Shown: piece by piece, positions 1 to 64,000 of the stretch
Layout of the letters: each line of letters starts with the position of its first letter
Position numbering within the stretch: the first letter of the stretch is position 1
NCBI RefSeq assembly: GCF_002209355.2
Contig: NZ_CP106855.1
Location: forward strand, 2,170,001 to 2,234,000
Reading direction: 5' to 3'
DNA: 64,000 nucleotides
Origin: Bdellovibrio sp. SKB1291214
Lineage (GTDB): Bacteria > Bdellovibrionota > Bdellovibrionia > Bdellovibrionales > Bdellovibrionaceae
Position numbers and translations under genes: made by a program
Notes under the pieces: generated by a model
Seen by the model: the letters and a program-made list of their open reading frames with translations, nothing else
Database searches by the model: none
What the model was told of the DNA's origin: nothing

Positions 1-1
1 T

Positions 2-373
2 GGAAAACTTTTCTTTCACAATAGCTCTTTGGGTGTGGCAGGAATGGGCTCAAAGATCGCACGAAAATTTGCCAATGATGATGCCGCTGAACGATTCTTT
101 CTGGGAAAAAAAGCGGGCTCTGCGTTTTACAGCGTTTTCCCCGTGGCTCCCACGCAAACACAAATATACATGGCCACGATTGGTATAGGACTGCTATTGA
201 CGGTGATGAGTATCGCGGTTGCTGCTTTTAGTGATCCCGTGCGAAAGTCTTTGGGTATTCAAGACTACAAATTGCGGGGATTGTTAACCTCTCTGGAGCA
301 GAATTTATACCAGCTTTTTAAAGAAGAAATTAAATCCAAAGTAAAACGCGAAACCTTTAAAACGGCTGCATAG
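2..373 (+). CDS. C-terminal part of an unrecognised membrane protein (5' end outside window)
   Basis: The reading frame is open from base 2 with no stop upstream, so the true start lies outside the window. The visible part has a hydrophobic segment (IGIGLLLTVMSIAVAAF) followed by a charged tail rich in Lys and Glu that would be cytoplasmic by the positive-inside rule. I do not recognise a family. The gene ends 141 bases before hutI, and palindromic repeats fill that gap, so the two are probably not one operon. Confidence 0.6.
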   Translation, partial: GKLFFHNSSLGVAGMGSKIARKFANDDAAERFFLGKKAGSAFYSVFPVAPTQTQIYMATIGIGLLLTVMSIAVAAFSDPVRKSLGIQDYKLRGLLTSLEQNLYQLFKEEIKSKVKRETFKTAA

Positions 374-411
374 GGCGGCGGACTTCTGCGTTGTTGCATG
401 GTTTGGCCCTT

Positions 412-508
412 AGGTAGTTCCCTTTTTGGACTGCAGCGCATTCCAAAAGGGGAACTGTTACCTATAGAAACGACCTTGCGTTGCGTTCCAAAAAGGGAAC
501 TGTTACCT
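412..508. repeat. Palindromic repeat cluster, three related arms
   Basis: An arm at 412-430 (aggtagttccctttttgga) is the near-perfect reverse complement of a second arm at 442-463. A third, direct copy of the second arm lies at 487-508 and ends seven bases before the hutI start. The first two arms can form a hairpin with an 11-base loop and no T-run. Short GGTAC/GTTACC-type palindromes recur elsewhere in this window (20131-20150, 43276-43388, 55781-55797). They may be a dispersed REP-like family; whether these copies share ancestry is unproven. Confidence 0.6.
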
Positions 509-514
509 TAGGTC

Positions 515-1750
515 ATGATTTTAATTCGTGATATTTCGACATTGTTGACGATGGCGGGGGCCGCCGCAAATGAGGGCCGCCGCGTGACTGAGGCTGATTT
601 GGGTATTTCCCAAAGGCAGGCGATTTTGATCGATAAAGGTGTCATCCAATGGATCGGTGCTTCCGGTAAAGTTCCGAAGCAGTATGCGAAGTCTAAAATC
701 AAAGAGGTCAACGCCAAGGGTTTGACTGTGTTGCCCGGATTCATCGAGTGCCACACGCATTTGATTTATGCCGGTAATCGCGCCGCTGAATTTGAAATGC
801 GCAATCAAGGTGTTTCGTATCAAGAGATCGCTGCGAAGGGCGGCGGTATTTTGTCGACGATGAAAAACACTCGTCAATCTTCCATCGCTGAACTCGTGCG
901 CACGGGGCAGGAGCGCATGGATCACTTTGTCTCTCAAGGTGTCACGACGGTTGAAATCAAATCCGGATATGCACTTAACTTAAAAGATGAACTCAAGGTT
1001 TTACAAAGTGTGCAAAAACTAGAAGGCGCGCGAACGGTGGCGACTTTCTTGGGTGCTCATGCTTTGCCACCAGAATTTAAAACTTACGAAAGTTATCTGC
1101 AACATCTCGGCGACGTGGTTTTACCGCAAGTGAAGAAAAAGAAGCTCGCAAGTCGAGTGGATGTGTTTATTGAAAAAGGCTTTTTCCCGCTTGAGGAATC
1201 CGAAAAGTATCTGCGTAAAGCCCAAGCGTTGGGTTTTGATGTTTTGATCCATGCCGATCAAATGACATTGTCGGGTGGTGCGGACCTGGCAGTTAAGCTT
1301 GGGGCCTTGTCAGGTGACCATCTTTTGCAAATCACTCAAAAGGAAATCAAAAATCTGGCAAACTCAAATGTCACTTGCGTGATGTTGCCAGCGGCTGACC
1401 TTTATACGAAAACAAATTACCCCAAAGCCAAAGAGTTGATCGAGGCGGGGGCTCGCGTGGCTCTTGCAACAGATTTCAATCCGGGCACTTCGCCGACTCA
1501 AGATTTGAATTTGGTGGGATTGCTTGCTCGTCTGGAAATGAAGATGACACTGCCTCAAGTGATTGGTGCTTACACCGTTGGAGCCGCTCACGCACTGAAC
1601 ATGCACAAGGAGCTGGGGTCTTTAGAGGTAGGGAAGTCTGCTGATATTTTATGCATCGATCAAAGCTGGGATTGTCTGTTCTATAGCGTGGGGGAGCGTC
1701 CTAAAAAGATGGTTTTCTCTCGAGGAAAGAAGATTTACGACAGTCTCTAA
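515..1750 (+). CDS. hutI: Imidazolonepropionase
   Basis: Cytoplasmic metal-dependent amidohydrolase that hydrolyses 4-imidazolone-5-propanoate to N-formimino-L-glutamate, the third step of histidine degradation. At 411 residues it has the usual family length. The metal-binding HTHLIYAGNR motif lies near residue 84. Further landmarks are the conserved GAHALPPE, the HADQ segment with the next metal-site histidine, and ATDFNPGTSP late in the protein. No other hut genes are adjacent, so the pathway must be encoded elsewhere or be incomplete. The start ATG sits directly behind the third arm of the upstream palindromic repeat and no strong Shine-Dalgarno is visible. The repeat could therefore influence translation of this mRNA. 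Confidence 0.93.
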   Translation: MILIRDISTLLTMAGAAANEGRRVTEADLGISQRQAILIDKGVIQWIGASGKVPKQYAKSKIKEVNAKGLTVLPGFIECHTHLIYAGNRAAEFEMRNQGVSYQEIAAKGGGILSTMKNTRQSSIAELVRTGQERMDHFVSQGVTTVEIKSGYALNLKDELKVLQSVQKLEGARTVATFLGAHALPPEFKTYESYLQHLGDVVLPQVKKKKLASRVDVFIEKGFFPLEESEKYLRKAQALGFDVLIHADQMTLSGGADLAVKLGALSGDHLLQITQKEIKNLANSNVTCVMLPAADLYTKTNYPKAKELIEAGARVALATDFNPGTSPTQDLNLVGLLARLEMKMTLPQVIGAYTVGAAHALNMHKELGSLEVGKSADILCIDQSWDCLFYSVGERPKKMVFSRGKKIYDSL

Positions 1751-1860
1751 TGATTCGTGGTGTCAGAAAATTTAAGAATCTTACATAAAATAGTAATTTT
1801 TGTTTGAACTCCAAGCGCTTTTCTTTCTAGTCTTGTGTTGTGACCGGGGGGGAGCAACAA

Positions 1861-2289
1861 GTGAGATCATCATATACGACGTTGATGCAGTCGAAGTATT
1901 TTAATCCTGCGTTTAACAGCGCTATCTTTGACGGTCCTGTGCGAATTTACTTCGCTCAGTTTCACGAAGCGTTGGCATTGAAGGTTTACTTCATGATCCA
2001 ACAACAACTTCCCACTGAAACAGCTAAAGCAAAAGAGGCAGCCAAAGCATCAGGCGCCAACATCCTTGTGATGATTTATCCGACGGCTGACAGTTTCCAG
2101 CTATCCTTTGAAAATGCAAAATCCGAAAATCCTCTGGAATGCGAAAAATGGGGAGAAGATGTGGTCATCGGAACACGTGGACCGCTTGAAGATGAGAATT
2201 TGCAACTGTTAATCGATACTTTGCGTATGACGATGGAAAACTGGAAGCCAGCTAGTCTAGTTCGTCCTAGCGCTCTTCAAGAACTCTGA
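1861..2289 (+). CDS. Conserved-looking hypothetical protein
   Basis: Unrecognised 142-residue soluble protein with no signal peptide or membrane span. The GTG at 1861 is chosen because a GGGGGGAG Shine-Dalgarno lies six bases upstream; an in-frame GTG at 1840 would start inside that purine run. The sequence is mixed alpha/beta, with a helical middle rich in Ala and Lys, and a motif ECEKWGEDVVIGTRG near the C-terminus. It ends 13 bases before the prepilin-like gene at 2303 and is probably co-transcribed with it, so a role in pilus or secretion biology is possible but not shown. Confidence 0.6.
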   Translation: MRSSYTTLMQSKYFNPAFNSAIFDGPVRIYFAQFHEALALKVYFMIQQQLPTETAKAKEAAKASGANILVMIYPTADSFQLSFENAKSENPLECEKWGEDVVIGTRGPLEDENLQLLIDTLRMTMENWKPASLVRPSALQEL

Positions 2290-2302
2290 TATCATTATAT
2301 AC

Positions 2303-2488
2303 ATGAATAAACGCGGTCAGATCGTGGTGGAGTACGTTCTCCTCCTCGTCATTGCTACAGGCGTGGCAGCATTGCTGGTCAGCCAATTAGTCAGTCGTAA
2401 CTCTGACAATCCCGGCGTATTGACGTCGAAATGGCACTCTATCTTAGTAACGATCGGCGCCGACGTCCCAGACTCCAACAAAAAATAG
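2303..2488 (+). CDS. Small prepilin-like protein (Flp/class III signal type)
   Basis: A 61-residue protein beginning MNKRGQIVVEYVLLL. A short basic leader, a Gly-Gln at the likely cleavage site, Glu at +5 or so, and an unbroken hydrophobic helix are the hallmarks of Flp/TadE-like or archaeal-type class III prepilins processed by a TadV/FlaK-like peptidase. The mature part is a short polar tail. It lies alone, without tad genes, directly downstream of an unknown cytoplasmic gene. The ribosome-binding site is weak, so expression may depend on coupling. Function is inferred from the N-terminal motif only. Confidence 0.6.
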   Translation: MNKRGQIVVEYVLLLVIATGVAALLVSQLVSRNSDNPGVLTSKWHSILVTIGADVPDSNKK

Positions 2489-2529
2489 CCCTGTGAAATA
2501 GACCAGATAAAAGCGCTCGCAATAAGTTG

Positions 2530-3300
2530 CTACAAAAATGGATTGCCGCGTTTGTTGATTTCTTCTTCGACTGCGGCTTGCATGCGTTCCTGGATGTCCT
2601 GTGCGATTTCGTGAACCAGTTCGGCGTCATTGACGGCTTCTGGTTTGTACGGCAAATGAATAGGTTCTAAAAAACGGATACGCCATTTCGCAGGCAAGGG
2701 AATGACATTCAGCGGGAGTGGAATGACCGAGCCTTTTAGAAACTTTGTGAATTTTAACTTTTTTAAATTGATGTGCGTTTCTTCTGCTCCCAAGATCACC
2801 ACCGGAACAATCGGAGAGCCGGTTTCCAAAGCCATGCGCACAAAGCCACGTTTAAATTCTTGCAGCTGATAGCGTTTGGTCGTTGGTTTAAAGTTTCCAG
2901 CTTCTCCTTCAGGAAAAATAACAATAGCATTTCCCTTTTTTAGCGAGTTCACGCCGTTTTCATATGTTGCTTCAGTAAAGCCCATTTTTTGCGCGGGAAT
3001 AGCTGTGGTTTCTGTTAGGAACCAAAAGTGATGAGTTAAAACGCGGGGGACACGTTTACCTTCCTGCTGTACGATGTGGCCCAACAAGAAAGCATCAAAA
3101 CCAGAATAACCAGAATGGTTTGGAGCGATAACGCAAGCTCCGCGGCGTGGAATGTTCTCGGCCCCTAAGATTTCCATGCGAAAGTATTTACGAAGAATTT
3201 CTAGCAGAAAACGTGGAAGCACTCGAAAGATCAAGGTGTCCTTGTCGAGGTTCTTCAATCCGAAGATTTTTTCGTTGGGTTTCTGCAAGAAATTCATCAT
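2530..3300 (-). CDS. PlsC-family 1-acyl-glycerol-3-phosphate acyltransferase-like protein
   Basis: Membrane-associated acyltransferase of glycerophospholipid synthesis, 256 residues. The catalytic NHxxxxD box is present as NHSGYSGFD near residue 60, and the substrate-binding FPEGEAGN box comes about 70 residues later. An N-terminal region with hydrophobic and basic residues fits monotopic membrane association. The acyl acceptor cannot be read from the sequence. PlsC itself makes phosphatidic acid, but many paralogues act on other lipids. It is transcribed away from glpK, 68 bases apart, which places glycerol-3-phosphate production and lipid acylation at one divergent promoter region. Confidence 0.8.
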   Translation of the reverse strand: MMNFLQKPNEKIFGLKNLDKDTLIFRVLPRFLLEILRKYFRMEILGAENIPRRGACVIAPNHSGYSGFDAFLLGHIVQQEGKRVPRVLTHHFWFLTETTAIPAQKMGFTEATYENGVNSLKKGNAIVIFPEGEAGNFKPTTKRYQLQEFKRGFVRMALETGSPIVPVVILGAEETHINLKKLKFTKFLKGSVIPLPLNVIPLPAKWRIRFLEPIHLPYKPEAVNDAELVHEIAQDIQERMQAAVEEEINKRGNPFL

Positions 3301-3368
3301 GATATTTTATGACATTCCACCTTCGCCCAAGGCTTCGGCGGACTGGCCCCCTTAAATTGAGGTAAACT

Positions 3369-4853
3369 ATGTCTTCTACTTTTATCATGGCGATTGATCA
3401 AGGAACAACCAGCTCAAGGGTTTGTATTATCAATCAAGCCGGAGGTCTTGTCTCCGAAGCGCGCGAAACATTCAAGCAGATTTTCCCTGAGCCCGGGTGG
3501 GTGGAGCATGATCCTGAGGACATTTGGTTCACAACTCAAAGATCCATGCGCCTTGCGATTGAAAAAGCAAAAATCAAAGCTTCGCAAATTAAAGCCATCG
3601 GTATCACCAATCAGCGTGAAACCGTGATGGTTTGGGATAAAAAATCGGGTAAATCCGTTTACAACGCTATTGTATGGCAATGCCGTCGTACCCAGGCGCA
3701 ATGTGAGAAATTAAAAAAAGCAAAAAAAGAAAAAATGATCACTGCTAAAACCGGTTTGGTTTTAGATCCTTATTTTTCCGCCACTAAGATTCAGTGGATC
3801 TTGGCGAATGTCAAAGGTGTGAAAGAGCGGGCTCGCAAAGGTCATCTGGTTGCAGGAACAGTGGATACATTTTTACTGTCTCGTCTAACTCAAGGCGAGT
3901 CTCATAAAACAGATGTTTCAAACGCCTCGCGCACGATGCTGATGAATATTCACACGGGGTGGTGGGATGAGGACTTAACAAAGCTTTTCGGAATTCCGGA
4001 ATCGATGCTTCCTGAAATTTGTCCTTCCAATGCCGATTTTGGAGTGACTCGGGGCTTGGGCTTTATGCCGGATGGAATTCCCGTGTGTGGAATTTTAGGC
4101 GATCAGCAATCCGCACTGTTTGGACAAGCTTGTTATGATTTGGGCGATTCAAAATGTACATTTGGAACGGGCAGTTTCTTGCTTTTAAATACCGGCAAAA
4201 AAGCTGTGAAGTCTAAAAACAGATTGTTAACAACGATTGCATGGAAGCTGAAAGACGGTGACATGACGTATGCCCTTGAGGGTGGTGCTTTCGTGTGCGG
4301 AGCCGCAGTTCAGTGGCTGCGCGATGGCTTGGGATTGTTTGAACAGTCTTCGGAAATTGAGTCTTTGGCAAAAACCGTGGATACCACAGATGGCGTGGAG
4401 TTCGTGCCTGCACTAACAGGTTTAGGTGCACCCCATTGGCAACCGGATGCTCGCGGGGTGATCTGCGGTTTGACTCGTGGGACGACGAAGGCGCACATTG
4501 CGCGTGCAACCCTCGAAGCGATGGCTCTGCAAAACGTCGACATCCTTGTCACGATGGAAAAAGACTTAGGCAAAAAGCTGAAAGCAGTTCGCGTCGATGG
4601 TGGGGCTGCGGCGAATGATCTGTTGATGCAAATGCAAGCCGACTATACGGGTGTTAACGTCATTCGCCCAAAAAATCTTGAAACAACTGCCTTGGGTGCA
4701 GCCTTTATGGCGGGGCTGGGGTGTGGTTTTTGGCACGATATGAATCAAATCAAAAAGATTTGGAAAACCGATAAAGAATTTAAAGTGAAAATGGTTTCTA
4801 AAGAACGTAAAGCCCGCATGGTTCGGTGGGCCGAGGCCTTAAGCAGAGTTTAG
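3369..4853 (+). CDS. glpK: Glycerol kinase
   Basis: Cytoplasmic FGGY-family kinase that converts glycerol and ATP to sn-glycerol-3-phosphate. At 494 residues it matches the family length. The N-terminal phosphate loop AIDQGTTSSR, the glycerol-contact WQCRRT segment, GILGDQQSALFGQ and the C-terminal RVDGGAAANDLLMQ adenosine-binding region are all visible. A GAGG Shine-Dalgarno precedes the ATG. No glycerol facilitator gene is adjacent. A two-base gap links it to the PilZ-domain gene at 4856, so the two are likely one transcript. Confidence 0.95.
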   Translation: MSSTFIMAIDQGTTSSRVCIINQAGGLVSEARETFKQIFPEPGWVEHDPEDIWFTTQRSMRLAIEKAKIKASQIKAIGITNQRETVMVWDKKSGKSVYNAIVWQCRRTQAQCEKLKKAKKEKMITAKTGLVLDPYFSATKIQWILANVKGVKERARKGHLVAGTVDTFLLSRLTQGESHKTDVSNASRTMLMNIHTGWWDEDLTKLFGIPESMLPEICPSNADFGVTRGLGFMPDGIPVCGILGDQQSALFGQACYDLGDSKCTFGTGSFLLLNTGKKAVKSKNRLLTTIAWKLKDGDMTYALEGGAFVCGAAVQWLRDGLGLFEQSSEIESLAKTVDTTDGVEFVPALTGLGAPHWQPDARGVICGLTRGTTKAHIARATLEAMALQNVDILVTMEKDLGKKLKAVRVDGGAAANDLLMQMQADYTGVNVIRPKNLETTALGAAFMAGLGCGFWHDMNQIKKIWKTDKEFKVKMVSKERKARMVRWAEALSRV

Positions 4854-4855
4854 AT

Positions 4856-5545
4856 ATGAATCAATTGGGTCAAAACATCTTTAAAAAGGTTCCCGTGTCG
4901 GAAAAGAAATTTCTTTTCCGCGAGCTTGCTCATGACAAAGTCCAAATCTCTGTCAAAGGGGACGATGATTCGTTTTTTAATTTGATTGCTATGCAAACCG
5001 AGCGCGACGAGGACCTGCTTTGTCATCACACTTCGAACTCTAAGATGTTCGATAAGAATCAGTCTGTCGTCGTGAATTTTATGTTCAAAAATGAACGCTA
5101 TTTTTTTAGAACTGACTTGGTGTTTTCCACAGGCTGGGCCCATTTAAGAATTGATGGGGATTTGTTTCAACTTCAAAGACGCGCAAATGCGCGGATTGAT
5201 CTTCCCCAAAAGTACGATGCGGTTTTCAATCTCATGCAGCACAATTCCCATAAGTTTTTCATCGACTGCAAAATATTGGATGTCAGTGCTGGCGGGTTAA
5301 GAATCGCGATGGCAAATGACATCCCAGCTTTCAAGGAGGGCGACACTGTGCGTGGCACGATGCGCTTGGGTATTCGCCGTCCCATCGAGTTCGATCTCGA
5401 AGTTCGGTTCGCTCAAAACAAAGATGGGATTCAAATTGCAGGGATGCAGTTTAAAAATATCGACACTCGCATGGAAAGTCGTCTGCTGAGTTTAATGGTT
5501 GATCTCCAGCGAGAGATTTTCATTAAGTATCCGTCACATAAATAA
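4856..5545 (+). CDS. PilZ-domain protein, YcgR-like
   Basis: A 229-residue soluble protein. The N-terminal half (about 1-105) looks like a YcgR/PilZN-type beta domain. The C-terminal half carries a PilZ domain with a basic RRANAR segment (RxxxR motif) and DVSAGG (D/NxSxxG motif), both signatures of c-di-GMP binding. Such proteins act as soluble effectors on motility or exopolysaccharide machinery. The start at 4856 follows the glpK stop by two bases; an upstream in-frame start at 4826 would overlap glpK. It is the most canonical of three PilZ proteins in this window. Confidence 0.85.
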   Translation: MNQLGQNIFKKVPVSEKKFLFRELAHDKVQISVKGDDDSFFNLIAMQTERDEDLLCHHTSNSKMFDKNQSVVVNFMFKNERYFFRTDLVFSTGWAHLRIDGDLFQLQRRANARIDLPQKYDAVFNLMQHNSHKFFIDCKILDVSAGGLRIAMANDIPAFKEGDTVRGTMRLGIRRPIEFDLEVRFAQNKDGIQIAGMQFKNIDTRMESRLLSLMVDLQREIFIKYPSHK

Positions 5546-5593
5546 TATTAAAAAACACTCCACATCGTTCGTCACTCCACCCACAATGGAGTT

Positions 5594-6847
5594 ATGAACG
5601 TGGAAGTCCCTCAAAGAAAATTTTGGCAGTATATCGGTCCCGGAGTTTTAGTCGCCGTGGGTTATATGGACCCAGGCAATTGGGCGACAGACCTAGAGGC
5701 GGGCTCCAGATTTGGATTCAACCTTCTTTGTGTTATTTTATTTTCATCCATTGCAGCGATGCTATTGCAGTCCATCTGCGTTCGCGTTGGAGTCGTTACC
5801 GGAAAGGATCTGGCAGAACTTTGCCGTGATCAATATCGTCCCTGGATTAAAAATATCTTATGGGTCTTAGCGGAAATCGCAATCATCGCGACTGACATTG
5901 CCGAGGTTTTGGGAACTGCTCTTGCCTTCAATATGATATTGGGAGTCTCGGTTGAAACGGGGGTCCTGCTAACCGCGTTTAACATGGTCTTTGTCTTTAT
6001 ATTACAAGGCAAGGGCATGCGGCGTTTGGAAGCGCTGGTTTTAGGATTTGTTCTAATTATATTATTTTGCTTCGTGGCCCAGGTGTTTTATAGCGCGCCT
6101 CCATTGATGGAAGTCCTTAAAGGTTATGTTCCCAGACCGACCTCTTTGAATTCTGCCCACGCCTGGTATGTGGCGATTGGTATTATGGGAGCCACCGTGA
6201 TGCCACATAACCTTTATTTGCACACGGCCGTGGTGCAAAGCCGGGTGATGAAAAGTAACGAGGCCGAACTTTCGTATTCAATTCGCATGATCACTTGGGA
6301 AGTGATCTTAAGTTTGAGTATTGCCTTTTTTATCAACTCGGCGATCCTGATTGTTTCCGCTTCGGCATTTCACTTGAACAACTACCTGGATATCACAGAG
6401 ATCCAAGATGCCTACAAACTGCTAAGCCCACTTTTGGGCGCCAGCGCCGCAAGCCTGCTTTTTGCGATTGCTTTGTTTGCTGCTGGTCAAAGTTCCACAA
6501 TCACCGGCGCTATTGCGGGCCAGGTGATTCTTGAAGGCTTTATGCATTTTCATATGCCAGTGTGGCTTCGTCGCGCGATCGCCCGTGTTCTGGCGATCAT
6601 CCCCGCGTGGTTCGGTGTGCATTATATGGGCGAACACGCTGTCGGAAAACTGTTGGTGGGTACGCAAGTTATTTTAAGTTTGCAGCTTCCTTTTGCCGTC
6701 GTGCCATTACTGATGTTCGCCGGTTCTAAAGACCTTATGAAAAATTGGGCCCTGTCACGAAAGTTTAAAACAGCGGGCTGGGCAATTTGCACTGTTATCA
6801 TCGCAGCAAATGTCTATATGCTGATTCGACTTTTCCAGGAATCTTGA
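5594..6847 (+). CDS. mntH: NRAMP-family divalent metal transporter (MntH-like)
   Basis: Inner-membrane proton-coupled importer of Mn(II)/Fe(II), 417 residues with about 11 membrane segments. The first-helix metal site DPGN is present in GYMDPGNWATD, and the sixth-helix MPHNLYLHTAVVQSR motif contains the metal-ligand Met and the conserved His. The sequence GQSSTITGAIAGQ is the family transport signature. The upstream gap is only 48 bases and holds no recognisable Mn riboswitch. A short actcca/tggagt inverted repeat is present there and could be an operator, but this is weak. Confidence 0.9.
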   Translation: MNVEVPQRKFWQYIGPGVLVAVGYMDPGNWATDLEAGSRFGFNLLCVILFSSIAAMLLQSICVRVGVVTGKDLAELCRDQYRPWIKNILWVLAEIAIIATDIAEVLGTALAFNMILGVSVETGVLLTAFNMVFVFILQGKGMRRLEALVLGFVLIILFCFVAQVFYSAPPLMEVLKGYVPRPTSLNSAHAWYVAIGIMGATVMPHNLYLHTAVVQSRVMKSNEAELSYSIRMITWEVILSLSIAFFINSAILIVSASAFHLNNYLDITEIQDAYKLLSPLLGASAASLLFAIALFAAGQSSTITGAIAGQVILEGFMHFHMPVWLRRAIARVLAIIPAWFGVHYMGEHAVGKLLVGTQVILSLQLPFAVVPLLMFAGSKDLMKNWALSRKFKTAGWAICTVIIAANVYMLIRLFQES

Positions 6848-6908
6848 TTATCTACAGATTGATGGACCCTCAGTTGAAGCGGACTGGTGTTCCGGTTTAA
6901 CTGGACAC

Positions 6909-7646
6909 ATGAAAAAGTACTTAATCACCACCATTTTATTTTTTATCAGCTCATCAGGGTTCGCCATCAATACTGTCTTTGTCGGGGATTCCCACGCCTA
7001 TGGGCAGTTCGGCAACGAGATCGATTCTTATCTAAGAAAGGTCTCAAAAAATGTCACAACAATTGCAAGTTGTGGATCGTCTCCGTCGACATGGATGGCA
7101 GAGGATACTTCGAAAGCAACCAACTGTGGTTACTGGAGAAAAGATGTTAAAAACAAAGAGCTGCGTGTGAAAGATCACATGGGAGACTCTTTTGCTAAGG
7201 AAGTGAAGGCTTTGCATCCTGATTTGACGGTGATTGCGTTAGGTACAAATATGTTAGGAAGTCCTTCGACCGTTCAGAATGAAAAACAGTACATTAAAGC
7301 CATGCTGGACACTGTTAAGAAAAATAACAGCGAGTGTATTTGGATCGGTCCTCCTGCTGCAAGTAAGGATCCCTATAAACTAAATCTGGCCCAGGGAGTG
7401 AAGGAAATTAAAGAGCTGGCAGAAAAGTCGGACTGTGCATTCATTGATAGCACGACACTGACTCAAAATCCCTCGGGACAAAGCGATGGCATTCATTTCA
7501 GCGATCAAGATTCCAAGAAGTGGGGGGCAAAAGTCGTTGCGAAAATGCGCAAGCTTCCACAGGTAAGTCGTGCTCGTGAAAAATCGGTCCAACCTGTAAT
7601 GGATCCCAGTGAATCAGACGCAGCGGACGCCAGTAATATTCGCTAA
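6909..7646 (+). CDS. Secreted SGNH/GDSL-type hydrolase
   Basis: A 245-residue exported protein with a clear signal peptide (MKKYLITTILFFISSSGFA). The mature part begins NTVFVGDSHAYG, a GDSx block I that supplies the nucleophilic Ser. A Gly-containing block II follows (ASCGSSPSTW), then an Asn block (ALGTNMLG), and a C-terminal DGIHFS segment that supplies the Asp-x-x-His pair. The family includes esterases, lipases and peptidoglycan or polysaccharide deacetylases. GDSH rather than GDSL, and periplasmic location, are compatible with carbohydrate-ester hydrolysis, but the substrate is unknown. The stop codon overlaps the convergent gene at 7643. Confidence 0.8.
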   Translation: MKKYLITTILFFISSSGFAINTVFVGDSHAYGQFGNEIDSYLRKVSKNVTTIASCGSSPSTWMAEDTSKATNCGYWRKDVKNKELRVKDHMGDSFAKEVKALHPDLTVIALGTNMLGSPSTVQNEKQYIKAMLDTVKKNNSECIWIGPPAASKDPYKLNLAQGVKEIKELAEKSDCAFIDSTTLTQNPSGQSDGIHFSDQDSKKWGAKVVAKMRKLPQVSRAREKSVQPVMDPSESDAADASNIR

Positions 7647-8017
7647 GCGTTTTGGTCTTTTTGATCGTCCATCATTTTTTTAAGACGAGACACAAAAGAC
7701 TTAAGCATGCAATTTGCCCACACCGGAAGGTCATTCAAAAGCTCTTGAAAGCCTTCCTCAGAGACTTGAACCACCACCACGTCTGTCATGCATTTCGCAG
7801 ACGCCGAGCGGGGAGCATTGTCGAGTAAGGCAAACTCCCCAAAGGATTCACCGTCTGTGATTGTATTGATCTCGACTTCTTTACCCGAACGATCCAGTGT
7901 GCAGATTTTAACGGTGCCGGTTTCGATGATATAGAAATGCTTTTCGATATCACCCTGAAAGAAAATGAATTCGCCCGCTTTGTATTCTAACTTGTGAAGC
8001 TGCTCGAGTGCTGACAT
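7643..8017 (-). CDS. Single-domain cyclic-nucleotide-binding protein
   Basis: A 124-residue soluble protein made of one cNMP-binding (Crp-like) beta roll. The phosphate-binding cassette reads FGEFALLDNAPRSA, with the conserved Glu and Arg that contact the cyclic nucleotide ribose phosphate. There is no helix-turn-helix after it, so it is not a transcription factor. Such stand-alone domains usually act by protein interaction. It lies 23 bases downstream of radA on the same strand and may be co-transcribed with it. Confidence 0.85.
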   Translation of the reverse strand: MSALEQLHKLEYKAGEFIFFQGDIEKHFYIIETGTVKICTLDRSGKEVEINTITDGESFGEFALLDNAPRSASAKCMTDVVVVQVSEEGFQELLNDLPVWANCMLKSFVSRLKKMMDDQKDQNA

Positions 8018-8040
8018 CCTTGTCGCCTTCTTTTTTGGTT

Positions 8041-9450
8041 TTAAATTATTCTACTAAGATCTTTGACGTTCTTGATATAGGAAATTTTCTTATCCGCAGA
8101 AATTTTCAAATCCGCCAAGTGTCTTTTATTGGAAAACGGAATCACAAAGTGCTGGAAACCAAGTTTATCTGCTTCCTTAATGCGACTTTCAACAAAGGAA
8201 ACACCACGGACCTCTCCCGTCAGACCGATTTCCCCAAAGAAAACTGTCTTAGCGTCAAGATCGCGACGACCCTCTGTTGATAAAATGGCAGCAGCCACGG
8301 CCAAATCGGCGGCTGGTTCCACTAACTTTAAGCCACCTACGACATTTACGAAAATATCGTTGTGAGCTAAACGCACATCCAAATGGCGATCCAAAACCGC
8401 CGTTAAAAGATGCAGACGATTGACATCAATACCCAGCGAAGTACGACGAGGCATTGCCATGTTCGTTGAAAGAGTCAAAGCCTGAACTTCACACAAGAGG
8501 GGACGTGTGCCCTCCATAGATGCGAAAACCGCAGAGCCGATCAGTTGATCTCCGCGCTCTTCCAGGAACAATTCAGAAGGATTCAAAACCTCTTCCAAAC
8601 CTTTTCCATTCATTTGGAATACGCCAAGTTCGTGGGCAGCGCCAAAGCGATTTTTCAGAGTTCTTAGCAAACGGAAGTCGTAAGAAGTATCGCCATCGAA
8701 TGAAAGCACGCAGTCCACCATGTGTTCCAAAACTTTTGGACCGGCGATGGCACCGTCTTTTGTGACGTGACCGATCAGAATCACGGCAATACCGTCATTT
8801 TTTGCAAGTCCCATTAAGTGCCCAGCGCATTCGCGCACTTGGGAAACAGAACCAGGAGCTGCTTGAAGATCTGATAGATACATTGTCTGAATCGAGTCGA
8901 CGACCAAGACATCAGGTTTTTTATGACGAGCAAGTTCCATCACATTGTGAAGGTTGCTTTCTGCTCCCACCTCGATCAGGGGTGAACGAATTCCCAAGCG
9001 ATGTGCACGGGAACCTGTTTGTGCGACGGATTCCTCGCCCGAAATATAAAGAACCTTGCGCTTATTATCTGCAAGGCCCCCGGCCATTTGCAGAAGCAAA
9101 GTCGATTTACCAATCCCCGGTGATCCACCTAATAACACGAAGCTTCCACGGGCCAAACCGCCGCCCAAAACGCGGTTCAACTCTTCGAATCCTGTATTGA
9201 AACGATCCAGTTTGATCGCTTCGAGGCTTTGGTCCAGAGAAATCGGTTTACCAGGATTGCTCGCTTTTTCGACACTTCCCGCCGAACTCGCTGCACCAGT
9301 AGACCATCCTCTGGTTACAGGTTCCGCCAGCTGCAATTCCTCGACGAAAGAATTCCAGGCGCCGCAGTCTGAACACTTTCCTTCCCAGCGAGGTCGCTGG
9401 GCTCCGCAATTTTGACAGGTATAGACAGTTTTATTTTTCGATTTTGCCAT
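8041..9450 (-). CDS. radA: DNA repair protein RadA (Sms)
   Basis: RecA-like ATPase that promotes branch migration of recombination intermediates. It is 469 residues long. A four-cysteine zinc finger sits at residues 12-29 (Cys12, Cys15, Cys26, Cys29), followed by the Walker A loop GGSPGIGKST at 108-117. The RadA-specific KNRFG motif comes next, and the C-terminal half is the Lon-protease-like domain. Nothing is missing or unusual. The start ATG faces a 102-base divergent region shared with the TPR gene at 9553. Confidence 0.95.
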   Translation of the reverse strand: MAKSKNKTVYTCQNCGAQRPRWEGKCSDCGAWNSFVEELQLAEPVTRGWSTGAASSAGSVEKASNPGKPISLDQSLEAIKLDRFNTGFEELNRVLGGGLARGSFVLLGGSPGIGKSTLLLQMAGGLADNKRKVLYISGEESVAQTGSRAHRLGIRSPLIEVGAESNLHNVMELARHKKPDVLVVDSIQTMYLSDLQAAPGSVSQVRECAGHLMGLAKNDGIAVILIGHVTKDGAIAGPKVLEHMVDCVLSFDGDTSYDFRLLRTLKNRFGAAHELGVFQMNGKGLEEVLNPSELFLEERGDQLIGSAVFASMEGTRPLLCEVQALTLSTNMAMPRRTSLGIDVNRLHLLTAVLDRHLDVRLAHNDIFVNVVGGLKLVEPAADLAVAAAILSTEGRRDLDAKTVFFGEIGLTGEVRGVSFVESRIKEADKLGFQHFVIPFSNKRHLADLKISADKKISYIKNVKDLSRII

Positions 9451-9472
9451 AGTTATTCGGTATCATTGTTAT

Positions 9473-9533
9473 ATGACGGTTACAAGGATGAAGCCGTCAT
9501 GGCCGGTGCACTCAACCAAGCGGACAGTGCACC
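9473..9533 (+). other. Two consecutive hairpins in the leader of the pilin-cluster operon
   Basis: The divergent region between radA and the TPR gene holds atgacgg (9473-9479) paired with ccgtcat (9494-9500), then ggtgcact (9505-9512) paired with agtgcacc (9526-9533). Both stems are perfect. They would lie in the 5' leader of the rightward transcript, before the Shine-Dalgarno GAGGGAG at 9539. I could not match them to a known riboswitch class. Confidence 0.4.
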
Positions 9534-9552
9534 TACTCGAGGGAGTGACGGG

Positions 9553-10965
9553 ATGCGGACCACTAAAGCAGTAAAATCTGTTTTGCTATCTATTATGTTA
9601 GCGGCGCCAATGGCGACGATGGCTCAAGCCGGTAAGGATGAGCTGGATTCTCTAAAAAAAGCTCTGGAACAATTTAAAACAGGTAAATACGAACAGGCGA
9701 TTCCCACGTTCCGATCCATCGCTGATAGTAAAACTGAAATGGAAGAGTATGCGCGTTATTATCTTTCGCAATCATACCTTAAAACTTCCAAATTGGATGA
9801 AGCTTATAAAGAGCTAGAAACAATTCAAAAACTTTCTCCTAATGTGAAAATGACAATCGACGTACAAAGCGTGATGGGTCAAATCGCACTCGAGAAAAAG
9901 AACTATAAGCAAGCGGCTGAGATTTTCAATAAACTTGAAAAACGCACCCGCAATACAGAATCTTATCCTGAAGTGATTTACAATCTTGCAGCGGCAGAGC
10001 AGGGCCTTGGTAAGCGCGCGTTGATGTGTAAATGGTTGGTAAAGCTTTATGAAAAACACCCCGGCTATTCTAAAGTAGCTGACTGGGGAGTTGACTTGGC
10101 GACAAGTAAATTCGAAGGCAAAGAAACGGCTTGTGCTACCAGTACTGAAGATTTCCGCACGCGCGTAAGATATCTGCTGTTCGCAGGTCTTGATTCCCGC
10201 GCACAAACTGAAATCAATGTGATGAAAACCAACCTTGCGAAAGTCGATAAGTATCTTGCCGACAAGCTGCAAGTGCAGTTTTACATGCAAGAAGGCGAGC
10301 TGGGCAAAGCTGTCGATTTGCTAAAGCCATATTATGAAGAGAAAAAACGCGACTTTGACTATCTGATCCTTTTTGCATCAGCATCCGCTCGTGCGGGTGA
10401 AGTGCAATTGGCCGTGGGCTCCTACTATTCTGCTTATAAATTAAATCCTCGTTCAAAAACAGGGCGTCAGGCTTTGTACCAATCGGCATTCTTAAGTTAC
10501 CAGTTCCAAGATTACGATGGTGCGGCTCGCAGATTTCAAGAGTTCATGAAACTTTACCCGACGTCGGGTCTTTCTAAAGACGCGAAATGGCATTTGGCGT
10601 GGCTGAAATACTTAAAAGGTGATTACACGGGCGCCTTCAAAGCTTTCTCGGAAATGCAAAATGAAAAACACCGTAATAAACGTGGTTGGAAGACTTTCCC
10701 GAATGACCGTGTCAATTACTGGATGGCGATGAGCTTGTTCCGCCAAGGTAAGATGACGGAGGCTCGTAATAAAATGACGAGTTTGGCGAAAGATCCGCTT
10801 CTTGGTTATTATTCGATCGCTGCACAGGCCCGTTTGAAAAAGATGGAAGTGTTGCCACTGCAAAAAGTCGCAACAACCAACTTGCCAACAACTCCACGTA
10901 TGATCGCTCGTTTTTCTGCGGGCGAGTTCTTAATGCCGAATGTGGATGACGTGAGCTTCCGTTAA
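9553..10965 (+). CDS. Secreted TPR-repeat protein
   Basis: Protein of 470 residues with a signal peptide (MRTTKAVKSVLLSIMLAA..) and several tetratricopeptide-type repeats (for example GKYEQAIPTFRSIADS, YKQAAEIFNKLEKR, YDGAARRFQEFMKLYP). The arrangement resembles periplasmic scaffold proteins such as YbgF/CpoB or pilus-assembly TPR proteins. The ATG at 9553 is chosen because GAGGGAG lies seven bases upstream and the signal peptide starts there; an in-frame ATG at 9499 is possible. It heads a co-directional run of prepilin-like and secreted genes and overlaps the next reading frame, so it may serve that system as a scaffold or lytic-machinery partner. Confidence 0.75.
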   Translation: MRTTKAVKSVLLSIMLAAPMATMAQAGKDELDSLKKALEQFKTGKYEQAIPTFRSIADSKTEMEEYARYYLSQSYLKTSKLDEAYKELETIQKLSPNVKMTIDVQSVMGQIALEKKNYKQAAEIFNKLEKRTRNTESYPEVIYNLAAAEQGLGKRALMCKWLVKLYEKHPGYSKVADWGVDLATSKFEGKETACATSTEDFRTRVRYLLFAGLDSRAQTEINVMKTNLAKVDKYLADKLQVQFYMQEGELGKAVDLLKPYYEEKKRDFDYLILFASASARAGEVQLAVGSYYSAYKLNPRSKTGRQALYQSAFLSYQFQDYDGAARRFQEFMKLYPTSGLSKDAKWHLAWLKYLKGDYTGAFKAFSEMQNEKHRNKRGWKTFPNDRVNYWMAMSLFRQGKMTEARNKMTSLAKDPLLGYYSIAAQARLKKMEVLPLQKVATTNLPTTPRMIARFSAGEFLMPNVDDVSFR

Positions 10966-10966
10966 T

Positions 10967-11620
10967 AACAAGGGGCTTACCCTTGTCGAGCTTATGGTGA
11001 CAATCGTCATCGTAAGTGTCGGTGGCTATGTGTTTGCAACACAAATGTCCAACAACACCCAACAGGTTGAAATGATTAAACGTCGTTCAGTTTTGGACGA
11101 GGTTAAAAACAATGTTCGTTTGTTGTCGCTGAATCGCACAGCGATCAATTACAGTGCGACGTTGGCAGCAAATGCGATGATCAAAGATTGTATATTAGGA
11201 ACTAACAAATGCGTTCCTGCCGGAGCGGTTGACTTCACGTTAGCAATGCCGAATCAGGCGCCAGTCGCTTCTCCAAATTCTTTTTTTAATTTCCAAGGTG
11301 CTCCTTGTGATAAATGGAGTGATGCTTGTCCAATCAAAGTGTCAGCAGCTGCAAAACCTGTGTGCAACCGCGGTATTCCACAGTGTATTTATGCCGGGGG
11401 AGTTTACTTGGTAACAACCATTGCGATTTTCCCAAGTGTTTTAAAAAAATCAGCAAGCTATGGAATTCGCGATTCCATGGAGACGACATTGTTAACACTT
11501 TCTGGAGCTCAAGAGGGCAATAAGAGCGTTAAAAACTTAAGCTGCCCTACAGGGTCATTGATGCGCGGAGTGGACCTCGTGAATAACAAACCTGTTTGCT
11601 CGCCAGTGGGTTCTCTATGA
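10967..11620 (+). CDS. Type IV prepilin-like protein 1, start codon unclear
   Basis: The frame carries a type IV prepilin motif, KGLTLVELMV, followed by a long hydrophobic helix. The coordinates begin at the Asn codon before KGLTLVEL because no ATG, GTG or TTG exists in frame between a TGA at 10952 and this motif. The first in-frame ATG (10994) lies inside the motif and would remove the cleavage site. The mature domain has paired cysteines (CDKWSDACPIKV) and a C-terminal CPTGSLMRGVD..C element, both shared with the second prepilin at 12438. It overlaps the next gene by four bases (ATGA). It is probably a minor pilin or pseudopilin. Confidence 0.7.
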   Translation, partial: NKGLTLVELMVTIVIVSVGGYVFATQMSNNTQQVEMIKRRSVLDEVKNNVRLLSLNRTAINYSATLAANAMIKDCILGTNKCVPAGAVDFTLAMPNQAPVASPNSFFNFQGAPCDKWSDACPIKVSAAAKPVCNRGIPQCIYAGGVYLVTTIAIFPSVLKKSASYGIRDSMETTLLTLSGAQEGNKSVKNLSCPTGSLMRGVDLVNNKPVCSPVGSL

Positions 11621-12435
11621 TGAAGTTCAATATCATCACTCTGTTAGCAGTTTGGTTGATGGCCTCTATGAGTCAGGCCTTGATTATAAATGGTCGTGGT
11701 TTTCAACAACGTGGTTTCCGTTTGGACCAGTCAGGTAACTCTGTGGATTTGGTGCCTATGGGTAATTTGCCAGAGGTCGTGGTTGCGGGATCGCAGCAGA
11801 TTCTTTCGATCTCGTTGGAACGACGTCTCCATGCGCAGCTTGCTACGAACTTTTTAAAGGGCGGCGTCTTTCAAAAAATCACGGATCTTCACTCGGGCCG
11901 AGCGGATATCTATGTGATCTCTGAAGCACACGGAAAAAATGCCAAGTTGGTTTTTGTTCCCGTAGGCGAAGGCATTCAACTGCCAAAGCCATACACTCTG
12001 ACCAGTGAAGTTTTAGGGTCTTTTGACATTCGCCACGGCATGATTCAGCCATTTAAAGACGTGGGCGACGGAGGTTTCCTTTATACGTTTCCGTCGAATC
12101 AGGACGGTTTTTATGACGTCTCAAATCAGTTTTCACTGAACGGTCGAGTGCCCACTAACATGGGCTCCGCGAAGGTGGAGTTTCGCTTTCGTTTAACTAG
12201 CAATATGACGAAGCCGGGTTGGATTGTTTTGCGCACAAAGGCCGATCAAGAAGTGGTACGCCTGTATGTGCCGGAAGCTGCTAAGTCCGGCCAGGTGGTG
12301 TCTATCATTCGGCAGATTCCAAACATCGCCAGCGAGAAAAATCAGCTGGCTGTGGTGAACAGTGGCGTTCCAATGGCTGAATTTAAATTTAGAATTTTAG
12401 AACTTAAAACGGCACGCAATTATTCTGCGAGGTGA
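11617..12435 (+). CDS. Secreted partner protein 1 of the pilin cluster
   Basis: A 272-residue exported protein with a signal peptide ending MASMSQA. No named family was recognised. The core contains ADIYVISEAHG, then LPKPYTLTSEVLG, then FKDVGDGGFLYTFPSN. The protein at 13320 has the same series of elements (DVYVIAKADG, LPKEYSQLSEML, FVDTGNGECLYLNS), so the two are paralogues. The start is set by an ATGA overlap with the upstream prepilin stop, which implies translational coupling. It may be a pilus-tip or surface protein, but this is inference from context. Confidence 0.75.
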   Translation: MMKFNIITLLAVWLMASMSQALIINGRGFQQRGFRLDQSGNSVDLVPMGNLPEVVVAGSQQILSISLERRLHAQLATNFLKGGVFQKITDLHSGRADIYVISEAHGKNAKLVFVPVGEGIQLPKPYTLTSEVLGSFDIRHGMIQPFKDVGDGGFLYTFPSNQDGFYDVSNQFSLNGRVPTNMGSAKVEFRFRLTSNMTKPGWIVLRTKADQEVVRLYVPEAAKSGQVVSIIRQIPNIASEKNQLAVVNSGVPMAEFKFRILELKTARNYSAR

Positions 12436-12437
12436 TT

Positions 12438-13292
12438 ATGAAAAACCACTTATCAAGTAACAAAGGTTTTACATTGGTAGAGGTTTTGGTCGCGACAGGT
12501 CTGGTTGCACTGATTTCGTTAGTTATGACGACGGTGATGGTGAAAATGCAAAAAGACGTGACAATCTATTCTGCAAAAAGTGGCGTTGAATCCATGCGTA
12601 GTGCCGTGCGGATGAATGCCATCAACGGTGCTTCGATTCTTAGAAGTGCAGCTTTGACAGAAAATAAAACGTTGAGTGCTTGCCTAAGTGGCACCGCTTG
12701 TTCCACAAAAAAGGACAAATTTACGTTGATCGATGCCTTGGGAGCGCAGCTCGCTGGGGATAACGTGTTCTATGACCTGCAAGGTAAATCTTGTTCAACA
12801 TGGTCGGCGACTTGTCCTTTGAAAATCACTTCAGAGATGCAACTTGTGTGTGCGTCTACTGCTACGACAGGGATGACGGGGGCAAAGGCTACAACGCCGG
12901 TTGCAAGCTGTGCTCGAGCGGATGCAATGAATGTCTTCGTGCAGATTGAATATCACCAAGATCTTTCGAAATTAAAAGGTGTGGAACTTCGCCCTATCAA
13001 CGACACAGTTACCGTGGCTTTAAGTAGTTACTACAATACGACGTTAACAAGCTCATTGACGACGAATCAAGTAAGCTCGGATCTTGTCTGCGAAGAAGGC
13101 TCGTACATGACGGGTGTTGATACCAACGGTAAAGTTCAGTGTCAGAAAGTTACAGTCTACGTCGGTTCCAATAGCAGCGGCGGCGGAGGTAATGATCGCG
13201 GCGGCGGTAATGGTAATGGTGGTGGCCACGGATCAAACAGCTCGTCCGGTAATAGCAGCGGTAGTGCGGGTACAGGTTCCTGCAGCAGATAG
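12438..13292 (+). CDS. Type IV prepilin-like protein 2 with Gly/Ser-rich tail
   Basis: A 284-residue prepilin-like protein with the processing motif NKGFTLVEVLVATG near residue 9 and a hydrophobic helix to about residue 38. GAGG sits just before the ATG at 12438. The body shares a cysteine element (CSTWSATCPLKI) and a late CEEGSYMTGVD..C element with the first prepilin. After that it has a low-complexity Gly/Ser/Asn tail of about 45 residues ending in Cys, absent from prepilin 1. The tail may be a flexible linker or a display segment. The protein is likely a minor pilin of a type IV pilus or type II-like apparatus. Confidence 0.8.
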   Translation: MKNHLSSNKGFTLVEVLVATGLVALISLVMTTVMVKMQKDVTIYSAKSGVESMRSAVRMNAINGASILRSAALTENKTLSACLSGTACSTKKDKFTLIDALGAQLAGDNVFYDLQGKSCSTWSATCPLKITSEMQLVCASTATTGMTGAKATTPVASCARADAMNVFVQIEYHQDLSKLKGVELRPINDTVTVALSSYYNTTLTSSLTTNQVSSDLVCEEGSYMTGVDTNGKVQCQKVTVYVGSNSSGGGGNDRGGGNGNGGGHGSNSSSGNSSGSAGTGSCSR

Positions 13293-13319
13293 TAATTGGT
13301 TTCAATTTTTGAGGGTGTG

Positions 13320-14267
13320 ATGAACAATATCATTCTAGTGTTTGCAGCTTTGTTGTCTTTCTCGGCTTGTACAAAAAACGATCAAGCACCTGAAGCGGCA
13401 AGTATTTCGAAACAAGAACAAAAGGCTTTGATTGACAGCCTAGGCCCTGGCACCCAACGAGTCGGTGGCGGTGATCCAATCACTGTCATCAACTCGAATA
13501 GTTACATCCAACGTGGCTTAATATTTGAACGCTTTGATCCTTATTCCATTGTCCTTCGAGGATTGGGGGTTGCTCCTTCAGTCATCTTGCTGGGTTCGAA
13601 GGGCCTTAGTAATTTACCTTTAACAAATATGCTTCGCTTGGAAGTCAATAAAGTAGGCGCCGGGGGCGTGGACCGCAATCTCGGGCGAAACTTTAATCGA
13701 GGTTTGGATGTCTATGTGATCGCTAAGGCGGATGGTTCGGGGGCGACATTGTTGGCGTCACCTACAGGCGTGGCACCGATTCTTCCTAAAGAATATTCTC
13801 AGCTCAGTGAAATGCTCTGGTTTGTCGCAGTCTTTAACGGCGAAGTTATGCGCTTTGTGGATACGGGGAACGGAGAGTGTTTGTATTTAAACTCTCCGAT
13901 CACTGACAAGGATTTTCGCTTTAATAAAAATGATCGTACACTCACGAGTTTGAATATGAATGGATTGATTCCATTAAAGGCTGCGAAAGCGACGATGGAA
14001 ATCATATTCTTTAGTGATGGTGAATTGTCGTCAGGAAGTTCTCTGACTTTTAAGACATCCCGGGGAACTGATATATACACCTACTATCCGATGATAGGCG
14101 TGTCTAAACAGCAGCAACAATTTCAGTTTGATATTCCGGTGGAACCAGGAAATGGCGGGATGTTGGAACGCCTGAAATTTGCTTATTCTCCAGGTCTTCA
14201 AAATTCGTCAAGCGCCGTGACTTTTACCGCTGCGGTAAAAGGCTGGCGCTTGTTCCGAAACTACTAA
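13320..14267 (+). CDS. Lipoprotein partner 2 of the pilin cluster
   Basis: A 315-residue lipoprotein with a lipobox LSFSAC at about residue 18 (MNNIILVFAALLSFSAC). The ATG at 13320 follows GAGGG. The body is paralogous to the protein at 11617, with the same order DVYVIAKADG, LPKEY and FVDTGNGECLY. Partner 1 has a cleavable signal while partner 2 is lipidated, so the duplicates probably sit in different places, one free in the periplasm or surface and one membrane-anchored. Function is unknown. It is the last gene of the rightward cluster and meets convergent genes at 14274. Confidence 0.75.
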   Translation: MNNIILVFAALLSFSACTKNDQAPEAASISKQEQKALIDSLGPGTQRVGGGDPITVINSNSYIQRGLIFERFDPYSIVLRGLGVAPSVILLGSKGLSNLPLTNMLRLEVNKVGAGGVDRNLGRNFNRGLDVYVIAKADGSGATLLASPTGVAPILPKEYSQLSEMLWFVAVFNGEVMRFVDTGNGECLYLNSPITDKDFRFNKNDRTLTSLNMNGLIPLKAAKATMEIIFFSDGELSSGSSLTFKTSRGTDIYTYYPMIGVSKQQQQFQFDIPVEPGNGGMLERLKFAYSPGLQNSSSAVTFTAAVKGWRLFRNY

Positions 14268-14273
14268 TATAAA

Positions 14274-14903
14274 TTAATGACGTGGAGGTTCTTGGTTAGA
14301 CTGATTTTGATCGGCATTCCAAGAAGTTCCGCTTTGCTCATAACGAGTCCCGCGTTTTGCTTCTCGTTCCGCTCTGCGGGCTTCGCGATCAGCGCGACGT
14401 TGTTCGCGTTCTGCAAATCTGTGTTCGCGTCTGTTTTTGCGACTTTCCACAAAATCCATCAGCAACGCAGCCAGAGCACCTTCAACGTCGGAAGGACGAT
14501 ATTGTGCTTGGTTTTCTTGTTCGCGTTCGTAGGCTTCGTGCTCAGCTTTTCTTTGCGCGTTCACTTCTTTCAGTCCTGGCCACTCATGCATAAATATATA
14601 GATATATCCGCCCAACGTTGCCGCAGCGATACCAATACCGGTCCATAATGTCGCCGAAGCAACCACTGTACCGGTTAAATCAAACTGGCGAGTTGCATCG
14701 ATGATCGCCATAAAGGACCCCACGCAAAAGAACATTGTCGCGCAAAAACCCAGAAGAACCAACATCACAGGTTTTCTGGTTCTGACAGCAAGCTCATCGA
14801 AAACACTGGCTTGAATGCCTTTGAAATCGATATTCAGTCCACGTCCAAACAAGGACGTTGAACCCATTAAAAGACCTAATATGCTGCCCAGAATTTTCAT
14901 CAT
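14274..14903 (-). CDS. Two-span membrane protein with highly charged tail (holin-like)
   Basis: A 209-residue protein with two membrane segments, about residues 48-70 and 85-108 (PVMLVLLGFCATMFFCVGSF and an Ala/Gly-rich helix). After these comes a long Arg/Glu-rich tail with repeated RREHR and RRADREARRAER elements, likely a charged helix or coiled coil. AAGGAGC precedes the ATG pair at 14903. Its position next to a DUF883 gene is reminiscent of the YqjD/YqjE envelope-stress pair, whose second member is holin-like. That comparison is an inference from topology and context. Confidence 0.6.
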   Translation of the reverse strand: MMKILGSILGLLMGSTSLFGRGLNIDFKGIQASVFDELAVRTRKPVMLVLLGFCATMFFCVGSFMAIIDATRQFDLTGTVVASATLWTGIGIAAATLGGYIYIFMHEWPGLKEVNAQRKAEHEAYEREQENQAQYRPSDVEGALAALLMDFVESRKNRREHRFAEREQRRADREARRAEREAKRGTRYEQSGTSWNADQNQSNQEPPRH

Positions 14904-15017
14904 GAAACGCTCCTTCACGAGTGTTAAAAGTTTTTGGATTGGTAATTGTTTTGGTTTCGAAAAAAATGAACGGGGGCTTTTCCATGGGGTGCCTTCGGAA
15001 AAGCCCTCGTTGCTGTT

Positions 15018-15230
15018 TTACCAGCGGCGTGAGCGGATCAACATTCCTGCCACAAATCCGACGGCGCAAGCGCCAAGTACGGAACTGACGGGGTGATCAG
15101 CTACGAAATCAGAAGAGGTGTCGATCGCTTCGCGAGCTCTTCCTTGAATTTCTTTATAGCCAGTTTGCAGTTTTGAAACTGCATCAGAGGCTGTAGATTT
15201 CGCCTGAGAGTATGTTGCTGGTTGGGCCAT
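15018..15230 (-). CDS. DUF883 (ElaB/YqjD-like) membrane-anchored protein
   Basis: A 70-residue protein with a helical, Ala/Ser-rich N-terminal part, then ADHPVSSVLGACAVGFVAGMLIRSRR. This one-span C-terminal anchor ending in arginines is diagnostic of the ElaB/YqjD/DUF883 family. E. coli members are stationary-phase, inner-membrane proteins that can bind ribosomes. A strong AAGGAG site precedes the ATG. A perfect seven-base hairpin lies just upstream (15252-15270). The gene precedes the charged membrane protein at 14274 in the same direction. Confidence 0.85.
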   Translation of the reverse strand: MAQPATYSQAKSTASDAVSKLQTGYKEIQGRAREAIDTSSDFVADHPVSSVLGACAVGFVAGMLIRSRRW

Positions 15231-15251
15231 AACTAACTCCTTTGTTAGAGG

Positions 15252-15270
15252 ATCAGATCCTGCATCTGAT
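15252..15270 (-). promoter_or_regulatory. Perfect short inverted repeat upstream of the DUF883 gene
   Basis: The arms atcagat and atctgat flank a five-base loop, 22 bases upstream of the DUF883 start. A looser agagg/cctct pair lies outside it. It could be an operator for the stress-type operon or a 5' leader hairpin. There is no T-run, so it is not an intrinsic terminator. Confidence 0.3.
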
Positions 15271-15365
15271 TCTGAACCTCTGAAGGAGTGATCGCCAGTG
15301 AACTATCGGAAAGCTGTTAGTTCGCAAGGCATGGTGTGATCTATGACATAGACTTGGGGTGTTAT

Positions 15366-15965
15366 TTATTTCGACTTTGGTGGAAATTTATACTTAATTC
15401 CGTAATCTTCGCAGGTCGCCGCGAAATTAATCATATCCCGCCATTTTCCATCATCAAAAATTTTCTTAGGACTGATGCCTTCTTTTTTTAAGCCGATGCG
15501 TTTTGCGACTTTGATGGATGCTTTATTCGTGGGCTCGACATGTGCTTCAATGCGGTGAAGTCTTAGATCTTTGAATGCAATCTGCAAGGCAGCTGCACAT
15601 GCTTCAGTCGCATATCCTTGTTTCCAAAAATTATTGAAAATGCGATATCCTATGATTCCAGTTTGAAGAGTATGTCGGAGAATTTTTCCGATAAAGACTT
15701 CTCCCAACAACATGCCATCATCTCTGCGGAAAACACCAAAGCGATATACGCGATCTTCAGCTCTATGGTGGAGTTCTGATTTAAGCATCCCCTTGAATTT
15801 GGGTTTTGTTAGTTCGGATTCGATCCAATTCGCTTCATCCCACTGGTTTTGGGGAGGACGCATACTTGAATAAGCCTGTGCCCAGTTTTCATAGTCATGA
15901 ATATCTAAGGGACGAAGAATAAGGCGTTCAGTTTTTTTAAACAGTGGCACAGTAGTCGATTTCAT
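15366..15965 (-). CDS. GNAT acetyltransferase, RimJ/RimL-like
   Basis: Cytoplasmic N-acetyltransferase of 199 residues. It begins with the family pattern ERLILRPLDIHDYENW. The acetyl-CoA site region reads IGYRIFNNFWKQGYATEACAAAL, and NKASIKVAKRIGLKKEG follows, typical of the Ala/Ser protein acetyltransferase branch. The acceptor cannot be told from the sequence. Its start overlaps the end of the upstream gene by 29 bases, so the two are probably translated from one mRNA. Confidence 0.8.
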   Translation of the reverse strand: MKSTTVPLFKKTERLILRPLDIHDYENWAQAYSSMRPPQNQWDEANWIESELTKPKFKGMLKSELHHRAEDRVYRFGVFRRDDGMLLGEVFIGKILRHTLQTGIIGYRIFNNFWKQGYATEACAAALQIAFKDLRLHRIEAHVEPTNKASIKVAKRIGLKKEGISPKKIFDDGKWRDMINFAATCEDYGIKYKFPPKSK

Positions 15966-16242
15966 CGCGTACCAGTCTAAGTGGAATGCGCGCGAGGTTG
16001 CAATAGTAATAGCTTAAGTTGTGAGCGCTTTTAACCAACGCCCAATGAGGCTCATGCCCGGTTAGACGAACTTCAATTCTAACATCTTCATTTTTCGGAA
16101 TGGCTACCAAACGGGGAGTCTGCAAAGCTGTCTTTTCGCCATTAATCCAAATCTCGGCACCTTCTTGTTCAGAAACGACCATGCACATACACATGTCCTT
16201 CTTAGGTAGTTTTAAAAGATCTCGAAGGGTTTTAAATGTCAT
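15937..16242 (-). CDS. Small PEGA-like protein, function unknown
   Basis: A 101-residue protein with no signal peptide. The centre, GAEIWINGEKTALQTPRL followed by VRIEVRLTGHEP, resembles a PEGA beta domain (surface-layer-like sandwich). GGGAGG precedes the ATG at 16242. The Cys-Met-Cys-Met stretch at the start of this domain is unusual. It is co-directional and overlapping with the acetyltransferase gene. Confidence 0.6.
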   Translation of the reverse strand: MTFKTLRDLLKLPKKDMCMCMVVSEQEGAEIWINGEKTALQTPRLVAIPKNEDVRIEVRLTGHEPHWALVKSAHNLSYYYCNLARIPLRLVRDEIDYCATV

Positions 16243-16434
16243 CTTGGCCTCCCGAATTGGGGAAGGGTTTAGCACAGGCCGCTTCGCGTTTACCAGAGCG
16301 GTTTTTAAAAACTAGACCTTTTTGTAAAGGGTCATTTCTGAGGCAACCATTAGATGCTCGTGGTTTTTGCCGCATCGGATTGACAGGCCCTTGAAACCGT
16401 AATGAATTTATATCTTTAAAAGAAATGGAGTCTT

Positions 16435-16827
16435 ATGCGCGCCATGTTTTTGCTGCTAGTGCTGTCTTTGTCTATTTCAGCGAAAGCTATTGAAGATGTG
16501 AACCATGTGAGCTGCATGTACTTAAAAACCACGGGCGCTTGGAGTTCCTGGAATTATTCTTTTATGGAGAATCTGTCGATGCAACCAGGGGATAATCGCT
16601 TAGTGAATTCCTATTGGACAGGTCTTCGCTCTCAGGCTGTGAATCGTGCATTTTGCTCAGCCATTTTGGCAACTCAAGAAAGCGACGCTATTGAGATCGA
16701 TTTCATCGCTTACAAAGGGTCTGACTTTGAAGGTTTTGAATATGACGGCACATGTATTCCCTTGGGGAAACAGTTAGAGCTGGAAACTAAAAAGACCTAC
16801 CGCGTAGAGCGTGGGCAATATGCTTAA
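16435..16827 (+). CDS. Small secreted protein, function unknown
   Basis: A 130-residue protein with a signal peptide (MRAMFLLLVLSLSISAKA). The mature part has three cysteines, is acidic and rich in aromatic residues. No family was recognised. The frame stays open beyond its TAA for another 50 codons (see 16834-16980), so the present C-terminus may not be the ancestral one. Confidence 0.65.
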   Translation: MRAMFLLLVLSLSISAKAIEDVNHVSCMYLKTTGAWSSWNYSFMENLSMQPGDNRLVNSYWTGLRSQAVNRAFCSAILATQESDAIEIDFIAYKGSDFEGFEYDGTCIPLGKQLELETKKTYRVERGQYA

Positions 16828-16833
16828 CTTAAA

Positions 16834-16980
16834 TTGAAATGGATTCCGTCTGAAAAAGGCATCCTCATTTTGCGAGAATATTTTCCACGTAAGGAAGAGC
16901 TCGCAGATCTAAGAAATACCAGGGATCAAATTTGTCAGCGTATTATGCCTGACGAAATGAAAAGGGATTTAAATAGGTAA
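16834..16980 (+). other. Open frame directly continuing after the stop of the 16435 gene
   Basis: Immediately after the TAA at 16825-16827 the same frame stays open to a TAA at 16978. It encodes a hydrophilic, coding-like stretch (for example EYFPRKEELADLRNTRDQ). The only possible start is a TTG at 16834 with no ribosome-binding site. It may be the detached C-terminus of the upstream protein, a stop-codon readthrough extension, or chance. Confidence 0.3.
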
Positions 16981-17370
16981 CTAGTGCAGGGAGTTCGGGG
17001 CAACAAGATAAAACTCTGGTATGTCCACGGAGAAGCTTTGGCCATCTTCGGTGACCATGTGATAACGCCCCTGCATGCTGCCTGTTGTGGTATTTAAAGG
17101 GCAAGCGCTGTCGTATTCAAAGGTTTGACCAGGTTGAATTTTGGGCTGCATGCCGATAACACCAGGGCCACGGACTTCTTCTTTTTTTCCCATGGCATCG
17201 GTAATGACCCAGTGGCGGCTCATCAATTGGGCTGGAGCAGAGCCTTGGTTCGTGATCGAAATTTTGTAAGCAAAGAAGTGATAGCCCTTTTCCGGGTTTG
17301 ATTCGGAAGGGACATAAACCACCTTGGCTGAAATTTTGAATTCTGGAACGATCGACTTCTGCATACTCAT
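16981..17370 (-). CDS. apaG: ApaG domain protein
   Basis: About 129 residues, a single ApaG (DUF525) beta-sandwich. Typical blocks are FFAYKISITNQGSAPAQLMSRHWVITDAMG, split here as NQGSAPAQLMSRHW then VRGPGVIGMQP. They continue with PGQTFEYDSACPL, GSMQGRYHM and the end block VDIPEFYLVAP. ApaG is linked to Co/Mg resistance and diadenosine tetraphosphate metabolism in enterobacteria, although its chemistry is not settled. The start is uncertain, because ATGs at 17370 and 17364 are both possible and neither has a clear Shine-Dalgarno. Confidence 0.9.
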   Translation of the reverse strand: MSMQKSIVPEFKISAKVVYVPSESNPEKGYHFFAYKISITNQGSAPAQLMSRHWVITDAMGKKEEVRGPGVIGMQPKIQPGQTFEYDSACPLNTTTGSMQGRYHMVTEDGQSFSVDIPEFYLVAPNSLH

Positions 17371-17427
17371 GGAGATTAATGTATCGAAATCCCCCGATAC
17401 GGGCAACGAAAACTGTAGAGCCGCAAT

Positions 17428-18459
17428 TTAGCGCAAAACAATATTCTCGATTTCGAACACGATGGGATAGTGATCCGAAGGGATACGCATTTTAGCTTCC
17501 ATGGTTTGTGGAATCCCGCGTTCACTGCCAAATTCGTCTTTGTAGCGGAACGCTTTTGCAGAATTGGGTTTCAATAAGGTTTGCATAATCGGTGACAGGA
17601 AAGCGAAATCGATTTGACGACCTTCGGTTCGGGCATTGCTTTTTACCTGGTAAAAAGTGGCGCGCTGTTCAGTGCTTAGGTTCGCCACTTCAAAAACATC
17701 TTTAAGTCCTGTCGAGGTGTATATGTCCTTAAACTCTTCGTCAGTGTTTAAAACCGCCGCGTTTCCATTAAAGTCCCCCGCCACCATAATCGGTATCTGG
17801 GGGTTTTTCTCTTCGAGTTCTCGATAGATTTCTAAAAGTGTACGAAGTTCTGCTTGGCGACGTTCGAAACCGTTTGGATCGATGCGTTCAGGATCTAAAC
17901 GTGATTTTAAGTGAGTCAGCAAGATGATCATGAAAGGTTTTTCTTTGTCTTGCTTAAATAAACGTAATTCCACCACGTCGCGGGAAAACTTGTGGCTGGT
18001 TGTCACCTTGCCACCCTTGACTTGATACCCCTCGGCCAAGCTCAAGCGTTCGTGGGGATAAAGGTAATTAATGGGGCGCGACTTGTTGGACAAAAGATCA
18101 AAGTAAAACGGCAAGCCCTTGCGAATCAAAAAGCCGACATCGATATTGCGATCAGAATTTCCCTCAATCAAACATGGCGAATACGCGTCGTTCATAAAGA
18201 GGTGGTTGAAGTTTTTTAGGGACTCAAAACCGCCGACTTCGCACAGCATAATAATGTCTGCGTTCACTTCGAGCAGGCATTTCGCGATATCCTCGCACTT
18301 CTTTAAAGACTTATTCTCATAAATTGAAATGGATTGGCCCTGCCATTGACGCTCATTATACTTGAGGACCTCGGCCGTGGGTGGCTCATCAAACAGCAGA
18401 AACAGATTCTCTGCATTGAGTAAGCAAAATTTAAGGTTTGTGGTCTCTGTCCACGTCAT
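17428..18459 (-). CDS. Endonuclease/exonuclease/phosphatase-family protein
   Basis: A 343-residue soluble protein of the EEP (DNase I-like) superfamily. The core pattern is visible in order: NAENLF, then DIIMLCEVGG with the metal-binding Glu, then LLTHLKSRL, then VAGDFNGN with the catalytic Asp-x-Asn, and finally SDHYPIVFEI with the catalytic Asp-His. No signal peptide is present, so the protein should act in the cytoplasm. Members cleave DNA, RNA or phospholipid head groups; the substrate cannot be assigned here. Confidence 0.85.
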   Translation of the reverse strand: MTWTETTNLKFCLLNAENLFLLFDEPPTAEVLKYNERQWQGQSISIYENKSLKKCEDIAKCLLEVNADIIMLCEVGGFESLKNFNHLFMNDAYSPCLIEGNSDRNIDVGFLIRKGLPFYFDLLSNKSRPINYLYPHERLSLAEGYQVKGGKVTTSHKFSRDVVELRLFKQDKEKPFMIILLTHLKSRLDPERIDPNGFERRQAELRTLLEIYRELEEKNPQIPIMVAGDFNGNAAVLNTDEEFKDIYTSTGLKDVFEVANLSTEQRATFYQVKSNARTEGRQIDFAFLSPIMQTLLKPNSAKAFRYKDEFGSERGIPQTMEAKMRIPSDHYPIVFEIENIVLR

Positions 18460-18512
18460 ATTAATATTCTAAAGATTTCGGTCTTAAGCTCAAAGAAAAA
18501 GTGAGGAACTAG

Positions 18513-20051
18513 GTGGCAAAAAAGAAGGCGACAGCGTCAAAAGCTTCCACAAAGCTTCAAATCCGTTCATGGATTGAAACATTTGATATCGGTAAGGAAC
18601 TTAAATCTAAGAATGAATTGACGGGATTCGTCTATTTCTTGGGTTCTGATGACTCCAACACACTTAATAACTTGGTAGAGGAACATGCCCTTGCGTGGCA
18701 GATGGACTCTATCAAAAAGAACGAAAAAGAGTTCACTCATTTCGTCGGCCTTCAAGGTCCGGTTTGGATTTTGCGCCCGAAAGGTAAAAACTCCGTCGGT
18801 CACGATGGTTTGTTGGACGAGGCCGGTTATACATGGGCCCGCGATCAATTCGGTGCTTTAGTTGCTCAGTTCAAGTCTCAGCAGATCAAAGCATTGCGCA
18901 TTGAATTCGTGGGTACGGAAAAAGCACAAGAGCTTGGCGCTTTGGTTGGTTTGGATATGGCGCCGTACAACTATCGCCAGTTTGTTGACGGAAAACATTT
19001 GGCAGATATGCCAAAAGTCGCACTCGTTAAAAATTCTGACTCTTTTGATAAGGACTTGATTAGAGAAGCTTCGATCCGTGCTCGCGCGGTGACATTGGCT
19101 CGTCATTTGGTGAATATGCCACCGAATGATTTGAATCCAAGATCGTATTCAGAAATGGCTTCCAAGAAAATTGCTTGGGGCAAAAATTTGACGGTGACTA
19201 TCTGGGATGAAAAGAAATTGGCATCTGAAAAAATGGGCCTTCACTTGTCCGTAGGGCAAGGTGCGATGAATGGTTCACGCATGGTTCATTTGAAATACCG
19301 TCCTACGAAAAAATCGGGCTTAAAACCTGTAGCCTTCGTTGGTAAAGGGATCACTTTCGATACGGGTGGCTTAGATATCAAGCCTTCATCGGCAATGCGC
19401 TTGATGAAAAAAGACATGGGCGGTTCTGCCGCTGTTGTGGGTTTGGCATTGTGGGCTTCTGAATCCCAATACCCAGGTCCATTGGATTTTTATCTGGCAT
19501 TGGCTGAAAATTCTGTGGATGCAAATTCGTTCCGTCCAGGGGACATCATCACCGCACGCAATGGAATGAAAGTTGAAATCGATAATACAGACGCCGAAGG
19601 CCGTTTGGTGTTGGCTGATGTTCTTGACGTTGCTTGCACGCAAAAGGGCAACGACGTTCCAGAATTCGTGATCGACGTCGCAACTCTAACGGGTGCTATT
19701 AAGGTTGGTTTGGGCGCAGAGATCGCGGGTCTATTTTCAAACGATGACGACTTAGCGAACGAACTGACAAAAGCAGGTCAAAGAGCAGGGGACCTCAACT
19801 GGCGCATGCCACTGTTCGAAAGATATTGGAGTGATATGTCATCACCATTTGCTGACTGCAAAAACTCCGGCGGCGGTTTCGGTGGAGCAATCACAGCAGC
19901 CTTGTTCCTACAAAAATTCGTAGGCGGCAAGAAATGGGCGCACCTAGACATCTATGCGTGGGCCGACCGCGCAAGCGGCGCCATCGGCAGCAGCGGCGGC
20001 TCCGGCCAAGCAGTCCAATGCTTGATCGAATTCCTAGAATCCCGCGTTTAA
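18513..20051 (+). CDS. pepA: Leucyl aminopeptidase (M17)
   Basis: Cytoplasmic two-metal aminopeptidase, 512 residues, GTG start. The M17 signature NTDAEGRLVLAD is present. The metal- and substrate-binding GKGITFDTGGLDIKP contains the essential Lys and Asp, and MKKDMGGSA and DLNWRMPLF follow. It releases N-terminal amino acids from peptides. M17 enzymes are abundant in predators that digest prey protein, but no regulatory link is visible. A strong intrinsic terminator follows at 20075. Confidence 0.93.
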   Translation: MAKKKATASKASTKLQIRSWIETFDIGKELKSKNELTGFVYFLGSDDSNTLNNLVEEHALAWQMDSIKKNEKEFTHFVGLQGPVWILRPKGKNSVGHDGLLDEAGYTWARDQFGALVAQFKSQQIKALRIEFVGTEKAQELGALVGLDMAPYNYRQFVDGKHLADMPKVALVKNSDSFDKDLIREASIRARAVTLARHLVNMPPNDLNPRSYSEMASKKIAWGKNLTVTIWDEKKLASEKMGLHLSVGQGAMNGSRMVHLKYRPTKKSGLKPVAFVGKGITFDTGGLDIKPSSAMRLMKKDMGGSAAVVGLALWASESQYPGPLDFYLALAENSVDANSFRPGDIITARNGMKVEIDNTDAEGRLVLADVLDVACTQKGNDVPEFVIDVATLTGAIKVGLGAEIAGLFSNDDDLANELTKAGQRAGDLNWRMPLFERYWSDMSSPFADCKNSGGGFGGAITAALFLQKFVGGKKWAHLDIYAWADRASGAIGSSGGSGQAVQCLIEFLESRV

Positions 20052-20074
20052 AATATAAAAGCCTTCAAAAAAAT

Positions 20075-20109
20075 AAAAAACCACGGCGCCAAAAAAGCCG
20101 TGGTTTTTT
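20075..20109 (+). terminator. Intrinsic terminator of pepA
   Basis: A ccacggc/gccgtgg stem (20081-20087 with 20097-20103) around an A-rich loop is followed by TTTTTTA. It lies 23 bases after the pepA stop. Confidence 0.85.
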
Positions 20110-20130
20110 ATTTTACGCAACGAGTGAAGC

Positions 20131-20150
20131 AATAGGTACCAGGTACATTA
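20131..20150. repeat. GTACC-type short palindrome
   Basis: Contains ggtacc followed by aggtac. Read on the minus strand it shares the 13-base core gtacctggtacct with the palindrome at 55781-55797, and weaker similarity extends about 20 bases to one side. It is likely a dispersed short repeat. Confidence 0.45.
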
Positions 20151-20246
20151 ATCCAACCACCGGAGCTTTGCCAGCAACGGATACTCTCTCTCCAGTTATT
20201 TGCCCCAGATAGTTTGCACGAAACCCTGATTTGGCGAGCTGGTGGA

Positions 20247-20356
20247 CTGGGGAATGTCAACGCAGCGACCTCCGTGGGCGCCACGACGGCGGGCACTCGC
20301 CGAAGGCGAGCCACGGTTGAGCCTGGACGGCGTGTCGCGGAGGTGACATTCCCCAG
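20247..20356 (+). repeat. Structured dispersed repeat, copy A
   Basis: Perfect 13-base terminal arms (ctggggaatgtca at 20247-20259 and its complement at 20344-20356) enclose a 73-base GC-rich core at 20266-20338. A second copy of this core, about 70 of 73 positions identical, occurs on the opposite strand at 53889-53961. Inside the core are further stems: ctcgcc/ggcgag with a three-base loop, and ccgtgg/ccacgg around it. It lies in a gene-poor stretch of about 780 bases between pepA and a microgene. The short frames reading through it are shadows of the repeat. Confidence 0.7.
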
Positions 20357-20391
20357 GCCGACAGATCGACAAAGCAGGAGAACGGAGCAAG

Positions 20392-20565
20392 TTATCTCTG
20401 AGGTCGGATAAAAGTGACTGGGCAGATACCCGCTTTGCAGCACAAGCGGAAGACTTCTTTGCGAGAAGCAGTAGAGGACAGAAGTCCATTGATAAGATTC
20501 AGAGTCTCCATTGAAACAACAGAGATTTTGCATTCGGTTCCAGAGATAAGCTGCACTAGGCTCAC
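20392..20565 (-). CDS. Possible 57-residue small protein
   Basis: A GTG at 20565 has TGGAGG upstream at suitable spacing. The product is small, with three cysteines (KISVVSMETLNLINGL then LCCKAGICPVTF), and matches nothing I recognise. It is divergent from the microgene at 20828. Coding status is uncertain, since this gene-poor region has several chance frames. Confidence 0.25.
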   Translation of the reverse strand: MSLVQLISGTECKISVVSMETLNLINGLLSSTASRKEVFRLCCKAGICPVTFIRPQR

Positions 20566-20827
20566 GGGCACCTCCAACTGTTATAGGTTAGAAAGCTCAT
20601 CGGCAGATATCCAAGATTTTGATAACCGTTATCGTTTATGAAAGTCCAATGAGAAACAACCGACAACTGATTGAGAAAACAGCCTTTTTCGAGACATTTC
20701 GGACATGTCTCCCAGATCTAGGTCGAGGAATTAATATGCGTTACGGGAATATTCGAATTCTTGTTATGCGTTGGAGAAAATCGGCTTATTTACCGTATAT
20801 TGGTTCACTGAAAGGAGGCGTTAGTAA

Positions 20828-20926
20828 ATGACTAAGCTATTAGAAATGATCAAAGCAAAAATGACTTTGAATCTGAATGAAAAAGAAAACTCTGCACTGC
20901 TATCTTGTCTTGCAAACTTGCACTAG
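20828..20926 (+). CDS. Possible 32-residue microprotein
   Basis: AAAGGAGG at 20811-20818 lies nine bases before an ATG that opens a 32-residue frame, MTKLLEMIKAKMTLNLNE through to SCLANLH. The product is an amphipathic, Lys- and Leu-rich helix. A long stem with a T-rich tail follows (20973-21024). The near-consensus ribosome-binding site is the main support. It could be a leader peptide, small toxin-like peptide or regulatory microprotein. Confidence 0.4.
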   Translation: MTKLLEMIKAKMTLNLNEKENSALLSCLANLH

Positions 20927-20972
20927 GCATCCAGCCATCTCAATAAAGCGCAAGTAAACTCGCGCAAAACGA

Positions 20973-21024
20973 ACACCTGAAATAAACCATCTCTCGCGAC
21001 GAATAAAACCAGGTGTCTATTTTT
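20973..21024 (+). terminator. Possible terminator after the 20828 microgene
   Basis: The stem acacctg (20973-20979) pairs with caggtgt (21010-21016) over a 30-base internal region, followed by a T-rich run. It would end a rightward transcript of the microgene and lies just beyond the stop of the leftward gene at 21035. Confidence 0.45.
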
Positions 21025-21034
21025 TCTCTTCTGG

Positions 21035-22447
21035 CTATTTCAAACCAAACAATTTTTGTGACTTGATTGCAGTTACAACTTTTTCCGGCACGAATTGTTC
21101 CCAGCGGGAATCCTTCGCTTCGATTAATTTCATCACGTCGGCGGAATGCAAATAGTCAGCAGTTTCATCACAACCTGATACGTCCACAATCTGCTTACTT
21201 TCCACGAAGTACGAGTAGATGTGGCGTAGGTTGTTCGGGGGAAAAAAACTTTTCGTAGTCATGCAGACTTGCGCTGTTTTATGAGGATAAACGTAAACCT
21301 TGGTTTTTTGCTCCATCAGCTTACCTAATCCTTCCAATAAACCACCTTCTAAATTTTTATAATGTGATTCTTGGAATAACTTATCCAAATGGCTGGCGCC
21401 AATAATCAACGCCAACAAGTTTTGATTATAGCGGCGTATGAACCTTTTCAAGGTGTAAAACAAACGGAAATTAGAAATCATCACGTGGTAACCAAGGCTG
21501 GTTAGCATTTCCACGCGCTCTAAAAAGTCCTTTTCGTTCACATCGCCATCAGCCAACAGGTTGTGCATGGTCAGTTCCATCACCGGCAGGATCTCGATGT
21601 CTTTACCTTCAGTGGCTTTTACATCGGCACGCATTTGTGCCACACCCTTTTGGATTACATCGATATGAGTCGTGGTCACGGGACGGAAAGTGCCTCTCTG
21701 GATTAATAGCGCTTTGCCATAGACGGCATCCGATACGTTCAAAATTTCATTTTTTGGCGAGAACATGATCGCTTCAGCTAAGCCACGGTGGACCAATTCT
21801 AAATTCATCAGACGATTATCAAAGTGGGTAAGGGCAGGGCCATTGAATTTAATCACGTCGATAACGACTTGGTCTTCTTTCAAGTTTTCAACCAGGTGTT
21901 GAACGAAATTATCAGAATCGGCCAAGCCATAGAAGGCGCCATAAATCAGGTTCACACCTAAGACGCCTAAAGCCTCTTGTTGTTGGAGACGGTGACGATC
22001 GAGCATGCGCACATGTAAAATGATTTCATTTGCCGGGCCACCGGGAGTGGCTTGAAAGCGCACCCCCATCCAGCCATGAGATTGTTTGTTGGAACCGACC
22101 GAAGCCGTTGCCACTGTTGAGGCAAAGGAGAAGAAACAAGTTTTTGCGCCACGAGGACCACTTAAGCGTTCAATCAAAAGGTGGTATTCATGATCCAACA
22201 TCTTTTCAAGGCGGGGTTCACAAACATAGCGGCCATTCGCTTCGCGGCCATAGATTTCATCGCTCACAACCATGTCATAGGCAGAAATTGTTTTCGCAAT
22301 GGTCTGCGATGCCATGCCGGCTTGAAAAAAGTGACGGGCGACTTCTTGACCTGCGCCAATTTCAGCAAAGGCACCGTAGCGTGTGAGGTCGTGATTGATC
22401 TTTAAAGCTTTGCTGACTGTTGTTGCGCAAGAAGCGTCGGAAGCCAT
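21035..22447 (-). CDS. Conserved protein of unknown function
   Basis: A 470-residue soluble protein. It begins with a region YGAFAEIGAGQEVARHFFQAG then KTISAYDMVVSDEIYG, which I recognise as widely conserved in bacteria but for which I know no established activity. There is no signal peptide or membrane span. Histidine-rich (HDLTRYG, DHEYHLL) and Asp-containing motifs suggest an enzyme. Its start ATG shares one base with the stop of the DUF502 gene, and GAGGGGGA lies upstream, so the pair is translationally coupled. A joint role at the inner membrane is plausible. Confidence 0.75.
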   Translation of the reverse strand: MASDASCATTVSKALKINHDLTRYGAFAEIGAGQEVARHFFQAGMASQTIAKTISAYDMVVSDEIYGREANGRYVCEPRLEKMLDHEYHLLIERLSGPRGAKTCFFSFASTVATASVGSNKQSHGWMGVRFQATPGGPANEIILHVRMLDRHRLQQQEALGVLGVNLIYGAFYGLADSDNFVQHLVENLKEDQVVIDVIKFNGPALTHFDNRLMNLELVHRGLAEAIMFSPKNEILNVSDAVYGKALLIQRGTFRPVTTTHIDVIQKGVAQMRADVKATEGKDIEILPVMELTMHNLLADGDVNEKDFLERVEMLTSLGYHVMISNFRLFYTLKRFIRRYNQNLLALIIGASHLDKLFQESHYKNLEGGLLEGLGKLMEQKTKVYVYPHKTAQVCMTTKSFFPPNNLRHIYSYFVESKQIVDVSGCDETADYLHSADVMKLIEAKDSRWEQFVPEKVVTAIKSQKLFGLK

Positions 22448-23052
22448 TATTTGTCCCCCTCGTGTTTATCAGCTTTCACCCAACCGGTAATGGCAAGACT
22501 CATAGCTTTTTCAATCGGAATATCGATGGGAGTGATGCGACTGCGTGGCACCAATAAAGTAAAACCACCCAAGCCGTAACTCATAGGGATGTAAACTGAA
22601 ACATGATCGTTCGCTTGTGCTTGAATCGCCAGAATGTCGGTAAAGTGTTCGCGAGTCACTAAACCCATAGCGCGAATTCCAGATTCGGCGATGTCCACCA
22701 ACACCACCGTTTGCATAGCGCCTCCAGGACCGCCGCTTTTTGAGAACATGTTCATCAAATCGCGCAGGGGACTGTAAACTGCCTTGATCAAAGGCACCTG
22801 AGTCATCTTTTGCTCAAGCTTATGAAAAATACCTGCAGTGATAAGATTATTCAGCAAGAAGCCCAAAAAGAAGATCAACAGGATCGTCAGTAAGAAGCCT
22901 AAGCCTGGAATATAGAAAGGCATCACAGTTCGCAGAGCATCGCCCAAGATGCTGTCCACAATGGAGATCCCAGCGTAGATGATATAGATCGTCAGCGCGA
23001 TTGGTAGGAACGTGACGAGTCCTTGCAAGAAAATTTTCTGAAGCTGTTTCAT
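22447..23052 (-). CDS. DUF502 family inner-membrane protein
   Basis: A 201-residue protein with two membrane segments near residues 10-32 and 48-70 (LVTFLPIALTIYIIY and GLGFLLTILLIFFLGFLL). These are followed by the typical DUF502 blocks PLIKAVYSPLRDLMN, VVLVDIAESGIRAMGLVT, and VYIPMSYGLGGFTLLVPR. The family is widespread and its function is unknown. It is first in a two-gene operon with the conserved gene at 21035. Confidence 0.9.
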   Translation of the reverse strand: MKQLQKIFLQGLVTFLPIALTIYIIYAGISIVDSILGDALRTVMPFYIPGLGFLLTILLIFFLGFLLNNLITAGIFHKLEQKMTQVPLIKAVYSPLRDLMNMFSKSGGPGGAMQTVVLVDIAESGIRAMGLVTREHFTDILAIQAQANDHVSVYIPMSYGLGGFTLLVPRSRITPIDIPIEKAMSLAITGWVKADKHEGDK

Positions 23053-23228
23053 AGCTGGATAATCCTTCTGTCTCTCTTTGTATCGGTAAAAAAGTAATAT
23101 CAGGTAAGGTCAGTGCCATCAAGGGCTTACGCTCGTCTCAAAGTGGGTCACCAATTAATGCACATTTCCGCTCATCTTTCCTAGACCATTTGCCGAATAG
23201 TTAAGGGTCAAATTTCTAAGGAGATACC

Positions 23229-25139
23229 GTGAAACTCGTTATATTAGGTTTCATCGCCTCGATCGTAGCATTCGGTGGAACAGCGTTCGCACAAATGTCG
23301 ACCGTCGTTCCGGGTGAATACATCGTGAAGGTGCGCAACAGTTCGACGGGTGTAAACCAACAAGGCGTCCGTTCAAGACTTGCACAAAGAGTCTCGGTGA
23401 AGGGTGCCTACAGCAAATTGGGCATGTACCACGTGTCGGTGCGCTCCTTAGCATCAGCCTCTGCTGAAGTGGAAGATCTTAAACAAGATCCAGACATTGA
23501 ATATGTAGAACCTAACTATATTTGGTCGACGGGTGCTAACAGTTATTCTGAAGCGGCCTCTCAAGGTTATGCGCTGCAAACGTTGGTTTCTAATAACTGG
23601 GTGGCTACGGGTGCCACTGATTACTCTCAATTCTCTTCAAGTGTAGTTAGTAAAACAGCCGTTGCGACGGCGTGGAGCTATTCAAGCTCTCTTTCTACCA
23701 ATTCCGGTAAAGTGATTGTTGCGGTGGTCGATTCTGGCTTGGATCGCACGCATCCGGTGTTTAAAGCTTATAAGTCAGATGGGACGGGCGGTTCTGGTGC
23801 TTTGTGGGTCAATACAGCAGAGGCAAACGGAACTCCGGGTTATGATGACGACGGCAATGGTTTTGTCGACGACATCAATGGCTGGAATTTTGTTACCAAC
23901 TCTCCAAATGTGAACGACGACAACAATCACGGTACGCACGTGGCGGGTATCGTCGTTGGGGCAGCGATGAATATCTTCCAACGTCCTTTACCTGAATCTA
24001 AAATTCAGATCATGCCGGTGAAGTCGTTGGGCGCAGATGGTTCTGGTACAACGGCAACGGCGATCAAGGCGATCGACTATGCCGTGAACAATGGCGCACA
24101 AGTGATCAACAACTCTTGGGGTGGTTCAAACTTTTCTAAAGCTTTGTTGGATTCCTTAACGGCTGCCTACAACAACGGTATTTTGATCGTGAATGCGGCG
24201 GGTAACTATAACAGTAACAACGACAACATCCCGATGTATCCAGCTAACTATGATTTGCCGAGTGTTATTTCCGTGGCATCTGTAGGTTCCAGTGATTCGC
24301 GCTCTTCATTTTCGAACTATGGTAAATCCACAGTTCATATCGCAAGCCCTGGTGAAAGCATTCTAAGTACTGTACCAGGTGGCGGCTATAACTATATGTC
24401 AGGGACATCGATGGCGGCTCCATTCGTAGCGGGTGTTGCGGCATTAGCTCTTCGTGAAGAACCTCAATTAACGGGTTACCAAATCAAACAAAAATTATTA
24501 GCGAATGCGGACGTGATTGCGGGTTTGGCGAATTATGTGTCTTCAAGCTCACGCGTCGACTCTGCAAAATTGCTTTTGGCCGTTCAGGCAAGTTCGGGTG
24601 AAGCGGCATCGCAACCTCAGTATGTTTATTCTTCCAGTCGTTATCCAGCATCGGCTTCAGATTCGGCAGCCGGTGGAGCGACAGGTTGTGGTTTGGTCAC
24701 GACAGCTATTCACGACGGCCCAGGTGCAGGGGGTGCTAATCCAACTGCGGGTGTGGTGTTTGGTTTGATGATGATTCCTATGGCGGTCTGGTTCGTACTT
24801 CGTCAACGTGCGATGGCAAACGATCCAAAAAATAAACGTCGTCATGAGCGCTTCAAAATGCAGTCATCGATCAAAGTAATGGTTGGCGATCGCGAGTTGA
24901 TTGGTTCTATGAATTCGATCTCTCAAGGCGGTCTGTCATTCAACACCGATCAAGCTCTGGAAAAAGGCGGCATCATCACGATGCGCATCCAAAGCCCTGA
25001 CGGCAACGAGGTTATCGAAGTGCAAGGTCAAGTCGTGTGGAGTGAAGCGAACCAATCCTACGGGGTGCAATTCGCCAACGCGAAACAGGGAACTCTGGCT
25101 ATGATCCAACAGTGGACTGCGAATCTTGTCAGATCATAG
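23229..25139 (+). CDS. Subtilisin-type protease fused through one membrane span to a PilZ domain
   Basis: A 636-residue protein. The order is: signal peptide (1-21), an I9-type inhibitory prodomain (about 26-98, ending DIEYVEPNYIW), and an S8 catalytic domain with Asp168 (AVVDSGLD), His234 (NNHGTHVAG) and Ser394 (SGTSMAAP). A low-complexity linker follows, then a membrane span at about 508-528, an Arg/Lys-rich stop-transfer segment, and a PilZ domain (about 535-636). PilZ RxxxR is intact (Arg537, Arg541), but the second motif reads SISQGG, with Ser563 where Asp/Asn is usual. Predicted topology puts the protease in the periplasm and PilZ in the cytoplasm. AAGGAG precedes the start and a terminator follows. 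Control of proteolysis by c-di-GMP is an inference. Confidence 0.9.
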   Translation: MKLVILGFIASIVAFGGTAFAQMSTVVPGEYIVKVRNSSTGVNQQGVRSRLAQRVSVKGAYSKLGMYHVSVRSLASASAEVEDLKQDPDIEYVEPNYIWSTGANSYSEAASQGYALQTLVSNNWVATGATDYSQFSSSVVSKTAVATAWSYSSSLSTNSGKVIVAVVDSGLDRTHPVFKAYKSDGTGGSGALWVNTAEANGTPGYDDDGNGFVDDINGWNFVTNSPNVNDDNNHGTHVAGIVVGAAMNIFQRPLPESKIQIMPVKSLGADGSGTTATAIKAIDYAVNNGAQVINNSWGGSNFSKALLDSLTAAYNNGILIVNAAGNYNSNNDNIPMYPANYDLPSVISVASVGSSDSRSSFSNYGKSTVHIASPGESILSTVPGGGYNYMSGTSMAAPFVAGVAALALREEPQLTGYQIKQKLLANADVIAGLANYVSSSSRVDSAKLLLAVQASSGEAASQPQYVYSSSRYPASASDSAAGGATGCGLVTTAIHDGPGAGGANPTAGVVFGLMMIPMAVWFVLRQRAMANDPKNKRRHERFKMQSSIKVMVGDRELIGSMNSISQGGLSFNTDQALEKGGIITMRIQSPDGNEVIEVQGQVVWSEANQSYGVQFANAKQGTLAMIQQWTANLVRS

Positions 25140-25166
25140 GGCTTGCTAAATAAATTAGAAACCACC

Positions 25167-25200
25167 AAAAAGGACATCTGAAAGGATGTCCTTTTTTTTT
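25167..25200 (+). terminator. Intrinsic terminator of the protease-PilZ gene
   Basis: Stem aaaggacatc with gatgtccttt around a short loop, then a run of nine T. It starts 28 bases after the stop codon. Confidence 0.9.
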
Positions 25201-25248
25201 GCTTTGATCGCACCCAGGAATCTTGGTCAAATGGAATCGGAGGCGACG

Positions 25249-26025
25249 ATGAATTCATGGGATCTTCAAGGCAAAACAGCAGTCGTATGTGGAGCATCAC
25301 AAGGTATTGGCGAAGCCACAGCGAAACTTCTGGCAGAGCGTGGGGCGCGAGTGGTCGCACTGGCGCGTAACGAAGACAAATTAAAAGAGCTCGTGAAATC
25401 CTTCCAGGGGAGTGGCCACAAATATTTTGTGATTGATCTTGCTGATACCGAGGCTCTTAAGAAAATTCTTCCGGAACTCGCTCAGGAAAATGTCCAGATT
25501 TTAGTGAACAATTCGGGCGGACCTAAAGGGGGACCTCTTTTGGAAGCGTCGGTCGATGAATTTGAATCGCCCTTGAAAGCGCATTTAAAAGCCGCGCACT
25601 TGCTGGTGCAAACCCTTGTTCCTTCGATGAAGAAATCAGGCTATGGAAGAATCGTGAACATCATTTCGACCTCAGTGAAAAATCCAATTCCAGGTTTGGG
25701 TGTCTCAAACACCGTTCGTGGGGCTATGGCAAGTTGGTCAAAAACTCTGGCGGGAGAGCTTGGTGGTTTTGGAATCACAGTGAACAACATGCTGCCCGGA
25801 TACATTCGCACGGGCCGTATTGAATCACTCATGGGAGCCGCCGCACAGAAGTCAGGAAATTCCGTCGAAGAGGTCGAAGAGCAGTGGATCAAAACGATCC
25901 CCGCGGGCCGAATTGGTGATCCCCAAGAAGCAGCTGAAGGCATCACTTTTTTAGTGAGCCCTGCGGCCTCCTACATTAATGGTATAAACCTACCTGTTGA
26001 TGGTGGCAGAACACCGTCTCTTTAA
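25249..26025 (+). CDS. Short-chain dehydrogenase/reductase-family protein with altered active site
   Basis: A 258-residue Rossmann-fold protein. The cofactor loop is GASQGIGEA near residue 14, with NNSGGP later. The ATG at 25249 has CGGAGG upstream. In the catalytic region the usual YxxxK is replaced: after IVNIISTSVKNPIPG the sequence reads GVSNTVRGAMASW, placing Ser and Arg where Tyr and Lys are expected. A known atypical SDR branch has such an SNxxR-type pattern, so it may catalyse different chemistry or only bind cofactor. The C-terminal GINLPVDGG is typical of the family. Confidence 0.8.
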   Translation: MNSWDLQGKTAVVCGASQGIGEATAKLLAERGARVVALARNEDKLKELVKSFQGSGHKYFVIDLADTEALKKILPELAQENVQILVNNSGGPKGGPLLEASVDEFESPLKAHLKAAHLLVQTLVPSMKKSGYGRIVNIISTSVKNPIPGLGVSNTVRGAMASWSKTLAGELGGFGITVNNMLPGYIRTGRIESLMGAAAQKSGNSVEEVEEQWIKTIPAGRIGDPQEAAEGITFLVSPAASYINGINLPVDGGRTPSL

Positions 26026-26166
26026 TTAGGTTTCCGAAAATTCCTGGAATATTGTTGGTTGTAACAACGCATGTCTATAGCCTGAACACAAACGACCCGC
26101 CGGAATCAGTTAAACAACTTTTTACGAGGCACGAGAGTTGTATGTGAAGATTGTCGGGGGTCAGCT

Positions 26167-26760
26167 ATGTCACGTTATCACGATGCTATTGTTTCCGGGA
26201 TTGTATTCTCCTTCGTTGTAGGCTTGGTTGCGTTAGCAGAATTGACTAAGAATAATACGACGCCAAATGAGACAGTAACGCCAGTGGTTGCAGCACAGAA
26301 TTCAAGCAAAGGTTTTAGCCTTGCACAAGTTCTGGTCGAGCAAGAAGTGGTCAATCTGTCGAAAGGCCACATCAACGGTCAGCACGAAGATCAAGTGCGC
26401 TCGCAAGTGGCAACACTGTCTAAGTCAGATCTTAAGTTGTTAAAAGCGAAAACTCGCAATCTTTCTAATTCTTGGGAAGAGCGCTATGCGAGTGCTTATC
26501 TTCTCAATATCGCAGGTGTAAAGACAGTGTTGCCAGAGCGTCCTGCTCTGAAAGCGCCAGATCGTGCCGTCGCTTCGGTTTCAAAAGCTCGCATGGTTAA
26601 AAAGCCAGCCGTGAAAGAGTTTGCTCGCGGAAAAGTCCCTACGAAGCAAACGAAGTTTGCTAAGCGCAACCCGGACTTGTTGAAAAAATCCGTGGTTAAG
26701 ACTTCAAAACGTCTGACTGGGCAAGTGGCATCTCGCGAAATTGCCGTAGCGAAGCGCTAG
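26167..26760 (+). CDS. Single-span basic protein, function unknown
   Basis: A 197-residue protein with an N-terminal membrane segment (GIVFSFVVGLVALAEL, about 11-27), a soluble helical middle (about 50-120) and a very basic, Lys/Arg-rich C-terminal third (for example KTSKRLTGQVASREIAVAKR, also RMVKKPAVKEFARGK). The basic tail is likely exposed on the far side of the membrane and could bind DNA, RNA, peptidoglycan or anionic lipid. No family was recognised. Confidence 0.6.
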   Translation: MSRYHDAIVSGIVFSFVVGLVALAELTKNNTTPNETVTPVVAAQNSSKGFSLAQVLVEQEVVNLSKGHINGQHEDQVRSQVATLSKSDLKLLKAKTRNLSNSWEERYASAYLLNIAGVKTVLPERPALKAPDRAVASVSKARMVKKPAVKEFARGKVPTKQTKFAKRNPDLLKKSVVKTSKRLTGQVASREIAVAKR

Positions 26761-26816
26761 CCCATAAACGTCACCGGGTGCCGTTCAAGGGACCCCTTAT
26801 AATCTCAAATCGAAAC

Positions 26817-26842
26817 AGTTCCAGTTGAAACACTGGAACTGC
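26817..26842 (+). other. Hairpin upstream of the lipoprotein gene
   Basis: Perfect arms cagttccag (26817-26825) and ctggaactg (26834-26842) with an eight-base loop, about 60 bases before the start at 26905. No T-run is present. It could be a leader structure or the terminus of the preceding transcript. Confidence 0.35.
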
Positions 26843-26904
26843 TGGAGTGGTTCTTGCTGAAAAAGGGCGTGGATGAAGAATTCGCCTTTTTAAGGAGGCC
26901 ACTT

Positions 26905-27765
26905 ATGAATATCTCTAAATTATTAGCAACAGCTGTATTATTGAGTTTGGCTGCCTGTGCGGTTAAAGACGACAAAGCCAGCAAAGTCGCTTTGCATGCT
27001 AACGATGGCACTCCAACGGGATCTGCATCGACCGGCGGTCAGCCAGGTAAAGTAACTATCATGGGCGCACTTGTTGTCGCTGACGCTGAAAAGGGTACTA
27101 AGACTCTTAAATCTGGAATCTCATTAAATTTACAGGCTGGTAAATCTGCGACGGGTACGGTAGCTGAGGTCACGTCTAAGCCCGAAGACAGCCTTGCCGA
27201 GAGTCAAACAGACACGTCTGTAGATTCAGCAGCTGTCGAATCCACCTATTTGAATGTGGGATGTTCTGACGATCAAATCGATAAAACTTATACGAATGGT
27301 TTGGAAGCGAAGACTCTTCCAGACTTTAAGAATACAACGTCCGTGGCATTGTCTGCGAAAGTTGTTTTCATCTGCGGTAACGTGGGTTTGCAAACTATCA
27401 GTGCTGCGATCAAAGCGGATACACTTGTTCTGAATGCAGTAAACCTAGTTAATAAAGTGCAAGTTGGTGGCTTGGATATCGCTGCTAACAACATGGTTTT
27501 GAAAGGTCAAAACCGTTTGGGCACAATGGGTGTTGATAGTGCAGAGGCTGTGGTTGAAGGTCCTCGTTTGATAGTAAACGTTATCAAAGAGGTGAGTGGC
27601 GAGGGATCACTTATGCTTACAAGCCAAGGTGGTAACGTGATTGCTGCAACAGCAGAATCGGCAACAGATTCGACAGAGCAATCTACTGCGGAAAAGTTGC
27701 AAACGATTCACGATAAAAATGAGTCAGTTCAAGTAAAGAAACAAAATCTTGCTGTGAATAGATAG
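26905..27765 (+). CDS. Lipoprotein, function unknown
   Basis: A 286-residue lipoprotein. The signal and lipobox read MNISKLLATAVLLSLAAC, and AAGGAGG lies upstream. The mature part is rich in Ser, Thr and Ala with two cysteines (GCSDDQ, FICGNVG). It has a repetitive beta-rich region (for example TLVLNAVNLVNKVQVGGL, ANNMVLKGQNRLGTMG) that suggests a beta-helix or sandwich. No family was recognised. A clear terminator follows. Confidence 0.65.
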   Translation: MNISKLLATAVLLSLAACAVKDDKASKVALHANDGTPTGSASTGGQPGKVTIMGALVVADAEKGTKTLKSGISLNLQAGKSATGTVAEVTSKPEDSLAESQTDTSVDSAAVESTYLNVGCSDDQIDKTYTNGLEAKTLPDFKNTTSVALSAKVVFICGNVGLQTISAAIKADTLVLNAVNLVNKVQVGGLDIAANNMVLKGQNRLGTMGVDSAEAVVEGPRLIVNVIKEVSGEGSLMLTSQGGNVIAATAESATDSTEQSTAEKLQTIHDKNESVQVKKQNLAVNR

Positions 27766-27808
27766 TTTCGTTTGAACGAAAAAAATCTTATAGATTTAAA
27801 AAACAAAA

Positions 27809-27843
27809 AAAGGCGTCTTGTTTCCAAGGCGCCTTTCTTATTT
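27809..27843 (+). terminator. Intrinsic terminator after the 26905 lipoprotein gene
   Basis: Stem aaaggcgtcttg with caaggcgccttt (one G-T pair) and a four-base loop, followed by a T-rich run. It lies between convergent genes and may serve both. Confidence 0.85.
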
Positions 27844-27859
27844 TTAGAACTATTAGTTT

Positions 27860-29197
27860 TTAGAGGAGCACTCCGTGAAGGATCACCGAAGCCACCGAGA
27901 AGTAAATGATTAAGCCGGTGACGTCCACCAGAGTCGCAACGGCAGGGGCAGAGGCAGATGCCGGGTCAAAGCCGATCTTTTTAAGCAAGAACGGGAGCAT
28001 TGATCCAGAAACAGTTCCCCACAAAACGATACCAATCAAACTTAGCATCACGGTTACGGCGACAAGAACATAGTGAGGGCCGTACAAGGCCTCACGAGTT
28101 GGCCAGATCAGGATACGGCAAAGGCCCACCAGACCCAATGTCACGCCCAGCGCAAGACCCGCCAATAATTCACGGCCCAGAACGCGCCACCAGTCGCGGA
28201 TACGAACTTCGCCTAAGGCCATCGCACGGATGATCAATGTCGATGCCTGAGAACCCGAGTTACCACCTGAGCTGATAATCAAAGGAATGAACAAGGCCAA
28301 AACAACGGCGCGCTCGATCTCCGTTTGGAAGTATCCCATGGCTGTTGCGGTGAACATCTCGCCCAAGAATAGAACAAGCAACCAGCCCGCACGCTTTTTG
28401 ATCATCTCGAACATCGAGATTTTCATATAAGGAGCATCCAGGGATTCCACACCACCCAGTTTGTGGATGTCTTCTGTGGTTTCTTCTTGGACCGCTGTTG
28501 CCACGTCGTCGAACGTAACGATACCCTTCATCACGTTGTTTTCATCAACAACGGGCAGGGCCATAAGATCATGTTGAGAAAAGATGCGACCGATTTCCTC
28601 TTGGTCCATATCAGGTGGAACTTTAAGAACGTCAGTTTGCATGATTTCAGAAATCTTAGTACCTGCAGCGGCAGAGAAGATTTCACGGAATGAGATCACA
28701 CCAGCCAAATGCTGTTCAGAATCTAAAACGTAAGCGTAATAAATCGATTCAACGTGGGTCTTTGCTTGGATGCGCAGATAACTGATAGCTTCATCCACGG
28801 TCATTTCGGCGCGCAGGCGCACGAAACGAGTGCTCATCAAACCCCCGGCAGCGTCTTCGGCATAGGCCAGCAGGGCGATGACTTCACGTTTTGTTTGGGG
28901 ATCTAGTAACGACAAAAGATCGTCTTTGTGATCGGCACCCATTTCCTGAATTAAATCGGCCACGTCATCGGGAGCTAGCAAACGCACCCAAGAACGCTTC
29001 TCAAGGTGAGACGCCTCGGAAATAAGTTCGGCCTGGTCATGGGTTGGCAAATTTAGGAAGAGCTCTTCCGCATCAGTTCGGGGTAGTTCTTTGAATTTTT
29101 CACGACGCTCATCAGGGGTCAATGAGGCCCACTGATCCGTCAGGCTGATTACGGAGTTTTCGTCTAGTGTTTCGTCGAGGGTTTGGTTGTTATCCAT
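27860..29197 (-). CDS. mgtE: Magnesium transporter MgtE
   Basis: A 445-residue Mg2+ channel. It has an N-terminal helical MgtE-N domain (about 40-140, PTHDQAELISEASHLEK), a CBS pair (about 145-265) and five membrane helices (about 285-445). Family motifs include LIISSGGNSGSQASTLI in the first pore helices and PAVATLVDVTGLIIYF in the last. The CBS and N domains close the channel at high Mg2+. The ATG at 29197 is preceded by GAGGTGGG. No M-box leader was recognised upstream. Confidence 0.93.
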   Translation of the reverse strand: MDNNQTLDETLDENSVISLTDQWASLTPDERREKFKELPRTDAEELFLNLPTHDQAELISEASHLEKRSWVRLLAPDDVADLIQEMGADHKDDLLSLLDPQTKREVIALLAYAEDAAGGLMSTRFVRLRAEMTVDEAISYLRIQAKTHVESIYYAYVLDSEQHLAGVISFREIFSAAAGTKISEIMQTDVLKVPPDMDQEEIGRIFSQHDLMALPVVDENNVMKGIVTFDDVATAVQEETTEDIHKLGGVESLDAPYMKISMFEMIKKRAGWLLVLFLGEMFTATAMGYFQTEIERAVVLALFIPLIISSGGNSGSQASTLIIRAMALGEVRIRDWWRVLGRELLAGLALGVTLGLVGLCRILIWPTREALYGPHYVLVAVTVMLSLIGIVLWGTVSGSMLPFLLKKIGFDPASASAPAVATLVDVTGLIIYFSVASVILHGVLL

Positions 29198-29327
29198 GCC
29201 CACCTCACTGCTGCGTTTGCACTCCGAGCATCGTCGGAGTAACTAGGTTGCTCTTTATGTCGTGAACCAGAGGTACTCCTTTTAATCGGATGCGGCAAAC
29301 TTTAAATGAAGGGGTCCGCGATTTTAT

Positions 29328-31196
29328 TTAAACGAGTTCTGTTTTTTTAAATCGCGTCAGAATTTCATCAGTTGGTCCCATCTCGACGATCTCGCCATTC
29401 TGTAACCATAAAATCCTATCACACTTAGCAAGGGTCGATAAACGGTGAGCGATGATGATCTGTGTACGATCAGCAAAAAACTCCTCGGTGGCACGGACTA
29501 GGATCTCTTCTGATTGCGGATCCACAGAACTGGTTGCCTCATCCATGATCACAATGGGGGCCTGCTGCAAAAGACAGCGAGCCATACATAGCAATTGGCG
29601 CTCTCCAAGGGATAAATTTTTACCACGTTCTTCGATTCTCATTTCAAGGCCCTGGACTTGAGCCTGTACCCATTCCAAAAGGCCGACTTTTTGAAGGACC
29701 TCGAGAAGGGCTTTATCGTCGTGATGACCTTCGATGTCCAAATTGAAACGCAAGGTCCCTTGGAATAAGATCGGCTCTTGAGAAATAAAGGCCATGGATT
29801 GACGGTACAGATTTAGATCCACGCCGTGATCCGTGGTTTTAATTTTAGGCGCATGCTGGTTGATCGTAATCGAACCCTTAGAGATTGGGTAAAGGTGAAA
29901 GAGGGCTTGAATCAAACTTGATTTTCCAGAGCCTGTTCGACCCACAATGCCTAAACGTTCACCTGCCTTCACTTCAAAGTTTAGGTCCTTAAGCACCCAT
30001 GGCAAGTCATCGCGATAGCGGAAGGACAAGTCTTTGACTTCCACAGAAGCACTGCGATTTTCCGTTAAGCGACGATGTGCTAGGTACTTTTCAGTAGCCA
30101 CGGCGTAAACCGGGTGGCCAGTGGCGAAGCTTGCTGACGAAGGCAAATAGTTTCCTTCCTCAATTTCCATGCGCATGTATTGGTCCAAACGCTCTACACC
30201 AATCATAGCCTCTTCGAACTGGGTTAACCATTCAAAGAACATTTGAACGGTATTCCCCGAAAGGGAAATGAAAGTAAAGGCCACGCCCACAGAGCCCACG
30301 CTGGCCCAGCCTTTTTCAATCATGAAATACGAGGCCACGCCTGTAATCAACAAAAGAACCGCGGTTAAGCTATTCATTTGGAATGAAAAGCTGATCAGTT
30401 GTTTTGTGGTGAATAGTTTTTGGCTTAAAAAATAGCGATCCAAGCTTTCGAATCTTTCCGTAAAGGATTCTTGGCGACGGAATGAACGAATCGTGCTGGC
30501 CCCTTGGGTTGTCTCTGCAAAGTGGGCGATGCTTGGCGAGCGACTTGCCGAAAGCTCGCGACGAGCTTTACGGAGTTTTTCCTGATTGAGTTTGTACACG
30601 CAGAAATTTAATACGCCGATGAAAGCGACCAAAATCAAGAAAATCGGATTCGCGACAGTGATCAGAATCGTCATCATCACTAAATCGAAAATGATACTTA
30701 GGAATTCGGCCAGTGGCCCCCCGAACAGGCGAAATACATTTCCGTAGTCGCTGGAAAAGCGCGTGATGATCCGGCCTGCTGGAGTGTTATCAAAGAAACT
30801 CATCGGCAGGCGAGACGTTCTTAAGGTCACTTCGTCATAAAAGCTGGAGATTGCCTTCGCTGATAACCTGGAAAATCCCACGCGGAAAATCATGGTCATC
30901 ACAAAACCTGTCAAAGCCATCGTCAAAAGCAAACCAATGATTTCAGCGGAGGTCAGATTTTGCATCGGTGAAGGTTTGCCGACCAAGCTGTCAACCCAGT
31001 ATCCGATAACGTTGGTGTTACCCAAAAGCAAGCCCCGTCCCAGGACACCTAGAACTAAGCACAGACCGATGCGCACCAAATAGGGTTGATATGCAAAGTA
31101 CAAAGTTTCAAATAAGGTTTTACTGTAGCCGCCTTCTTTGCGTACTTCGCCGTCAGATAGGTATTTTGGTTTTGCAACCGGGGTACGATTAGCCAC
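29328..31196 (-). CDS. ABC exporter half, ABCC-NBD2-like
   Basis: A 622-residue half-transporter, membrane domain (about 40-330) then nucleotide-binding domain (about 385-615). It has Walker A GRTGSGKSS, signature LSLGERQLLCMAR and Walker B IVIMDEATSSVD with the catalytic Glu. The upstream block SFRYRDDLPWVLKDLNFEVK and LGERQLLCMAR resemble the second nucleotide domain of eukaryotic ABCC/MRP proteins. Its start overlaps the partner gene at 31189 by eight bases, so the two very likely form a heterodimer. Substrate is unknown; lipid, drug or peptide export are all possible. Confidence 0.88.
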   Translation of the reverse strand: MANRTPVAKPKYLSDGEVRKEGGYSKTLFETLYFAYQPYLVRIGLCLVLGVLGRGLLLGNTNVIGYWVDSLVGKPSPMQNLTSAEIIGLLLTMALTGFVMTMIFRVGFSRLSAKAISSFYDEVTLRTSRLPMSFFDNTPAGRIITRFSSDYGNVFRLFGGPLAEFLSIIFDLVMMTILITVANPIFLILVAFIGVLNFCVYKLNQEKLRKARRELSASRSPSIAHFAETTQGASTIRSFRRQESFTERFESLDRYFLSQKLFTTKQLISFSFQMNSLTAVLLLITGVASYFMIEKGWASVGSVGVAFTFISLSGNTVQMFFEWLTQFEEAMIGVERLDQYMRMEIEEGNYLPSSASFATGHPVYAVATEKYLAHRRLTENRSASVEVKDLSFRYRDDLPWVLKDLNFEVKAGERLGIVGRTGSGKSSLIQALFHLYPISKGSITINQHAPKIKTTDHGVDLNLYRQSMAFISQEPILFQGTLRFNLDIEGHHDDKALLEVLQKVGLLEWVQAQVQGLEMRIEERGKNLSLGERQLLCMARCLLQQAPIVIMDEATSSVDPQSEEILVRATEEFFADRTQIIIAHRLSTLAKCDRILWLQNGEIVEMGPTDEILTRFKKTELV

Positions 31197-32976
31197 GAGT
31201 CACCTCGGTTTCTTTTTGAGCGGTGGCTTCTTTGGCAACCGATGTCGTGTATTCGCGGAATTTTTCATTGCGGGCCAAAAGTTCCTCGAAGGTCCCTTGG
31301 TCAATGATCCGCCCATCCTCAAGGAATAAAATACGATCCACCCGATTTAACGCTGATAAACGGTGAGTGACCAAAAGGCGTGTTCGATCTGCCCAAGCCC
31401 CCATGAGCAAAGATTCAAAAAGTTTTTGCTCTGTATCGACGTCCACCGCACTTAAGCAATCATCCAAAAGCATGATCGGTGCATTGTGAAAGTGAACTCG
31501 AGCCAGGCTCACACGTTGGCGTTGTCCCCCAGATAAATTCACGCCTCGTTCGCCGATCTCTGTACCTAAACCTTTTTCAACTCGCTCGGTGTTCAATTCA
31601 AACTGGGCAAGTTTTAAAGATTCTTCAACCATCGCATCGCGCTCGGGATCGATATCATAAAGGAAGGCGACGTTTTCACGCAAAGTCGCACTCATAATAA
31701 AGCCCTCCTGCGGAACATAGGCAAAATTACCGCGAACGGCATTGTTTTTTTCTTTCAAAGCATCCATCGCACCGATGCGATAGCTTTGGAAGCGAGCCCC
31801 TGTTTCACGTAGCAGTGATAGGAGCAGCATCGATTTCCCAGATCCCACTTCGCCAACGACAGCCACAAATTCGCCATCTTTGATATCGAAATTCATATTT
31901 TTTAAAATATGCCGGCTCCCGATACGAAGATTAAGACCCCGCACTTGCAACGCAAACTTTTCATCCAGTGCCGCTTGCTCGGGAGTTTCTGTGTTCGCAG
32001 CATCCGTTTGGTTGTTTTTTGTTCCAAAGAATTCTTCCAGACGTTTTAACGAGGTCCATGAATCAAACGCAAAAGTAAAGAACCAAGGCATCTGACGGAA
32101 CGGGCGAGTCAAAAAGATGCCGACAATCCATAGCAGCGCCAAAAGTTCGCCGCTGGTCAGGCTGTGCTTTGAATAAAGAACCAAAGATCCCAATGTTACA
32201 ACATTCAGGACGAATGTGATCGACGAAGAAATGGCATTCATCATTTGACCATTCGTCACCATTTTGACACGGTTGCTGGTTTCAACTTCACGTTTAGCGA
32301 AAATGTTTTCTTCAAAATGACGAATCCAACCTAAGATACGAATCGTGCGAATGTTTTGAATCCATTCATTCACTAAACCAATTCGTTCTGCCGCTAATTG
32401 TTTAAAACGGAAAAAAAAGCGCGACTGACGGAAAGCCATGAATGTGTTTAAGCACGTGATTCCAACCATCACCCAAATCGTGGGCCATAAAGGAATGTCG
32501 AATAAAACGGAAATGGCGAACGGTGAAAGGATCAAAGGGAACAAAGTCGAAGCACCTGCAGGCAGCGTCTGATCCAAAAACACCGTGGCACCTTGAACAT
32601 CCGTCGCATACAAAGAAACGATCTCGCCCACAGGACGATGGCTCATCGTATCCACTCGAAGGTTCAAAGTTTTTGCATACAGGCGTTCTGCAAACACTCT
32701 TTGCATGAACAAGGCTTCCTTCGAACTTAGATAATTGGTCAATTGGCTGAATGTTTGAGAAGAAAGCACACAAACGAATGCGCCTAAGATGAACCACAAA
32801 GGGGAGCTTAATTGAATCAAGTGAAGTTTGGTGTGGACTCCGGTGATTTGATCAATGAACTCCTTTTGGAAAAAAGGTCCCAGGATACCGAATAAAGCCG
32901 CCAGCAACGAACAGCCCAAAATCAATATGCGGGCATGAAGGCGGGTGAAAACTACTTCTGAAAACAAAGATCTCAT
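31189..32976 (-). CDS. ABC exporter half, ABCC-NBD1-like
   Basis: A 595-residue half-transporter with six predicted helices (about 15-310) and a nucleotide-binding domain (about 340-575). Walker A is GEVGSGKSM, the signature is canonical (LSGGQRQRVSLAR), but Walker B reads LLDDCLSAVD, with Asp where catalytic Glu is normal. LDDxLSAVD is the pattern of the first, weakly hydrolysing domain of ABCC proteins, so the pair should have one degenerate ATP site. It overlaps the oxygenase gene upstream by four bases and the second half downstream by eight, giving a tight three-gene operon. Confidence 0.88.
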   Translation of the reverse strand: MRSLFSEVVFTRLHARILILGCSLLAALFGILGPFFQKEFIDQITGVHTKLHLIQLSSPLWFILGAFVCVLSSQTFSQLTNYLSSKEALFMQRVFAERLYAKTLNLRVDTMSHRPVGEIVSLYATDVQGATVFLDQTLPAGASTLFPLILSPFAISVLFDIPLWPTIWVMVGITCLNTFMAFRQSRFFFRFKQLAAERIGLVNEWIQNIRTIRILGWIRHFEENIFAKREVETSNRVKMVTNGQMMNAISSSITFVLNVVTLGSLVLYSKHSLTSGELLALLWIVGIFLTRPFRQMPWFFTFAFDSWTSLKRLEEFFGTKNNQTDAANTETPEQAALDEKFALQVRGLNLRIGSRHILKNMNFDIKDGEFVAVVGEVGSGKSMLLLSLLRETGARFQSYRIGAMDALKEKNNAVRGNFAYVPQEGFIMSATLRENVAFLYDIDPERDAMVEESLKLAQFELNTERVEKGLGTEIGERGVNLSGGQRQRVSLARVHFHNAPIMLLDDCLSAVDVDTEQKLFESLLMGAWADRTRLLVTHRLSALNRVDRILFLEDGRIIDQGTFEELLARNEKFREYTTSVAKEATAQKETEVTRG

Positions 32977-33599
32977 AATGCGTCGTCCCTAAACCACCCA
33001 GTTAAACTCAGGCCGGGATTGAAGCTCTTTTCTACTTGGTGAGGGAAGAGGTCGCTTCGAAAAAAAATCAACTGACCCAAGCGAGGCTCTACACGAGCAA
33101 TCATCTCTTCGGGGTTCTCTGGATTGTACAGGCTCAATTCTCCGCCGTGCTCTTTTTGCCAAGCCTCATTGAGATACAGCACGAAAGTGATTTTGCGGTG
33201 ACTCGCTCCACGGGGGTTATCGATGTGCTTATCGTAACCGGCTTCGGGAGGGTAAAAAGCAAAATGACTTTCCACACGTTTTAATCCCATAAAGAAAAAC
33301 TGATTCAATTCCTCGCGAATGACATTGAGGCTCTGCAGGAATTGTTTCTGTGTTTCAGAGTTTCCTTCATCCAGCCACAGAGTGAAATCGCCACGAATTT
33401 CAGCAGATATTAATTTGTTGCCAGAGGGACCCATGGAAGCTTTTTTAAGAAAGCCGTCGGAGTATAATTTTTGACACTCTTGGGCGAGACTTGCACAGAA
33501 TTCAGGAGCAAAGACCTCTGCTGAGAGAGCCCAGTTTTTTTCCGCCAATTTCTCGAAGGACTGTCTTAATGCTGAGAGATTGATTTGCTTCTGTTCCAA
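32973..33599 (-). CDS. 2-oxoglutarate/Fe(II)-dependent oxygenase (prolyl 4-hydroxylase-like)
   Basis: A 208-residue cytosolic protein. The iron ligands are visible as KHIDN (His-x-Asp) about residue 135, and the distal His in FPHQVEKS near residue 190, followed by SLTGWFR, whose Arg binds 2-oxoglutarate. It carries the P4Hc-type C-terminal pattern. The target may be a protein residue or a small molecule. The four-base overlap with the ABC transporter genes suggests it could modify the exported compound, but this rests only on location. Confidence 0.82.
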   Translation of the reverse strand: MEQKQINLSALRQSFEKLAEKNWALSAEVFAPEFCASLAQECQKLYSDGFLKKASMGPSGNKLISAEIRGDFTLWLDEGNSETQKQFLQSLNVIREELNQFFFMGLKRVESHFAFYPPEAGYDKHIDNPRGASHRKITFVLYLNEAWQKEHGGELSLYNPENPEEMIARVEPRLGQLIFFRSDLFPHQVEKSFNPGLSLTGWFRDDAL

Positions 33600-33630
33600 A
33601 GTGTTGCCATTCTATTCAGGTGAGGGATTG

Positions 33631-35142
33631 ATGGCAAAGCGTTCTTTAAGTCGTCGCGAGTTTTTAAAAATTTCTGCGCTGAGTTCAAGCGGTCTGTTTG
33701 TGTCGAGTGCTTTGGGGGGCTGCGCAGGCCTTGATAGACTCTTTACCGGAGACAAGCGAAATCTTGACGGAGAAGTGGTCATCCTTGGGGCGGGCGCTGC
33801 AGGATTGGCGGCAGCTCACACTTTGAAAAAGAATAAAATTCCATTCAGATTATTTGAAGCCTCCTCGCGCGTCGGTGGACGGGTGCAAACAGTTTCAATG
33901 TTCCCAGGGGAGGAGCCCCTGGCGGAACTGGGTGCTGAGTTTTTCGAAGAGCACCATCGCACCGTGTTCGCGATGGCTAAAGAGTTCAGTTTGACTCCGT
34001 TAGAAATAAAAACTCGCAAAGGACTTGAATCGCATTATTTCCGCTTTGATGGGCAAAACTATCGCGTTCAAGACATCCAACCTCGTCTTAAAACTTTAGC
34101 GGCGCCTTTACGTCGCGTCCGTTCGGATTTATTCCGTGATCAAGAGGCGATTCTGACCTATCGCAACTCTCTGGTATATGATCGCGCCAGTTACTATGAC
34201 ACCCTGTCCTTAGAGGACTTGTTGAATTCGTGGAAGGGTGAAGTTCATCCCGTTATTCTGAAGCTGATTGAAAGCCAAGCTGTTTCTCGGTTTGGTGTAG
34301 ATGCCGCTGATCAATCATCTTTGCATTTCTTGAGCACCCTGGATTCCGAGGGCAGCAGTTTGCTGACGGGTCGTAATATGTATCGTCTTGAGGGCGGACT
34401 TACGAATTTTATGCAAATGATGGCAGCCCGAGTGGCTGGTGTTTTGCCTGACCACAGTTTGAAAATGAATCATGCGTTGGTGGAGATTTCAGAAAAAGAG
34501 AGCGTGTTCACGCTCAACTTCCAAACTCCTCAAGGTCGTCAGCAGTATCAGACTCGCAATATCATCTGCACTTTGCCATTTTCAAAGTTGCGGGAAGTCC
34601 ATAATATCGATTCTCTTTATTTCTCGGATGCAAAAAAAGAAGCGCTGTCCGGGTTGAATTACGCAAGTCACAGCAAAGGTGTCTTAGGGTTTGATTCCGC
34701 TTTTTGGAATAAGAAAAACAGTGTGCCCGCGAACCTTGGAAACTTCACGGGTGATTTCTTGTCGCAAAAGTTCTGGGATAGCACGCGGGAACAAAAAGGT
34801 ACGAAGGCCTTGTTGACGTACTCTCGCGCAGGGAAATCGGGTTTGTCAGCCGGAGCGAGCGCCGAACAAGAAGCCCTTTTTGATTTGGGATTGTTCTACA
34901 AAGACGTGCCACAGAAAGCTGTGGCTCACCAAATGGTGAATTGGAAACAACGTCCCTGGGCCTTGGGTTCGATGGCTGTTTATAAAAAAGGACAGTACAT
35001 GAAATTCAGGGGAGCAGCCGGGGAGGCAGAATACGGAGGGCGCTTTGTATTCGCTGGAGAACATACCAGCCTTAAATTCCCGGGCACCTTGAACGGTGCC
35101 CTTGAGACGGGAATCATGGCTGCAAATTCAATATCACTTTAA
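33631..35142 (+). CDS. Tat-exported FAD-dependent amine oxidase-family protein
   Basis: A 503-residue flavoprotein. The N-terminus MAKRSLSRREFLKISAL is a twin-arginine signal, and LGGC later in it may be a lipobox, which would make it a Tat lipoprotein. The FAD Rossmann motif GAGAAGLAAAHTL lies near residue 55. The C-terminal FAD contact region reads FVFAGEHTSLKFPGTLNGALETG. Such enzymes oxidise amines or protoporphyrinogen-like substrates; no specific substrate can be named. The start is set by GTGAGGG and the Tat signal. The gene overlaps the convergent gene at 35134 by nine bases. Confidence 0.85.
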   Translation: MAKRSLSRREFLKISALSSSGLFVSSALGGCAGLDRLFTGDKRNLDGEVVILGAGAAGLAAAHTLKKNKIPFRLFEASSRVGGRVQTVSMFPGEEPLAELGAEFFEEHHRTVFAMAKEFSLTPLEIKTRKGLESHYFRFDGQNYRVQDIQPRLKTLAAPLRRVRSDLFRDQEAILTYRNSLVYDRASYYDTLSLEDLLNSWKGEVHPVILKLIESQAVSRFGVDAADQSSLHFLSTLDSEGSSLLTGRNMYRLEGGLTNFMQMMAARVAGVLPDHSLKMNHALVEISEKESVFTLNFQTPQGRQQYQTRNIICTLPFSKLREVHNIDSLYFSDAKKEALSGLNYASHSKGVLGFDSAFWNKKNSVPANLGNFTGDFLSQKFWDSTREQKGTKALLTYSRAGKSGLSAGASAEQEALFDLGLFYKDVPQKAVAHQMVNWKQRPWALGSMAVYKKGQYMKFRGAAGEAEYGGRFVFAGEHTSLKFPGTLNGALETGIMAANSISL

Positions 35143-35646
35143 TTCCACTGGCATCACAGCTTTGTCACCTTTAGAGCTTACGAAGCTGTCGACATCAGAT
35201 TTATTGATGGCGCTGATCTTATTCGTCAAGCGGTTGCTTGTTGTGGGCATTCCTTGTGGAGCCGTGCCGTCAGCATTCACCCAAGAATAGTTCTGCTGTG
35301 GAGAAACCACGAACACCACAATGTTGTAAGAAGGACGGAAACCCTCTTTTTCAACCTGCACCTGTGGCAAAGTCACATTGTCGCCCGTGATATAAACGGT
35401 GCGAGATTCTTTAACTTGAGAAATGTTCAACTGGGATGCATCCGTGGAAATGAATGGACGTGATCCCACAGCGTACATCACTGTCAGATACTGACCTTTA
35501 TAGTTTCCAAGTTTACTAACTTGGATTGATGGAACTGTTTCCAACTTAGCTGCTTTTGCAGATTTAGTGGAAAGGGAACCACTCATTAAACCTAAGCCAA
35601 CGATCAAAGTCAGTGCATTGATGATAACAAGTTTTAACGATTTCAT
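35134..35646 (-). CDS. Secreted protein, function unknown
   Basis: A 170-residue protein with a signal peptide (MKSLKLVIINALTLIVGLG..) and a beta-rich mature part. AGGAG precedes the ATG at 35646. No family was recognised. It follows the large secreted gene at 35648 with its start right after that stop, so both are one operon and their products may work together in the periplasm or outer membrane. Confidence 0.65.
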   Translation of the reverse strand: MKSLKLVIINALTLIVGLGLMSGSLSTKSAKAAKLETVPSIQVSKLGNYKGQYLTVMYAVGSRPFISTDASQLNISQVKESRTVYITGDNVTLPQVQVEKEGFRPSYNIVVFVVSPQQNYSWVNADGTAPQGMPTTSNRLTNKISAINKSDVDSFVSSKGDKAVMPVELK

Positions 35647-35647
35647 A

Positions 35648-37357
35648 TTACTGAGCTCCTGCTTTCGCATAATCCAAATACATCACTAAATGTCCTTTTG
35701 GATCCATGACGACGCGATTTATATCTAATTTCAAACCCAAAATTTCTGGTGGAAGGGGAAGAGATCCTGGGATCGCTTCTTCTTTCGTTTTCCAACCAGC
35801 GCACTGTTCACGAAGTTTATCTTTGATACCTTCACGAACCTTGCCCTTCAGAAGCTTGCCTGCCAAAGAGAAGTACTTGTCGTCCATCGACATAGTGTCC
35901 ACATCGATAGAATACAGTACAAGCTGCATGCCGCTCTTATCCGCCATTTGGCGTAATTTTGCAATGATATCGAAGTCGACAACGATTTTCTCTTTGAGGA
36001 AAATCGAGTCGGGCTTGTTTTCCACGGAGACGCGCAGTTTAACGAAGGTTTCAGTGTCCTTAAGTGGCATCGCAACTGGCGCTTTTACATAGTCAATCAA
36101 AGGAGCTGCCATCATTTTCAAAGTGGAACCATCTGACATCGCAATCTTTTCGAAATTACGGCGTTCGAAGGAAAGCTGCATAATACGATTGATTAAGCCA
36201 CGATCCAGGCTCAATCCAATGTCATATCTTTCCTGGGGAACCAGTCCCCAAGTCACCTGACCACGGGATTTATCCTCGGAACGAGGTAGGCTGCGCGGAT
36301 TAATAGGGTCCTCGGCATAAGCGCCCAGTTCAATATTCAGGGACTCTTTTAGCCCAATGTTTTGCAGACGCAGTCCCCATTTAAAATCCGGGCGCGTGTC
36401 ATTGGGTTCTTTGCCGGGAGGCACCATATTTTGAACTTGGTCCAAATTACCTGACAAGAACTGTTTGGCTTTCTCGTTTAGCATTGCAGGAAGCTGCGTT
36501 CTGGCAAACTCACCCAAGTTTTCTCTCACAGTTGTTAAAATCTGCGGAGCTTGTTCCGTGAACAGCTTGTCGATTTCTTTATTGTTCAGCAAAAACTTTT
36601 TGCCGTTAATTTCGATTGCAAACTGCGGCACCAAAAGTTTTTTGTATTGCAAGGAAACAGGGATAGTATCCAGGTTGTTTTCAACCTCTAAAGCTTCAAA
36701 TTCCAAAGCCCCATAGGCGTTCATGCGAAGATAAAATGGCAGGCGGATTTTAAGTGGGTTTTTATTGTCACCCGCAGTCAGGCTGACTCCTTCCGCGCCG
36801 AACTGGCCGAGGAAAGCATTGTTGAAGTCCCAAACTTTGACGGAGTTTGTTCCCAGAGTTAGATGCTTAATCTCAAGCTCAATCGCTAAGATCGCGCCTT
36901 CACGCTTGCCTAATTTTTCCATCAATTTTTGATCCGTCACTAAAGAGAAACGGGAAAACTTAGCCACGTACCCTGATTCACCAATTTCGATAGTTGGACG
37001 GTGCTCGTTCAAAGAAAAGCCCACAAGCCATTTCGTTAAAAGCTCGCGAACGTTTTTATACATTTTAACTTCTTCAGGATGATCCTTCGAATAATCATCT
37101 GGATTAATAGGCTTTTCGAAAGTGTAGGACAATGCTGGGAAATACCCCTCGTCGATATTCACCCCTAAGTTGCCAAGGATTTTCCCAAGCTCAGTATCAA
37201 AGTACTTCATCCCACGAGTCGTGACATGCACTTGCACGGCTTTATTCAGCAAATGCTCCTGGGTCATGTAAGGGTCTGCATCCATCGCGTGAACGGGCAG
37301 TGCGGTAGATAAACCCAGCACTACAGGGAGTAATAATTTATGAGTCTGTCGAAGCAC
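35648..37357 (-). CDS. Large secreted protein, possible BPI/SMP-like lipid-binding fold
   Basis: A 569-residue exported protein. GTG at 37357 is chosen because TGAGG sits upstream and a signal peptide (KLLLPVVLGLSTALPVHA) then follows. The mature protein is a long alternation of amphipathic strands and helices with no cysteines in obvious pairs. The C-terminal pattern LPLPPEILGLKLDINRV then KGHLVMYLDY is reminiscent of tubular lipid-binding (BPI/TULIP) proteins. That is a weak, shape-level resemblance. No catalytic motif is visible. It is co-operonic with the secreted protein at 35134. Confidence 0.65.
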   Translation of the reverse strand: MLRQTHKLLLPVVLGLSTALPVHAMDADPYMTQEHLLNKAVQVHVTTRGMKYFDTELGKILGNLGVNIDEGYFPALSYTFEKPINPDDYSKDHPEEVKMYKNVRELLTKWLVGFSLNEHRPTIEIGESGYVAKFSRFSLVTDQKLMEKLGKREGAILAIELEIKHLTLGTNSVKVWDFNNAFLGQFGAEGVSLTAGDNKNPLKIRLPFYLRMNAYGALEFEALEVENNLDTIPVSLQYKKLLVPQFAIEINGKKFLLNNKEIDKLFTEQAPQILTTVRENLGEFARTQLPAMLNEKAKQFLSGNLDQVQNMVPPGKEPNDTRPDFKWGLRLQNIGLKESLNIELGAYAEDPINPRSLPRSEDKSRGQVTWGLVPQERYDIGLSLDRGLINRIMQLSFERRNFEKIAMSDGSTLKMMAAPLIDYVKAPVAMPLKDTETFVKLRVSVENKPDSIFLKEKIVVDFDIIAKLRQMADKSGMQLVLYSIDVDTMSMDDKYFSLAGKLLKGKVREGIKDKLREQCAGWKTKEEAIPGSLPLPPEILGLKLDINRVVMDPKGHLVMYLDYAKAGAQ

Positions 37358-37673
37358 GGGAACCTCATAGTTTAAGAGATGCCTCTGCCAGTGCAAGGAT
37401 GGGTCCATATCAAATCAAATATGTCGTGTCTCTAAGGACACTAAGGGTGTCTTTGCTGTCTAGTCACTGCACAGGTCGGAAATTCCTACAAAAGTAAGTG
37501 AGTCGCCGCTTCTACCTTGCCACATGTTCATTGTTTTCACCCAGGACATGGAGAAAATGCCATGACGAGTGTTTATTCCAACACATTTTGAAAATGCTAA
37601 CGTGTATGTGGGACGAATATGCGGTGAGGTTGTTTCGCACAGGAATCATCCTTTGCAAACACAAGGAGACTCA
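37358..37673. other. Intergenic region between divergent genes
   Basis: A 316-base gap separates the secreted-protein operon (leftward) from the Q/N-rich gene (rightward), so both promoters should lie here. A small gacac/gtgtc hairpin is present at about 37437-37455. I could not fix promoter elements with confidence, and the short frames here are not convincing genes. Confidence 0.3.
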
Positions 37674-37985
37674 GTGGAAAACAACATGGACCGCAATCAG
37701 AATCAAAATCAAAGCAATCAATCTGGCTCTAGACAATCTGGCCAGGGATCGCAAGATCAAAGCCAAAATCAACGTCAAGGTTCAGGCGACAGACAGTCCA
37801 ACAGTGGGGGACAGCAAAATCGCAATTCAAATCAGTCATCCGGATCAAAAGAGTCGCGCAACGCCAGTTCCATTACGAGCGATGACACTGAGGATCTTCG
37901 TAATGAAGATCAATTTGACGAGCAAGAAGACAGTTCTGCAAATGAAGGTCGTGAGAATCGCGCAAATCGCGAGAGCCGTATTTAA
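37674..37985 (+). CDS. Small Gln/Asn/Ser-rich disordered protein
   Basis: A 103-residue hydrophilic protein. GTG at 37674 is preceded by AAGGAG. The composition is extreme: Gln, Asn, Ser, Gly, Asp, Glu and Arg dominate, with segments such as NQNQNQSNQSGSRQSGQ and RNSNQSSGSKESRN, and hardly any hydrophobic residue. No signal peptide or membrane span is present. It should be intrinsically disordered, and the Q/N richness is prion- or condensate-like. Possible roles include stress protection or a regulatory scaffold. No family was recognised. Confidence 0.6.
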   Translation: MENNMDRNQNQNQSNQSGSRQSGQGSQDQSQNQRQGSGDRQSNSGGQQNRNSNQSSGSKESRNASSITSDDTEDLRNEDQFDEQEDSSANEGRENRANRESRI

Positions 37986-37990
37986 TTTCG

Positions 37991-38022
37991 CAAAAAAAAG
38001 CCCTGCGATTGCAGGGCTTTGG
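37991..38022 (-). terminator. Intrinsic terminator of the 38042 gene
   Basis: Stem agccctgc with gcagggct around a four-base loop; read leftward it is followed by eight T. It lies just after the stop of the leftward gene and may also work weakly for the rightward Q/N-rich gene. Confidence 0.85.
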
Positions 38023-38041
38023 TGGTTTCAAAATTTATATT

Positions 38042-38899
38042 TTAGAACGCCCAACCGTAACCGGCGCGAATCATCATTTGAGAGGCGCTGGACGTGTTGT
38101 TATCTGGGAACATGGCATAGTCCAACTGGATAGGAACATAGGTGCGTTTATCCAGGTGCCAATCTACTCCCAAAGAACCTACGATCGTTTGGTTTGTTGT
38201 GATTTTTGCTGTATCCAGAACGTTGGAAGATTTTTGCATTGCGAATAGGAAGCCCAAGCCGCCACCCGCAGAGAATTCCAAAGAAGTTGTTCTATAAAAA
38301 GAGTAGCGGATCAAAGCATTCATACCTAAGTAACCAATGTCAGCTGTACATTTCATACCTGACGTACATGAGCCACCCGAAAACCCAGAGGAAGCCGTAC
38401 CTGTTACATTCAATGTTTCGTAACCAACCAGGATTTTAACGCTGATGTTTTTATCTAAGTATGTTTGATAGTAACCATCCAAGTTAAAGCTTGAACCAGT
38501 CATAGTCATTGATCCAGTAGATGACTTAACATTCATCGAGCTATTAACCATACCGGCCATCAGACCCCAGGATTTTTTAGAGCCGGAAGCTTTTCCACGA
38601 GATTTATTCACTTCGCTTGGCGCCGCACTCATGCGACCTTGGAAGCGTTGAAGAGAGTTACCTGCAGCTACATTTCCTTTAGAAACCGTAGCGATAGCTC
38701 GGCCACCTTGAACTTTAGATACTTGCAAAAGACCGCGCTTTTTACCACTGCCGTCGATGACAAAATACTGATCACCAACGAGTGCTGTATCGCCCTCAAG
38801 ATCAATAAGTGCTTTGCCGCCGGATACTTTAGTAACCTTTGCTGCGTTCGCGGTGATGGACAGGCCTAGTAATATCAAAGTTGCAATCAGTGTTTTCAT
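38042..38899 (-). CDS. Outer-membrane beta-barrel protein, function unknown
   Basis: A 285-residue exported protein with signal peptide MKTLIATLILLGLSITANA. The first half contains an N-terminal beta domain (about 20-75, KVSGGKALIDLEGDTALVGDQ), then a Lys/Ser-rich linker. The second half has alternating strands of a small barrel (GYYQTYLDKNISVKILVGYE and later), ending YGWAF with the C-terminal Phe expected for BAM-dependent barrels. A cysteine pair sits in one loop (SCTSGMKC). No named family was recognised. Confidence 0.7.
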   Translation of the reverse strand: MKTLIATLILLGLSITANAAKVTKVSGGKALIDLEGDTALVGDQYFVIDGSGKKRGLLQVSKVQGGRAIATVSKGNVAAGNSLQRFQGRMSAAPSEVNKSRGKASGSKKSWGLMAGMVNSSMNVKSSTGSMTMTGSSFNLDGYYQTYLDKNISVKILVGYETLNVTGTASSGFSGGSCTSGMKCTADIGYLGMNALIRYSFYRTTSLEFSAGGGLGFLFAMQKSSNVLDTAKITTNQTIVGSLGVDWHLDKRTYVPIQLDYAMFPDNNTSSASQMMIRAGYGWAF

Positions 38900-39040
38900 A
38901 CGAATCCTATCGACACAAATCGAGAAAATCTTAATCCAAAAGACCAAGTTTGAAACATCGTCTCATTGTGAGATTCTCGCAGAGTTTCTATACAAAAAAA
39001 CTGAAAATCGCCGAAACTGGATTGGGCCATTTGAAGTCAT

Positions 39041-39222
39041 TTTTGAGGTCGCCGGTCTTGAATACGTAAATGGTAAGTCAGGCCAAACAATAAGTTCGTC
39101 ACTTTACTTTGGAATTATAGAAAGCCAAGGTGGCGGAACGAAAAATTATGCCAGACGATGGTGGGACAGTGAGTGCATCTCAGCAACAAGCTGTGTATGA
39201 TTGGATTGCTGGTATTCAGTAA
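39041..39222 (+). pseudogene. Frameshifted C-terminal fragment of a cytochrome c-type protein
   Basis: One frame gives GKSGQTISSSLYFGIIESQGG up to about 39141 (the SLY..I element). The next frame gives KIMPDDGGTVSASQQQ then AVYDWIAGI to a TAA at 39220. Together they match the usual end of class I-like c-type cytochromes (SLLY..I..MP..G.LS..Q...I..WI). The two parts are offset by one base at a run of five A (39141-39145), so one A fewer would join them. No CxxCH haem site is seen upstream, so the N-terminus is lost or elsewhere. It lies just before yceI. Confidence 0.45.
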
Positions 39223-39245
39223 GATAAAACCATGGGGGAAATGGA

Positions 39246-39728
39246 ATGAAATTGGTTATTGCAGCAGCATTGGTTACTTTGGGTGTGTCTAGCGCGTTTG
39301 CTCAGTCTGTCGTATTCGACGTGACTTTGAATCCGATGGGAGACTTCAAAGCAAAAACAAATCAGATCAAAGGTTCAGCAGTTTTGAAGGGCGACACAGT
39401 CACAGCTCAAAATATCGTTGTGAATATGAAGTCCTTGAAAACCGGTGTTGATCTTCGAGATAAGCACACTCAAAAATATCTTGAGACTGATAAATACCCA
39501 ACAGCGACTTTGATCTCTGCGATCGGTAAAGGTGGCAAGGGTAAAGCTAAAATCAAAATCAAAGATAAAACGATCGAAGCAAACGGCACTTATAAAATCG
39601 AAGGCAGTTTGCTAAAAGCAGAATTCATCGTTAAAGCATCTGATATCAATATCAAAGATGTTAACTATATGGGCGTAGGAACTGAAGATGACGTGAAAGT
39701 TCACGTTGAAGTTCCAGTTTCTAAATAA
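39246..39728 (+). CDS. YceI-family periplasmic lipocalin-like protein
   Basis: A 160-residue protein with signal peptide MKLVIAAALVTLGVSSAFA and a YceI domain. The order is FDVTLNPMGDFKAKTNQIKG, then NMKSLKTGVDLRDKHTQKYLET, then YPTATL, and an Ile/Lys-rich closing strand region. YceI proteins bind polyisoprenoids such as ubiquinone in an extended barrel. A strong terminator follows. The preceding decayed cytochrome fragment may be a remnant of a once-linked redox locus. Confidence 0.9.
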   Translation: MKLVIAAALVTLGVSSAFAQSVVFDVTLNPMGDFKAKTNQIKGSAVLKGDTVTAQNIVVNMKSLKTGVDLRDKHTQKYLETDKYPTATLISAIGKGGKGKAKIKIKDKTIEANGTYKIEGSLLKAEFIVKASDINIKDVNYMGVGTEDDVKVHVEVPVSK

Positions 39729-39746
39729 TCTGATGAGAAATCAAAA

Positions 39747-39777
39747 AAAATCCCGGAAAGACCTTCCGGGATTTTTT
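39747..39777 (+). terminator. Bidirectional intrinsic terminator
   Basis: Stem aatcccgga with tccgggatt (loop of about six bases), flanked by A-run upstream and T-run downstream. It ends yceI and, read the other way, the 39781 gene. Confidence 0.9.
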
Positions 39778-39780
39778 ATT

Positions 39781-40527
39781 TTAGTAGCGATAGTTGACGC
39801 CAATTTTCCAAAGATAGGCACCCTCATCAATCGGACCAATTGCTTGGTAAAAATCCCAAGCCTTGAAAATTCTTAAGTTCATATCTGCTAAGACCGCCAC
39901 ATTATATTTTTCGCCTGCCGCTGCTTCCACGCCGTTGCCGGATGGCAAATCAATGTTACGCATATAGATCATTGCTGTTCCACCCACATTCACCTTGTTC
40001 GTCAGACGCCAAAACAGACGAGGAGTGATGGCCAGCATGCTGAAATTTTGCCGCTCGACTTTTAAGTCATTGCTAAATGGACCTGCATTCGCGCGACCCG
40101 CAGCCAGCAGCGCTCCGGCGCTCCAACCCCAGCGCATATAGTGAATCTCTTTCTGCAGTTGCAGACCAATTCCGTTGAAGTTCATGTTTGAAGATGTGGT
40201 GACGCCCAGTTGGCTCACCGTCATATTTTCATTCCACTGCAATGATGTAAGCCCCACAGCCCACGAGGTAACCGTCACTGGCGGCAAACGTTTGGCGCGG
40301 GGGCGCGCAATACTTGTTCCTTCCGTCGATTCCGAAGGCTCTGTTTCCTGACCATCGTTTTGAACGGCCTGTTCAAAGGCATCATCAGAGTCTGGATCAA
40401 TAGTCACCGTTTCCTCAAACGTGATATCGGAATCGGAAGTCGTCGCGTCCTGTGCTTGTTGAGCGGCGGACGTTGCAGTCATCATCATCACTAAGCAAAA
40501 TAATAGGGACGTATTCAATGTTATCAT
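39781..40527 (-). CDS. Putative outer-membrane protein
   Basis: A 248-residue exported protein. A signal peptide (residues about 1-22, TSLLFCLVMMMTATSAAQQ) is followed by an acidic, disordered Asp/Glu/Ser/Thr-rich stretch (about 23-75). A beta-barrel-like half comes next (strands with WSAGALLAAG, LFWRLTNKVNVGG), ending VNYRY with a C-terminal Tyr. No family was recognised. It lies nine bases after the haem-motif barrel gene on the same strand and is co-transcribed, so the two probably form one outer-membrane unit. Confidence 0.65.
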   Translation of the reverse strand: MITLNTSLLFCLVMMMTATSAAQQAQDATTSDSDITFEETVTIDPDSDDAFEQAVQNDGQETEPSESTEGTSIARPRAKRLPPVTVTSWAVGLTSLQWNENMTVSQLGVTTSSNMNFNGIGLQLQKEIHYMRWGWSAGALLAAGRANAGPFSNDLKVERQNFSMLAITPRLFWRLTNKVNVGGTAMIYMRNIDLPSGNGVEAAAGEKYNVAVLADMNLRIFKAWDFYQAIGPIDEGAYLWKIGVNYRY

Positions 40528-40536
40528 TCCGCTCTC

Positions 40537-41709
40537 CTAGTATGACACGTGCACTTGTGTTTGAAGGGCCCACGAATCGTCAACACCTGCTCCGTCTAAA
40601 TTGGTCTTACCGTTGCTAAGACTTGCGCGGAACTCTGTTCGAGGTAGTGGAAAGGCTAAAAGACCAAAGGTGTATTTTAAATTCTCTGAAGAAGATTTTT
40701 GAATGTCGTCTTTAGAGTGTTCAATTGTTGTTAAAACATTATAACCACGAGTGATGGCTACCATTGATTGCACCCATGCATATGAACCCAGTTGTGGGTC
40801 AAGATTGGTTCCCTTGCGAGTTTGCTCTTTCAATCCAGCCTCTGCCAAAACAGATGTTCCTTTGGAAAGTCCCATGCGAGTCATAACCCCCGCAAGTCGC
40901 CAACGAGTTTGATCCGATTCCGAGGCCAGAACCGAGCCACCAACTTTGAATTTTTCATAGACTTGGTATTCGCCGGTGACAGCCACACCTTGCTGGCGCT
41001 TTTCAGAAACCGTGTAAACGCTGCCAAAGAAGGGATTTACTGCAATATCCCAAACTGGATAAGTGAAGTGCGCCATGACTCCCAAAGACTGTCCGTATTG
41101 ATTGAGTCCCACATCAGAAGCCGGGAAGCGATTTACCGCTGTATGATCCACATTGCGAATGCCGTAGGCCTTATCCATCTGTCCTGCGTACCACCAAAGA
41201 TTATTGCTTTGTTTGATGCGCACATAAAACTCTTTCGCATAGATGGACCATTTGTCGATCGTCGTTTCTGGAACGTCAAAGTCAGCATAGGAAGCCGTCG
41301 TAATTAACGAGACATTTTGTTTTTTATCAAAAAAGAAATTCAAATTGAAATCGCGCTGCATATTCACCCATTTGTTCACTTCGTTGGAACCATTTGGGTT
41401 CTGTTGAAAATAAAGACCGCGATATTTAATCCCCGGGCGAAAGAACCACGGCATTTGTTGAGTGACTAAAAATCCAGAGGCATTGCCGATGGTTTCTTCT
41501 TCCATGCTGTCAGGAAAAACGGCGCGGGAGGTGATCTCGGTTGCAAACAAGGCGCGACCGTAATCATTCAAGGCTCCACCGCCTAAGCCGTTATAGTGGC
41601 AGGTGATACATGAGGAGTAACCGTACCCAATGAAGTCGGGATATGCCACGGACTGTTTTGATACTATAAGAACGCCAATAAAGATGAGGATATTCAGTAG
41701 TTGTCTCAC
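40537..41709 (-). CDS. Outer-membrane barrel protein with N-terminal CxxCH haem motif
   Basis: A 390-residue exported protein. GTG at 41709 gives signal peptide LLNILIFIGVLIVSKQSVA; the exact start is uncertain because no clear ribosome-binding site is visible. Residues 34-38 are CITCH, a c-type haem attachment motif, followed by GLGGGALNDYGRALFA. The rest (about 80-390) is a regular series of amphipathic strands ending VHVSY, typical of porins. One haem group at the periplasmic mouth of a barrel would suit electron transfer across the outer membrane. The haem role is inferred from the motif. Confidence 0.75.
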   Translation of the reverse strand: MRQLLNILIFIGVLIVSKQSVAYPDFIGYGYSSCITCHYNGLGGGALNDYGRALFATEITSRAVFPDSMEEETIGNASGFLVTQQMPWFFRPGIKYRGLYFQQNPNGSNEVNKWVNMQRDFNLNFFFDKKQNVSLITTASYADFDVPETTIDKWSIYAKEFYVRIKQSNNLWWYAGQMDKAYGIRNVDHTAVNRFPASDVGLNQYGQSLGVMAHFTYPVWDIAVNPFFGSVYTVSEKRQQGVAVTGEYQVYEKFKVGGSVLASESDQTRWRLAGVMTRMGLSKGTSVLAEAGLKEQTRKGTNLDPQLGSYAWVQSMVAITRGYNVLTTIEHSKDDIQKSSSENLKYTFGLLAFPLPRTEFRASLSNGKTNLDGAGVDDSWALQTQVHVSY

Positions 41710-41789
41710 AGCTAAACAGTCTATTTGGAACACTCTGGGTTGCAAGAAAAAAACTGTATTCTCACATTCGTCAAACCGATAAGTTAGCC

Positions 41790-42464
41790 ATGAGAAGAAT
41801 TGCGGGAATTACACACGGTCCTTGGGTGATTGTGCCAGCGGCATTTACATTGATGGTTATTCCAGTCATGGATTTTACGACGATGCATACGGGGAGCACA
41901 GTCCCTCTTGAGATCATCGGTTGGTTGGTGGTGTTTGCCGCAGGAATTAGCTTTCTGATTCGTCATAAGCTTTTATGGCTGATTGGCCTTGTTCTGTGCG
42001 CTCTTTTTCTTGCCATCAATCTCTCTCATTTAATGTTTTTCCAAGAACCGCCACTGGCTACGGAGGCGATGGCCTTCAAAGTAGTTAGCTCGGTTGTGGT
42101 TGCTGGTGTTGCTTGGTTGTACTTTGCCAGATCTCCAGATTTGGATCGTCGCCAGCACTGGGTGGGACAGACGGCTCATCGCTTTTATGTCGATACCCCT
42201 GTTGTTTTGGGGGGCACAGAGGCATGTAAAACCGTGGACCTATCTTATACGGGAGCCCGTATTACGGTGCTTCAAGCCCGCGATAAATTCAAAGTAGGGC
42301 AAAGGGTTTCGGTGGAGATCCCCGATATTGATAGTTTGCTTTGCCAGGGCAAAATTATTGCCGTTTCGTTCAATGAGATTCGGGTCCATTTTGTAGATAC
42401 CTCTGACCGTGAACAAGAGCTGATTCGTCAGTGGCTGAACAGTCAAAATTTGCAAGGTGTTTAA
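41790..42464 (+). CDS. Membrane protein with C-terminal PilZ domain
   Basis: A 224-residue protein. The first half has three or four membrane segments (about 10-30, 40-56, 60-80 and 90-112). The cytoplasmic C-terminal half (about 118-224) is a PilZ domain with the second motif DLSYTGA intact, but the first RxxxR motif is altered (TAHRF, with Gln or Ala at the first position). Reduced c-di-GMP affinity, or binding of another partner, is possible. It faces away from the haem-barrel gene. Confidence 0.8.
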   Translation: MRRIAGITHGPWVIVPAAFTLMVIPVMDFTTMHTGSTVPLEIIGWLVVFAAGISFLIRHKLLWLIGLVLCALFLAINLSHLMFFQEPPLATEAMAFKVVSSVVVAGVAWLYFARSPDLDRRQHWVGQTAHRFYVDTPVVLGGTEACKTVDLSYTGARITVLQARDKFKVGQRVSVEIPDIDSLLCQGKIIAVSFNEIRVHFVDTSDREQELIRQWLNSQNLQGV

Positions 42465-42529
42465 GCTTTCCCTTCCTTGGGGGGCACTTTTAGGGCATAA
42501 GAATCAACATCTTAAGAATAGGAAACACC

Positions 42530-43252
42530 ATGGGCAAAGCTAAACCTAAAAAAGTCACAAAAAAGAATCCAGGTAAGCACTCTAAAAAAAGAGTGGTGGA
42601 TTCTGAGCTCGAGCAGATTTTAAGCACTAAGGACATTTTAGATAATGTTCGTCCAACACCCATGATCAATAACGGTCTTAGCAATGAGCAAAAGATCGAA
42701 AAGATCACAGAAAAATTCACTGAAATTTTAGAAGTCTTGGGACTTGATTTGAATGACGACAGCTTGGCAGATACACCAAAACGCGTGGCTAAGATGTATG
42801 TGAATGAAGTGTTCGGGGGCCTAGATCCGCACAAGTTTCCTAAGATGACGGTGATCGATAACAAGATGAACTACGACCAGATGATTGTTGTTCAAAATAT
42901 CGAATGCTTGTCATTCTGTGAACACCACTTGTTGCCAATTGATGGCTTTGCAACGGTTGCCTACATCCCTTACAAAAAGGTGATTGGTCTTTCAAAGATC
43001 AATCGCGTCGTTCAATACTTTGCTCGTCGTCCGCAAGTGCAAGAGCGCCTGACGAAGCAAATTGCTGATTGCTTGCAGTATGTTTTGGATACGGAACACG
43101 TCGCAGTTCATATCAACGCAAAACATTACTGCGTGATGATGAGAGGTATCGAGGACACGCACAGCACGACGGCAACTTCGGACGTTCGTGGGCATTTTAA
43201 AACGCTGCCTGAAACTCGCGAAGAGTTCTTGCATCACTGCCGTATTAAGTAG
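42530..43252 (+). CDS. folE: GTP cyclohydrolase I
   Basis: A 240-residue cytoplasmic enzyme that converts GTP to dihydroneopterin triphosphate, the first step of folate synthesis. The catalytic core is complete: ADTPKRVAKM, then SFCEHHLLPIDG with the zinc-binding Cys and His, then VIGLSKINRVVQYFARRPQ, and finally HYCVMMRGIEDTHS with the second zinc Cys. The first 50 residues are a Lys-rich extension (GKAKPKKVTKKNPGKHSKKR) longer than in many bacterial FolE proteins; its role is unknown. Confidence 0.96.
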   Translation: MGKAKPKKVTKKNPGKHSKKRVVDSELEQILSTKDILDNVRPTPMINNGLSNEQKIEKITEKFTEILEVLGLDLNDDSLADTPKRVAKMYVNEVFGGLDPHKFPKMTVIDNKMNYDQMIVVQNIECLSFCEHHLLPIDGFATVAYIPYKKVIGLSKINRVVQYFARRPQVQERLTKQIADCLQYVLDTEHVAVHINAKHYCVMMRGIEDTHSTTATSDVRGHFKTLPETREEFLHHCRIK

Positions 43253-43275
43253 CCTGTCTTCAAAGTCACCCAAAA

Positions 43276-43388
43276 GGTACGTCCTTACTTTCAACGTACG
43301 TCCTTACCTAAAAATAAAAAACCACGGTTCATCACCGTGGTTTTTGCGTTTGGAGGTAAGCAATTACCTTTTTAGGTAAGGCCGTACC
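43276..43388. repeat. GTAC-type inverted repeats flanking a terminator
   Basis: Left arms ggtacgtccttac (43276-43288) and cgtacgtccttacc (43295-43308) are reverse complements of a right arm ggtaaggccgtacc (43375-43388), with small mismatches. Between them sits the folE/pepN terminator. The right arm runs to the first base of the pepN stop codon. It belongs to the same GTAC/GGTAC palindrome style as 412-508 and 55781-55797. Confidence 0.55.
43316..43345 (+). terminator. Bidirectional terminator between folE and pepN
   Basis: Stem aaaccacggt with accgtggttt over a short atca-type loop, with A-run on one side and T-run on the other. It can end folE rightward and pepN leftward. Confidence 0.88.
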
Positions 43389-46003
43389 TATTGGAGGGCG
43401 GATTGGAGGAGTTCGCGGGAGTTTTTGGAGAGTCCCGGTACGTCTACCATGCGCTTGATCTGTTTCATTGCGAGCTCTTTCAATTGTGGTTCCAGTTTAC
43501 CAACGAAGTTGAAAGCCGAGCACAAACGTGCCGCCACTTGCGGATTCTTTGGATCGATCTCAATGATCTTATCTGCGATGAATTCGTAAGATTTTTCATT
43601 GTTGAAGCTTACGATGTTTGTCGTAAACGCACGAAGCAAGGAATACACATTATTCGGATTGTTGATGTTAAAGGTTGGGTTTTTCGTCAATGCTTTGATC
43701 TCGTCCAAAATATGCGGACGGTGAGCAAGGGCTTGAACCGTGAACCATTTATTGATCACCACAGAATCGTTTTTCCAATTATCGTGGAAGTCTGCCAGAA
43801 CCTTTTCACGATGAGTGCTTTCAGAATCAGCTAAAATCATCAACGCCGTCATACGGTCTGTCATGTTTTGAGCTTCCCAGTATTGCTTGTTCACGATGTC
43901 AAAGATCGCAGGATCATTCAACTCTGCCAAATAATGCAAAGCTTGGTTTTTCAACAAGCGTTGACCAAAGATTTTCGTATCACGGCTCTTAGGCTCTACG
44001 TTGTGATACTTGTGATAGGTTGCAAGCAAAGCTTCTTTGTTGCCTCGAGCAATCTCTTTGCGGATCGTTTGACGAGCTTTATCAAATGCCACCGGTTGCA
44101 ACACGGGCTCCATTTGCGCCAAGATCGCAAGACTTGGCAGTTGCAACATTTTCGCTTTGAAAGCGGCGTCCATGTTTTGATCGCTCATCACCGTGGTCAT
44201 AGCTTTCAAGAAACGTTGGTCGACTTTCAACTCTTTGCCTTGACCATGTTGCTTGATCAAGTCAGACATCACACGCAATGCAAGTTTTTGAGCCATTTCA
44301 CGACGATTGAAAGAGTCTGTGTCTTTCTCCATTAAGAAGTACAAGTCTTCTTCAGAAGCTTCCCAATTCAAATTCACTGGGGCTGAGAATTCACGCAAGA
44401 TCGACAGAACAGGGCGCTCTTTCAATCCTTTGAATACGTAAGTTTCTTTTTGAGCTTTAAGTTCGATCACATTTTGACCGTCAGAGTTCTTTTCAATTTT
44501 CTCGCAATTTAAATTCAGTTCTTTTCCAGATTTATCTAGCAGTCCCATCATTAATGGAATGTGGAATGGATCTTTTTTGGGTTGGTTCGGCGTCGGTGGG
44601 CACGATTGTTCCAGAGTCAGGTGGTATTCGCCAGCCTTGTCATCGAAACGCTCTTGGATTGCCACCACAGGTGTACCAGATTGGTTGTACCAACGTTTGA
44701 ATTGCGTGAAGTCCTTGCCATTTGGTTCCGAGATCGCCGCTGCGAAGTCTTCCGTTGTCACCGCTTGGCCGTCATGACGTCTGAAGTATTCATCCATACC
44801 TTTGCGGAAACCTTTGCGTCCCACAATCGTTTGCATCATACGAATCAACTCGGATCCTTTTTCATAGATCGTCATCGTGAAGAAGTTATCAACTGCCATG
44901 CAGGACTCAGGACGAACCGGGTGAGCGTTGGGACCCGCGTCCTCGGCAAATTGACCTGCGCGTAATGAATCAACGTCTTCGATGCGTTGAACACCACGAT
45001 CCGTCATATCAGCAGAGAATTCTTGGTCACGGAATACCGTCAGACCCTCTTTCAAAGAAAGTTGGAACCAATCACGCAACGTCACGCGATTCCCTGTCCA
45101 GTTATGGAAGTATTCGTGTGCGACCACGGATTCAATCGCGTGGAAGTCTGCGTCTGTTGCAGAGTTAGAGTCAGCAAGGACCAAGCGAGAGTTAAAGATA
45201 TTCAAACCTTTATTTTCCATCGCGCCCGCATTGAAATCATCGATGGCAACGATCATGTATTCGTTTAAGTCATATTCACGACCAAAAACTTCTTCGTCCC
45301 ATTTCATGGATTTTTGCAAAGACTCCATGGCGTGCCAGCAGCGCTCTTGTTTGCCATGGGCTGCATACACTTCCAAATTTACTTTGCGACCGCCGGAAGT
45401 TGTGAAAGTGTCGCGGATAACACCCAAGTCACCAGCTACCAGTGCGAACAGGTAGCAAGGTTTTTTGTGTGGGTCGCGCCAGTAAGCTTTGTGACGGCCA
45501 TTGCCGATGTCCTCAACTTTGATGCGATCACCGTTCGAAAGCAGAACCGGGTATTTTGCTTTATCAGCTTCGATAGTCACTGTGTACGAAGTCATCACAT
45601 CCGGACGATCCATGAACCAAGTGATTTTGCGGAATCCTTGGGCCTCGCACTGAGTACAGAAGATGCCGTTTGATTTATACAATCCTTCAAGGGATGTGTT
45701 GTTTTGCGGCTCCAATTGAGTTTCGATTTCTAAAGTGAACTCAGAGGGCACGTTCGCGATGATCATTTCTTCGTCAGTGAGTTGGTAATCAGCCGCGGTT
45801 AGAGCCTTGTCGTTGATTTTCACACTGACAAGTTTCAACTCTTCGCCGTTCAAGTGAAGGGGAACACCTGCTTTCAGTGTTTTGAATTTGGATTTAGCGA
45901 TAACTCGACAAAAGTCCTCGTTTAAAATGAAGTCGAGGTTCACGGACTCAACCGCAAAAGCGGGCGCTATATAGTCCTTAAGATAAATTTTCTCTTGTTT
46001 CAT
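43388..46003 (-). CDS. pepN: Aminopeptidase N (M1)
   Basis: A zinc metallo-aminopeptidase of 871 residues. The M1 signatures are GAMEN (substrate amino terminus) and HEYFHNWTGNR (HExxH zinc site), with the third ligand Glu in LKEGLTVFRDQEF. The ATG at 46003 is preceded by GCGAGG; a start at 46030 would lack one. No signal peptide is present, so it acts in the cytoplasm. It fits general peptide recycling and prey protein digestion. Confidence 0.96.
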   Translation of the reverse strand: MKQEKIYLKDYIAPAFAVESVNLDFILNEDFCRVIAKSKFKTLKAGVPLHLNGEELKLVSVKINDKALTAADYQLTDEEMIIANVPSEFTLEIETQLEPQNNTSLEGLYKSNGIFCTQCEAQGFRKITWFMDRPDVMTSYTVTIEADKAKYPVLLSNGDRIKVEDIGNGRHKAYWRDPHKKPCYLFALVAGDLGVIRDTFTTSGGRKVNLEVYAAHGKQERCWHAMESLQKSMKWDEEVFGREYDLNEYMIVAIDDFNAGAMENKGLNIFNSRLVLADSNSATDADFHAIESVVAHEYFHNWTGNRVTLRDWFQLSLKEGLTVFRDQEFSADMTDRGVQRIEDVDSLRAGQFAEDAGPNAHPVRPESCMAVDNFFTMTIYEKGSELIRMMQTIVGRKGFRKGMDEYFRRHDGQAVTTEDFAAAISEPNGKDFTQFKRWYNQSGTPVVAIQERFDDKAGEYHLTLEQSCPPTPNQPKKDPFHIPLMMGLLDKSGKELNLNCEKIEKNSDGQNVIELKAQKETYVFKGLKERPVLSILREFSAPVNLNWEASEEDLYFLMEKDTDSFNRREMAQKLALRVMSDLIKQHGQGKELKVDQRFLKAMTTVMSDQNMDAAFKAKMLQLPSLAILAQMEPVLQPVAFDKARQTIRKEIARGNKEALLATYHKYHNVEPKSRDTKIFGQRLLKNQALHYLAELNDPAIFDIVNKQYWEAQNMTDRMTALMILADSESTHREKVLADFHDNWKNDSVVINKWFTVQALAHRPHILDEIKALTKNPTFNINNPNNVYSLLRAFTTNIVSFNNEKSYEFIADKIIEIDPKNPQVAARLCSAFNFVGKLEPQLKELAMKQIKRMVDVPGLSKNSRELLQSALQ

Positions 46004-46029
46004 GGTTCCTCGCTTCCGATAATAGAGCA

Positions 46030-46386
46030 ATGAGTTTGGTATTCTCTTCTATCACAATTAACACTGGCCAGCTACAGAACATGCTGGTTTTTTACAGCCG
46101 AATTGGCTTTAAATTCCAGATGGTAAAAGTGGACAAGGGGAGTGAAGTATATCGCGCTGTGCACGATGGCGTCGAGTTTTCCCTATACTCTGTGCCGAAT
46201 GCATTAAAATCTAAGGTTCCCAGTGTTCAGTTGGGATTTCAAATTACAGAGCTGGAAAAAACTGTCCAGGATTTGGCAAAAATCCCAGGGACACTGCTCA
46301 TTTTAGATCCAACGGACCTACCAGAAGGAATGAAAGCCATTATTTTGGATCCCGATGGTCACTCGGTTGAACTTTGTCAGAAATAA
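46030..46386 (+). CDS. VOC-superfamily (glyoxalase-like) protein
   Basis: A 118-residue single-domain protein of the vicinal oxygen chelate fold. It has the first beta-alpha block SITINTGQLQNMLVFYSRIGF, and the second ends ILDPDGHSVELCQK, the usual metal-ligand Glu region. The corresponding first-module ligand is not obvious. No substrate can be assigned. The gene faces away from pepN, with only 26 bases between their starts. Confidence 0.75.
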   Translation: MSLVFSSITINTGQLQNMLVFYSRIGFKFQMVKVDKGSEVYRAVHDGVEFSLYSVPNALKSKVPSVQLGFQITELEKTVQDLAKIPGTLLILDPTDLPEGMKAIILDPDGHSVELCQK

Positions 46387-46460
46387 GGTTCATATTTTTA
46401 TCGTTTCATAACAGATTCAAAGCTTGTTTCGCTCTCTAACGGGAGTAGCATTGAAGTATT

Positions 46461-48611
46461 ATGGCAGTTCCTTCGTCATCACAATCCTCTTTTTGGGCTC
46501 CACTTTTAAATTTTGACCGTTCACGATTAGACCTCTGGGTCGCGTCGCGTGGCGCCATTGCCATTGGCATGTCGATGTTGATCGGAGTGTGGCTTAACTC
46601 CAACACCATCGGCATGATTATCACCCTGGGTGCCTTGAACGCCTGCTTTTCTGATAACTCCGACGCTTATGCATTTCGTGCAAAACGCATGGCAAGGGCT
46701 GCGATCGTCACGGTCCTCTTGGTTTTCTTGGCTTCGATTTCTGCAGGAAATTTTGCAGTGTCATTAGTGCTGGTTGTGTTGCTGGCATTTGCGTCGGGTT
46801 ATTTGATTGTTCTTGATACGGTGCTGGCAGATTTAGGTGTGGTTGCGATCACAACATTTGTGGTTTTTGGGGCGCATCCTATGGAACCCGCGCAGGCTTT
46901 TCACCTCAGTCTGTTTGCACTGTTGGGCGCAGGAATTCAAGCACTGTTAGCCTTGATGTTGTGGCCTCTGCGCCGTTATCGTCCCGAGCGTCGGGCTTTG
47001 GCGAAATTCTTTGTCGATCTTTCGGGACTTTGTGATTTGCAGTTTAAGCCCGAAGAAGTTCCTGGTGGAAGTGCACAGAGTACCCATACACAGATTAACT
47101 TAGGCGCCATTTCACAAGACTCCCGACCCGAGGGCCGTCGCTATCGCTCTTTACTGACACAAGGAGAACGTTTGCGTTTAGGAATTTTATCTTTGGGGCG
47201 GTTAAAGAATCGTATCGAGCGTGAAAACCCCGGCAACCCATCGATTGATATCATCGCCGATTTTTTGGCGATGGAAAAAATCCTGCTGCAAAAAGTTTCA
47301 ATCATCATCGCACAGGAAGACCAAGTGCAACAGGCCCGTGACTATTTGAAAGCACTGGACAGCGACACAGCAAAAGTTCGCGATAACGATTACAGCAATC
47401 AATCAGTCTTTATGAAAGCTGTGCTCAGCGATGCTCTTCGTCAGATGGAATCTATTGTCGGGCAATCGCGTGCGGTGATTGAACTTGCAGCTCGCACCAC
47501 CGAAGCAGGGATGATTGAATCTCATCGCAGTGAAAACGCACGTCCATGGCGCTTTCGTTTTCGTGGGGTGTGGGCCACATTGAGAGCGAATTTTACTTTT
47601 CAGTCGCCGGGATTTCGGCATGCTTTGCGCTTGTCGATCTGTATTGCGATCGGTGAATTGATCAGCCATCAAATTGCGTTGGATCGCAGTTATTGGGTCC
47701 CGATGACAGTTGCCATAGTTTTAAAGTCCGATTATGCGTCGACTTTTAATCGCGGGCTTTTACGGATCGGTGGCACGATCTTGGGATTACTGCTTGCGAC
47801 GGCTTTGTTTCACGTCATGCCCGAGGGGCACTTCTGGGCCATTGCTTTGATGGTGATCTTTGCTTTTCTGATGAGATGGGTGGGGCAGGGCAACTATGGA
47901 ATCTTTGCGGTTTCGGTGAGTGCCTTAGTTGTTATTTTGGTTGCGATGACGGGAGTTCCTCCAAAGGATGTGATTTGGGCGCGGGGAGTGAACACTTGTT
48001 TGGGCGGAGCATTGGCGATGTTCGCTTACTTGTTGTGGCCGACTTGGGAAAAAACGCAGCTTTCAGATGTGGTTGCAAGAATGCTTGATACCTATCGCCG
48101 ATCTTTTCATGCGATAGCGACGTTGAGTTATGGAGGACCCGCCGTCAGCCCTTACGAGCGAGATCACCTTCGTCAACAATCACGGGTGGCGCGCGCCAAT
48201 TACCTGGCATCACAAGAGCGCTATTTACGCGAACGTGGATCGACTTCCGTAGATCGCGAATTCTTGGCAGGTGTGACGGTTTCGGGGAATCGCTTTGCTC
48301 ACGCCCTTGTGGCACTGGAGTCAGCCTCGCCATTTGCTTTGGATACAGAACAACAAAAGATATTTAAAAGCTACGCCGATAAAGTCGAAGTGACTTTAGA
48401 AAATTTATCCCGCGCACTGCATGGAGCTGATGTTCCCAATAATGAATTCCCAGATCTGCGCGCGGCTTTCGTAGAGTTAGAAAAAATGAGAGGAGAGCAT
48501 GATCGCTATAGTCTGTTCTTTGACGAAACCGATCGTATGACAAACAGTCTCAACACCTTGTGCGAGTTCATTCTTAAAAGGCTTCAACAGAATCGTCTGG
48601 AGAATAAATAG
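46461..48611 (+). CDS. FUSC-family membrane exporter (aromatic acid/AaeB-YccS type)
   Basis: A 716-residue inner-membrane protein with two FUSC membrane modules. The first spans residues about 20-160 (SRGAIAIGMSMLIGVWLN, then LGALNACFSD), and the second about 380-510 (ALRLSICIAIGELISHQIAL, YWVPMTVAIVLKSDY). They are separated by a soluble helical region, and a soluble C-terminal region follows. FUSC proteins export aromatic acids or toxic organics, often with an AaeA partner, but none is adjacent here. Confidence 0.85.
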   Translation: MAVPSSSQSSFWAPLLNFDRSRLDLWVASRGAIAIGMSMLIGVWLNSNTIGMIITLGALNACFSDNSDAYAFRAKRMARAAIVTVLLVFLASISAGNFAVSLVLVVLLAFASGYLIVLDTVLADLGVVAITTFVVFGAHPMEPAQAFHLSLFALLGAGIQALLALMLWPLRRYRPERRALAKFFVDLSGLCDLQFKPEEVPGGSAQSTHTQINLGAISQDSRPEGRRYRSLLTQGERLRLGILSLGRLKNRIERENPGNPSIDIIADFLAMEKILLQKVSIIIAQEDQVQQARDYLKALDSDTAKVRDNDYSNQSVFMKAVLSDALRQMESIVGQSRAVIELAARTTEAGMIESHRSENARPWRFRFRGVWATLRANFTFQSPGFRHALRLSICIAIGELISHQIALDRSYWVPMTVAIVLKSDYASTFNRGLLRIGGTILGLLLATALFHVMPEGHFWAIALMVIFAFLMRWVGQGNYGIFAVSVSALVVILVAMTGVPPKDVIWARGVNTCLGGALAMFAYLLWPTWEKTQLSDVVARMLDTYRRSFHAIATLSYGGPAVSPYERDHLRQQSRVARANYLASQERYLRERGSTSVDREFLAGVTVSGNRFAHALVALESASPFALDTEQQKIFKSYADKVEVTLENLSRALHGADVPNNEFPDLRAAFVELEKMRGEHDRYSLFFDETDRMTNSLNTLCEFILKRLQQNRLENK

Positions 48612-48683
48612 AGCCTGTAATAACACATAGGACTTACTCCCTCGGACTCACAAGCATAAAATGGGATATGAGGGAGGTCCGTT

Positions 48684-49271
48684 ATGAAAATCACCGTCAC
48701 CTTCACCGCCCAAAATCGCCTTTTAGAAGCAGGTCTTTTTACCCCGGAACATACCACTGATGAAGAACCCTTAGCCGCTGTTCTGATCGAGGGTGCCATG
48801 ACCGGCGGTGCCCAAGAGATCTCAGAACGAGTGGCACGCACTATTTGTGAGCAGGGACTTGTCTGCATGGTTTTAGATCATGCCTTTTACAACGATGATC
48901 AACTGGCACCGCGATCGTGGGAATCTCCCAGTAAAAGAGTCGCTGATATCGTCGGGGCTTTGCATTTTCTTCGAGATAACAATATCGTAAATCCGCAAAA
49001 GTTGGTTGCCATGGGCATCAGTGTCGGTGCCGAATACATGACAAAAGCACTTGAGGTTACAAATTTATGTAAAGCCTTTGTGATTATTCAAGACCGTCAT
49101 GAAGTGACACCGGACTTTGCTGGCAGAGTAGAGGTTCCAACCACATTGTTTGTATCAAACAGTTATGAGGGCTCTGCTGAAGATGCCGTCACCTGGATCG
49201 CCACTCTTTTTAACAGCCAACAAGGTTTAACAAATAAAGACTTTATGAGTTGGGATAGTTTCAGCGAATAG
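48684..49271 (+). CDS. Alpha/beta hydrolase-family protein (dienelactone hydrolase-like)
   Basis: A 195-residue cytosolic protein. It has the strand/turn pattern AVLIEGAMTGGAQE and the nucleophile elbow GISVGAEY (GxSxG) near residue 110. The later segment VPTTLFVSNSYEGSAED may hold the acid. The catalytic His is not obvious at the usual place, which is unusual. The substrate is unknown. Confidence 0.6.
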   Translation: MKITVTFTAQNRLLEAGLFTPEHTTDEEPLAAVLIEGAMTGGAQEISERVARTICEQGLVCMVLDHAFYNDDQLAPRSWESPSKRVADIVGALHFLRDNNIVNPQKLVAMGISVGAEYMTKALEVTNLCKAFVIIQDRHEVTPDFAGRVEVPTTLFVSNSYEGSAEDAVTWIATLFNSQQGLTNKDFMSWDSFSE

Positions 49272-49343
49272 GACTGTCTCATCCTGAGATAGGGCACAAC
49301 CCTTGAATTAGTTCCCAGCAGTGAGCTAACGAAAGGGTTTACT

Positions 49344-49904
49344 GTGAAGTTGGGTCAGTTCAAAGTTGTTGTAACGGTGATTCTAACGCTATTAATGGGG
49401 CTTTCGGCGGCAGAGGCTGCCAACAAGAAGGCGCTTATCAAAATGAGACAGCCGAAAAAGGTCTCGGCCGTTAGCAAAAGCTGGCAACGCGAAGTTGTTA
49501 ATGATTTATATGCGGCTACTGCATCTGCAGAAAATATGGATTCCCAACTAGAACCTCTGATGAATGCTTCAGGATTTTCTTTCTGGCAGAAATGGAAGCG
49601 CGGGATAGACGAAGCTTCTTTGCAGCGCACTTTCTCTAAAGATCTAAAAGGCCATTTGCAAATTATGGCGACGTTGTTTGAAAAACACGCTCAATATAAA
49701 AAATTTGATCGCGTCAGTGAATTTGAATTTCAAAATTTAGTTCGCAGAAGTGACTACATTCTGTCGTTGCCAGTCTCACGAGCTGCTATCGAGAAAAGCA
49801 TGGAAACGGCAAAATTTGCGACAGATTTTAAAGTCGCCCTCGCAACCTATAACAAAGAACGAGTGCGTTTTGATTCGAAAGTTATCCAGCTAGCTCAAAA
49901 ATAA
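49344..49904 (+). CDS. Secreted helical protein, function unknown
   Basis: A 186-residue protein with a GTG start and a signal peptide (KLGQFKVVVTVILTLLMGLSAAEA). The mature part is alpha-helical and basic, with RQPKKVSAVSKSWQREV near its beginning. No family or catalytic motif was recognised. A chemoreceptor gene follows, but the two are separated by 93 bases with their own structure. Confidence 0.6.
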   Translation: MKLGQFKVVVTVILTLLMGLSAAEAANKKALIKMRQPKKVSAVSKSWQREVVNDLYAATASAENMDSQLEPLMNASGFSFWQKWKRGIDEASLQRTFSKDLKGHLQIMATLFEKHAQYKKFDRVSEFEFQNLVRRSDYILSLPVSRAAIEKSMETAKFATDFKVALATYNKERVRFDSKVIQLAQK

Positions 49905-49929
49905 ATTATCGCGTTCTCAGACTGATAAT

Positions 49930-49991
49930 CTCCAGCGTTTCCACTTTTTCTCCATACTTTGGCGGCAAAGTAGTCTTATACGCGCTGGAGG
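49930..49991 (+). promoter_or_regulatory. Inverted repeat that could sequester the chemoreceptor ribosome-binding site
   Basis: ctccagcg (49930-49937) is the perfect complement of cgctggag (49983-49990), which contains most of the GGAGG Shine-Dalgarno of the gene starting at 49998. Pairing would hide the ribosome-binding site in the mRNA. The intervening 45 bases are mostly A/T-rich. This is a sequence observation; its use is not shown. Confidence 0.35.
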
Positions 49992-49997
49992 TTTTTT

Positions 49998-51518
49998 ATG
50001 TTTTCTGCACGTTGGTTTAAAGGTATCCGCGGTAAATTACTCTTACTGGTTACAATTCCATTTGCTGTCATCGCAGTACTTTACTACGAGGCTGGCCAAG
50101 GAATTTCGGCCCTTCAAAAAAGTCTGAATCAAGCAAATCTGGTTCGTGGTCCCTCGATCAACTACACGGGGAAAATGGCCAAAGAATCTGAATCACTGCA
50201 ACGCTACGTTTTAAATGCAGTGACTGCAAAGTCAGAAGAAGATACTCACACGGAAATCACCAAGGCCCTTGGATCTATCGAAGCCTTCGATAAAGCAATG
50301 GAGGAATACGAAAAGATTCCTCATGGGGGAGCGACCGCAGCCATTTTTGGTGACATTATAAAGCTTTGGTCTCAAGCGAAACCGACCGCTCAGGTTGCCG
50401 TCGAAAAGCTTAGAACCGGAAATAAAGTTCAAGCCCACGATGTTTTAGAAAATCAATACCGTCCCGTGGCGACAGAGATGTCAAAAAAATTGCAGGAGCT
50501 GTCAGATCTTCGTCTGAAACTGATGCTGGATGATTCCAATACCGATGCAGCACTTATTGCACAAACAGAACAGATCGTTGATTGGGTCGGTGTCATTGGC
50601 CTTGTTGTTTCTGTGGCATTTTCAGCATGGGTTATTCATAATTTGAACAGTCAGCTAAGTGCAGCCGTCAACGCGTTGTCTGAAAACTCATCTAACATTC
50701 TTCACGCAAGTAAGCAGCTTTACGCGACCAGTGAGCAGGTGGCTGAGGGCTCCACAGAATCTGCGGCTTCGATCGAAGAAACGGTGGCTTCTCTTGAAGA
50801 AGTGAACTCTATGGTCAAAGTAAATTCTGAAAGTGGTCAGAAAGCTGCGCAATTCGCTGAGGAGGCTGTCCGTCAAGCCGAACGCGGACAGGCAGAAATT
50901 GAAAAATTGATTCATGCCATGGCTGAAATCGAAGGTTCTTCAAAACAGATTCAGGATATTATCAAGATGATCGATGATATCGCATTTCAAACCAACATTT
51001 TATCTTTGAATGCAACAATCGAGGCGGCTCGCGCTGGCGAGCAAGGGCGAGGGTTCTCAGCTGTGGCAGAGGCTGTGCGTAAGCTTTCTCAAGACAGTGT
51101 CGCTGCCGCTCAAAATATTGCAGATTTGATTCATAAAAGCTCCGAGAAAATTCAAACGGGCTCTCGCTCCGCTTATGAAAGCAGTCAGGTTTTCAAAGAT
51201 ATTAACCACACAATTCACAAGGTCGCGCAAATGAGCCAGGAAGTTTCTCAAGCAAGCAACGAGCAAGCTCTGGGGGTTGATCAGATTAATAAAGCGATGA
51301 ACCAGCTGGACACATCTACTCAGGTGAACTCAGCTGCTTCAGAAGAGGTCGCAGTCTCGGCGCAAGAACTTTCAAGCCAGGCCGTGGGTCTACAAAATGT
51401 GGTGGCGACTCTTGAGCAGATTCTTGATGGTCGACGTCATGAGGTTCATTCTGATGCTCCCGTGTCGTTGAAAAAATCATTAACGCTTGCGAGACCTATC
51501 CTAGTAAAAGCTTCCTAA
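49998..51518 (+). CDS. Methyl-accepting chemotaxis protein
   Basis: A 506-residue transmembrane chemoreceptor. A first span lies at about residues 10-30, followed by a four-helix-type periplasmic sensor domain (about 31-190), and a second span at about 195-217. The cytoplasmic signalling domain is long (about 240-490). The highly conserved hairpin tip is [32 protein letters not shown], split here as [19 protein letters not shown] then [14 protein letters not shown]. No recognisable HAMP is seen, and the C-terminus lacks a CheR-binding pentapeptide. The ligand is unknown. Confidence 0.92.
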
Positions 51519-51585
51519 TTAATTCACGAAAATTGAGGCACGTGAATTTAATGGGACTTAATATCAGTTTAATTAACGTCCCACG

Positions 51586-51624
51586 AAAAAGAGCCCTTTC
51601 TCATAGGAAGACAGGGCTCTTTTT
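51586..51624 (+). terminator. Intrinsic terminator of the chemoreceptor gene
   Basis: Stem aaaaagagccct with agggctcttttt (loop of 15 bases), ending in five T. It overlaps no gene and lies 68 bases after the receptor stop. Confidence 0.88.
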
Positions 51625-51638
51625 GCTACCATTTTTAA

Positions 51639-52748
51639 ATGAGGATGAGACGTTATCTTATTCCTATTGGAATCGTGTTAGGCACCGCAGCTTTGGGATT
51701 AATCCTGAGGCAAGGGCCTATATCGTCAGCGGCTCCGATAAGTGAACAGTCCTCAAGTCCGATCGAGAAAAAGCCTGCTTCTGAAGGGGCCCCCGTTGTA
51801 AAACCAAATACCTTGTTCTGCGAAAAAAGCTACGACGCCATCTGCAAAGGCAACGCAGTGGCGGATCCTACAGGGGAGACCTCCCTGGACTATCGCGGGG
51901 AAATTCGTGCCTTGCGTGTGCTTCGCCGTATCGTGCGAACCAATCCGGGCTGGACCACAGAGCAAATTGAAGATGAGCTCGTGAAGCGCATTTATACCAA
52001 GGAACGCAAAGACAAGTTGGTGCGTATTTTTGAAACCGTGCGTGCCCAGATGATTGATTACGTAAAACAGCAGAGCTCTAAAGTGATGTCTGACGTTGAT
52101 AAGGCAGTTTTGATTGAGCGTATCAGCAAAGTGAATCTGGAGTTGCCAGAGGATCGCACGACTTATTCCGATGCGACGGACTTGTACACTAAAAGCGAAA
52201 TCTATTATGAGCGCAGTCATTCAGGCGACGTTCACCGCGTGCGGGTGGGCGGTGCTTATATTTTAAATACTTCCTCTGAATACAGTATTATCTTTTCCAT
52301 GGCCCATGAGTTGGCTCATTCAATTGATCCTTGTGGGATTCAGGGCGAGCCGTTGAATTACAACATCTATGATGATTTGGTTCAGTGTTTTGTCGACAGT
52401 CAGTGGATCAGCAAGGAAGAGGCTGCCTGTGGTGGTAAAGATAAGTCCTCTGAGGTATTTGCTGATTGGCTTGGGGCGGAAATACTGGCACGATCAATTC
52501 GCAATCAAACCAAATACAGTTTGGAAGAGAAAACGCGTGCGGCAATCAATGCTGTTCGTGACCTTTGCGATGACTCTTCGGGATTTGAAAAGGTGAACCT
52601 CGAATACTATCCAACAGATATTATTCGCGTGAAAAGTATTTTTTCAAAGAACACAATGTTACGTAAAGAATTGCAGTGCTCCAACTCTGGAACGGCAAAA
52701 CCATATTGCCGCTTCGAACCACCCAAAGCGAGAGGGCAACAACGATGA
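51639..52748 (+). CDS. Exported protein with an HExxH metallopeptidase-like motif
   Basis: A 369-residue protein with a signal or anchor segment (about 5-25, RRYLIPIGIVLGTAALGLIL). Residues near 222 read HELAHSID, a zinc-binding HExxH motif. SSEVFADWLGAE lies about 50 residues later and could give the third ligand, as in M13-type gluzincins (HExxH then ExxAD). Cysteines flank the site. No family was assigned. The four-base overlap with the lipoprotein gene at 52745 suggests a joint role, perhaps as protease and envelope partner. Confidence 0.7.
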   Translation: MRMRRYLIPIGIVLGTAALGLILRQGPISSAAPISEQSSSPIEKKPASEGAPVVKPNTLFCEKSYDAICKGNAVADPTGETSLDYRGEIRALRVLRRIVRTNPGWTTEQIEDELVKRIYTKERKDKLVRIFETVRAQMIDYVKQQSSKVMSDVDKAVLIERISKVNLELPEDRTTYSDATDLYTKSEIYYERSHSGDVHRVRVGGAYILNTSSEYSIIFSMAHELAHSIDPCGIQGEPLNYNIYDDLVQCFVDSQWISKEEAACGGKDKSSEVFADWLGAEILARSIRNQTKYSLEEKTRAAINAVRDLCDDSSGFEKVNLEYYPTDIIRVKSIFSKNTMLRKELQCSNSGTAKPYCRFEPPKARGQQR

Positions 52749-53221
52749 CTAGAACACAATGGATCGTACAAGCATTCTTATGTGGCACGATAGCCGTGAT
52801 AGCAGCCTGTGCAACAAAGCCCGCAAATGAAACAACTTTTATTCAGCCGGCAGCTTCGGTGGTCCCTAAGAACACAATCAGCATTAACTATTCCCTGCGA
52901 CACAATATCTATTTGTTTCAGTTGCAATCAGTGAATGATTCAGAATTTAATGCTAAAAGCGTCGTCAATGAAAAGGTCATCGAGGACCGCGCGATCCCAC
53001 GGGAAAAATATATTTCCTTTGCGAACCGTATTTATGATTTTGCTGAAAAATATAAATCAGAAAAATTGGCAGCCGTCCCTGATTGTAAAGCGCCATTTAA
53101 TATTCGTCTTGAAAAGGCCGGCCAGGTCGAAGAAGTGCAAGGCTGTCGAAGTAACGATGCTTCTGGAGAACTAGGTAAGATCATTCGTGAAGGGGAAATC
53201 CTGTTTTATGCCGGGGAATAA
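52745..53221 (+). CDS. Lipoprotein, function unknown
   Basis: A 158-residue lipoprotein. The signal ends VIAACATK (lipobox IAAC). It is translationally coupled to the HExxH gene by an ATGA overlap. The mature part is a small beta/alpha domain with the motif AAVPDCKAPFNIRLEKAGQ and cysteines near the end (GCRSND). No family was recognised. Confidence 0.7.
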   Translation: MTRTQWIVQAFLCGTIAVIAACATKPANETTFIQPAASVVPKNTISINYSLRHNIYLFQLQSVNDSEFNAKSVVNEKVIEDRAIPREKYISFANRIYDFAEKYKSEKLAAVPDCKAPFNIRLEKAGQVEEVQGCRSNDASGELGKIIREGEILFYAGE

Positions 53222-53254
53222 TTTCCGACGAAACACTCATTAAAAGCTAAGAGG

Positions 53255-53292
53255 GTTGGAGCCCCGCCGATAACTGTAAGCGAGACTCCAAC
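53255..53292. other. Hairpin between convergent genes
   Basis: gttggag (53255-53261) pairs with ctccaac (53286-53292). No T-run follows. It lies in the gap between the lipoprotein gene and the 53304 gene and may limit readthrough. Confidence 0.25.
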
Positions 53293-53303
53293 AAGAGGAT
53301 CAA

Positions 53304-53555
53304 CTATCTGCCTTCAGCAGGGAGTTGAGATTCAGTAGAAACCGGTTGTTGCTGTTGTTGATATTGCTTTTCTTCAACAGTTGATTTCTTTCTTTTGATA
53401 ACGCCTTTGCTGTCTTTCTGAACAGTTTGGCTGTTTACGGTAGCTTCAGTTGAGGAAGCAGAAGATGGCTGTTGCATTGTTGCAGAATCAGCTGCGAATG
53501 CAGAAGAGAAAGCCAATACGGATGCTAGTACTACAGTTGCGTTCAATACTTTCAT
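53304..53555 (-). CDS. Small secreted Gln/Ser/Thr-rich protein
   Basis: An 83-residue protein with signal peptide MKVLNATVVLASVLAFSSAFA, and GGAGG upstream of the ATG at 53555. The mature 60 residues are hydrophilic and disordered-looking, with a Lys/Arg patch (KGVIKRKKSTVEEK) and a run of Gln (YQQQQQP). It may be a periplasmic or extracellular matrix-type peptide. No family was recognised. Confidence 0.6.
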   Translation of the reverse strand: MKVLNATVVLASVLAFSSAFAADSATMQQPSSASSTEATVNSQTVQKDSKGVIKRKKSTVEEKQYQQQQQPVSTESQLPAEGR

Positions 53556-53833
53556 TAAATACCTCCAAACGATTATACGAAAACGAAAATTTAAAACAGT
53601 TATCTGAAGGTCATGCTGAACCCATCTAAAAAACATCGCAACACTTTCGGTGTGAATTTTTCTTCAAACGATCCATAAACATTCGTGCCACTCTGTAAAG
53701 CACCGAAATCAAAGCAAAAGGTCGTTTAGTTCATCGCGCGAATGAAAGTTTGTCGGTAGATAACGAAGCGTCATTCAAATCGTCACTCGCATTTTTATTT
53801 TACATTTAGTCTAAAAATTTGGAGTCAAGGGAA
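53556..53833. other. A/T-rich intergenic region without recognised genes
   Basis: About 280 bases upstream of the small secreted gene and before the structured repeat. It contains no long frame with a ribosome-binding site. The promoter of the 53304 gene must lie here. Confidence 0.3.
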
Positions 53834-54016
53834 CTGAAAATTCCGAGCGCAGCGGCCTCGGCTCCATCGATCACGCACCAGCACTTCACGACACGCCATC
53901 CATGGCTCAACCGTGGCTCGCCTTCGGCGAGTGCGCGCCGTCGTGGCGCCCACGGAGGTCGTTCCGTGCAGGTACATGCCCGCTGAATCCGAGTCAGCTG
54001 CGCTCGGAATTTTCAG
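53834..54016 (-). repeat. Structured dispersed repeat, copy B
   Basis: Perfect 20-base arms at 53834-53853 and 53997-54016 enclose 143 bases that hold the conserved 73-base core (53889-53961, minus strand). The core is about 70/73 identical to that at 20266-20338. The arms here are wholly different from those of copy A (A has ctggggaatgtca), yet both pairs are perfectly self-complementary. The core also has ctcgcc/ggcgag and ccgtgg/ccacgg stems. Confidence 0.7.
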
Positions 54017-54060
54017 AGCGCAGCTGGAGATTTTTTTGTGAATGGAAAATAAAAAATTGA

Positions 54061-54306
54061 TTAACTCATGGCGAGGCGGCTGAGTTCGGCGAATTGTTTT
54101 TCTATTTCGGTTATGAGTTGTTGGTACCAATTGGTTGGTTTTTTTGTTTTTAGAATGTGTTCTACGTTGTGGGAGGGGATCGTTGTGTTGATGCGAAGTT
54201 TGATTTCTGTTCCTTCCGTGGCTTCGCTGTGAACTAGTTTTAGATGTACGTTTACTACCGTATCTTTGTGTGTTGCTGTGGTTCCAAGAAATTTGAGTCT
54301 AAACAT
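54061..54306 (-). CDS. Small hypothetical protein
   Basis: An 81-residue protein starting MFRLKFLGTTATHKDT with GGAGGC upstream. It is soluble and basic in the middle, with a beta-strand-rich N-terminal half (VVNVHLKLVHSE, KLRINTTIP) and a helical C-terminus (WYQQLITEIEKQFAELS). It may be a small regulator. No family was recognised. Confidence 0.55.
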   Translation of the reverse strand: MFRLKFLGTTATHKDTVVNVHLKLVHSEATEGTEIKLRINTTIPSHNVEHILKTKKPTNWYQQLITEIEKQFAELSRLAMS

Positions 54307-54534
54307 CTTGCCTCCAATCACTGCTATTGAAGAGCAAAGGGGAGGCCGCTTTTAAATGCTTTAATTGGTTTTTAACGGCCTCGCGAGGAAAAATGGGGCA
54401 TTTTTCCCGGGGTTTTATTCCCCCTAGTTCGTTGATTTTTTAAAACATTGGCGGTCTTAAAAGAAACATAAAAATCTTATTGGGGTTCGCAAATTTTACT
54501 CGTTCGGAGACTTTTTTGAAGACAGGTGAGTATA

Positions 54535-54566
54535 AAAAAAGCCCACTTCGAAAAGTGGGCTTTTTG
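54535..54566 (-). terminator. Intrinsic terminator of the citrate synthase gene
   Basis: Stem aaagcccactt with aagtgggcttt (loop of four), followed leftward by seven T. It lies 24 bases after the stop of the leftward gene. Confidence 0.88.
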
Positions 54567-54589
54567 GTTTTTGCTTTAGGGAAACTAAA

Positions 54590-55756
54590 TTAGTTTCTTT
54601 CTGACAAAGGAACAACTTTGCGTTGTTCTGCACCTACGTACTCAGACAAAGGACGGATGATGCGGTTGTCAGCAGCTTGCTCCATGATGTGAGCAGACCA
54701 ACCTGTTGTACGAGCCATAACGAAGATCGGAGTGAAGAAGTCGATCTCGAAGCCCATCATGTAGTATGCAGGACCTGCTGGGAAGTCCAAGTTAGGGTAG
54801 ATCTTTTTCTTATCAACCATAACTTTTTCCAAAGCCGTGTACATTTGCATCCATTTTTGCTCGCCAGTTACGTCAGCCATAACTTGCGCGTACTTTTTCA
54901 TCGTTGGAACGCGAGAGTCACCAGAGCGGTAAACGCGGTGACCGAAGCCCATGACTTTTTTCTTTTGTGCCAATGCATCGATCATCCACTGTTCTGCTTT
55001 TGCAGGGTCAGCGATTTCTTTCATCATATGCATAACCATTTCATTCGCACCACCGTGCAAAGGACCTTTCAACGCGCCGATACCCGCAACGGTTGCAGAG
55101 TAGATATCAGATTGAGTTGAAGTCACAACACGTGCTGTGAATGTAGAAGCATTGAAGCTGTGTTCAGCGTAAAGGATCAAAGAAACGTCGAATGCTTTAA
55201 CAACTTCTTTTTGAGGTACTTTACCAAAGCACATGTGGAAGAAGTTTTCAGCGATGCTCAAATCAGCTTTTGGAGGAATAAAATCCAAACCTTTTTTGAA
55301 ACGGTAATCAGCAGCAACCGCTGTTGGGATTTTCGCCAACAACATCATTGCTTTGTCCATGTTCGTCGCTGGAGATGAATCCCAGATACGAGCGTCTTCA
55401 GCACCCATGAAAGACACTGCCGTACGGATAGAATCCATAGGATGGCATTTTTGTGGAAGTGATTTAATCACGTTCAACAAAGTCGCAGTGATGTCGCGGT
55501 TTGCGCGTTCTTTTTTAGTGAACTCTGCAAGTTGAGCTTTGTTTGGCAACTCGCCATTGTACATAAGGTACGCGACTTCTTCGAAAGAGCAGTTTTCAGC
55601 CAAGTCTTGAACTGGGTAACCGCGGTAGATCAAAGAGTTTGTGTGTGGGTTCACTTTAGATACAGAAGATGTATCCATTACCACGCCATCAAGACCTTTT
55701 TTTACGTTCATTTTCTCTGGTTCTGGAACGTAATCTGGATTGATATATTCAGCCAT
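54590..55756 (-). CDS. Citrate synthase (or 2-methylcitrate synthase)
   Basis: A 388-residue enzyme that condenses oxaloacetate with acetyl-CoA or propionyl-CoA. The family blocks are present: NTHTNSLIYRG-like opening (read as NPHTNSLIYRG), HSFNASTFTARV, HGGANEMVMH and the active-site GFGHRVYRSGDSR. Length and pattern fit the short, type I-like branch shared by GltA and PrpC. Specificity cannot be fixed here, and no prpB or prpD neighbour is present. GGAGG precedes the ATG at 55756. Confidence 0.9.
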   Translation of the reverse strand: MAEYINPDYVPEPEKMNVKKGLDGVVMDTSSVSKVNPHTNSLIYRGYPVQDLAENCSFEEVAYLMYNGELPNKAQLAEFTKKERANRDITATLLNVIKSLPQKCHPMDSIRTAVSFMGAEDARIWDSSPATNMDKAMMLLAKIPTAVAADYRFKKGLDFIPPKADLSIAENFFHMCFGKVPQKEVVKAFDVSLILYAEHSFNASTFTARVVTSTQSDIYSATVAGIGALKGPLHGGANEMVMHMMKEIADPAKAEQWMIDALAQKKKVMGFGHRVYRSGDSRVPTMKKYAQVMADVTGEQKWMQMYTALEKVMVDKKKIYPNLDFPAGPAYYMMGFEIDFFTPIFVMARTTGWSAHIMEQAADNRIIRPLSEYVGAEQRKVVPLSERN

Positions 55757-55780
55757 TTTTCCTCCGAAAAACCGCGCCAA

Positions 55781-55797
55781 AAGGTACCTGGTACCTT
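55781..55797. repeat. GTACC-type short palindrome
   Basis: Arms aaggtac and gtacctt around ctg. It shares the 13-base core gtacctggtacct with the copy at 20131-20150 (opposite strand). It lies in the citrate synthase leader region. Confidence 0.5.
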
Positions 55798-55853
55798 ATC
55801 CTTCGCACGGTGCATTAAGTTAAAGTAAAGTAATGGCTCGAGGCTAGACCGGG

Positions 55854-55879
55854 CCTCCTCCTCGGTCAAGAGGAGGAGG
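55854..55879 (-). other. Strong 10-bp hairpin upstream of citrate synthase
   Basis: cctcctcctc (55854-55863) and gaggaggagg (55870-55879) form a perfect stem with a six-base loop. It lies about 100 bases before the citrate synthase start and 58 bases after the stop of the next upstream gene. It could end that gene without a T-run, or act as a leader structure for citrate synthase. Confidence 0.4.
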
Positions 55880-55936
55880 AGAGGAGGCAGTGTGGCAGGT
55901 GGGATTTTGCGATGCGTTCGCTCGAGAAGGGATGGA

Positions 55937-56749
55937 TTAAACGGCAACTCTGACTGCAATTGAGGCAGTGTAACCACCGGTTGACGAGTTGGAAGCGACG
56001 GTCAGCATTTCAGTACTTGTTCCGTCACTGAAAATACCGTCGGCGGTATTGTCCATCATGCCGGACGTGCCTTTGTAGCCATAACTAGTCTGCGCAGCCA
56101 CGACTTTATTAATACTCATTGGAAAAGCGAACTGAGTGATTTTGATGGGGTAGGCATCATCAAGACCGGCATACACCTCTGCATGAATATGAATTGCGCG
56201 TCCTGAGTACCAACCTGGATAAATAGTAGTGAATGTCACCTCGCCATTGGAATCAGTCTGCTGAATTCCGCGAAAGTAAGTTTCAGAACTTGAATGCGAG
56301 CCACCGTTGTTCGAGGCCGTGTAAGCAGAGTACTGACCCGTCGGCGTGCAGTGCCAGATATAGATGTAATAATTTGGAATCGTTGAACAGCTGTTGTTTA
56401 CGTTTTGCAAAGAAATATTCAAAGTCAGCGGAACACCCGCGATACTTTCAGAAATATCACGGCGGATGATGGGCGAGCCGGTATAGACTTTATCAAGCTT
56501 CGCCGAAGTGCCGTCGCCAGCTGTGTTGGAACCATCCGCAGGGAAGGGGCCATTTGTTTCATTCGCGCTTTGCACGCACGAACCGCCGGTTGTGCCCGAT
56601 GAATCATCACTGTCAGAGGATGAGGAAGTGACCGGCGAAAAGCCTTGCGTATTGCATCCTGCAAGCATCATTGTCGCGCCAGTTCCCAATAAGGCTTTTA
56701 GTAACTGGCGTCTTTGCATTCCATTGAATTTCGGTGCTTGATCGCACAT
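55937..56749 (-). CDS. Secreted intradiol-dioxygenase-like protein (Tat/lipoprotein signal)
   Basis: A 270-residue protein. The N-terminus QRRQLLKALLGTGATMML ends in LAGC, indicating a Tat signal and a lipobox. After a Ser/Asp-rich linker the domain opens NETNGPFPADG, the intradiol ring-cleavage pattern (ETxGPxPADG). IWHCTPTGQYSAY and TIYPGWYSGRAIHIHAEV follow, and supply the iron-binding Tyr and His residues. Cytosolic intradiol enzymes cleave catechols. This extracytoplasmic relative could act on prey or host aromatics, but the substrate is unproven. GGAGG precedes the ATG. Confidence 0.75.
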   Translation of the reverse strand: MCDQAPKFNGMQRRQLLKALLGTGATMMLAGCNTQGFSPVTSSSSDSDDSSGTTGGSCVQSANETNGPFPADGSNTAGDGTSAKLDKVYTGSPIIRRDISESIAGVPLTLNISLQNVNNSCSTIPNYYIYIWHCTPTGQYSAYTASNNGGSHSSSETYFRGIQQTDSNGEVTFTTIYPGWYSGRAIHIHAEVYAGLDDAYPIKITQFAFPMSINKVVAAQTSYGYKGTSGMMDNTADGIFSDGTSTEMLTVASNSSTGGYTASIAVRVAV

Positions 56750-56821
56750 AAAGTGTACCTCCGTACTTGCTTAAGAATACGGAGCAATTGTGCAAAGACC
56801 GTGGATTTCTCGGACTGAGAA

Positions 56822-57304
56822 TTAAGAGCCGTGATACATGATCACAAACGAATTAAAGTAGCCCTCGGCATCCTTCGACGCACGAATCATGACTTTCCTA
56901 TCTTGAGAATTATAAATCCGTCCGTATCCGTCAGCGACGTTAAATAGTTTCGTGCATTTATGAGCATTCCATTTAACCGCCACGGCTTTCAAATTATTCG
57001 TGTCGGGATCTAAGATCGCACTTTCGCTTTCAGGAACTTCAAGGGCGCAGCTTGTGACGTTGTTGGCGCGGTGGCATTCCAATTTAAATAATTCCGCAGA
57101 GCCTACAGTGAAGCCAGCACGTTTGATTTCAACACCGTCTTCAAGAACTGCGGGGGAGTGAATGGCCTCAAACATAAGAGTGGCGTCTTGATCATCGTTG
57201 CCATCTGCCAAAGTCACGACCGCAAACTTATCATGGAAACTAACAGAGTTCGTTGCATATGCAGACGAGGCAAAAAGCATGGAACATAAAAGCAGATATT
57301 TCAT
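56822..57304 (-). CDS. Small secreted protein, function unknown
   Basis: A 160-residue protein with signal peptide MKYLLLCSMLFASSAYA and three Cys in the mature part (LECHRANNVTSCALEV, HKCTKLF). Beta-rich. No family was recognised. It lies between the dioxygenase-like gene and the motor cluster but is separated from the latter by a terminator. Confidence 0.6.
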   Translation of the reverse strand: MKYLLLCSMLFASSAYATNSVSFHDKFAVVTLADGNDDQDATLMFEAIHSPAVLEDGVEIKRAGFTVGSAELFKLECHRANNVTSCALEVPESESAILDPDTNNLKAVAVKWNAHKCTKLFNVADGYGRIYNSQDRKVMIRASKDAEGYFNSFVIMYHGS

Positions 57305-57381
57305 GAAGGGTCTCCTTAATATCCTGGATTTTTACGTTCTTAAGGGAAGTAGGCAAGAGTGGGCGCAGCAAAACCAAAAAT

Positions 57382-57412
57382 GAAAGACCCGGTTCATCAC
57401 CGGGTCTTTTTT
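57382..57412 (-). terminator. Terminator of the MotB gene
   Basis: Stem aaagacccgg with ccgggtcttt around a short loop, with A/T-rich flanks. It begins at the stop of the leftward MotB gene. Confidence 0.8.
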
Positions 57413-58172
57413 ATTGTTCACCTTGTTCTTTAAAGACTTTAATTACCACACGTCGGTTTTTTGACCTGTTTTCTAGGTTCGGTGTTCCATCGGTGTTTTC
57501 GTTGGGAACGACCGGTTTGGTTTCACCCCAACCAGTCACGGTCAGTTGTTTTTTGCCAAATCCTTGGGTTTCAAAAAGTTGTGCAATGCGAGCGGCGCGG
57601 ATACCTGAAAGCTCCCAGTTCGATGCAATGATCGGGTGGGAGATCGGAGCACTGTCAGTGTGTCCTTCGATACGGATGTTGTATCCCTTGGCTTGCGTTT
57701 TTATCGTGGCTGCCAATTTGCTGACGATATTCACAGCTTCATCTTTGACATGGAAGTCGCCACTTTCAAAGAATGTTGTACCTGTGAACGTCATGATGAC
57801 ACCGTCATAACCAGATTCGATTTGCACCTGTTTTTCGATGCCGTTTGCTTTCACGGTTTTCTTCAAGGCATTTTCTAAAGCTTTATATGGCTCTTCGTAA
57901 TGGCCACCGAATCTTTCCGTGTTGGCTTTTTTCGCTTGTTCGAGTTTCGCAACGTCAGGTTTAGACATTGAGTACATCATCGCAAAGAAACCCATCAGCA
58001 ACGTCATCAAGTCAGCATAGCTGACAATCCAAGGACCTTCGCCCTCTTCCTTTTTGATGATAGTAGGCGGTTGGGAGTCATGATCATCATTGAGCTCCGG
58101 ATAACGCTCGTGAAGAGGCTTTTGCTCCTCCGGCTTCGGCACCGCTTTAAGATTGTTCTTGCGCAAACCCAT
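57411..58172 (-). CDS. motB: MotB-like stator protein
   Basis: A 253-residue protein. After a hydrophilic N-terminus (1-46) a single span WIVSYADLMTLLMGFFAMM carries Asp54, the essential proton- or ion-carrying residue of the stator. A plug-like linker follows, and an OmpA-type peptidoglycan-binding domain (about 150-250, IEGHTDSAPI, NWELSGIRAARI and NRSKNRRVVI). It is last in a leftward operon after motA. The surrounding genes are not flagellar, so it may drive a different rotor. Confidence 0.93.
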   Translation of the reverse strand: MGLRKNNLKAVPKPEEQKPLHERYPELNDDHDSQPPTIIKKEEGEGPWIVSYADLMTLLMGFFAMMYSMSKPDVAKLEQAKKANTERFGGHYEEPYKALENALKKTVKANGIEKQVQIESGYDGVIMTFTGTTFFESGDFHVKDEAVNIVSKLAATIKTQAKGYNIRIEGHTDSAPISHPIIASNWELSGIRAARIAQLFETQGFGKKQLTVTGWGETKPVVPNENTDGTPNLENRSKNRRVVIKVFKEQGEQ

Positions 58173-58174
58173 AA

Positions 58175-58963
58175 TTAAGCCGCTTTCTTATTCGCAGATT
58201 CACCACGTTCGCTAGGAAGCAGGTAACTCTTAATGCTTTCTTCAACAACGATAGGATGCTTTTTATCGCGAATCAGTTTGAATCCATCAATCACCATTTG
58301 ACGGATGATCTGATCCATACGATTTGCTTTGGCTAAGTTTTCACCCAGAGGCAAAAAGATAAAGTTCGCAACCGCGATACCGTACATCGTTGCAACAAGG
58401 GCGATGGCAAATGAAGGACCCATTTTCTGAGCCGCATCCGCGCCACCCATGTTAGCCATCAAAGAGATGATACCGATAACCGCACCCAAAAGACCGAAGG
58501 CAGGAGGAAACTTGGCAAGAGCTTTAAAGATCTCGGCATCTTCCTCGTGACGGTGAGCCATGTTGTGCGCGCGTTTGTTTAAAATTTTATCCATTTGATC
58601 GGAATCAATGGCACCTTCGTTCAACATCCCGATGGCTTCCTTCAAGAAAGGAGTTTTGATGCCAGCGTGTTTATCACGAAGATAGTTTTCGTTTTCACGG
58701 TAACCTTTAGCAAGGTCAACCATCTCAACGATTGCCACGTTGATGTCATCGTTTTTACCAAGAGTTCTTTTAAAAAACACTTTCATCAAAGAAAGGAGTT
58801 TTTTAGCGGAGAAGCTTAGTAAACTTGCCGCGATCGTACCGCCGATAACGATCACGAAAGCGTGCGTATCGAGGAAGATCTTAGCTTTATCAGTCGATGT
58901 TACCATCGCTCCGATCATAACTGAAAAGGCCATCAAAAGACCTAATAGTGCTGATAAATTCAT
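58175..58963 (-). CDS. motA: MotA-like stator protein
   Basis: A 262-residue protein with four predicted membrane segments. It has the family pattern VIVIGGTIAASLLSF, a charged cytoplasmic loop (RAHNMAHRHEEDAEIFKA, analogous to the FliG-contact loop), and PPAFGLLGAVIGIISLMANMG then FAIALVATMYGIAVANFIFLP, which hold the conserved prolines and helix 3-4 motif. It is immediately followed by motB (two bases). Stator function is well supported; the rotor partner is the open question. Confidence 0.93.
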   Translation of the reverse strand: MNLSALLGLLMAFSVMIGAMVTSTDKAKIFLDTHAFVIVIGGTIAASLLSFSAKKLLSLMKVFFKRTLGKNDDINVAIVEMVDLAKGYRENENYLRDKHAGIKTPFLKEAIGMLNEGAIDSDQMDKILNKRAHNMAHRHEEDAEIFKALAKFPPAFGLLGAVIGIISLMANMGGADAAQKMGPSFAIALVATMYGIAVANFIFLPLGENLAKANRMDQIIRQMVIDGFKLIRDKKHPIVVEESIKSYLLPSERGESANKKAA

Positions 58964-58978
58964 TGCCGTACTCCTTAA

Positions 58979-59557
58979 CTAATTAAAACTAAAATAAATA
59001 GAGCCTAACAGGGACATCGAAGAGACCGAACCTGTGCCGATCACCGTCGTTGCCATGATAAACTCGCCTCGTACACCCATGCGATTCGTAAGCTGAAGAT
59101 CAGCACCTACACGCGGGGAGAGGTAAAAACCGGCCGCATTCGATGTTTTACCTTGAGCATCTGGAAGGTTCGCGGATTGCGCGATACCCACTCCAGTACC
59201 CCAGAAATATCCAATATCGCGGAACACGATCTCATCTGTTTTCAAGTTATCTGCTTTAATATATGGAGTTGGAACTGCATTCCAATACCATTGAAAATAC
59301 AAACCAGAAAATGAGTTCGAAGAAGCAGGGGGGCTCATGGCTAATGAACGTAAATGCTCAAACCCCAAGATCAACTTCGAGTGGTACACATAGTCCACTG
59401 AAATAAGCATCGTCAAAGGACCTTCATCCTCCGAGATCTCATTGCTTGTCGTCGTTGATCCCAAACCTACACCACCTGCTACGCGAAATCCTGCATAAGC
59501 TGATGGAACCACCGCGAACGTCAACCAGAAAGAAAGCAACAAATTCCTAAGCAACAT
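58979..59557 (-). CDS. Outer-membrane beta-barrel protein of the motor cluster
   Basis: A 192-residue exported protein. The ATG at 59557 has TGGAG upstream and overlaps the end of the larger gene. Signal peptide LLLSFWLTFAVVPSAYA. Alternating strands (FRVAGGVGLGSTTT, SKLILGFEHLRS, GLYFQWYWN) point to a small barrel, ending SIYFSFN. It is translationally coupled to the FliG-like protein gene and lies just upstream of motA, so it may be the outer-membrane part of the same envelope complex. Confidence 0.7.
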   Translation of the reverse strand: MLLRNLLLSFWLTFAVVPSAYAGFRVAGGVGLGSTTTSNEISEDEGPLTMLISVDYVYHSKLILGFEHLRSLAMSPPASSNSFSGLYFQWYWNAVPTPYIKADNLKTDEIVFRDIGYFWGTGVGIAQSANLPDAQGKTSNAAGFYLSPRVGADLQLTNRMGVRGEFIMATTVIGTGSVSSMSLLGSIYFSFN

Positions 59558-61394
59558 TTGCAGCTCCACCCATATCGCGATCAACGTAAATACGTGCGAT
59601 CGTGATGTTCTCTGATTGGATAAGTCGTGCCCATTTTGCCTTCAAAGCTTTCACTTTTTGGTTTTGGACATTTAAATCCACTTTCGTGCTTAATTTCAAA
59701 TCGTCTGCCAAGATCGTTTTCATCATTGGTGGACATTGTTCCAAGATCGCGTATTGAGCTTGAGGAATAACTCTGATCAAGTTCAATACTTCCTCTGCTG
59801 TCGCGATTTGCGTCAAGCGGCGGATATAATCTGGTTTCCATTCGTCTACGAAAGCCAACGTCAGATAGTTGTGCTTCAAGTTGCGGCCATCCATAGGAAG
59901 GGACGGAGAAACTTTGCGCAACGTCGTAATTTCGTCGACAGGCGTAAGAGTTTGAATTGCTTCCAAAGTTCTTGGGAACAGGTTGACCAGACGTGTTTGC
60001 TCTTTGGACTGCTGAGCTTCAACAACCACTTTCACGCTTGTGTCATGATCCCAAAGTTTTTTAACATCGACTTCTGCATTCAATAACATCGAACGGATTG
60101 TGTTCAATTTATTGAACTCATCCATGCTAGTTAATAGATCAGACTGAGTTTCTTTTGGAAGATACATCATCGCCAACGCACGAGTGTCGTCCGGTTGGTG
60201 ATCTAAAAGTTCTTTAACATCCGACGGAGCAGCTTGATTTAGGAAGTCGAACGGGCGGCGCAATGATTGGATACCCAATGTGCGAACGCTGATCAAATCC
60301 CAATAGATGCCTTTAAGCATTTGAAGTTTTTCCGGGTCGTCCATCATACCGACGTTACGGTAAGCTTCAGCCAAGTGTTCTTCGTAATTAGAAATCATGT
60401 CTTGTTCAATCGGGATGCGCAAAGCAGCCATTGCGCCAGTTTCCTTCATGATTTTTTCGCGAGCTGTGATCAAGCAATCGACTAAGAGCGCAGTTTTCGC
60501 AAAGCCTTCTTCGTTGGCGTCGATCCATACCTTGATCAATTCATTCGTTCTTGCACCAATTTCCATGCACACGAAAGCGATCTTTTTGATCATCATGTCA
60601 AGCTCTTCGCTAGCCAGGCGGGAAACGGGAGCTGGAAGTTGTTCTTGAGCTTCGCCACCGAGGGCATCATTGCCAGTGCTTTCAAGAGCCAGTTCGCCTT
60701 TTTGTTCAATCGTCAATGGTTTCTGAGCCGAAGCAATCGACGTCATACCTGATCTTAACAAAAGACCCATGATAAATAGGGCCAGCGCCAATAAAGCAGC
60801 AGCAATAACCGGAGCCCACTTACGCAATTGTTGCGCAAGCGTTTCTGGTGGAGGTTCTGGCTTTACCGGAACGGGATCTTTTGGTTTTTCAATTTTTTGA
60901 CTGATTTTACCCACAGTTGCCTTAGCAACACGGCCGTAGTCCTTAGTTAAACGGTCTTGCAACCATTTATTAAGTTCTTTAGCGTATGATTCAGGGTAGG
61001 CTTTCGTATCCAAGCCCACGAACACTTCTAACGAAGAAATCTGGAATTGCTTTTCTTCTTTAGCTTGCTCTTTTTTAAGTTTCATTTCTTCGATTTTTTT
61101 CTCGTAAGACTCAACTACGTTACGTACGTCAATAGAGCCAATGTCCATACCTTCAGGAAGCTTGTCAGCTTCTGGTTCTTTTTCTTTTTTTGGAGGTTGG
61201 ATCGGGGACAATTGCGCACGTACAGCTACGTTGAAAGTCTTTCTCTCCAAACGAGTGGAGATCAAGTCCTCAAGATTGCGACGGACTTCGTTTTCAATAG
61301 TATTTCTTTTTGTCACAACGTCAGACGCTAAGTTCGCTTGAGCGAAGGCGAAGCAGGAGTGAAAAAGAACGATCAAGGATAAAATCAATCTCAT
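59547..61394 (-). CDS. Membrane protein with FliG-like cytoplasmic region (possible FliF-FliG-type fusion)
   Basis: A 615-residue protein. A signal-like segment lies at 1-19. The periplasmic part (about 20-190) includes a short ring-building-type motif (ENEVRRNLEDLISTRLERKT then VAVRAQLS, about 34-62), followed by a Lys/Glu-rich coiled stretch. One membrane span sits at about 193-214. The cytoplasmic part (about 260-615) is helical and includes APSDVKELLDHQPDDTRALAMMYLPKE near 389-415, which resembles the FliG middle-domain pattern HPQTIALVLSYL. The order matches FliF then FliG. This assignment is by pattern only. Confidence 0.6.
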   Translation of the reverse strand: MRLILSLIVLFHSCFAFAQANLASDVVTKRNTIENEVRRNLEDLISTRLERKTFNVAVRAQLSPIQPPKKEKEPEADKLPEGMDIGSIDVRNVVESYEKKIEEMKLKKEQAKEEKQFQISSLEVFVGLDTKAYPESYAKELNKWLQDRLTKDYGRVAKATVGKISQKIEKPKDPVPVKPEPPPETLAQQLRKWAPVIAAALLALALFIMGLLLRSGMTSIASAQKPLTIEQKGELALESTGNDALGGEAQEQLPAPVSRLASEELDMMIKKIAFVCMEIGARTNELIKVWIDANEEGFAKTALLVDCLITAREKIMKETGAMAALRIPIEQDMISNYEEHLAEAYRNVGMMDDPEKLQMLKGIYWDLISVRTLGIQSLRRPFDFLNQAAPSDVKELLDHQPDDTRALAMMYLPKETQSDLLTSMDEFNKLNTIRSMLLNAEVDVKKLWDHDTSVKVVVEAQQSKEQTRLVNLFPRTLEAIQTLTPVDEITTLRKVSPSLPMDGRNLKHNYLTLAFVDEWKPDYIRRLTQIATAEEVLNLIRVIPQAQYAILEQCPPMMKTILADDLKLSTKVDLNVQNQKVKALKAKWARLIQSENITIARIYVDRDMGGAANVA

Positions 61395-61999
61395 TCGATT
61401 GTCCCTCCTTGGTCACGTTGGATCTTTTCAAGCATCTTAATCGCGTCGCTTGAACCTGGATCGATTTCCAAAGCCTTTTTATAAAGCTTGCGAGCTTCAT
61501 CAATATTGCTTTGTAGGTAATAGATACCGGCTTTCATAGTCATCGCTTGAGAGTTTTGGCTGTCAATCGCAAGAACTTTATCAACTTCTTGGTGAGCCGC
61601 TTCAAACTGACGAGTTTCCACGAACTTTTTCGCATTAAAGAAATATTTTAAAATTTTAGTCGCGGTCGTGGATGCTTCGTCTGTGGGTTTGATTTGAACT
61701 TTCACGATACGAGTCAGCTCACCCCAACGGTTGGAAGGCAGCATGATCATTTTCTTTTCGTGGTCTTTCTTTTCAAACGTGAACTCAACCCAATTCGATG
61801 ACTCGGGACTTAGTTTCAAAGTTTCGGCGATTTGCACTTCCGTCAATTCTAGAGGAGTTTCTCCAACTTTGATGCGATCAGATTTTCCTGTTACGGAAAT
61901 GAACACGTCTGCTTTCGAAGGCTCACTTTGTACAACTAGTTTTGATGAGCAAGCGCCCAAAAACAAAGTTGCAATGATAAGCATCCAATTCAATTTCAT
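61391..61999 (-). CDS. TPR lipoprotein of the motor cluster
   Basis: A 202-residue lipoprotein. The lipobox is LGAC (MKLNWMLIIATLFLGAC). A PEGA-like beta region lies at about 22-60 (LVVQSEPSKADVFIS, then VGETPLEL), with two tetratricopeptide repeats at about 115-190 (RQFEAAHQEVDKVLAID and NIDEARKLYKKALEID). It overlaps the FliG-like gene by four bases. TPR lipoproteins are known partners in envelope-spanning motors such as the Myxococcus Glt complex. Confidence 0.75.
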   Translation of the reverse strand: MKLNWMLIIATLFLGACSSKLVVQSEPSKADVFISVTGKSDRIKVGETPLELTEVQIAETLKLSPESSNWVEFTFEKKDHEKKMIMLPSNRWGELTRIVKVQIKPTDEASTTATKILKYFFNAKKFVETRQFEAAHQEVDKVLAIDSQNSQAMTMKAGIYYLQSNIDEARKLYKKALEIDPGSSDAIKMLEKIQRDQGGTIE

Positions 62000-62160
62000 T
62001 GTGTTCCCCCGAAAAAATACGATCTTCTCTTCAGGATTTATCGGATTTTACTAGAATTTGGAGAGTGGACCAAAGGTGAGATTGAAGGGAAATGTGAATG
62101 ACTTCCACAAACTCTGACTCCACAGGGACATGTTTATCCTGTCGAAGTATGGACTTTTGT

Positions 62161-62943
62161 TTACGAGTCTTCGGTCTTGCGCATGGCTACAAACTCTTTA
62201 ACTGCTAAGAGCGAAAACACTCCGTATCCGATGGCTAGCCAAATCACGAAACTTTGGGTCGTTTCGTCGTCCAGGGAAACTTTCTTTTGCTCGACCGTAG
62301 CGGCAGCTTCCGCTGAGTTTCGTTCCAAAATTTCTTCCGGTGGGAGGGGATCCAAAGGGCTTTGGTCCTGCGGAATATCGCTTTGAGCTTCAGAGAACGA
62401 TTCAGCTGGAGCTTGGGCTAGCTCTACTTTTTTAAGTCGCTGTCTATTTCGTTCGCCTTGGTAACTGACCTTTTCCTCCACGCCAGTTAGTTTTAAAAGT
62501 CGGGCACGGTCATTCACTTGCAAAGCCGCAGCTTCATCTGCAGCAGAAGTCATCTGAACTTCACCCTCTTCCAGATGAATGGTGTTTAGATTGTTTCTGC
62601 GAGTGATACGAACTAAAGAATCTTTGGTGATGTACAGGTTCGTCGCCTGCATTAAATAGACGTGAACCTTACCGTTGCTACCAGTAAAAACGTTGTCATT
62701 ATCATGAATGAGGTCATTTATCTTGCCAGGAAGCCACAACAGCTCTCCGGCTAATCGCACGCGAACGTCTCCCTCCAAGAAAACGATTCTGCCGATAACG
62801 GGATATTTTTTATTTTCGTTCCCGTCGGCTTTTTGTTTAATTGGACTTGTATGAGTCGCAAGATAATAGGCAATATAAAGGATCAGACATCCTGAAAAGA
62901 CACCATACAATTTAAGGATAAGTTCTGAGCGTTTATTGGTCAC
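62161..62943 (-). CDS. FecR-domain membrane protein
   Basis: A 260-residue protein. A first span lies at about 12-30 and the FecR-like beta domain at about 48-135 (GRIVFLEGDVRVRLAGELLW, then NVFTGSNGKVHVYLMQATNLYIT). A Pro/Glu-rich linker follows, and a second span at about 225-247 (FVIWLAIGYGVFSLLAV). FecR domains bind or sense outer-membrane or peptidoglycan signals. Topology suggests the FecR domain is periplasmic. It lies upstream of the motor genes, separated by 161 bases. Confidence 0.7.
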   Translation of the reverse strand: MTNKRSELILKLYGVFSGCLILYIAYYLATHTSPIKQKADGNENKKYPVIGRIVFLEGDVRVRLAGELLWLPGKINDLIHDNDNVFTGSNGKVHVYLMQATNLYITKDSLVRITRRNNLNTIHLEEGEVQMTSAADEAAALQVNDRARLLKLTGVEEKVSYQGERNRQRLKKVELAQAPAESFSEAQSDIPQDQSPLDPLPPEEILERNSAEAAATVEQKKVSLDDETTQSFVIWLAIGYGVFSLLAVKEFVAMRKTEDS

Positions 62944-62992
62944 AGGTCAGATGATATTGCCTAACCCATAATTTGTTGAGAAAATAATTTCG

Positions 62993-64000
62993 ATGAGCTT
63001 TAGAATTAAACTTTTATTGGGGATGGTTTTGTTACCAACAATCTGCTTGTTGGTATTTCTTAGTCTTTCTGTCGTCACCTTTGTCGATGATAAAAAAGCC
63101 TTTGTTTACGAGTGGAATCAGCTTCAATCCCGTTATATTGCCAGCCAAATCGATCTGAACATCACGCGCATGAAAAATGATCCTCAAGAGGCATTGTTTG
63201 TCGCGCATGTGGATTCTTCCTTTAACAATGTCTTGGATGTGGCAGGTCGAGTTGAAAAAAGCCAAGCGACTCGTATTATAAAAACATACGCGGCAGCTAT
63301 GTGTTCGGGACTTCGAAGTATCACTTGGATCGAGATCGAAGGCCGCATGGTCTATACTTATTGCCACAAGGTCAAAAATAACTACGAGCTTTTCGCCTTC
63401 GATCGCAGTCGTTTGGAAGTTTATTTCGCGGAACGCGGTATCAGTGAGAATATTCTGGTCGGGTATGATGGTTATGTGATCGCTGGACCTCCCGGATTTC
63501 CAATTGGTCGCGAGCTGAAATCGATTGTCGGTGACGGCGTTAATGAGATCTTTGATAATAACTTTGAAAAAGGTCGTATCGAAATCAAAGACAAGAGGGA
63601 TAAGGAAACTTATCTGCTTAATTTCTATCGAATTCCCAATGAGTCATTGTTGATTGTTTCCTTAACGGCGCGTTCAGCACCTGAACGGGCTGCCTATTTC
63701 TTTGTATATAGAGGGATCATATTTGCCGGCGCATTAATGATTATCACGATCATGGCAGCCCTCTTTGCATCGGGTGCTTTGATTCGCTCGGTTGTCCGTT
63801 TAAGAAATGCCATGCAAAACTTTGGTGCAGGTCAAATGGATGTGCATCTTGAAACGGGCTCGAAAGATGAAGTGGGTCAGTTGGCGGGACTTTTCAATGA
63901 TATGGTGACTCATATCAAGCAATTGATGAGCGTCCATGAAGAAAAAGCCCGTATCGATGCGGAAATGAATTTGGCTTCAGATCTGCAGCGAAAGTTTTTC
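62993..64000 (+). CDS. Sensor protein with HAMP and likely SpoIIE/PP2C phosphatase domain (3' end outside window)
   Basis: The frame runs open to the last base of the window. Residues 1-35 contain a membrane span (LLLGMVLLPTICLLVFLSLS), and a periplasmic sensor domain follows (about 36-230). A second span lies at about 240-262 (RGIIFAGALMIITIMAALFA), and a HAMP segment with RLRNAMQNFGAGQMDVHL and VGQLAGLFNDMVTHI is clear. The tail EMNLASDLQRKFF matches the start of RsbU/SpoIIE-type PP2C phosphatases (ASDLQ). It is divergent from the FecR-like gene, with only 49 bases between their starts, and may regulate the motor operon. Confidence 0.75.
   Translation, partial: MSFRIKLLLGMVLLPTICLLVFLSLSVVTFVDDKKAFVYEWNQLQSRYIASQIDLNITRMKNDPQEALFVAHVDSSFNNVLDVAGRVEKSQATRIIKTYAAAMCSGLRSITWIEIEGRMVYTYCHKVKNNYELFAFDRSRLEVYFAERGISENILVGYDGYVIAGPPGFPIGRELKSIVGDGVNEIFDNNFEKGRIEIKDKRDKETYLLNFYRIPNESLLIVSLTARSAPERAAYFFVYRGIIFAGALMIITIMAALFASGALIRSVVRLRNAMQNFGAGQMDVHLETGSKDEVGQLAGLFNDMVTHIKQLMSVHEEKARIDAEMNLASDLQRKFF

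What the first reader, a model, noticed from the sequence alone, without database searches (positions are those of the whole stretch)
23229..25139. Secreted subtilase joined through a membrane span to cytoplasmic PilZ
All three catalytic residues of the protease, a prodomain, one transmembrane helix and a PilZ domain are in one chain. This would allow cytoplasmic c-di-GMP to control or localise a periplasmic protease, a direct inside-out proteolysis switch. I know of no described enzyme with this order. The Ser in place of Asp/Asn in the second PilZ motif is a point of doubt.
Basis: partly seen in the sequence, partly recalled or inferred. Interest (0 to 1): 0.85.

Follow-up and report, generated by a model that had tools for sequence, protein, structure and literature searches.

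The report
Membrane-anchored protease with c-di-GMP sensor domain
A Bdellovibrio-type predatory bacterium carries one protein that joins an exported subtilisin-like protease, through a single membrane helix, to an internal domain that very probably senses the messenger c-di-GMP; the same design is kept across the whole predator class, so it is real and testable, although the bare domain pairing was listed in a 2008 survey table.

Summary
Window 23229-25139 (+) encodes 636 aa: signal peptide, I9-like prodomain, S8 protease with intact D168/H234/S394/N326, about 50 residues of disordered linker, one membrane helix (506-526), and a PilZ domain. It is not a local oddity: full-length copies lie in 113 of 144 genomes of the class (Bdellovibrionia), and none was listed among the other 225 genomes of the phylum. 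The binding arginines R537/R541 are invariant in 64/64 complete orthologs, and the predicted PilZ fold matches c-di-GMP-bound Alg44 best. The Ser563 doubt is weak: 59/64 orthologs have Thr or Ser there. PilZ was lost several times while Cys and helix stayed. Myxosortase-type sorting was tested and not met. Best reading: a membrane-tethered periplasmic protease, probably of the attack phase, whose placement or oligomeric state is set by cytoplasmic c-di-GMP; direct allostery through the floppy linker is less likely. Not untouched ground: a 2008 survey lists "Subt-PilZ" from B. bacteriovorus without mechanism, and LapD/LapG does a similar job with two proteins. c-di-GMP binding and control of the protease remain unshown.

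The parts
23229..25139 (+). Whole gene, 636 aa: signal peptide, prodomain, S8 protease, GCG linker, membrane helix, PilZ
23172..23198 (+). FliA (sigma28)-like promoter at the conserved site, degenerate here: TCATC-N16-CCGAAT; consensus TTAAG-N16-CCGATA in many relatives
   Evidence: consensus from PMC3627812
23218..23224 (+). Ribosome binding site AAGGAGA; AAGGAG plus GTG start conserved in most genus members
23229..23291 (+). Signal peptide, residues 1-21 (AFA|Q)
   Evidence: sequence; hydropathy
23307..23528 (+). I9/fervidolysin-type prodomain, residues 27-100
   Evidence: model
23709..24509 (+). Peptidase S8 domain, residues 161-427; D168, H234, N326, S394
24594..24743 (+). Low-confidence Gly/Ala/Ser-rich linker, residues 456-505
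   Evidence: pLDDT under 50 at 470-492 and 497-505
24684..24692 (+). Invariant Gly-Cys-Gly, residues 486-488; Cys487 in 66/66, the only Cys in 24 of 66
24744..24806 (+). Transmembrane helix, residues 506-526, with conserved Pro517 (65 of 66) and R525/R527 at its inner end
24831..25118 (+). PilZ domain, residues 535-630; R537/R541 (RxxxR) and S563-x-S565-x-x-G568
22447..23052 (-). Divergent DUF502 membrane protein gene, conserved neighbour in most family loci

Best explanation
It is a membrane-tethered, periplasm-facing subtilase with a cytoplasmic c-di-GMP receptor as its tail. The pre-protein is exported by Sec, the prodomain helps it fold and inhibits it and is then cut off, and the mature protease stays attached by one helix. 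Inside, c-di-GMP binds the PilZ barrel through R537/R541. Binding most likely changes where the protein sits or whether it forms dimers or clusters, possibly locked outside by Cys487, and so concentrates or withholds proteolysis at the envelope of the attack-phase predator. Shown by computation: domains, triad, single span, class-wide conservation, invariant ligand residues and Cys487, PilZ-less descendants. Inferred: c-di-GMP binding, attack-phase timing, location or oligomeric state as the output. Unknown: the substrate; prey-contact zone or the predator's own envelope are guesses.
For: Architecture and triad. Full-length orthologs: 57 of 66 family genomes (4 more cut at contig ends) and 56 of 78 other class genomes; outside the class the listed S8 matches stop near residue 450-465, and no PilZ shares a frame or locus with S8 among the non-Bdellovibrionia contigs fetched. 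Of 104 PilZ columns only 7 are invariant and they include R537, R541 and G568; that both arginines fall there by chance is about 0.004. Best structure matches are c-di-GMP-bound PilZ domains of Alg44, MapZ, BcsA and VCA0042. It is the best-scoring PilZ in its genome. PilZ-less relatives keep the Cys, the helix and a short tail, scatter within the PilZ clade, and two of them lie in reduced genomes with few PilZ genes. Timing: FliA-type element at the same place upstream in relatives; the HD100 gene by position fits Bd2545, reported as falling after attack phase (PMC2797640).
Against: Position 563 is not the canonical Asp/Asn in 59 of 64 orthologs; there are no binding data. The linker is predicted disordered, which weakens any force-transmission model. 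The main text of the 2019 Tn-seq paper does not name this gene (supplements not readable). Bd2545 is inferred from position, not from a gene table. Few PilZ genes and PilZ loss both go with small genomes, so that link may only reflect genome reduction.
Confidence: 0.5

Rival explanations
1. Direct allosteric inside-out switch: c-di-GMP binding to PilZ changes the catalytic rate of the protease through the helix.
For: Single chain, correct topology, conserved Pro517 in the helix. Precedent in logic: LapD controls the periplasmic protease LapG from inside (PMC3032553, PMC3032545).
Against: About 50 residues between protease and helix are variable in length and predicted disordered; LapD works through a structured helical relay, absent here.
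Confidence: 0.15
2. The GCG-helix part is a sorting or lipidation signal like MYXO-CTERM: the cysteine is acylated, the helix is cut, and the protease goes to the cell surface; PilZ would be a left-behind or gating tail.
For: Invariant Cys before a helix followed by Arg, and PilZ-less relatives that end like MYXO-CTERM, e.g. L145 GGGCGLV...LALRRRCLYQD. Paper: Cys, helix, Arg-rich end (PMC11980579).
Against: No TIGR03901 match and no Rce1/CPBP protease (PF02517) in this genome; MrtX reaches its cut-off in 0 of 66 family genomes. In 24 genus genomes the GCG-helix profile finds only these proteases at significant E-values, whereas MYXO-CTERM marks dozens of proteins per genome.
Confidence: 0.15
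3. PilZ no longer binds c-di-GMP and serves only as a protein-protein docking or polar localisation domain.
For: Non-canonical Ser/Thr at position 563; PilZ domains without measurable ligand binding exist (XCC6012, PMC3131395).
Against: XCC6012 lacks complete RxxxR; here it is invariant in 64/64, with S565 in 61 of 64 and G568 in 64 of 64.
Confidence: 0.15
4. An ordinary secreted digestive subtilase whose tail is incidental.
For: The genus has many secreted S8 proteases, e.g. Bd2269 (PMC12546842).
Against: The tail is kept class-wide with its ligand residues.
Confidence: 0.05

Closest known systems
LapD/LapG system (Pseudomonas fluorescens)
   Same: Cytoplasmic c-di-GMP controls a periplasmic protease across the inner membrane (PMC3032553, PMC3032545)
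   Different: Two proteins; degenerate GGDEF-EAL receptor with HAMP relay; cysteine protease; here one chain, PilZ receptor, serine protease and a floppy linker
Alg44 (Pseudomonas aeruginosa)
   Same: Cytoplasmic PilZ, one helix, periplasmic domain; among the best structural matches to this PilZ (4rt0, 4rt1, E about 4e-5)
   Different: PilZ at the N-terminus; the periplasmic part serves alginate polymerisation and is no protease (general knowledge)
Deseasin MCP-01 (Pseudoalteromonas), S8 family
   Same: Closest solved protease: E 2e-59 by sequence, 40% identity in the structure alignment
   Different: Secreted enzyme without PilZ tail (general knowledge)
'Subt-PilZ' NP_969350.1 of B. bacteriovorus in a 2008 survey
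   Same: Same domain pairing, very probably the HD100 ortholog
   Different: Only a table row with 'Signalling'; no membrane span, Cys, conservation or mechanism (PMC2605481)
MYXO-CTERM / myxosortase proteins
   Same: Invariant Cys, then membrane helix, then Arg
   Different: Tag at the extreme C-terminus and in dozens of proteins; the sorting enzyme is absent here

Membership tests
Peptidase S8 (subtilase) | Asp, His, Ser triad and oxyanion Asn in the subtilisin fold | tested here: met
   D168, H234, S394, N326 in 66/66; Pfam E 4e-53; structure match to 3vv3 E 4e-28
Peptidase S8 (subtilase) | Proteolytic activity | not testable with these tools
   needs purified protein
PilZ domain | PilZ fold and profile match | tested here: met
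   67.6 bits against cut-off 22.5; model pLDDT 91.5; the best PDB matches are PilZ proteins
PilZ c-di-GMP receptor | RxxxR motif | tested here: met
   R537, R541 in 64/64 complete orthologs
PilZ c-di-GMP receptor | D/NxSxxG motif | tested here: inconclusive
   S565 in 61 of 64 and G568 in 64 of 64, but the first position is T47/S12/D4 and one Asn
PilZ c-di-GMP receptor | Binds c-di-GMP | not testable with these tools
   needs ITC or thermophoresis
MYXO-CTERM protein | Match to TIGR03901 | tested here: not met
   no match at E up to 1 in the genome
MYXO-CTERM protein | Sorting protease MrtX or other CPBP enzyme in the genome | tested here: not met
   PF02517 absent from the genome; MrtX above cut-off in 0 of 66 family genomes
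MYXO-CTERM protein | Tag shared by many different proteins | tested here: not met
   profile A1 finds significant matches only in these S8 proteins in 24 genomes
LapD/LapG-type system | GGDEF-EAL receptor and LapG-type cysteine protease | tested here: not met
   domain scan of this protein shows PilZ and S8 only

The most novel reading that the evidence does not exclude
A single-chain inside-out system: c-di-GMP bound to the PilZ tail clusters or dimerises the membrane-tethered protease, with Cys487 forming a covalent link or lipid anchor on the outside, and so switches envelope proteolysis during prey attack in the class Bdellovibrionia. It would be the first c-di-GMP receptor and protease in one polypeptide shown to work.
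Probability: 0.3. Interest if true: 0.8.

Novelty: new variant of a known kind. Interest (0 to 1): 0.6.

Why it matters
Most of the many PilZ receptors of Bdellovibrio have no known output. This one carries its output, a protease, in the same chain and is kept across the class, so one gene makes testable whether c-di-GMP controls proteolysis at the predator's envelope around prey contact. It would also show that inside-out control of proteolysis evolved apart from LapD/LapG.

Tried and rejected
MYXO-CTERM sorting was suggested by the PilZ-less relative L145 and tested several ways; rejected as membership. A search with NF040586, picked from memory as a sorting family, proved to be an unrelated family and is void. 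An assembly or frame artefact is rejected: more than 110 genomes carry the same frame. The best sigma28 score in the window itself (9 of 11) overlaps the ribosome site and is taken as chance; the homologous element scores only 6 of 11. A PDB sequence search with PilZ alone gave nothing significant; the fold search did. No paper in the library gave a phenotype for this gene; Bd2545 and Bd2524 are named in one paper only.

Full report
What is there. The frame 23229-25139 (+) begins at GTG after AAGGAGA and encodes 636 residues. Pfam finds a fervidolysin/I9-type prodomain (27-96), Peptidase_S8 (161-427, E 4e-53) and PilZ (535-630, E 1e-18). The nearest solved protease is deseasin MCP-01. D168, H234, S394 and N326 are unchanged in all 66 aligned relatives. 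Between protease and PilZ lie about 50 residues of low-confidence linker and one helix at 506-526. In 64 of 64 orthologs the positive charges lie on the PilZ side, as expected for a protease outside and PilZ inside.

How widespread. P0001 was searched in 369 genomes of the phylum and 66 of the family. I counted as full-length a match reaching residue 590 or beyond: 57 of 66 in the family (four more are cut by contig ends) and 56 of 78 other genomes of the order and class, 113 of 144 in all. The weakest full-length match in the class had E 7e-94; the listed matches outside the class stop near residue 450-465, where the protease ends. The listing was cut, so a rare distant case is not excluded. 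Among the non-Bdellovibrionia contigs fetched by protease similarity none has PilZ in or beside the protease gene. The named genome records identify the group as Bdellovibrio and relatives. The architecture thus probably arose once, before the class radiated: proteases with the GCG-helix part form one clade (support 100/99).

The PilZ domain. RxxxR is invariant (R537, R541, 64/64). In D/NxSxxG the first position is Thr in 47, Ser in 12, Asp in 4 and Asn in one (L143), while S565 is kept in 61 of 64 and G568 in 64 of 64. Only 7 of 104 PilZ columns never vary and R537, R541 and G568 are among them. The model (pLDDT 91.5) matches PilZ domains solved with c-di-GMP: Alg44, MapZ, BcsA, VCA0042. Two other PilZ domains of this genome also have Ser at the first position (L147 and L153). 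Binding is therefore likely but not shown.

In the variable linker (mean pairwise identity 0.375) the triplet Gly486-Cys487-Gly488 is identical in all 66 rows, and Cys487 is the only cysteine in 24 of them, so in those proteins it cannot form an intramolecular disulphide. An intermolecular disulphide or acylation is the natural reading. Relatives without PilZ (L145, L196, L197, L201, L202) keep a Cys at this place, a helix and a short tail. On the tree they scatter inside the PilZ clade, needing at least five changes. Anchoring is thus the older constant and PilZ a removable layer. Two of these PilZ-less forms (G221, G249) sit in reduced genomes with 5 PilZ matches; larger relatives have 7-18, and the smallest genomes with 0-1 PilZ lack the gene. 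Genome reduction alone could explain this.

Sorting-tag idea. Cys plus helix plus Arg recalls MYXO-CTERM, whose cysteine is needed for cleavage by the CPBP protease MrtX (PMC11980579). Tests failed: no TIGR03901 match and no PF02517 protease in this genome, MrtX above cut-off in none of 66, and the GCG-helix profile is not found in other proteins of 24 genomes.

Timing. Attack-phase promoters of B. bacteriovorus share TTAAG-N16-CCGATA (FliA; PMC3627812). Many relatives carry this just upstream of the start, up to 11 of 11 matches (L030, L120, L123, L139); over the set the best score averages 8.9 against 7.7 (sd 0.7) in shuffles. In the window and most of the genus the element at the same place is degenerate (TCATC-N16-CCGAAT, 23172-23198), so this is suggestive only. 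In G003, whose contig length 3,782,950 is that of strain HD100 as I remember it, the gene is one of just two PilZ matches in a long interval, about 24 kb apart with 17 called genes between, which fits Bd2524 and Bd2545. Both are reported as down-regulated on leaving attack phase (PMC2797640). The tag is inferred.

Neighbours. A divergent DUF502 gene and the gene behind it are conserved beside the protease in most family loci but not in the other families sampled. No functional link is claimed.

Mechanism. Cytoplasmic c-di-GMP control of a periplasmic protease is known from LapD/LapG (PMC3032553, PMC3032545), with a structured relay and two proteins. Here the linker is floppy, so I favour control of place or oligomeric state over a change of catalytic rate; that is inference.

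Novelty. The bare pairing is in a 2008 table (PMC2605481). I found no experiment on it in the library. New here: the topology, class-wide conservation, invariant ligand residues and cysteine, repeated PilZ loss, and the probable attack-phase timing.

Noticed in passing
G000:C1:529359-531800 (L006): Another S8 protease gene of this genome is followed about 100 bases downstream, same strand, by a gene for a membrane protein with a PilZ domain (frame of 261 aa): a second protease-PilZ association, in two genes.
   Followed up: partly
window 4826-5545 (+) and 41790-42464 (+): Two further PilZ proteins in the window: one with RxxxR and DxSxxG, and a membrane-spanning one that keeps DxSxxG but lacks RxxxR, just upstream of a probable GTP cyclohydrolase I gene.
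   Followed up: partly
L120, L130, L131, L134, L139, L140 upstream of the protease start: The FliA-type CCGATA element lies only 7-8 bases before the ATG chosen here, which would give leaderless mRNA if the starts are right.
   Followed up: no
window 21035-23052 (-): A DUF502 gene and a conserved 470-aa gene of unclear family run divergently from the protease and keep this arrangement in most family loci.
   Followed up: partly
genomes G231, G253, G254, G255 (family f9): Small-genome relatives have one or two GGDEF matches but no PilZ match at all, so c-di-GMP would be made without a PilZ receptor.
   Followed up: no
L199 (G251), L207 (G219), L208 (G250): Orthologs with diverging PilZ motifs at the Asp/Asn position (G251 is not listed as a PilZ match at this locus), possible intermediates of PilZ loss.
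   Followed up: partly
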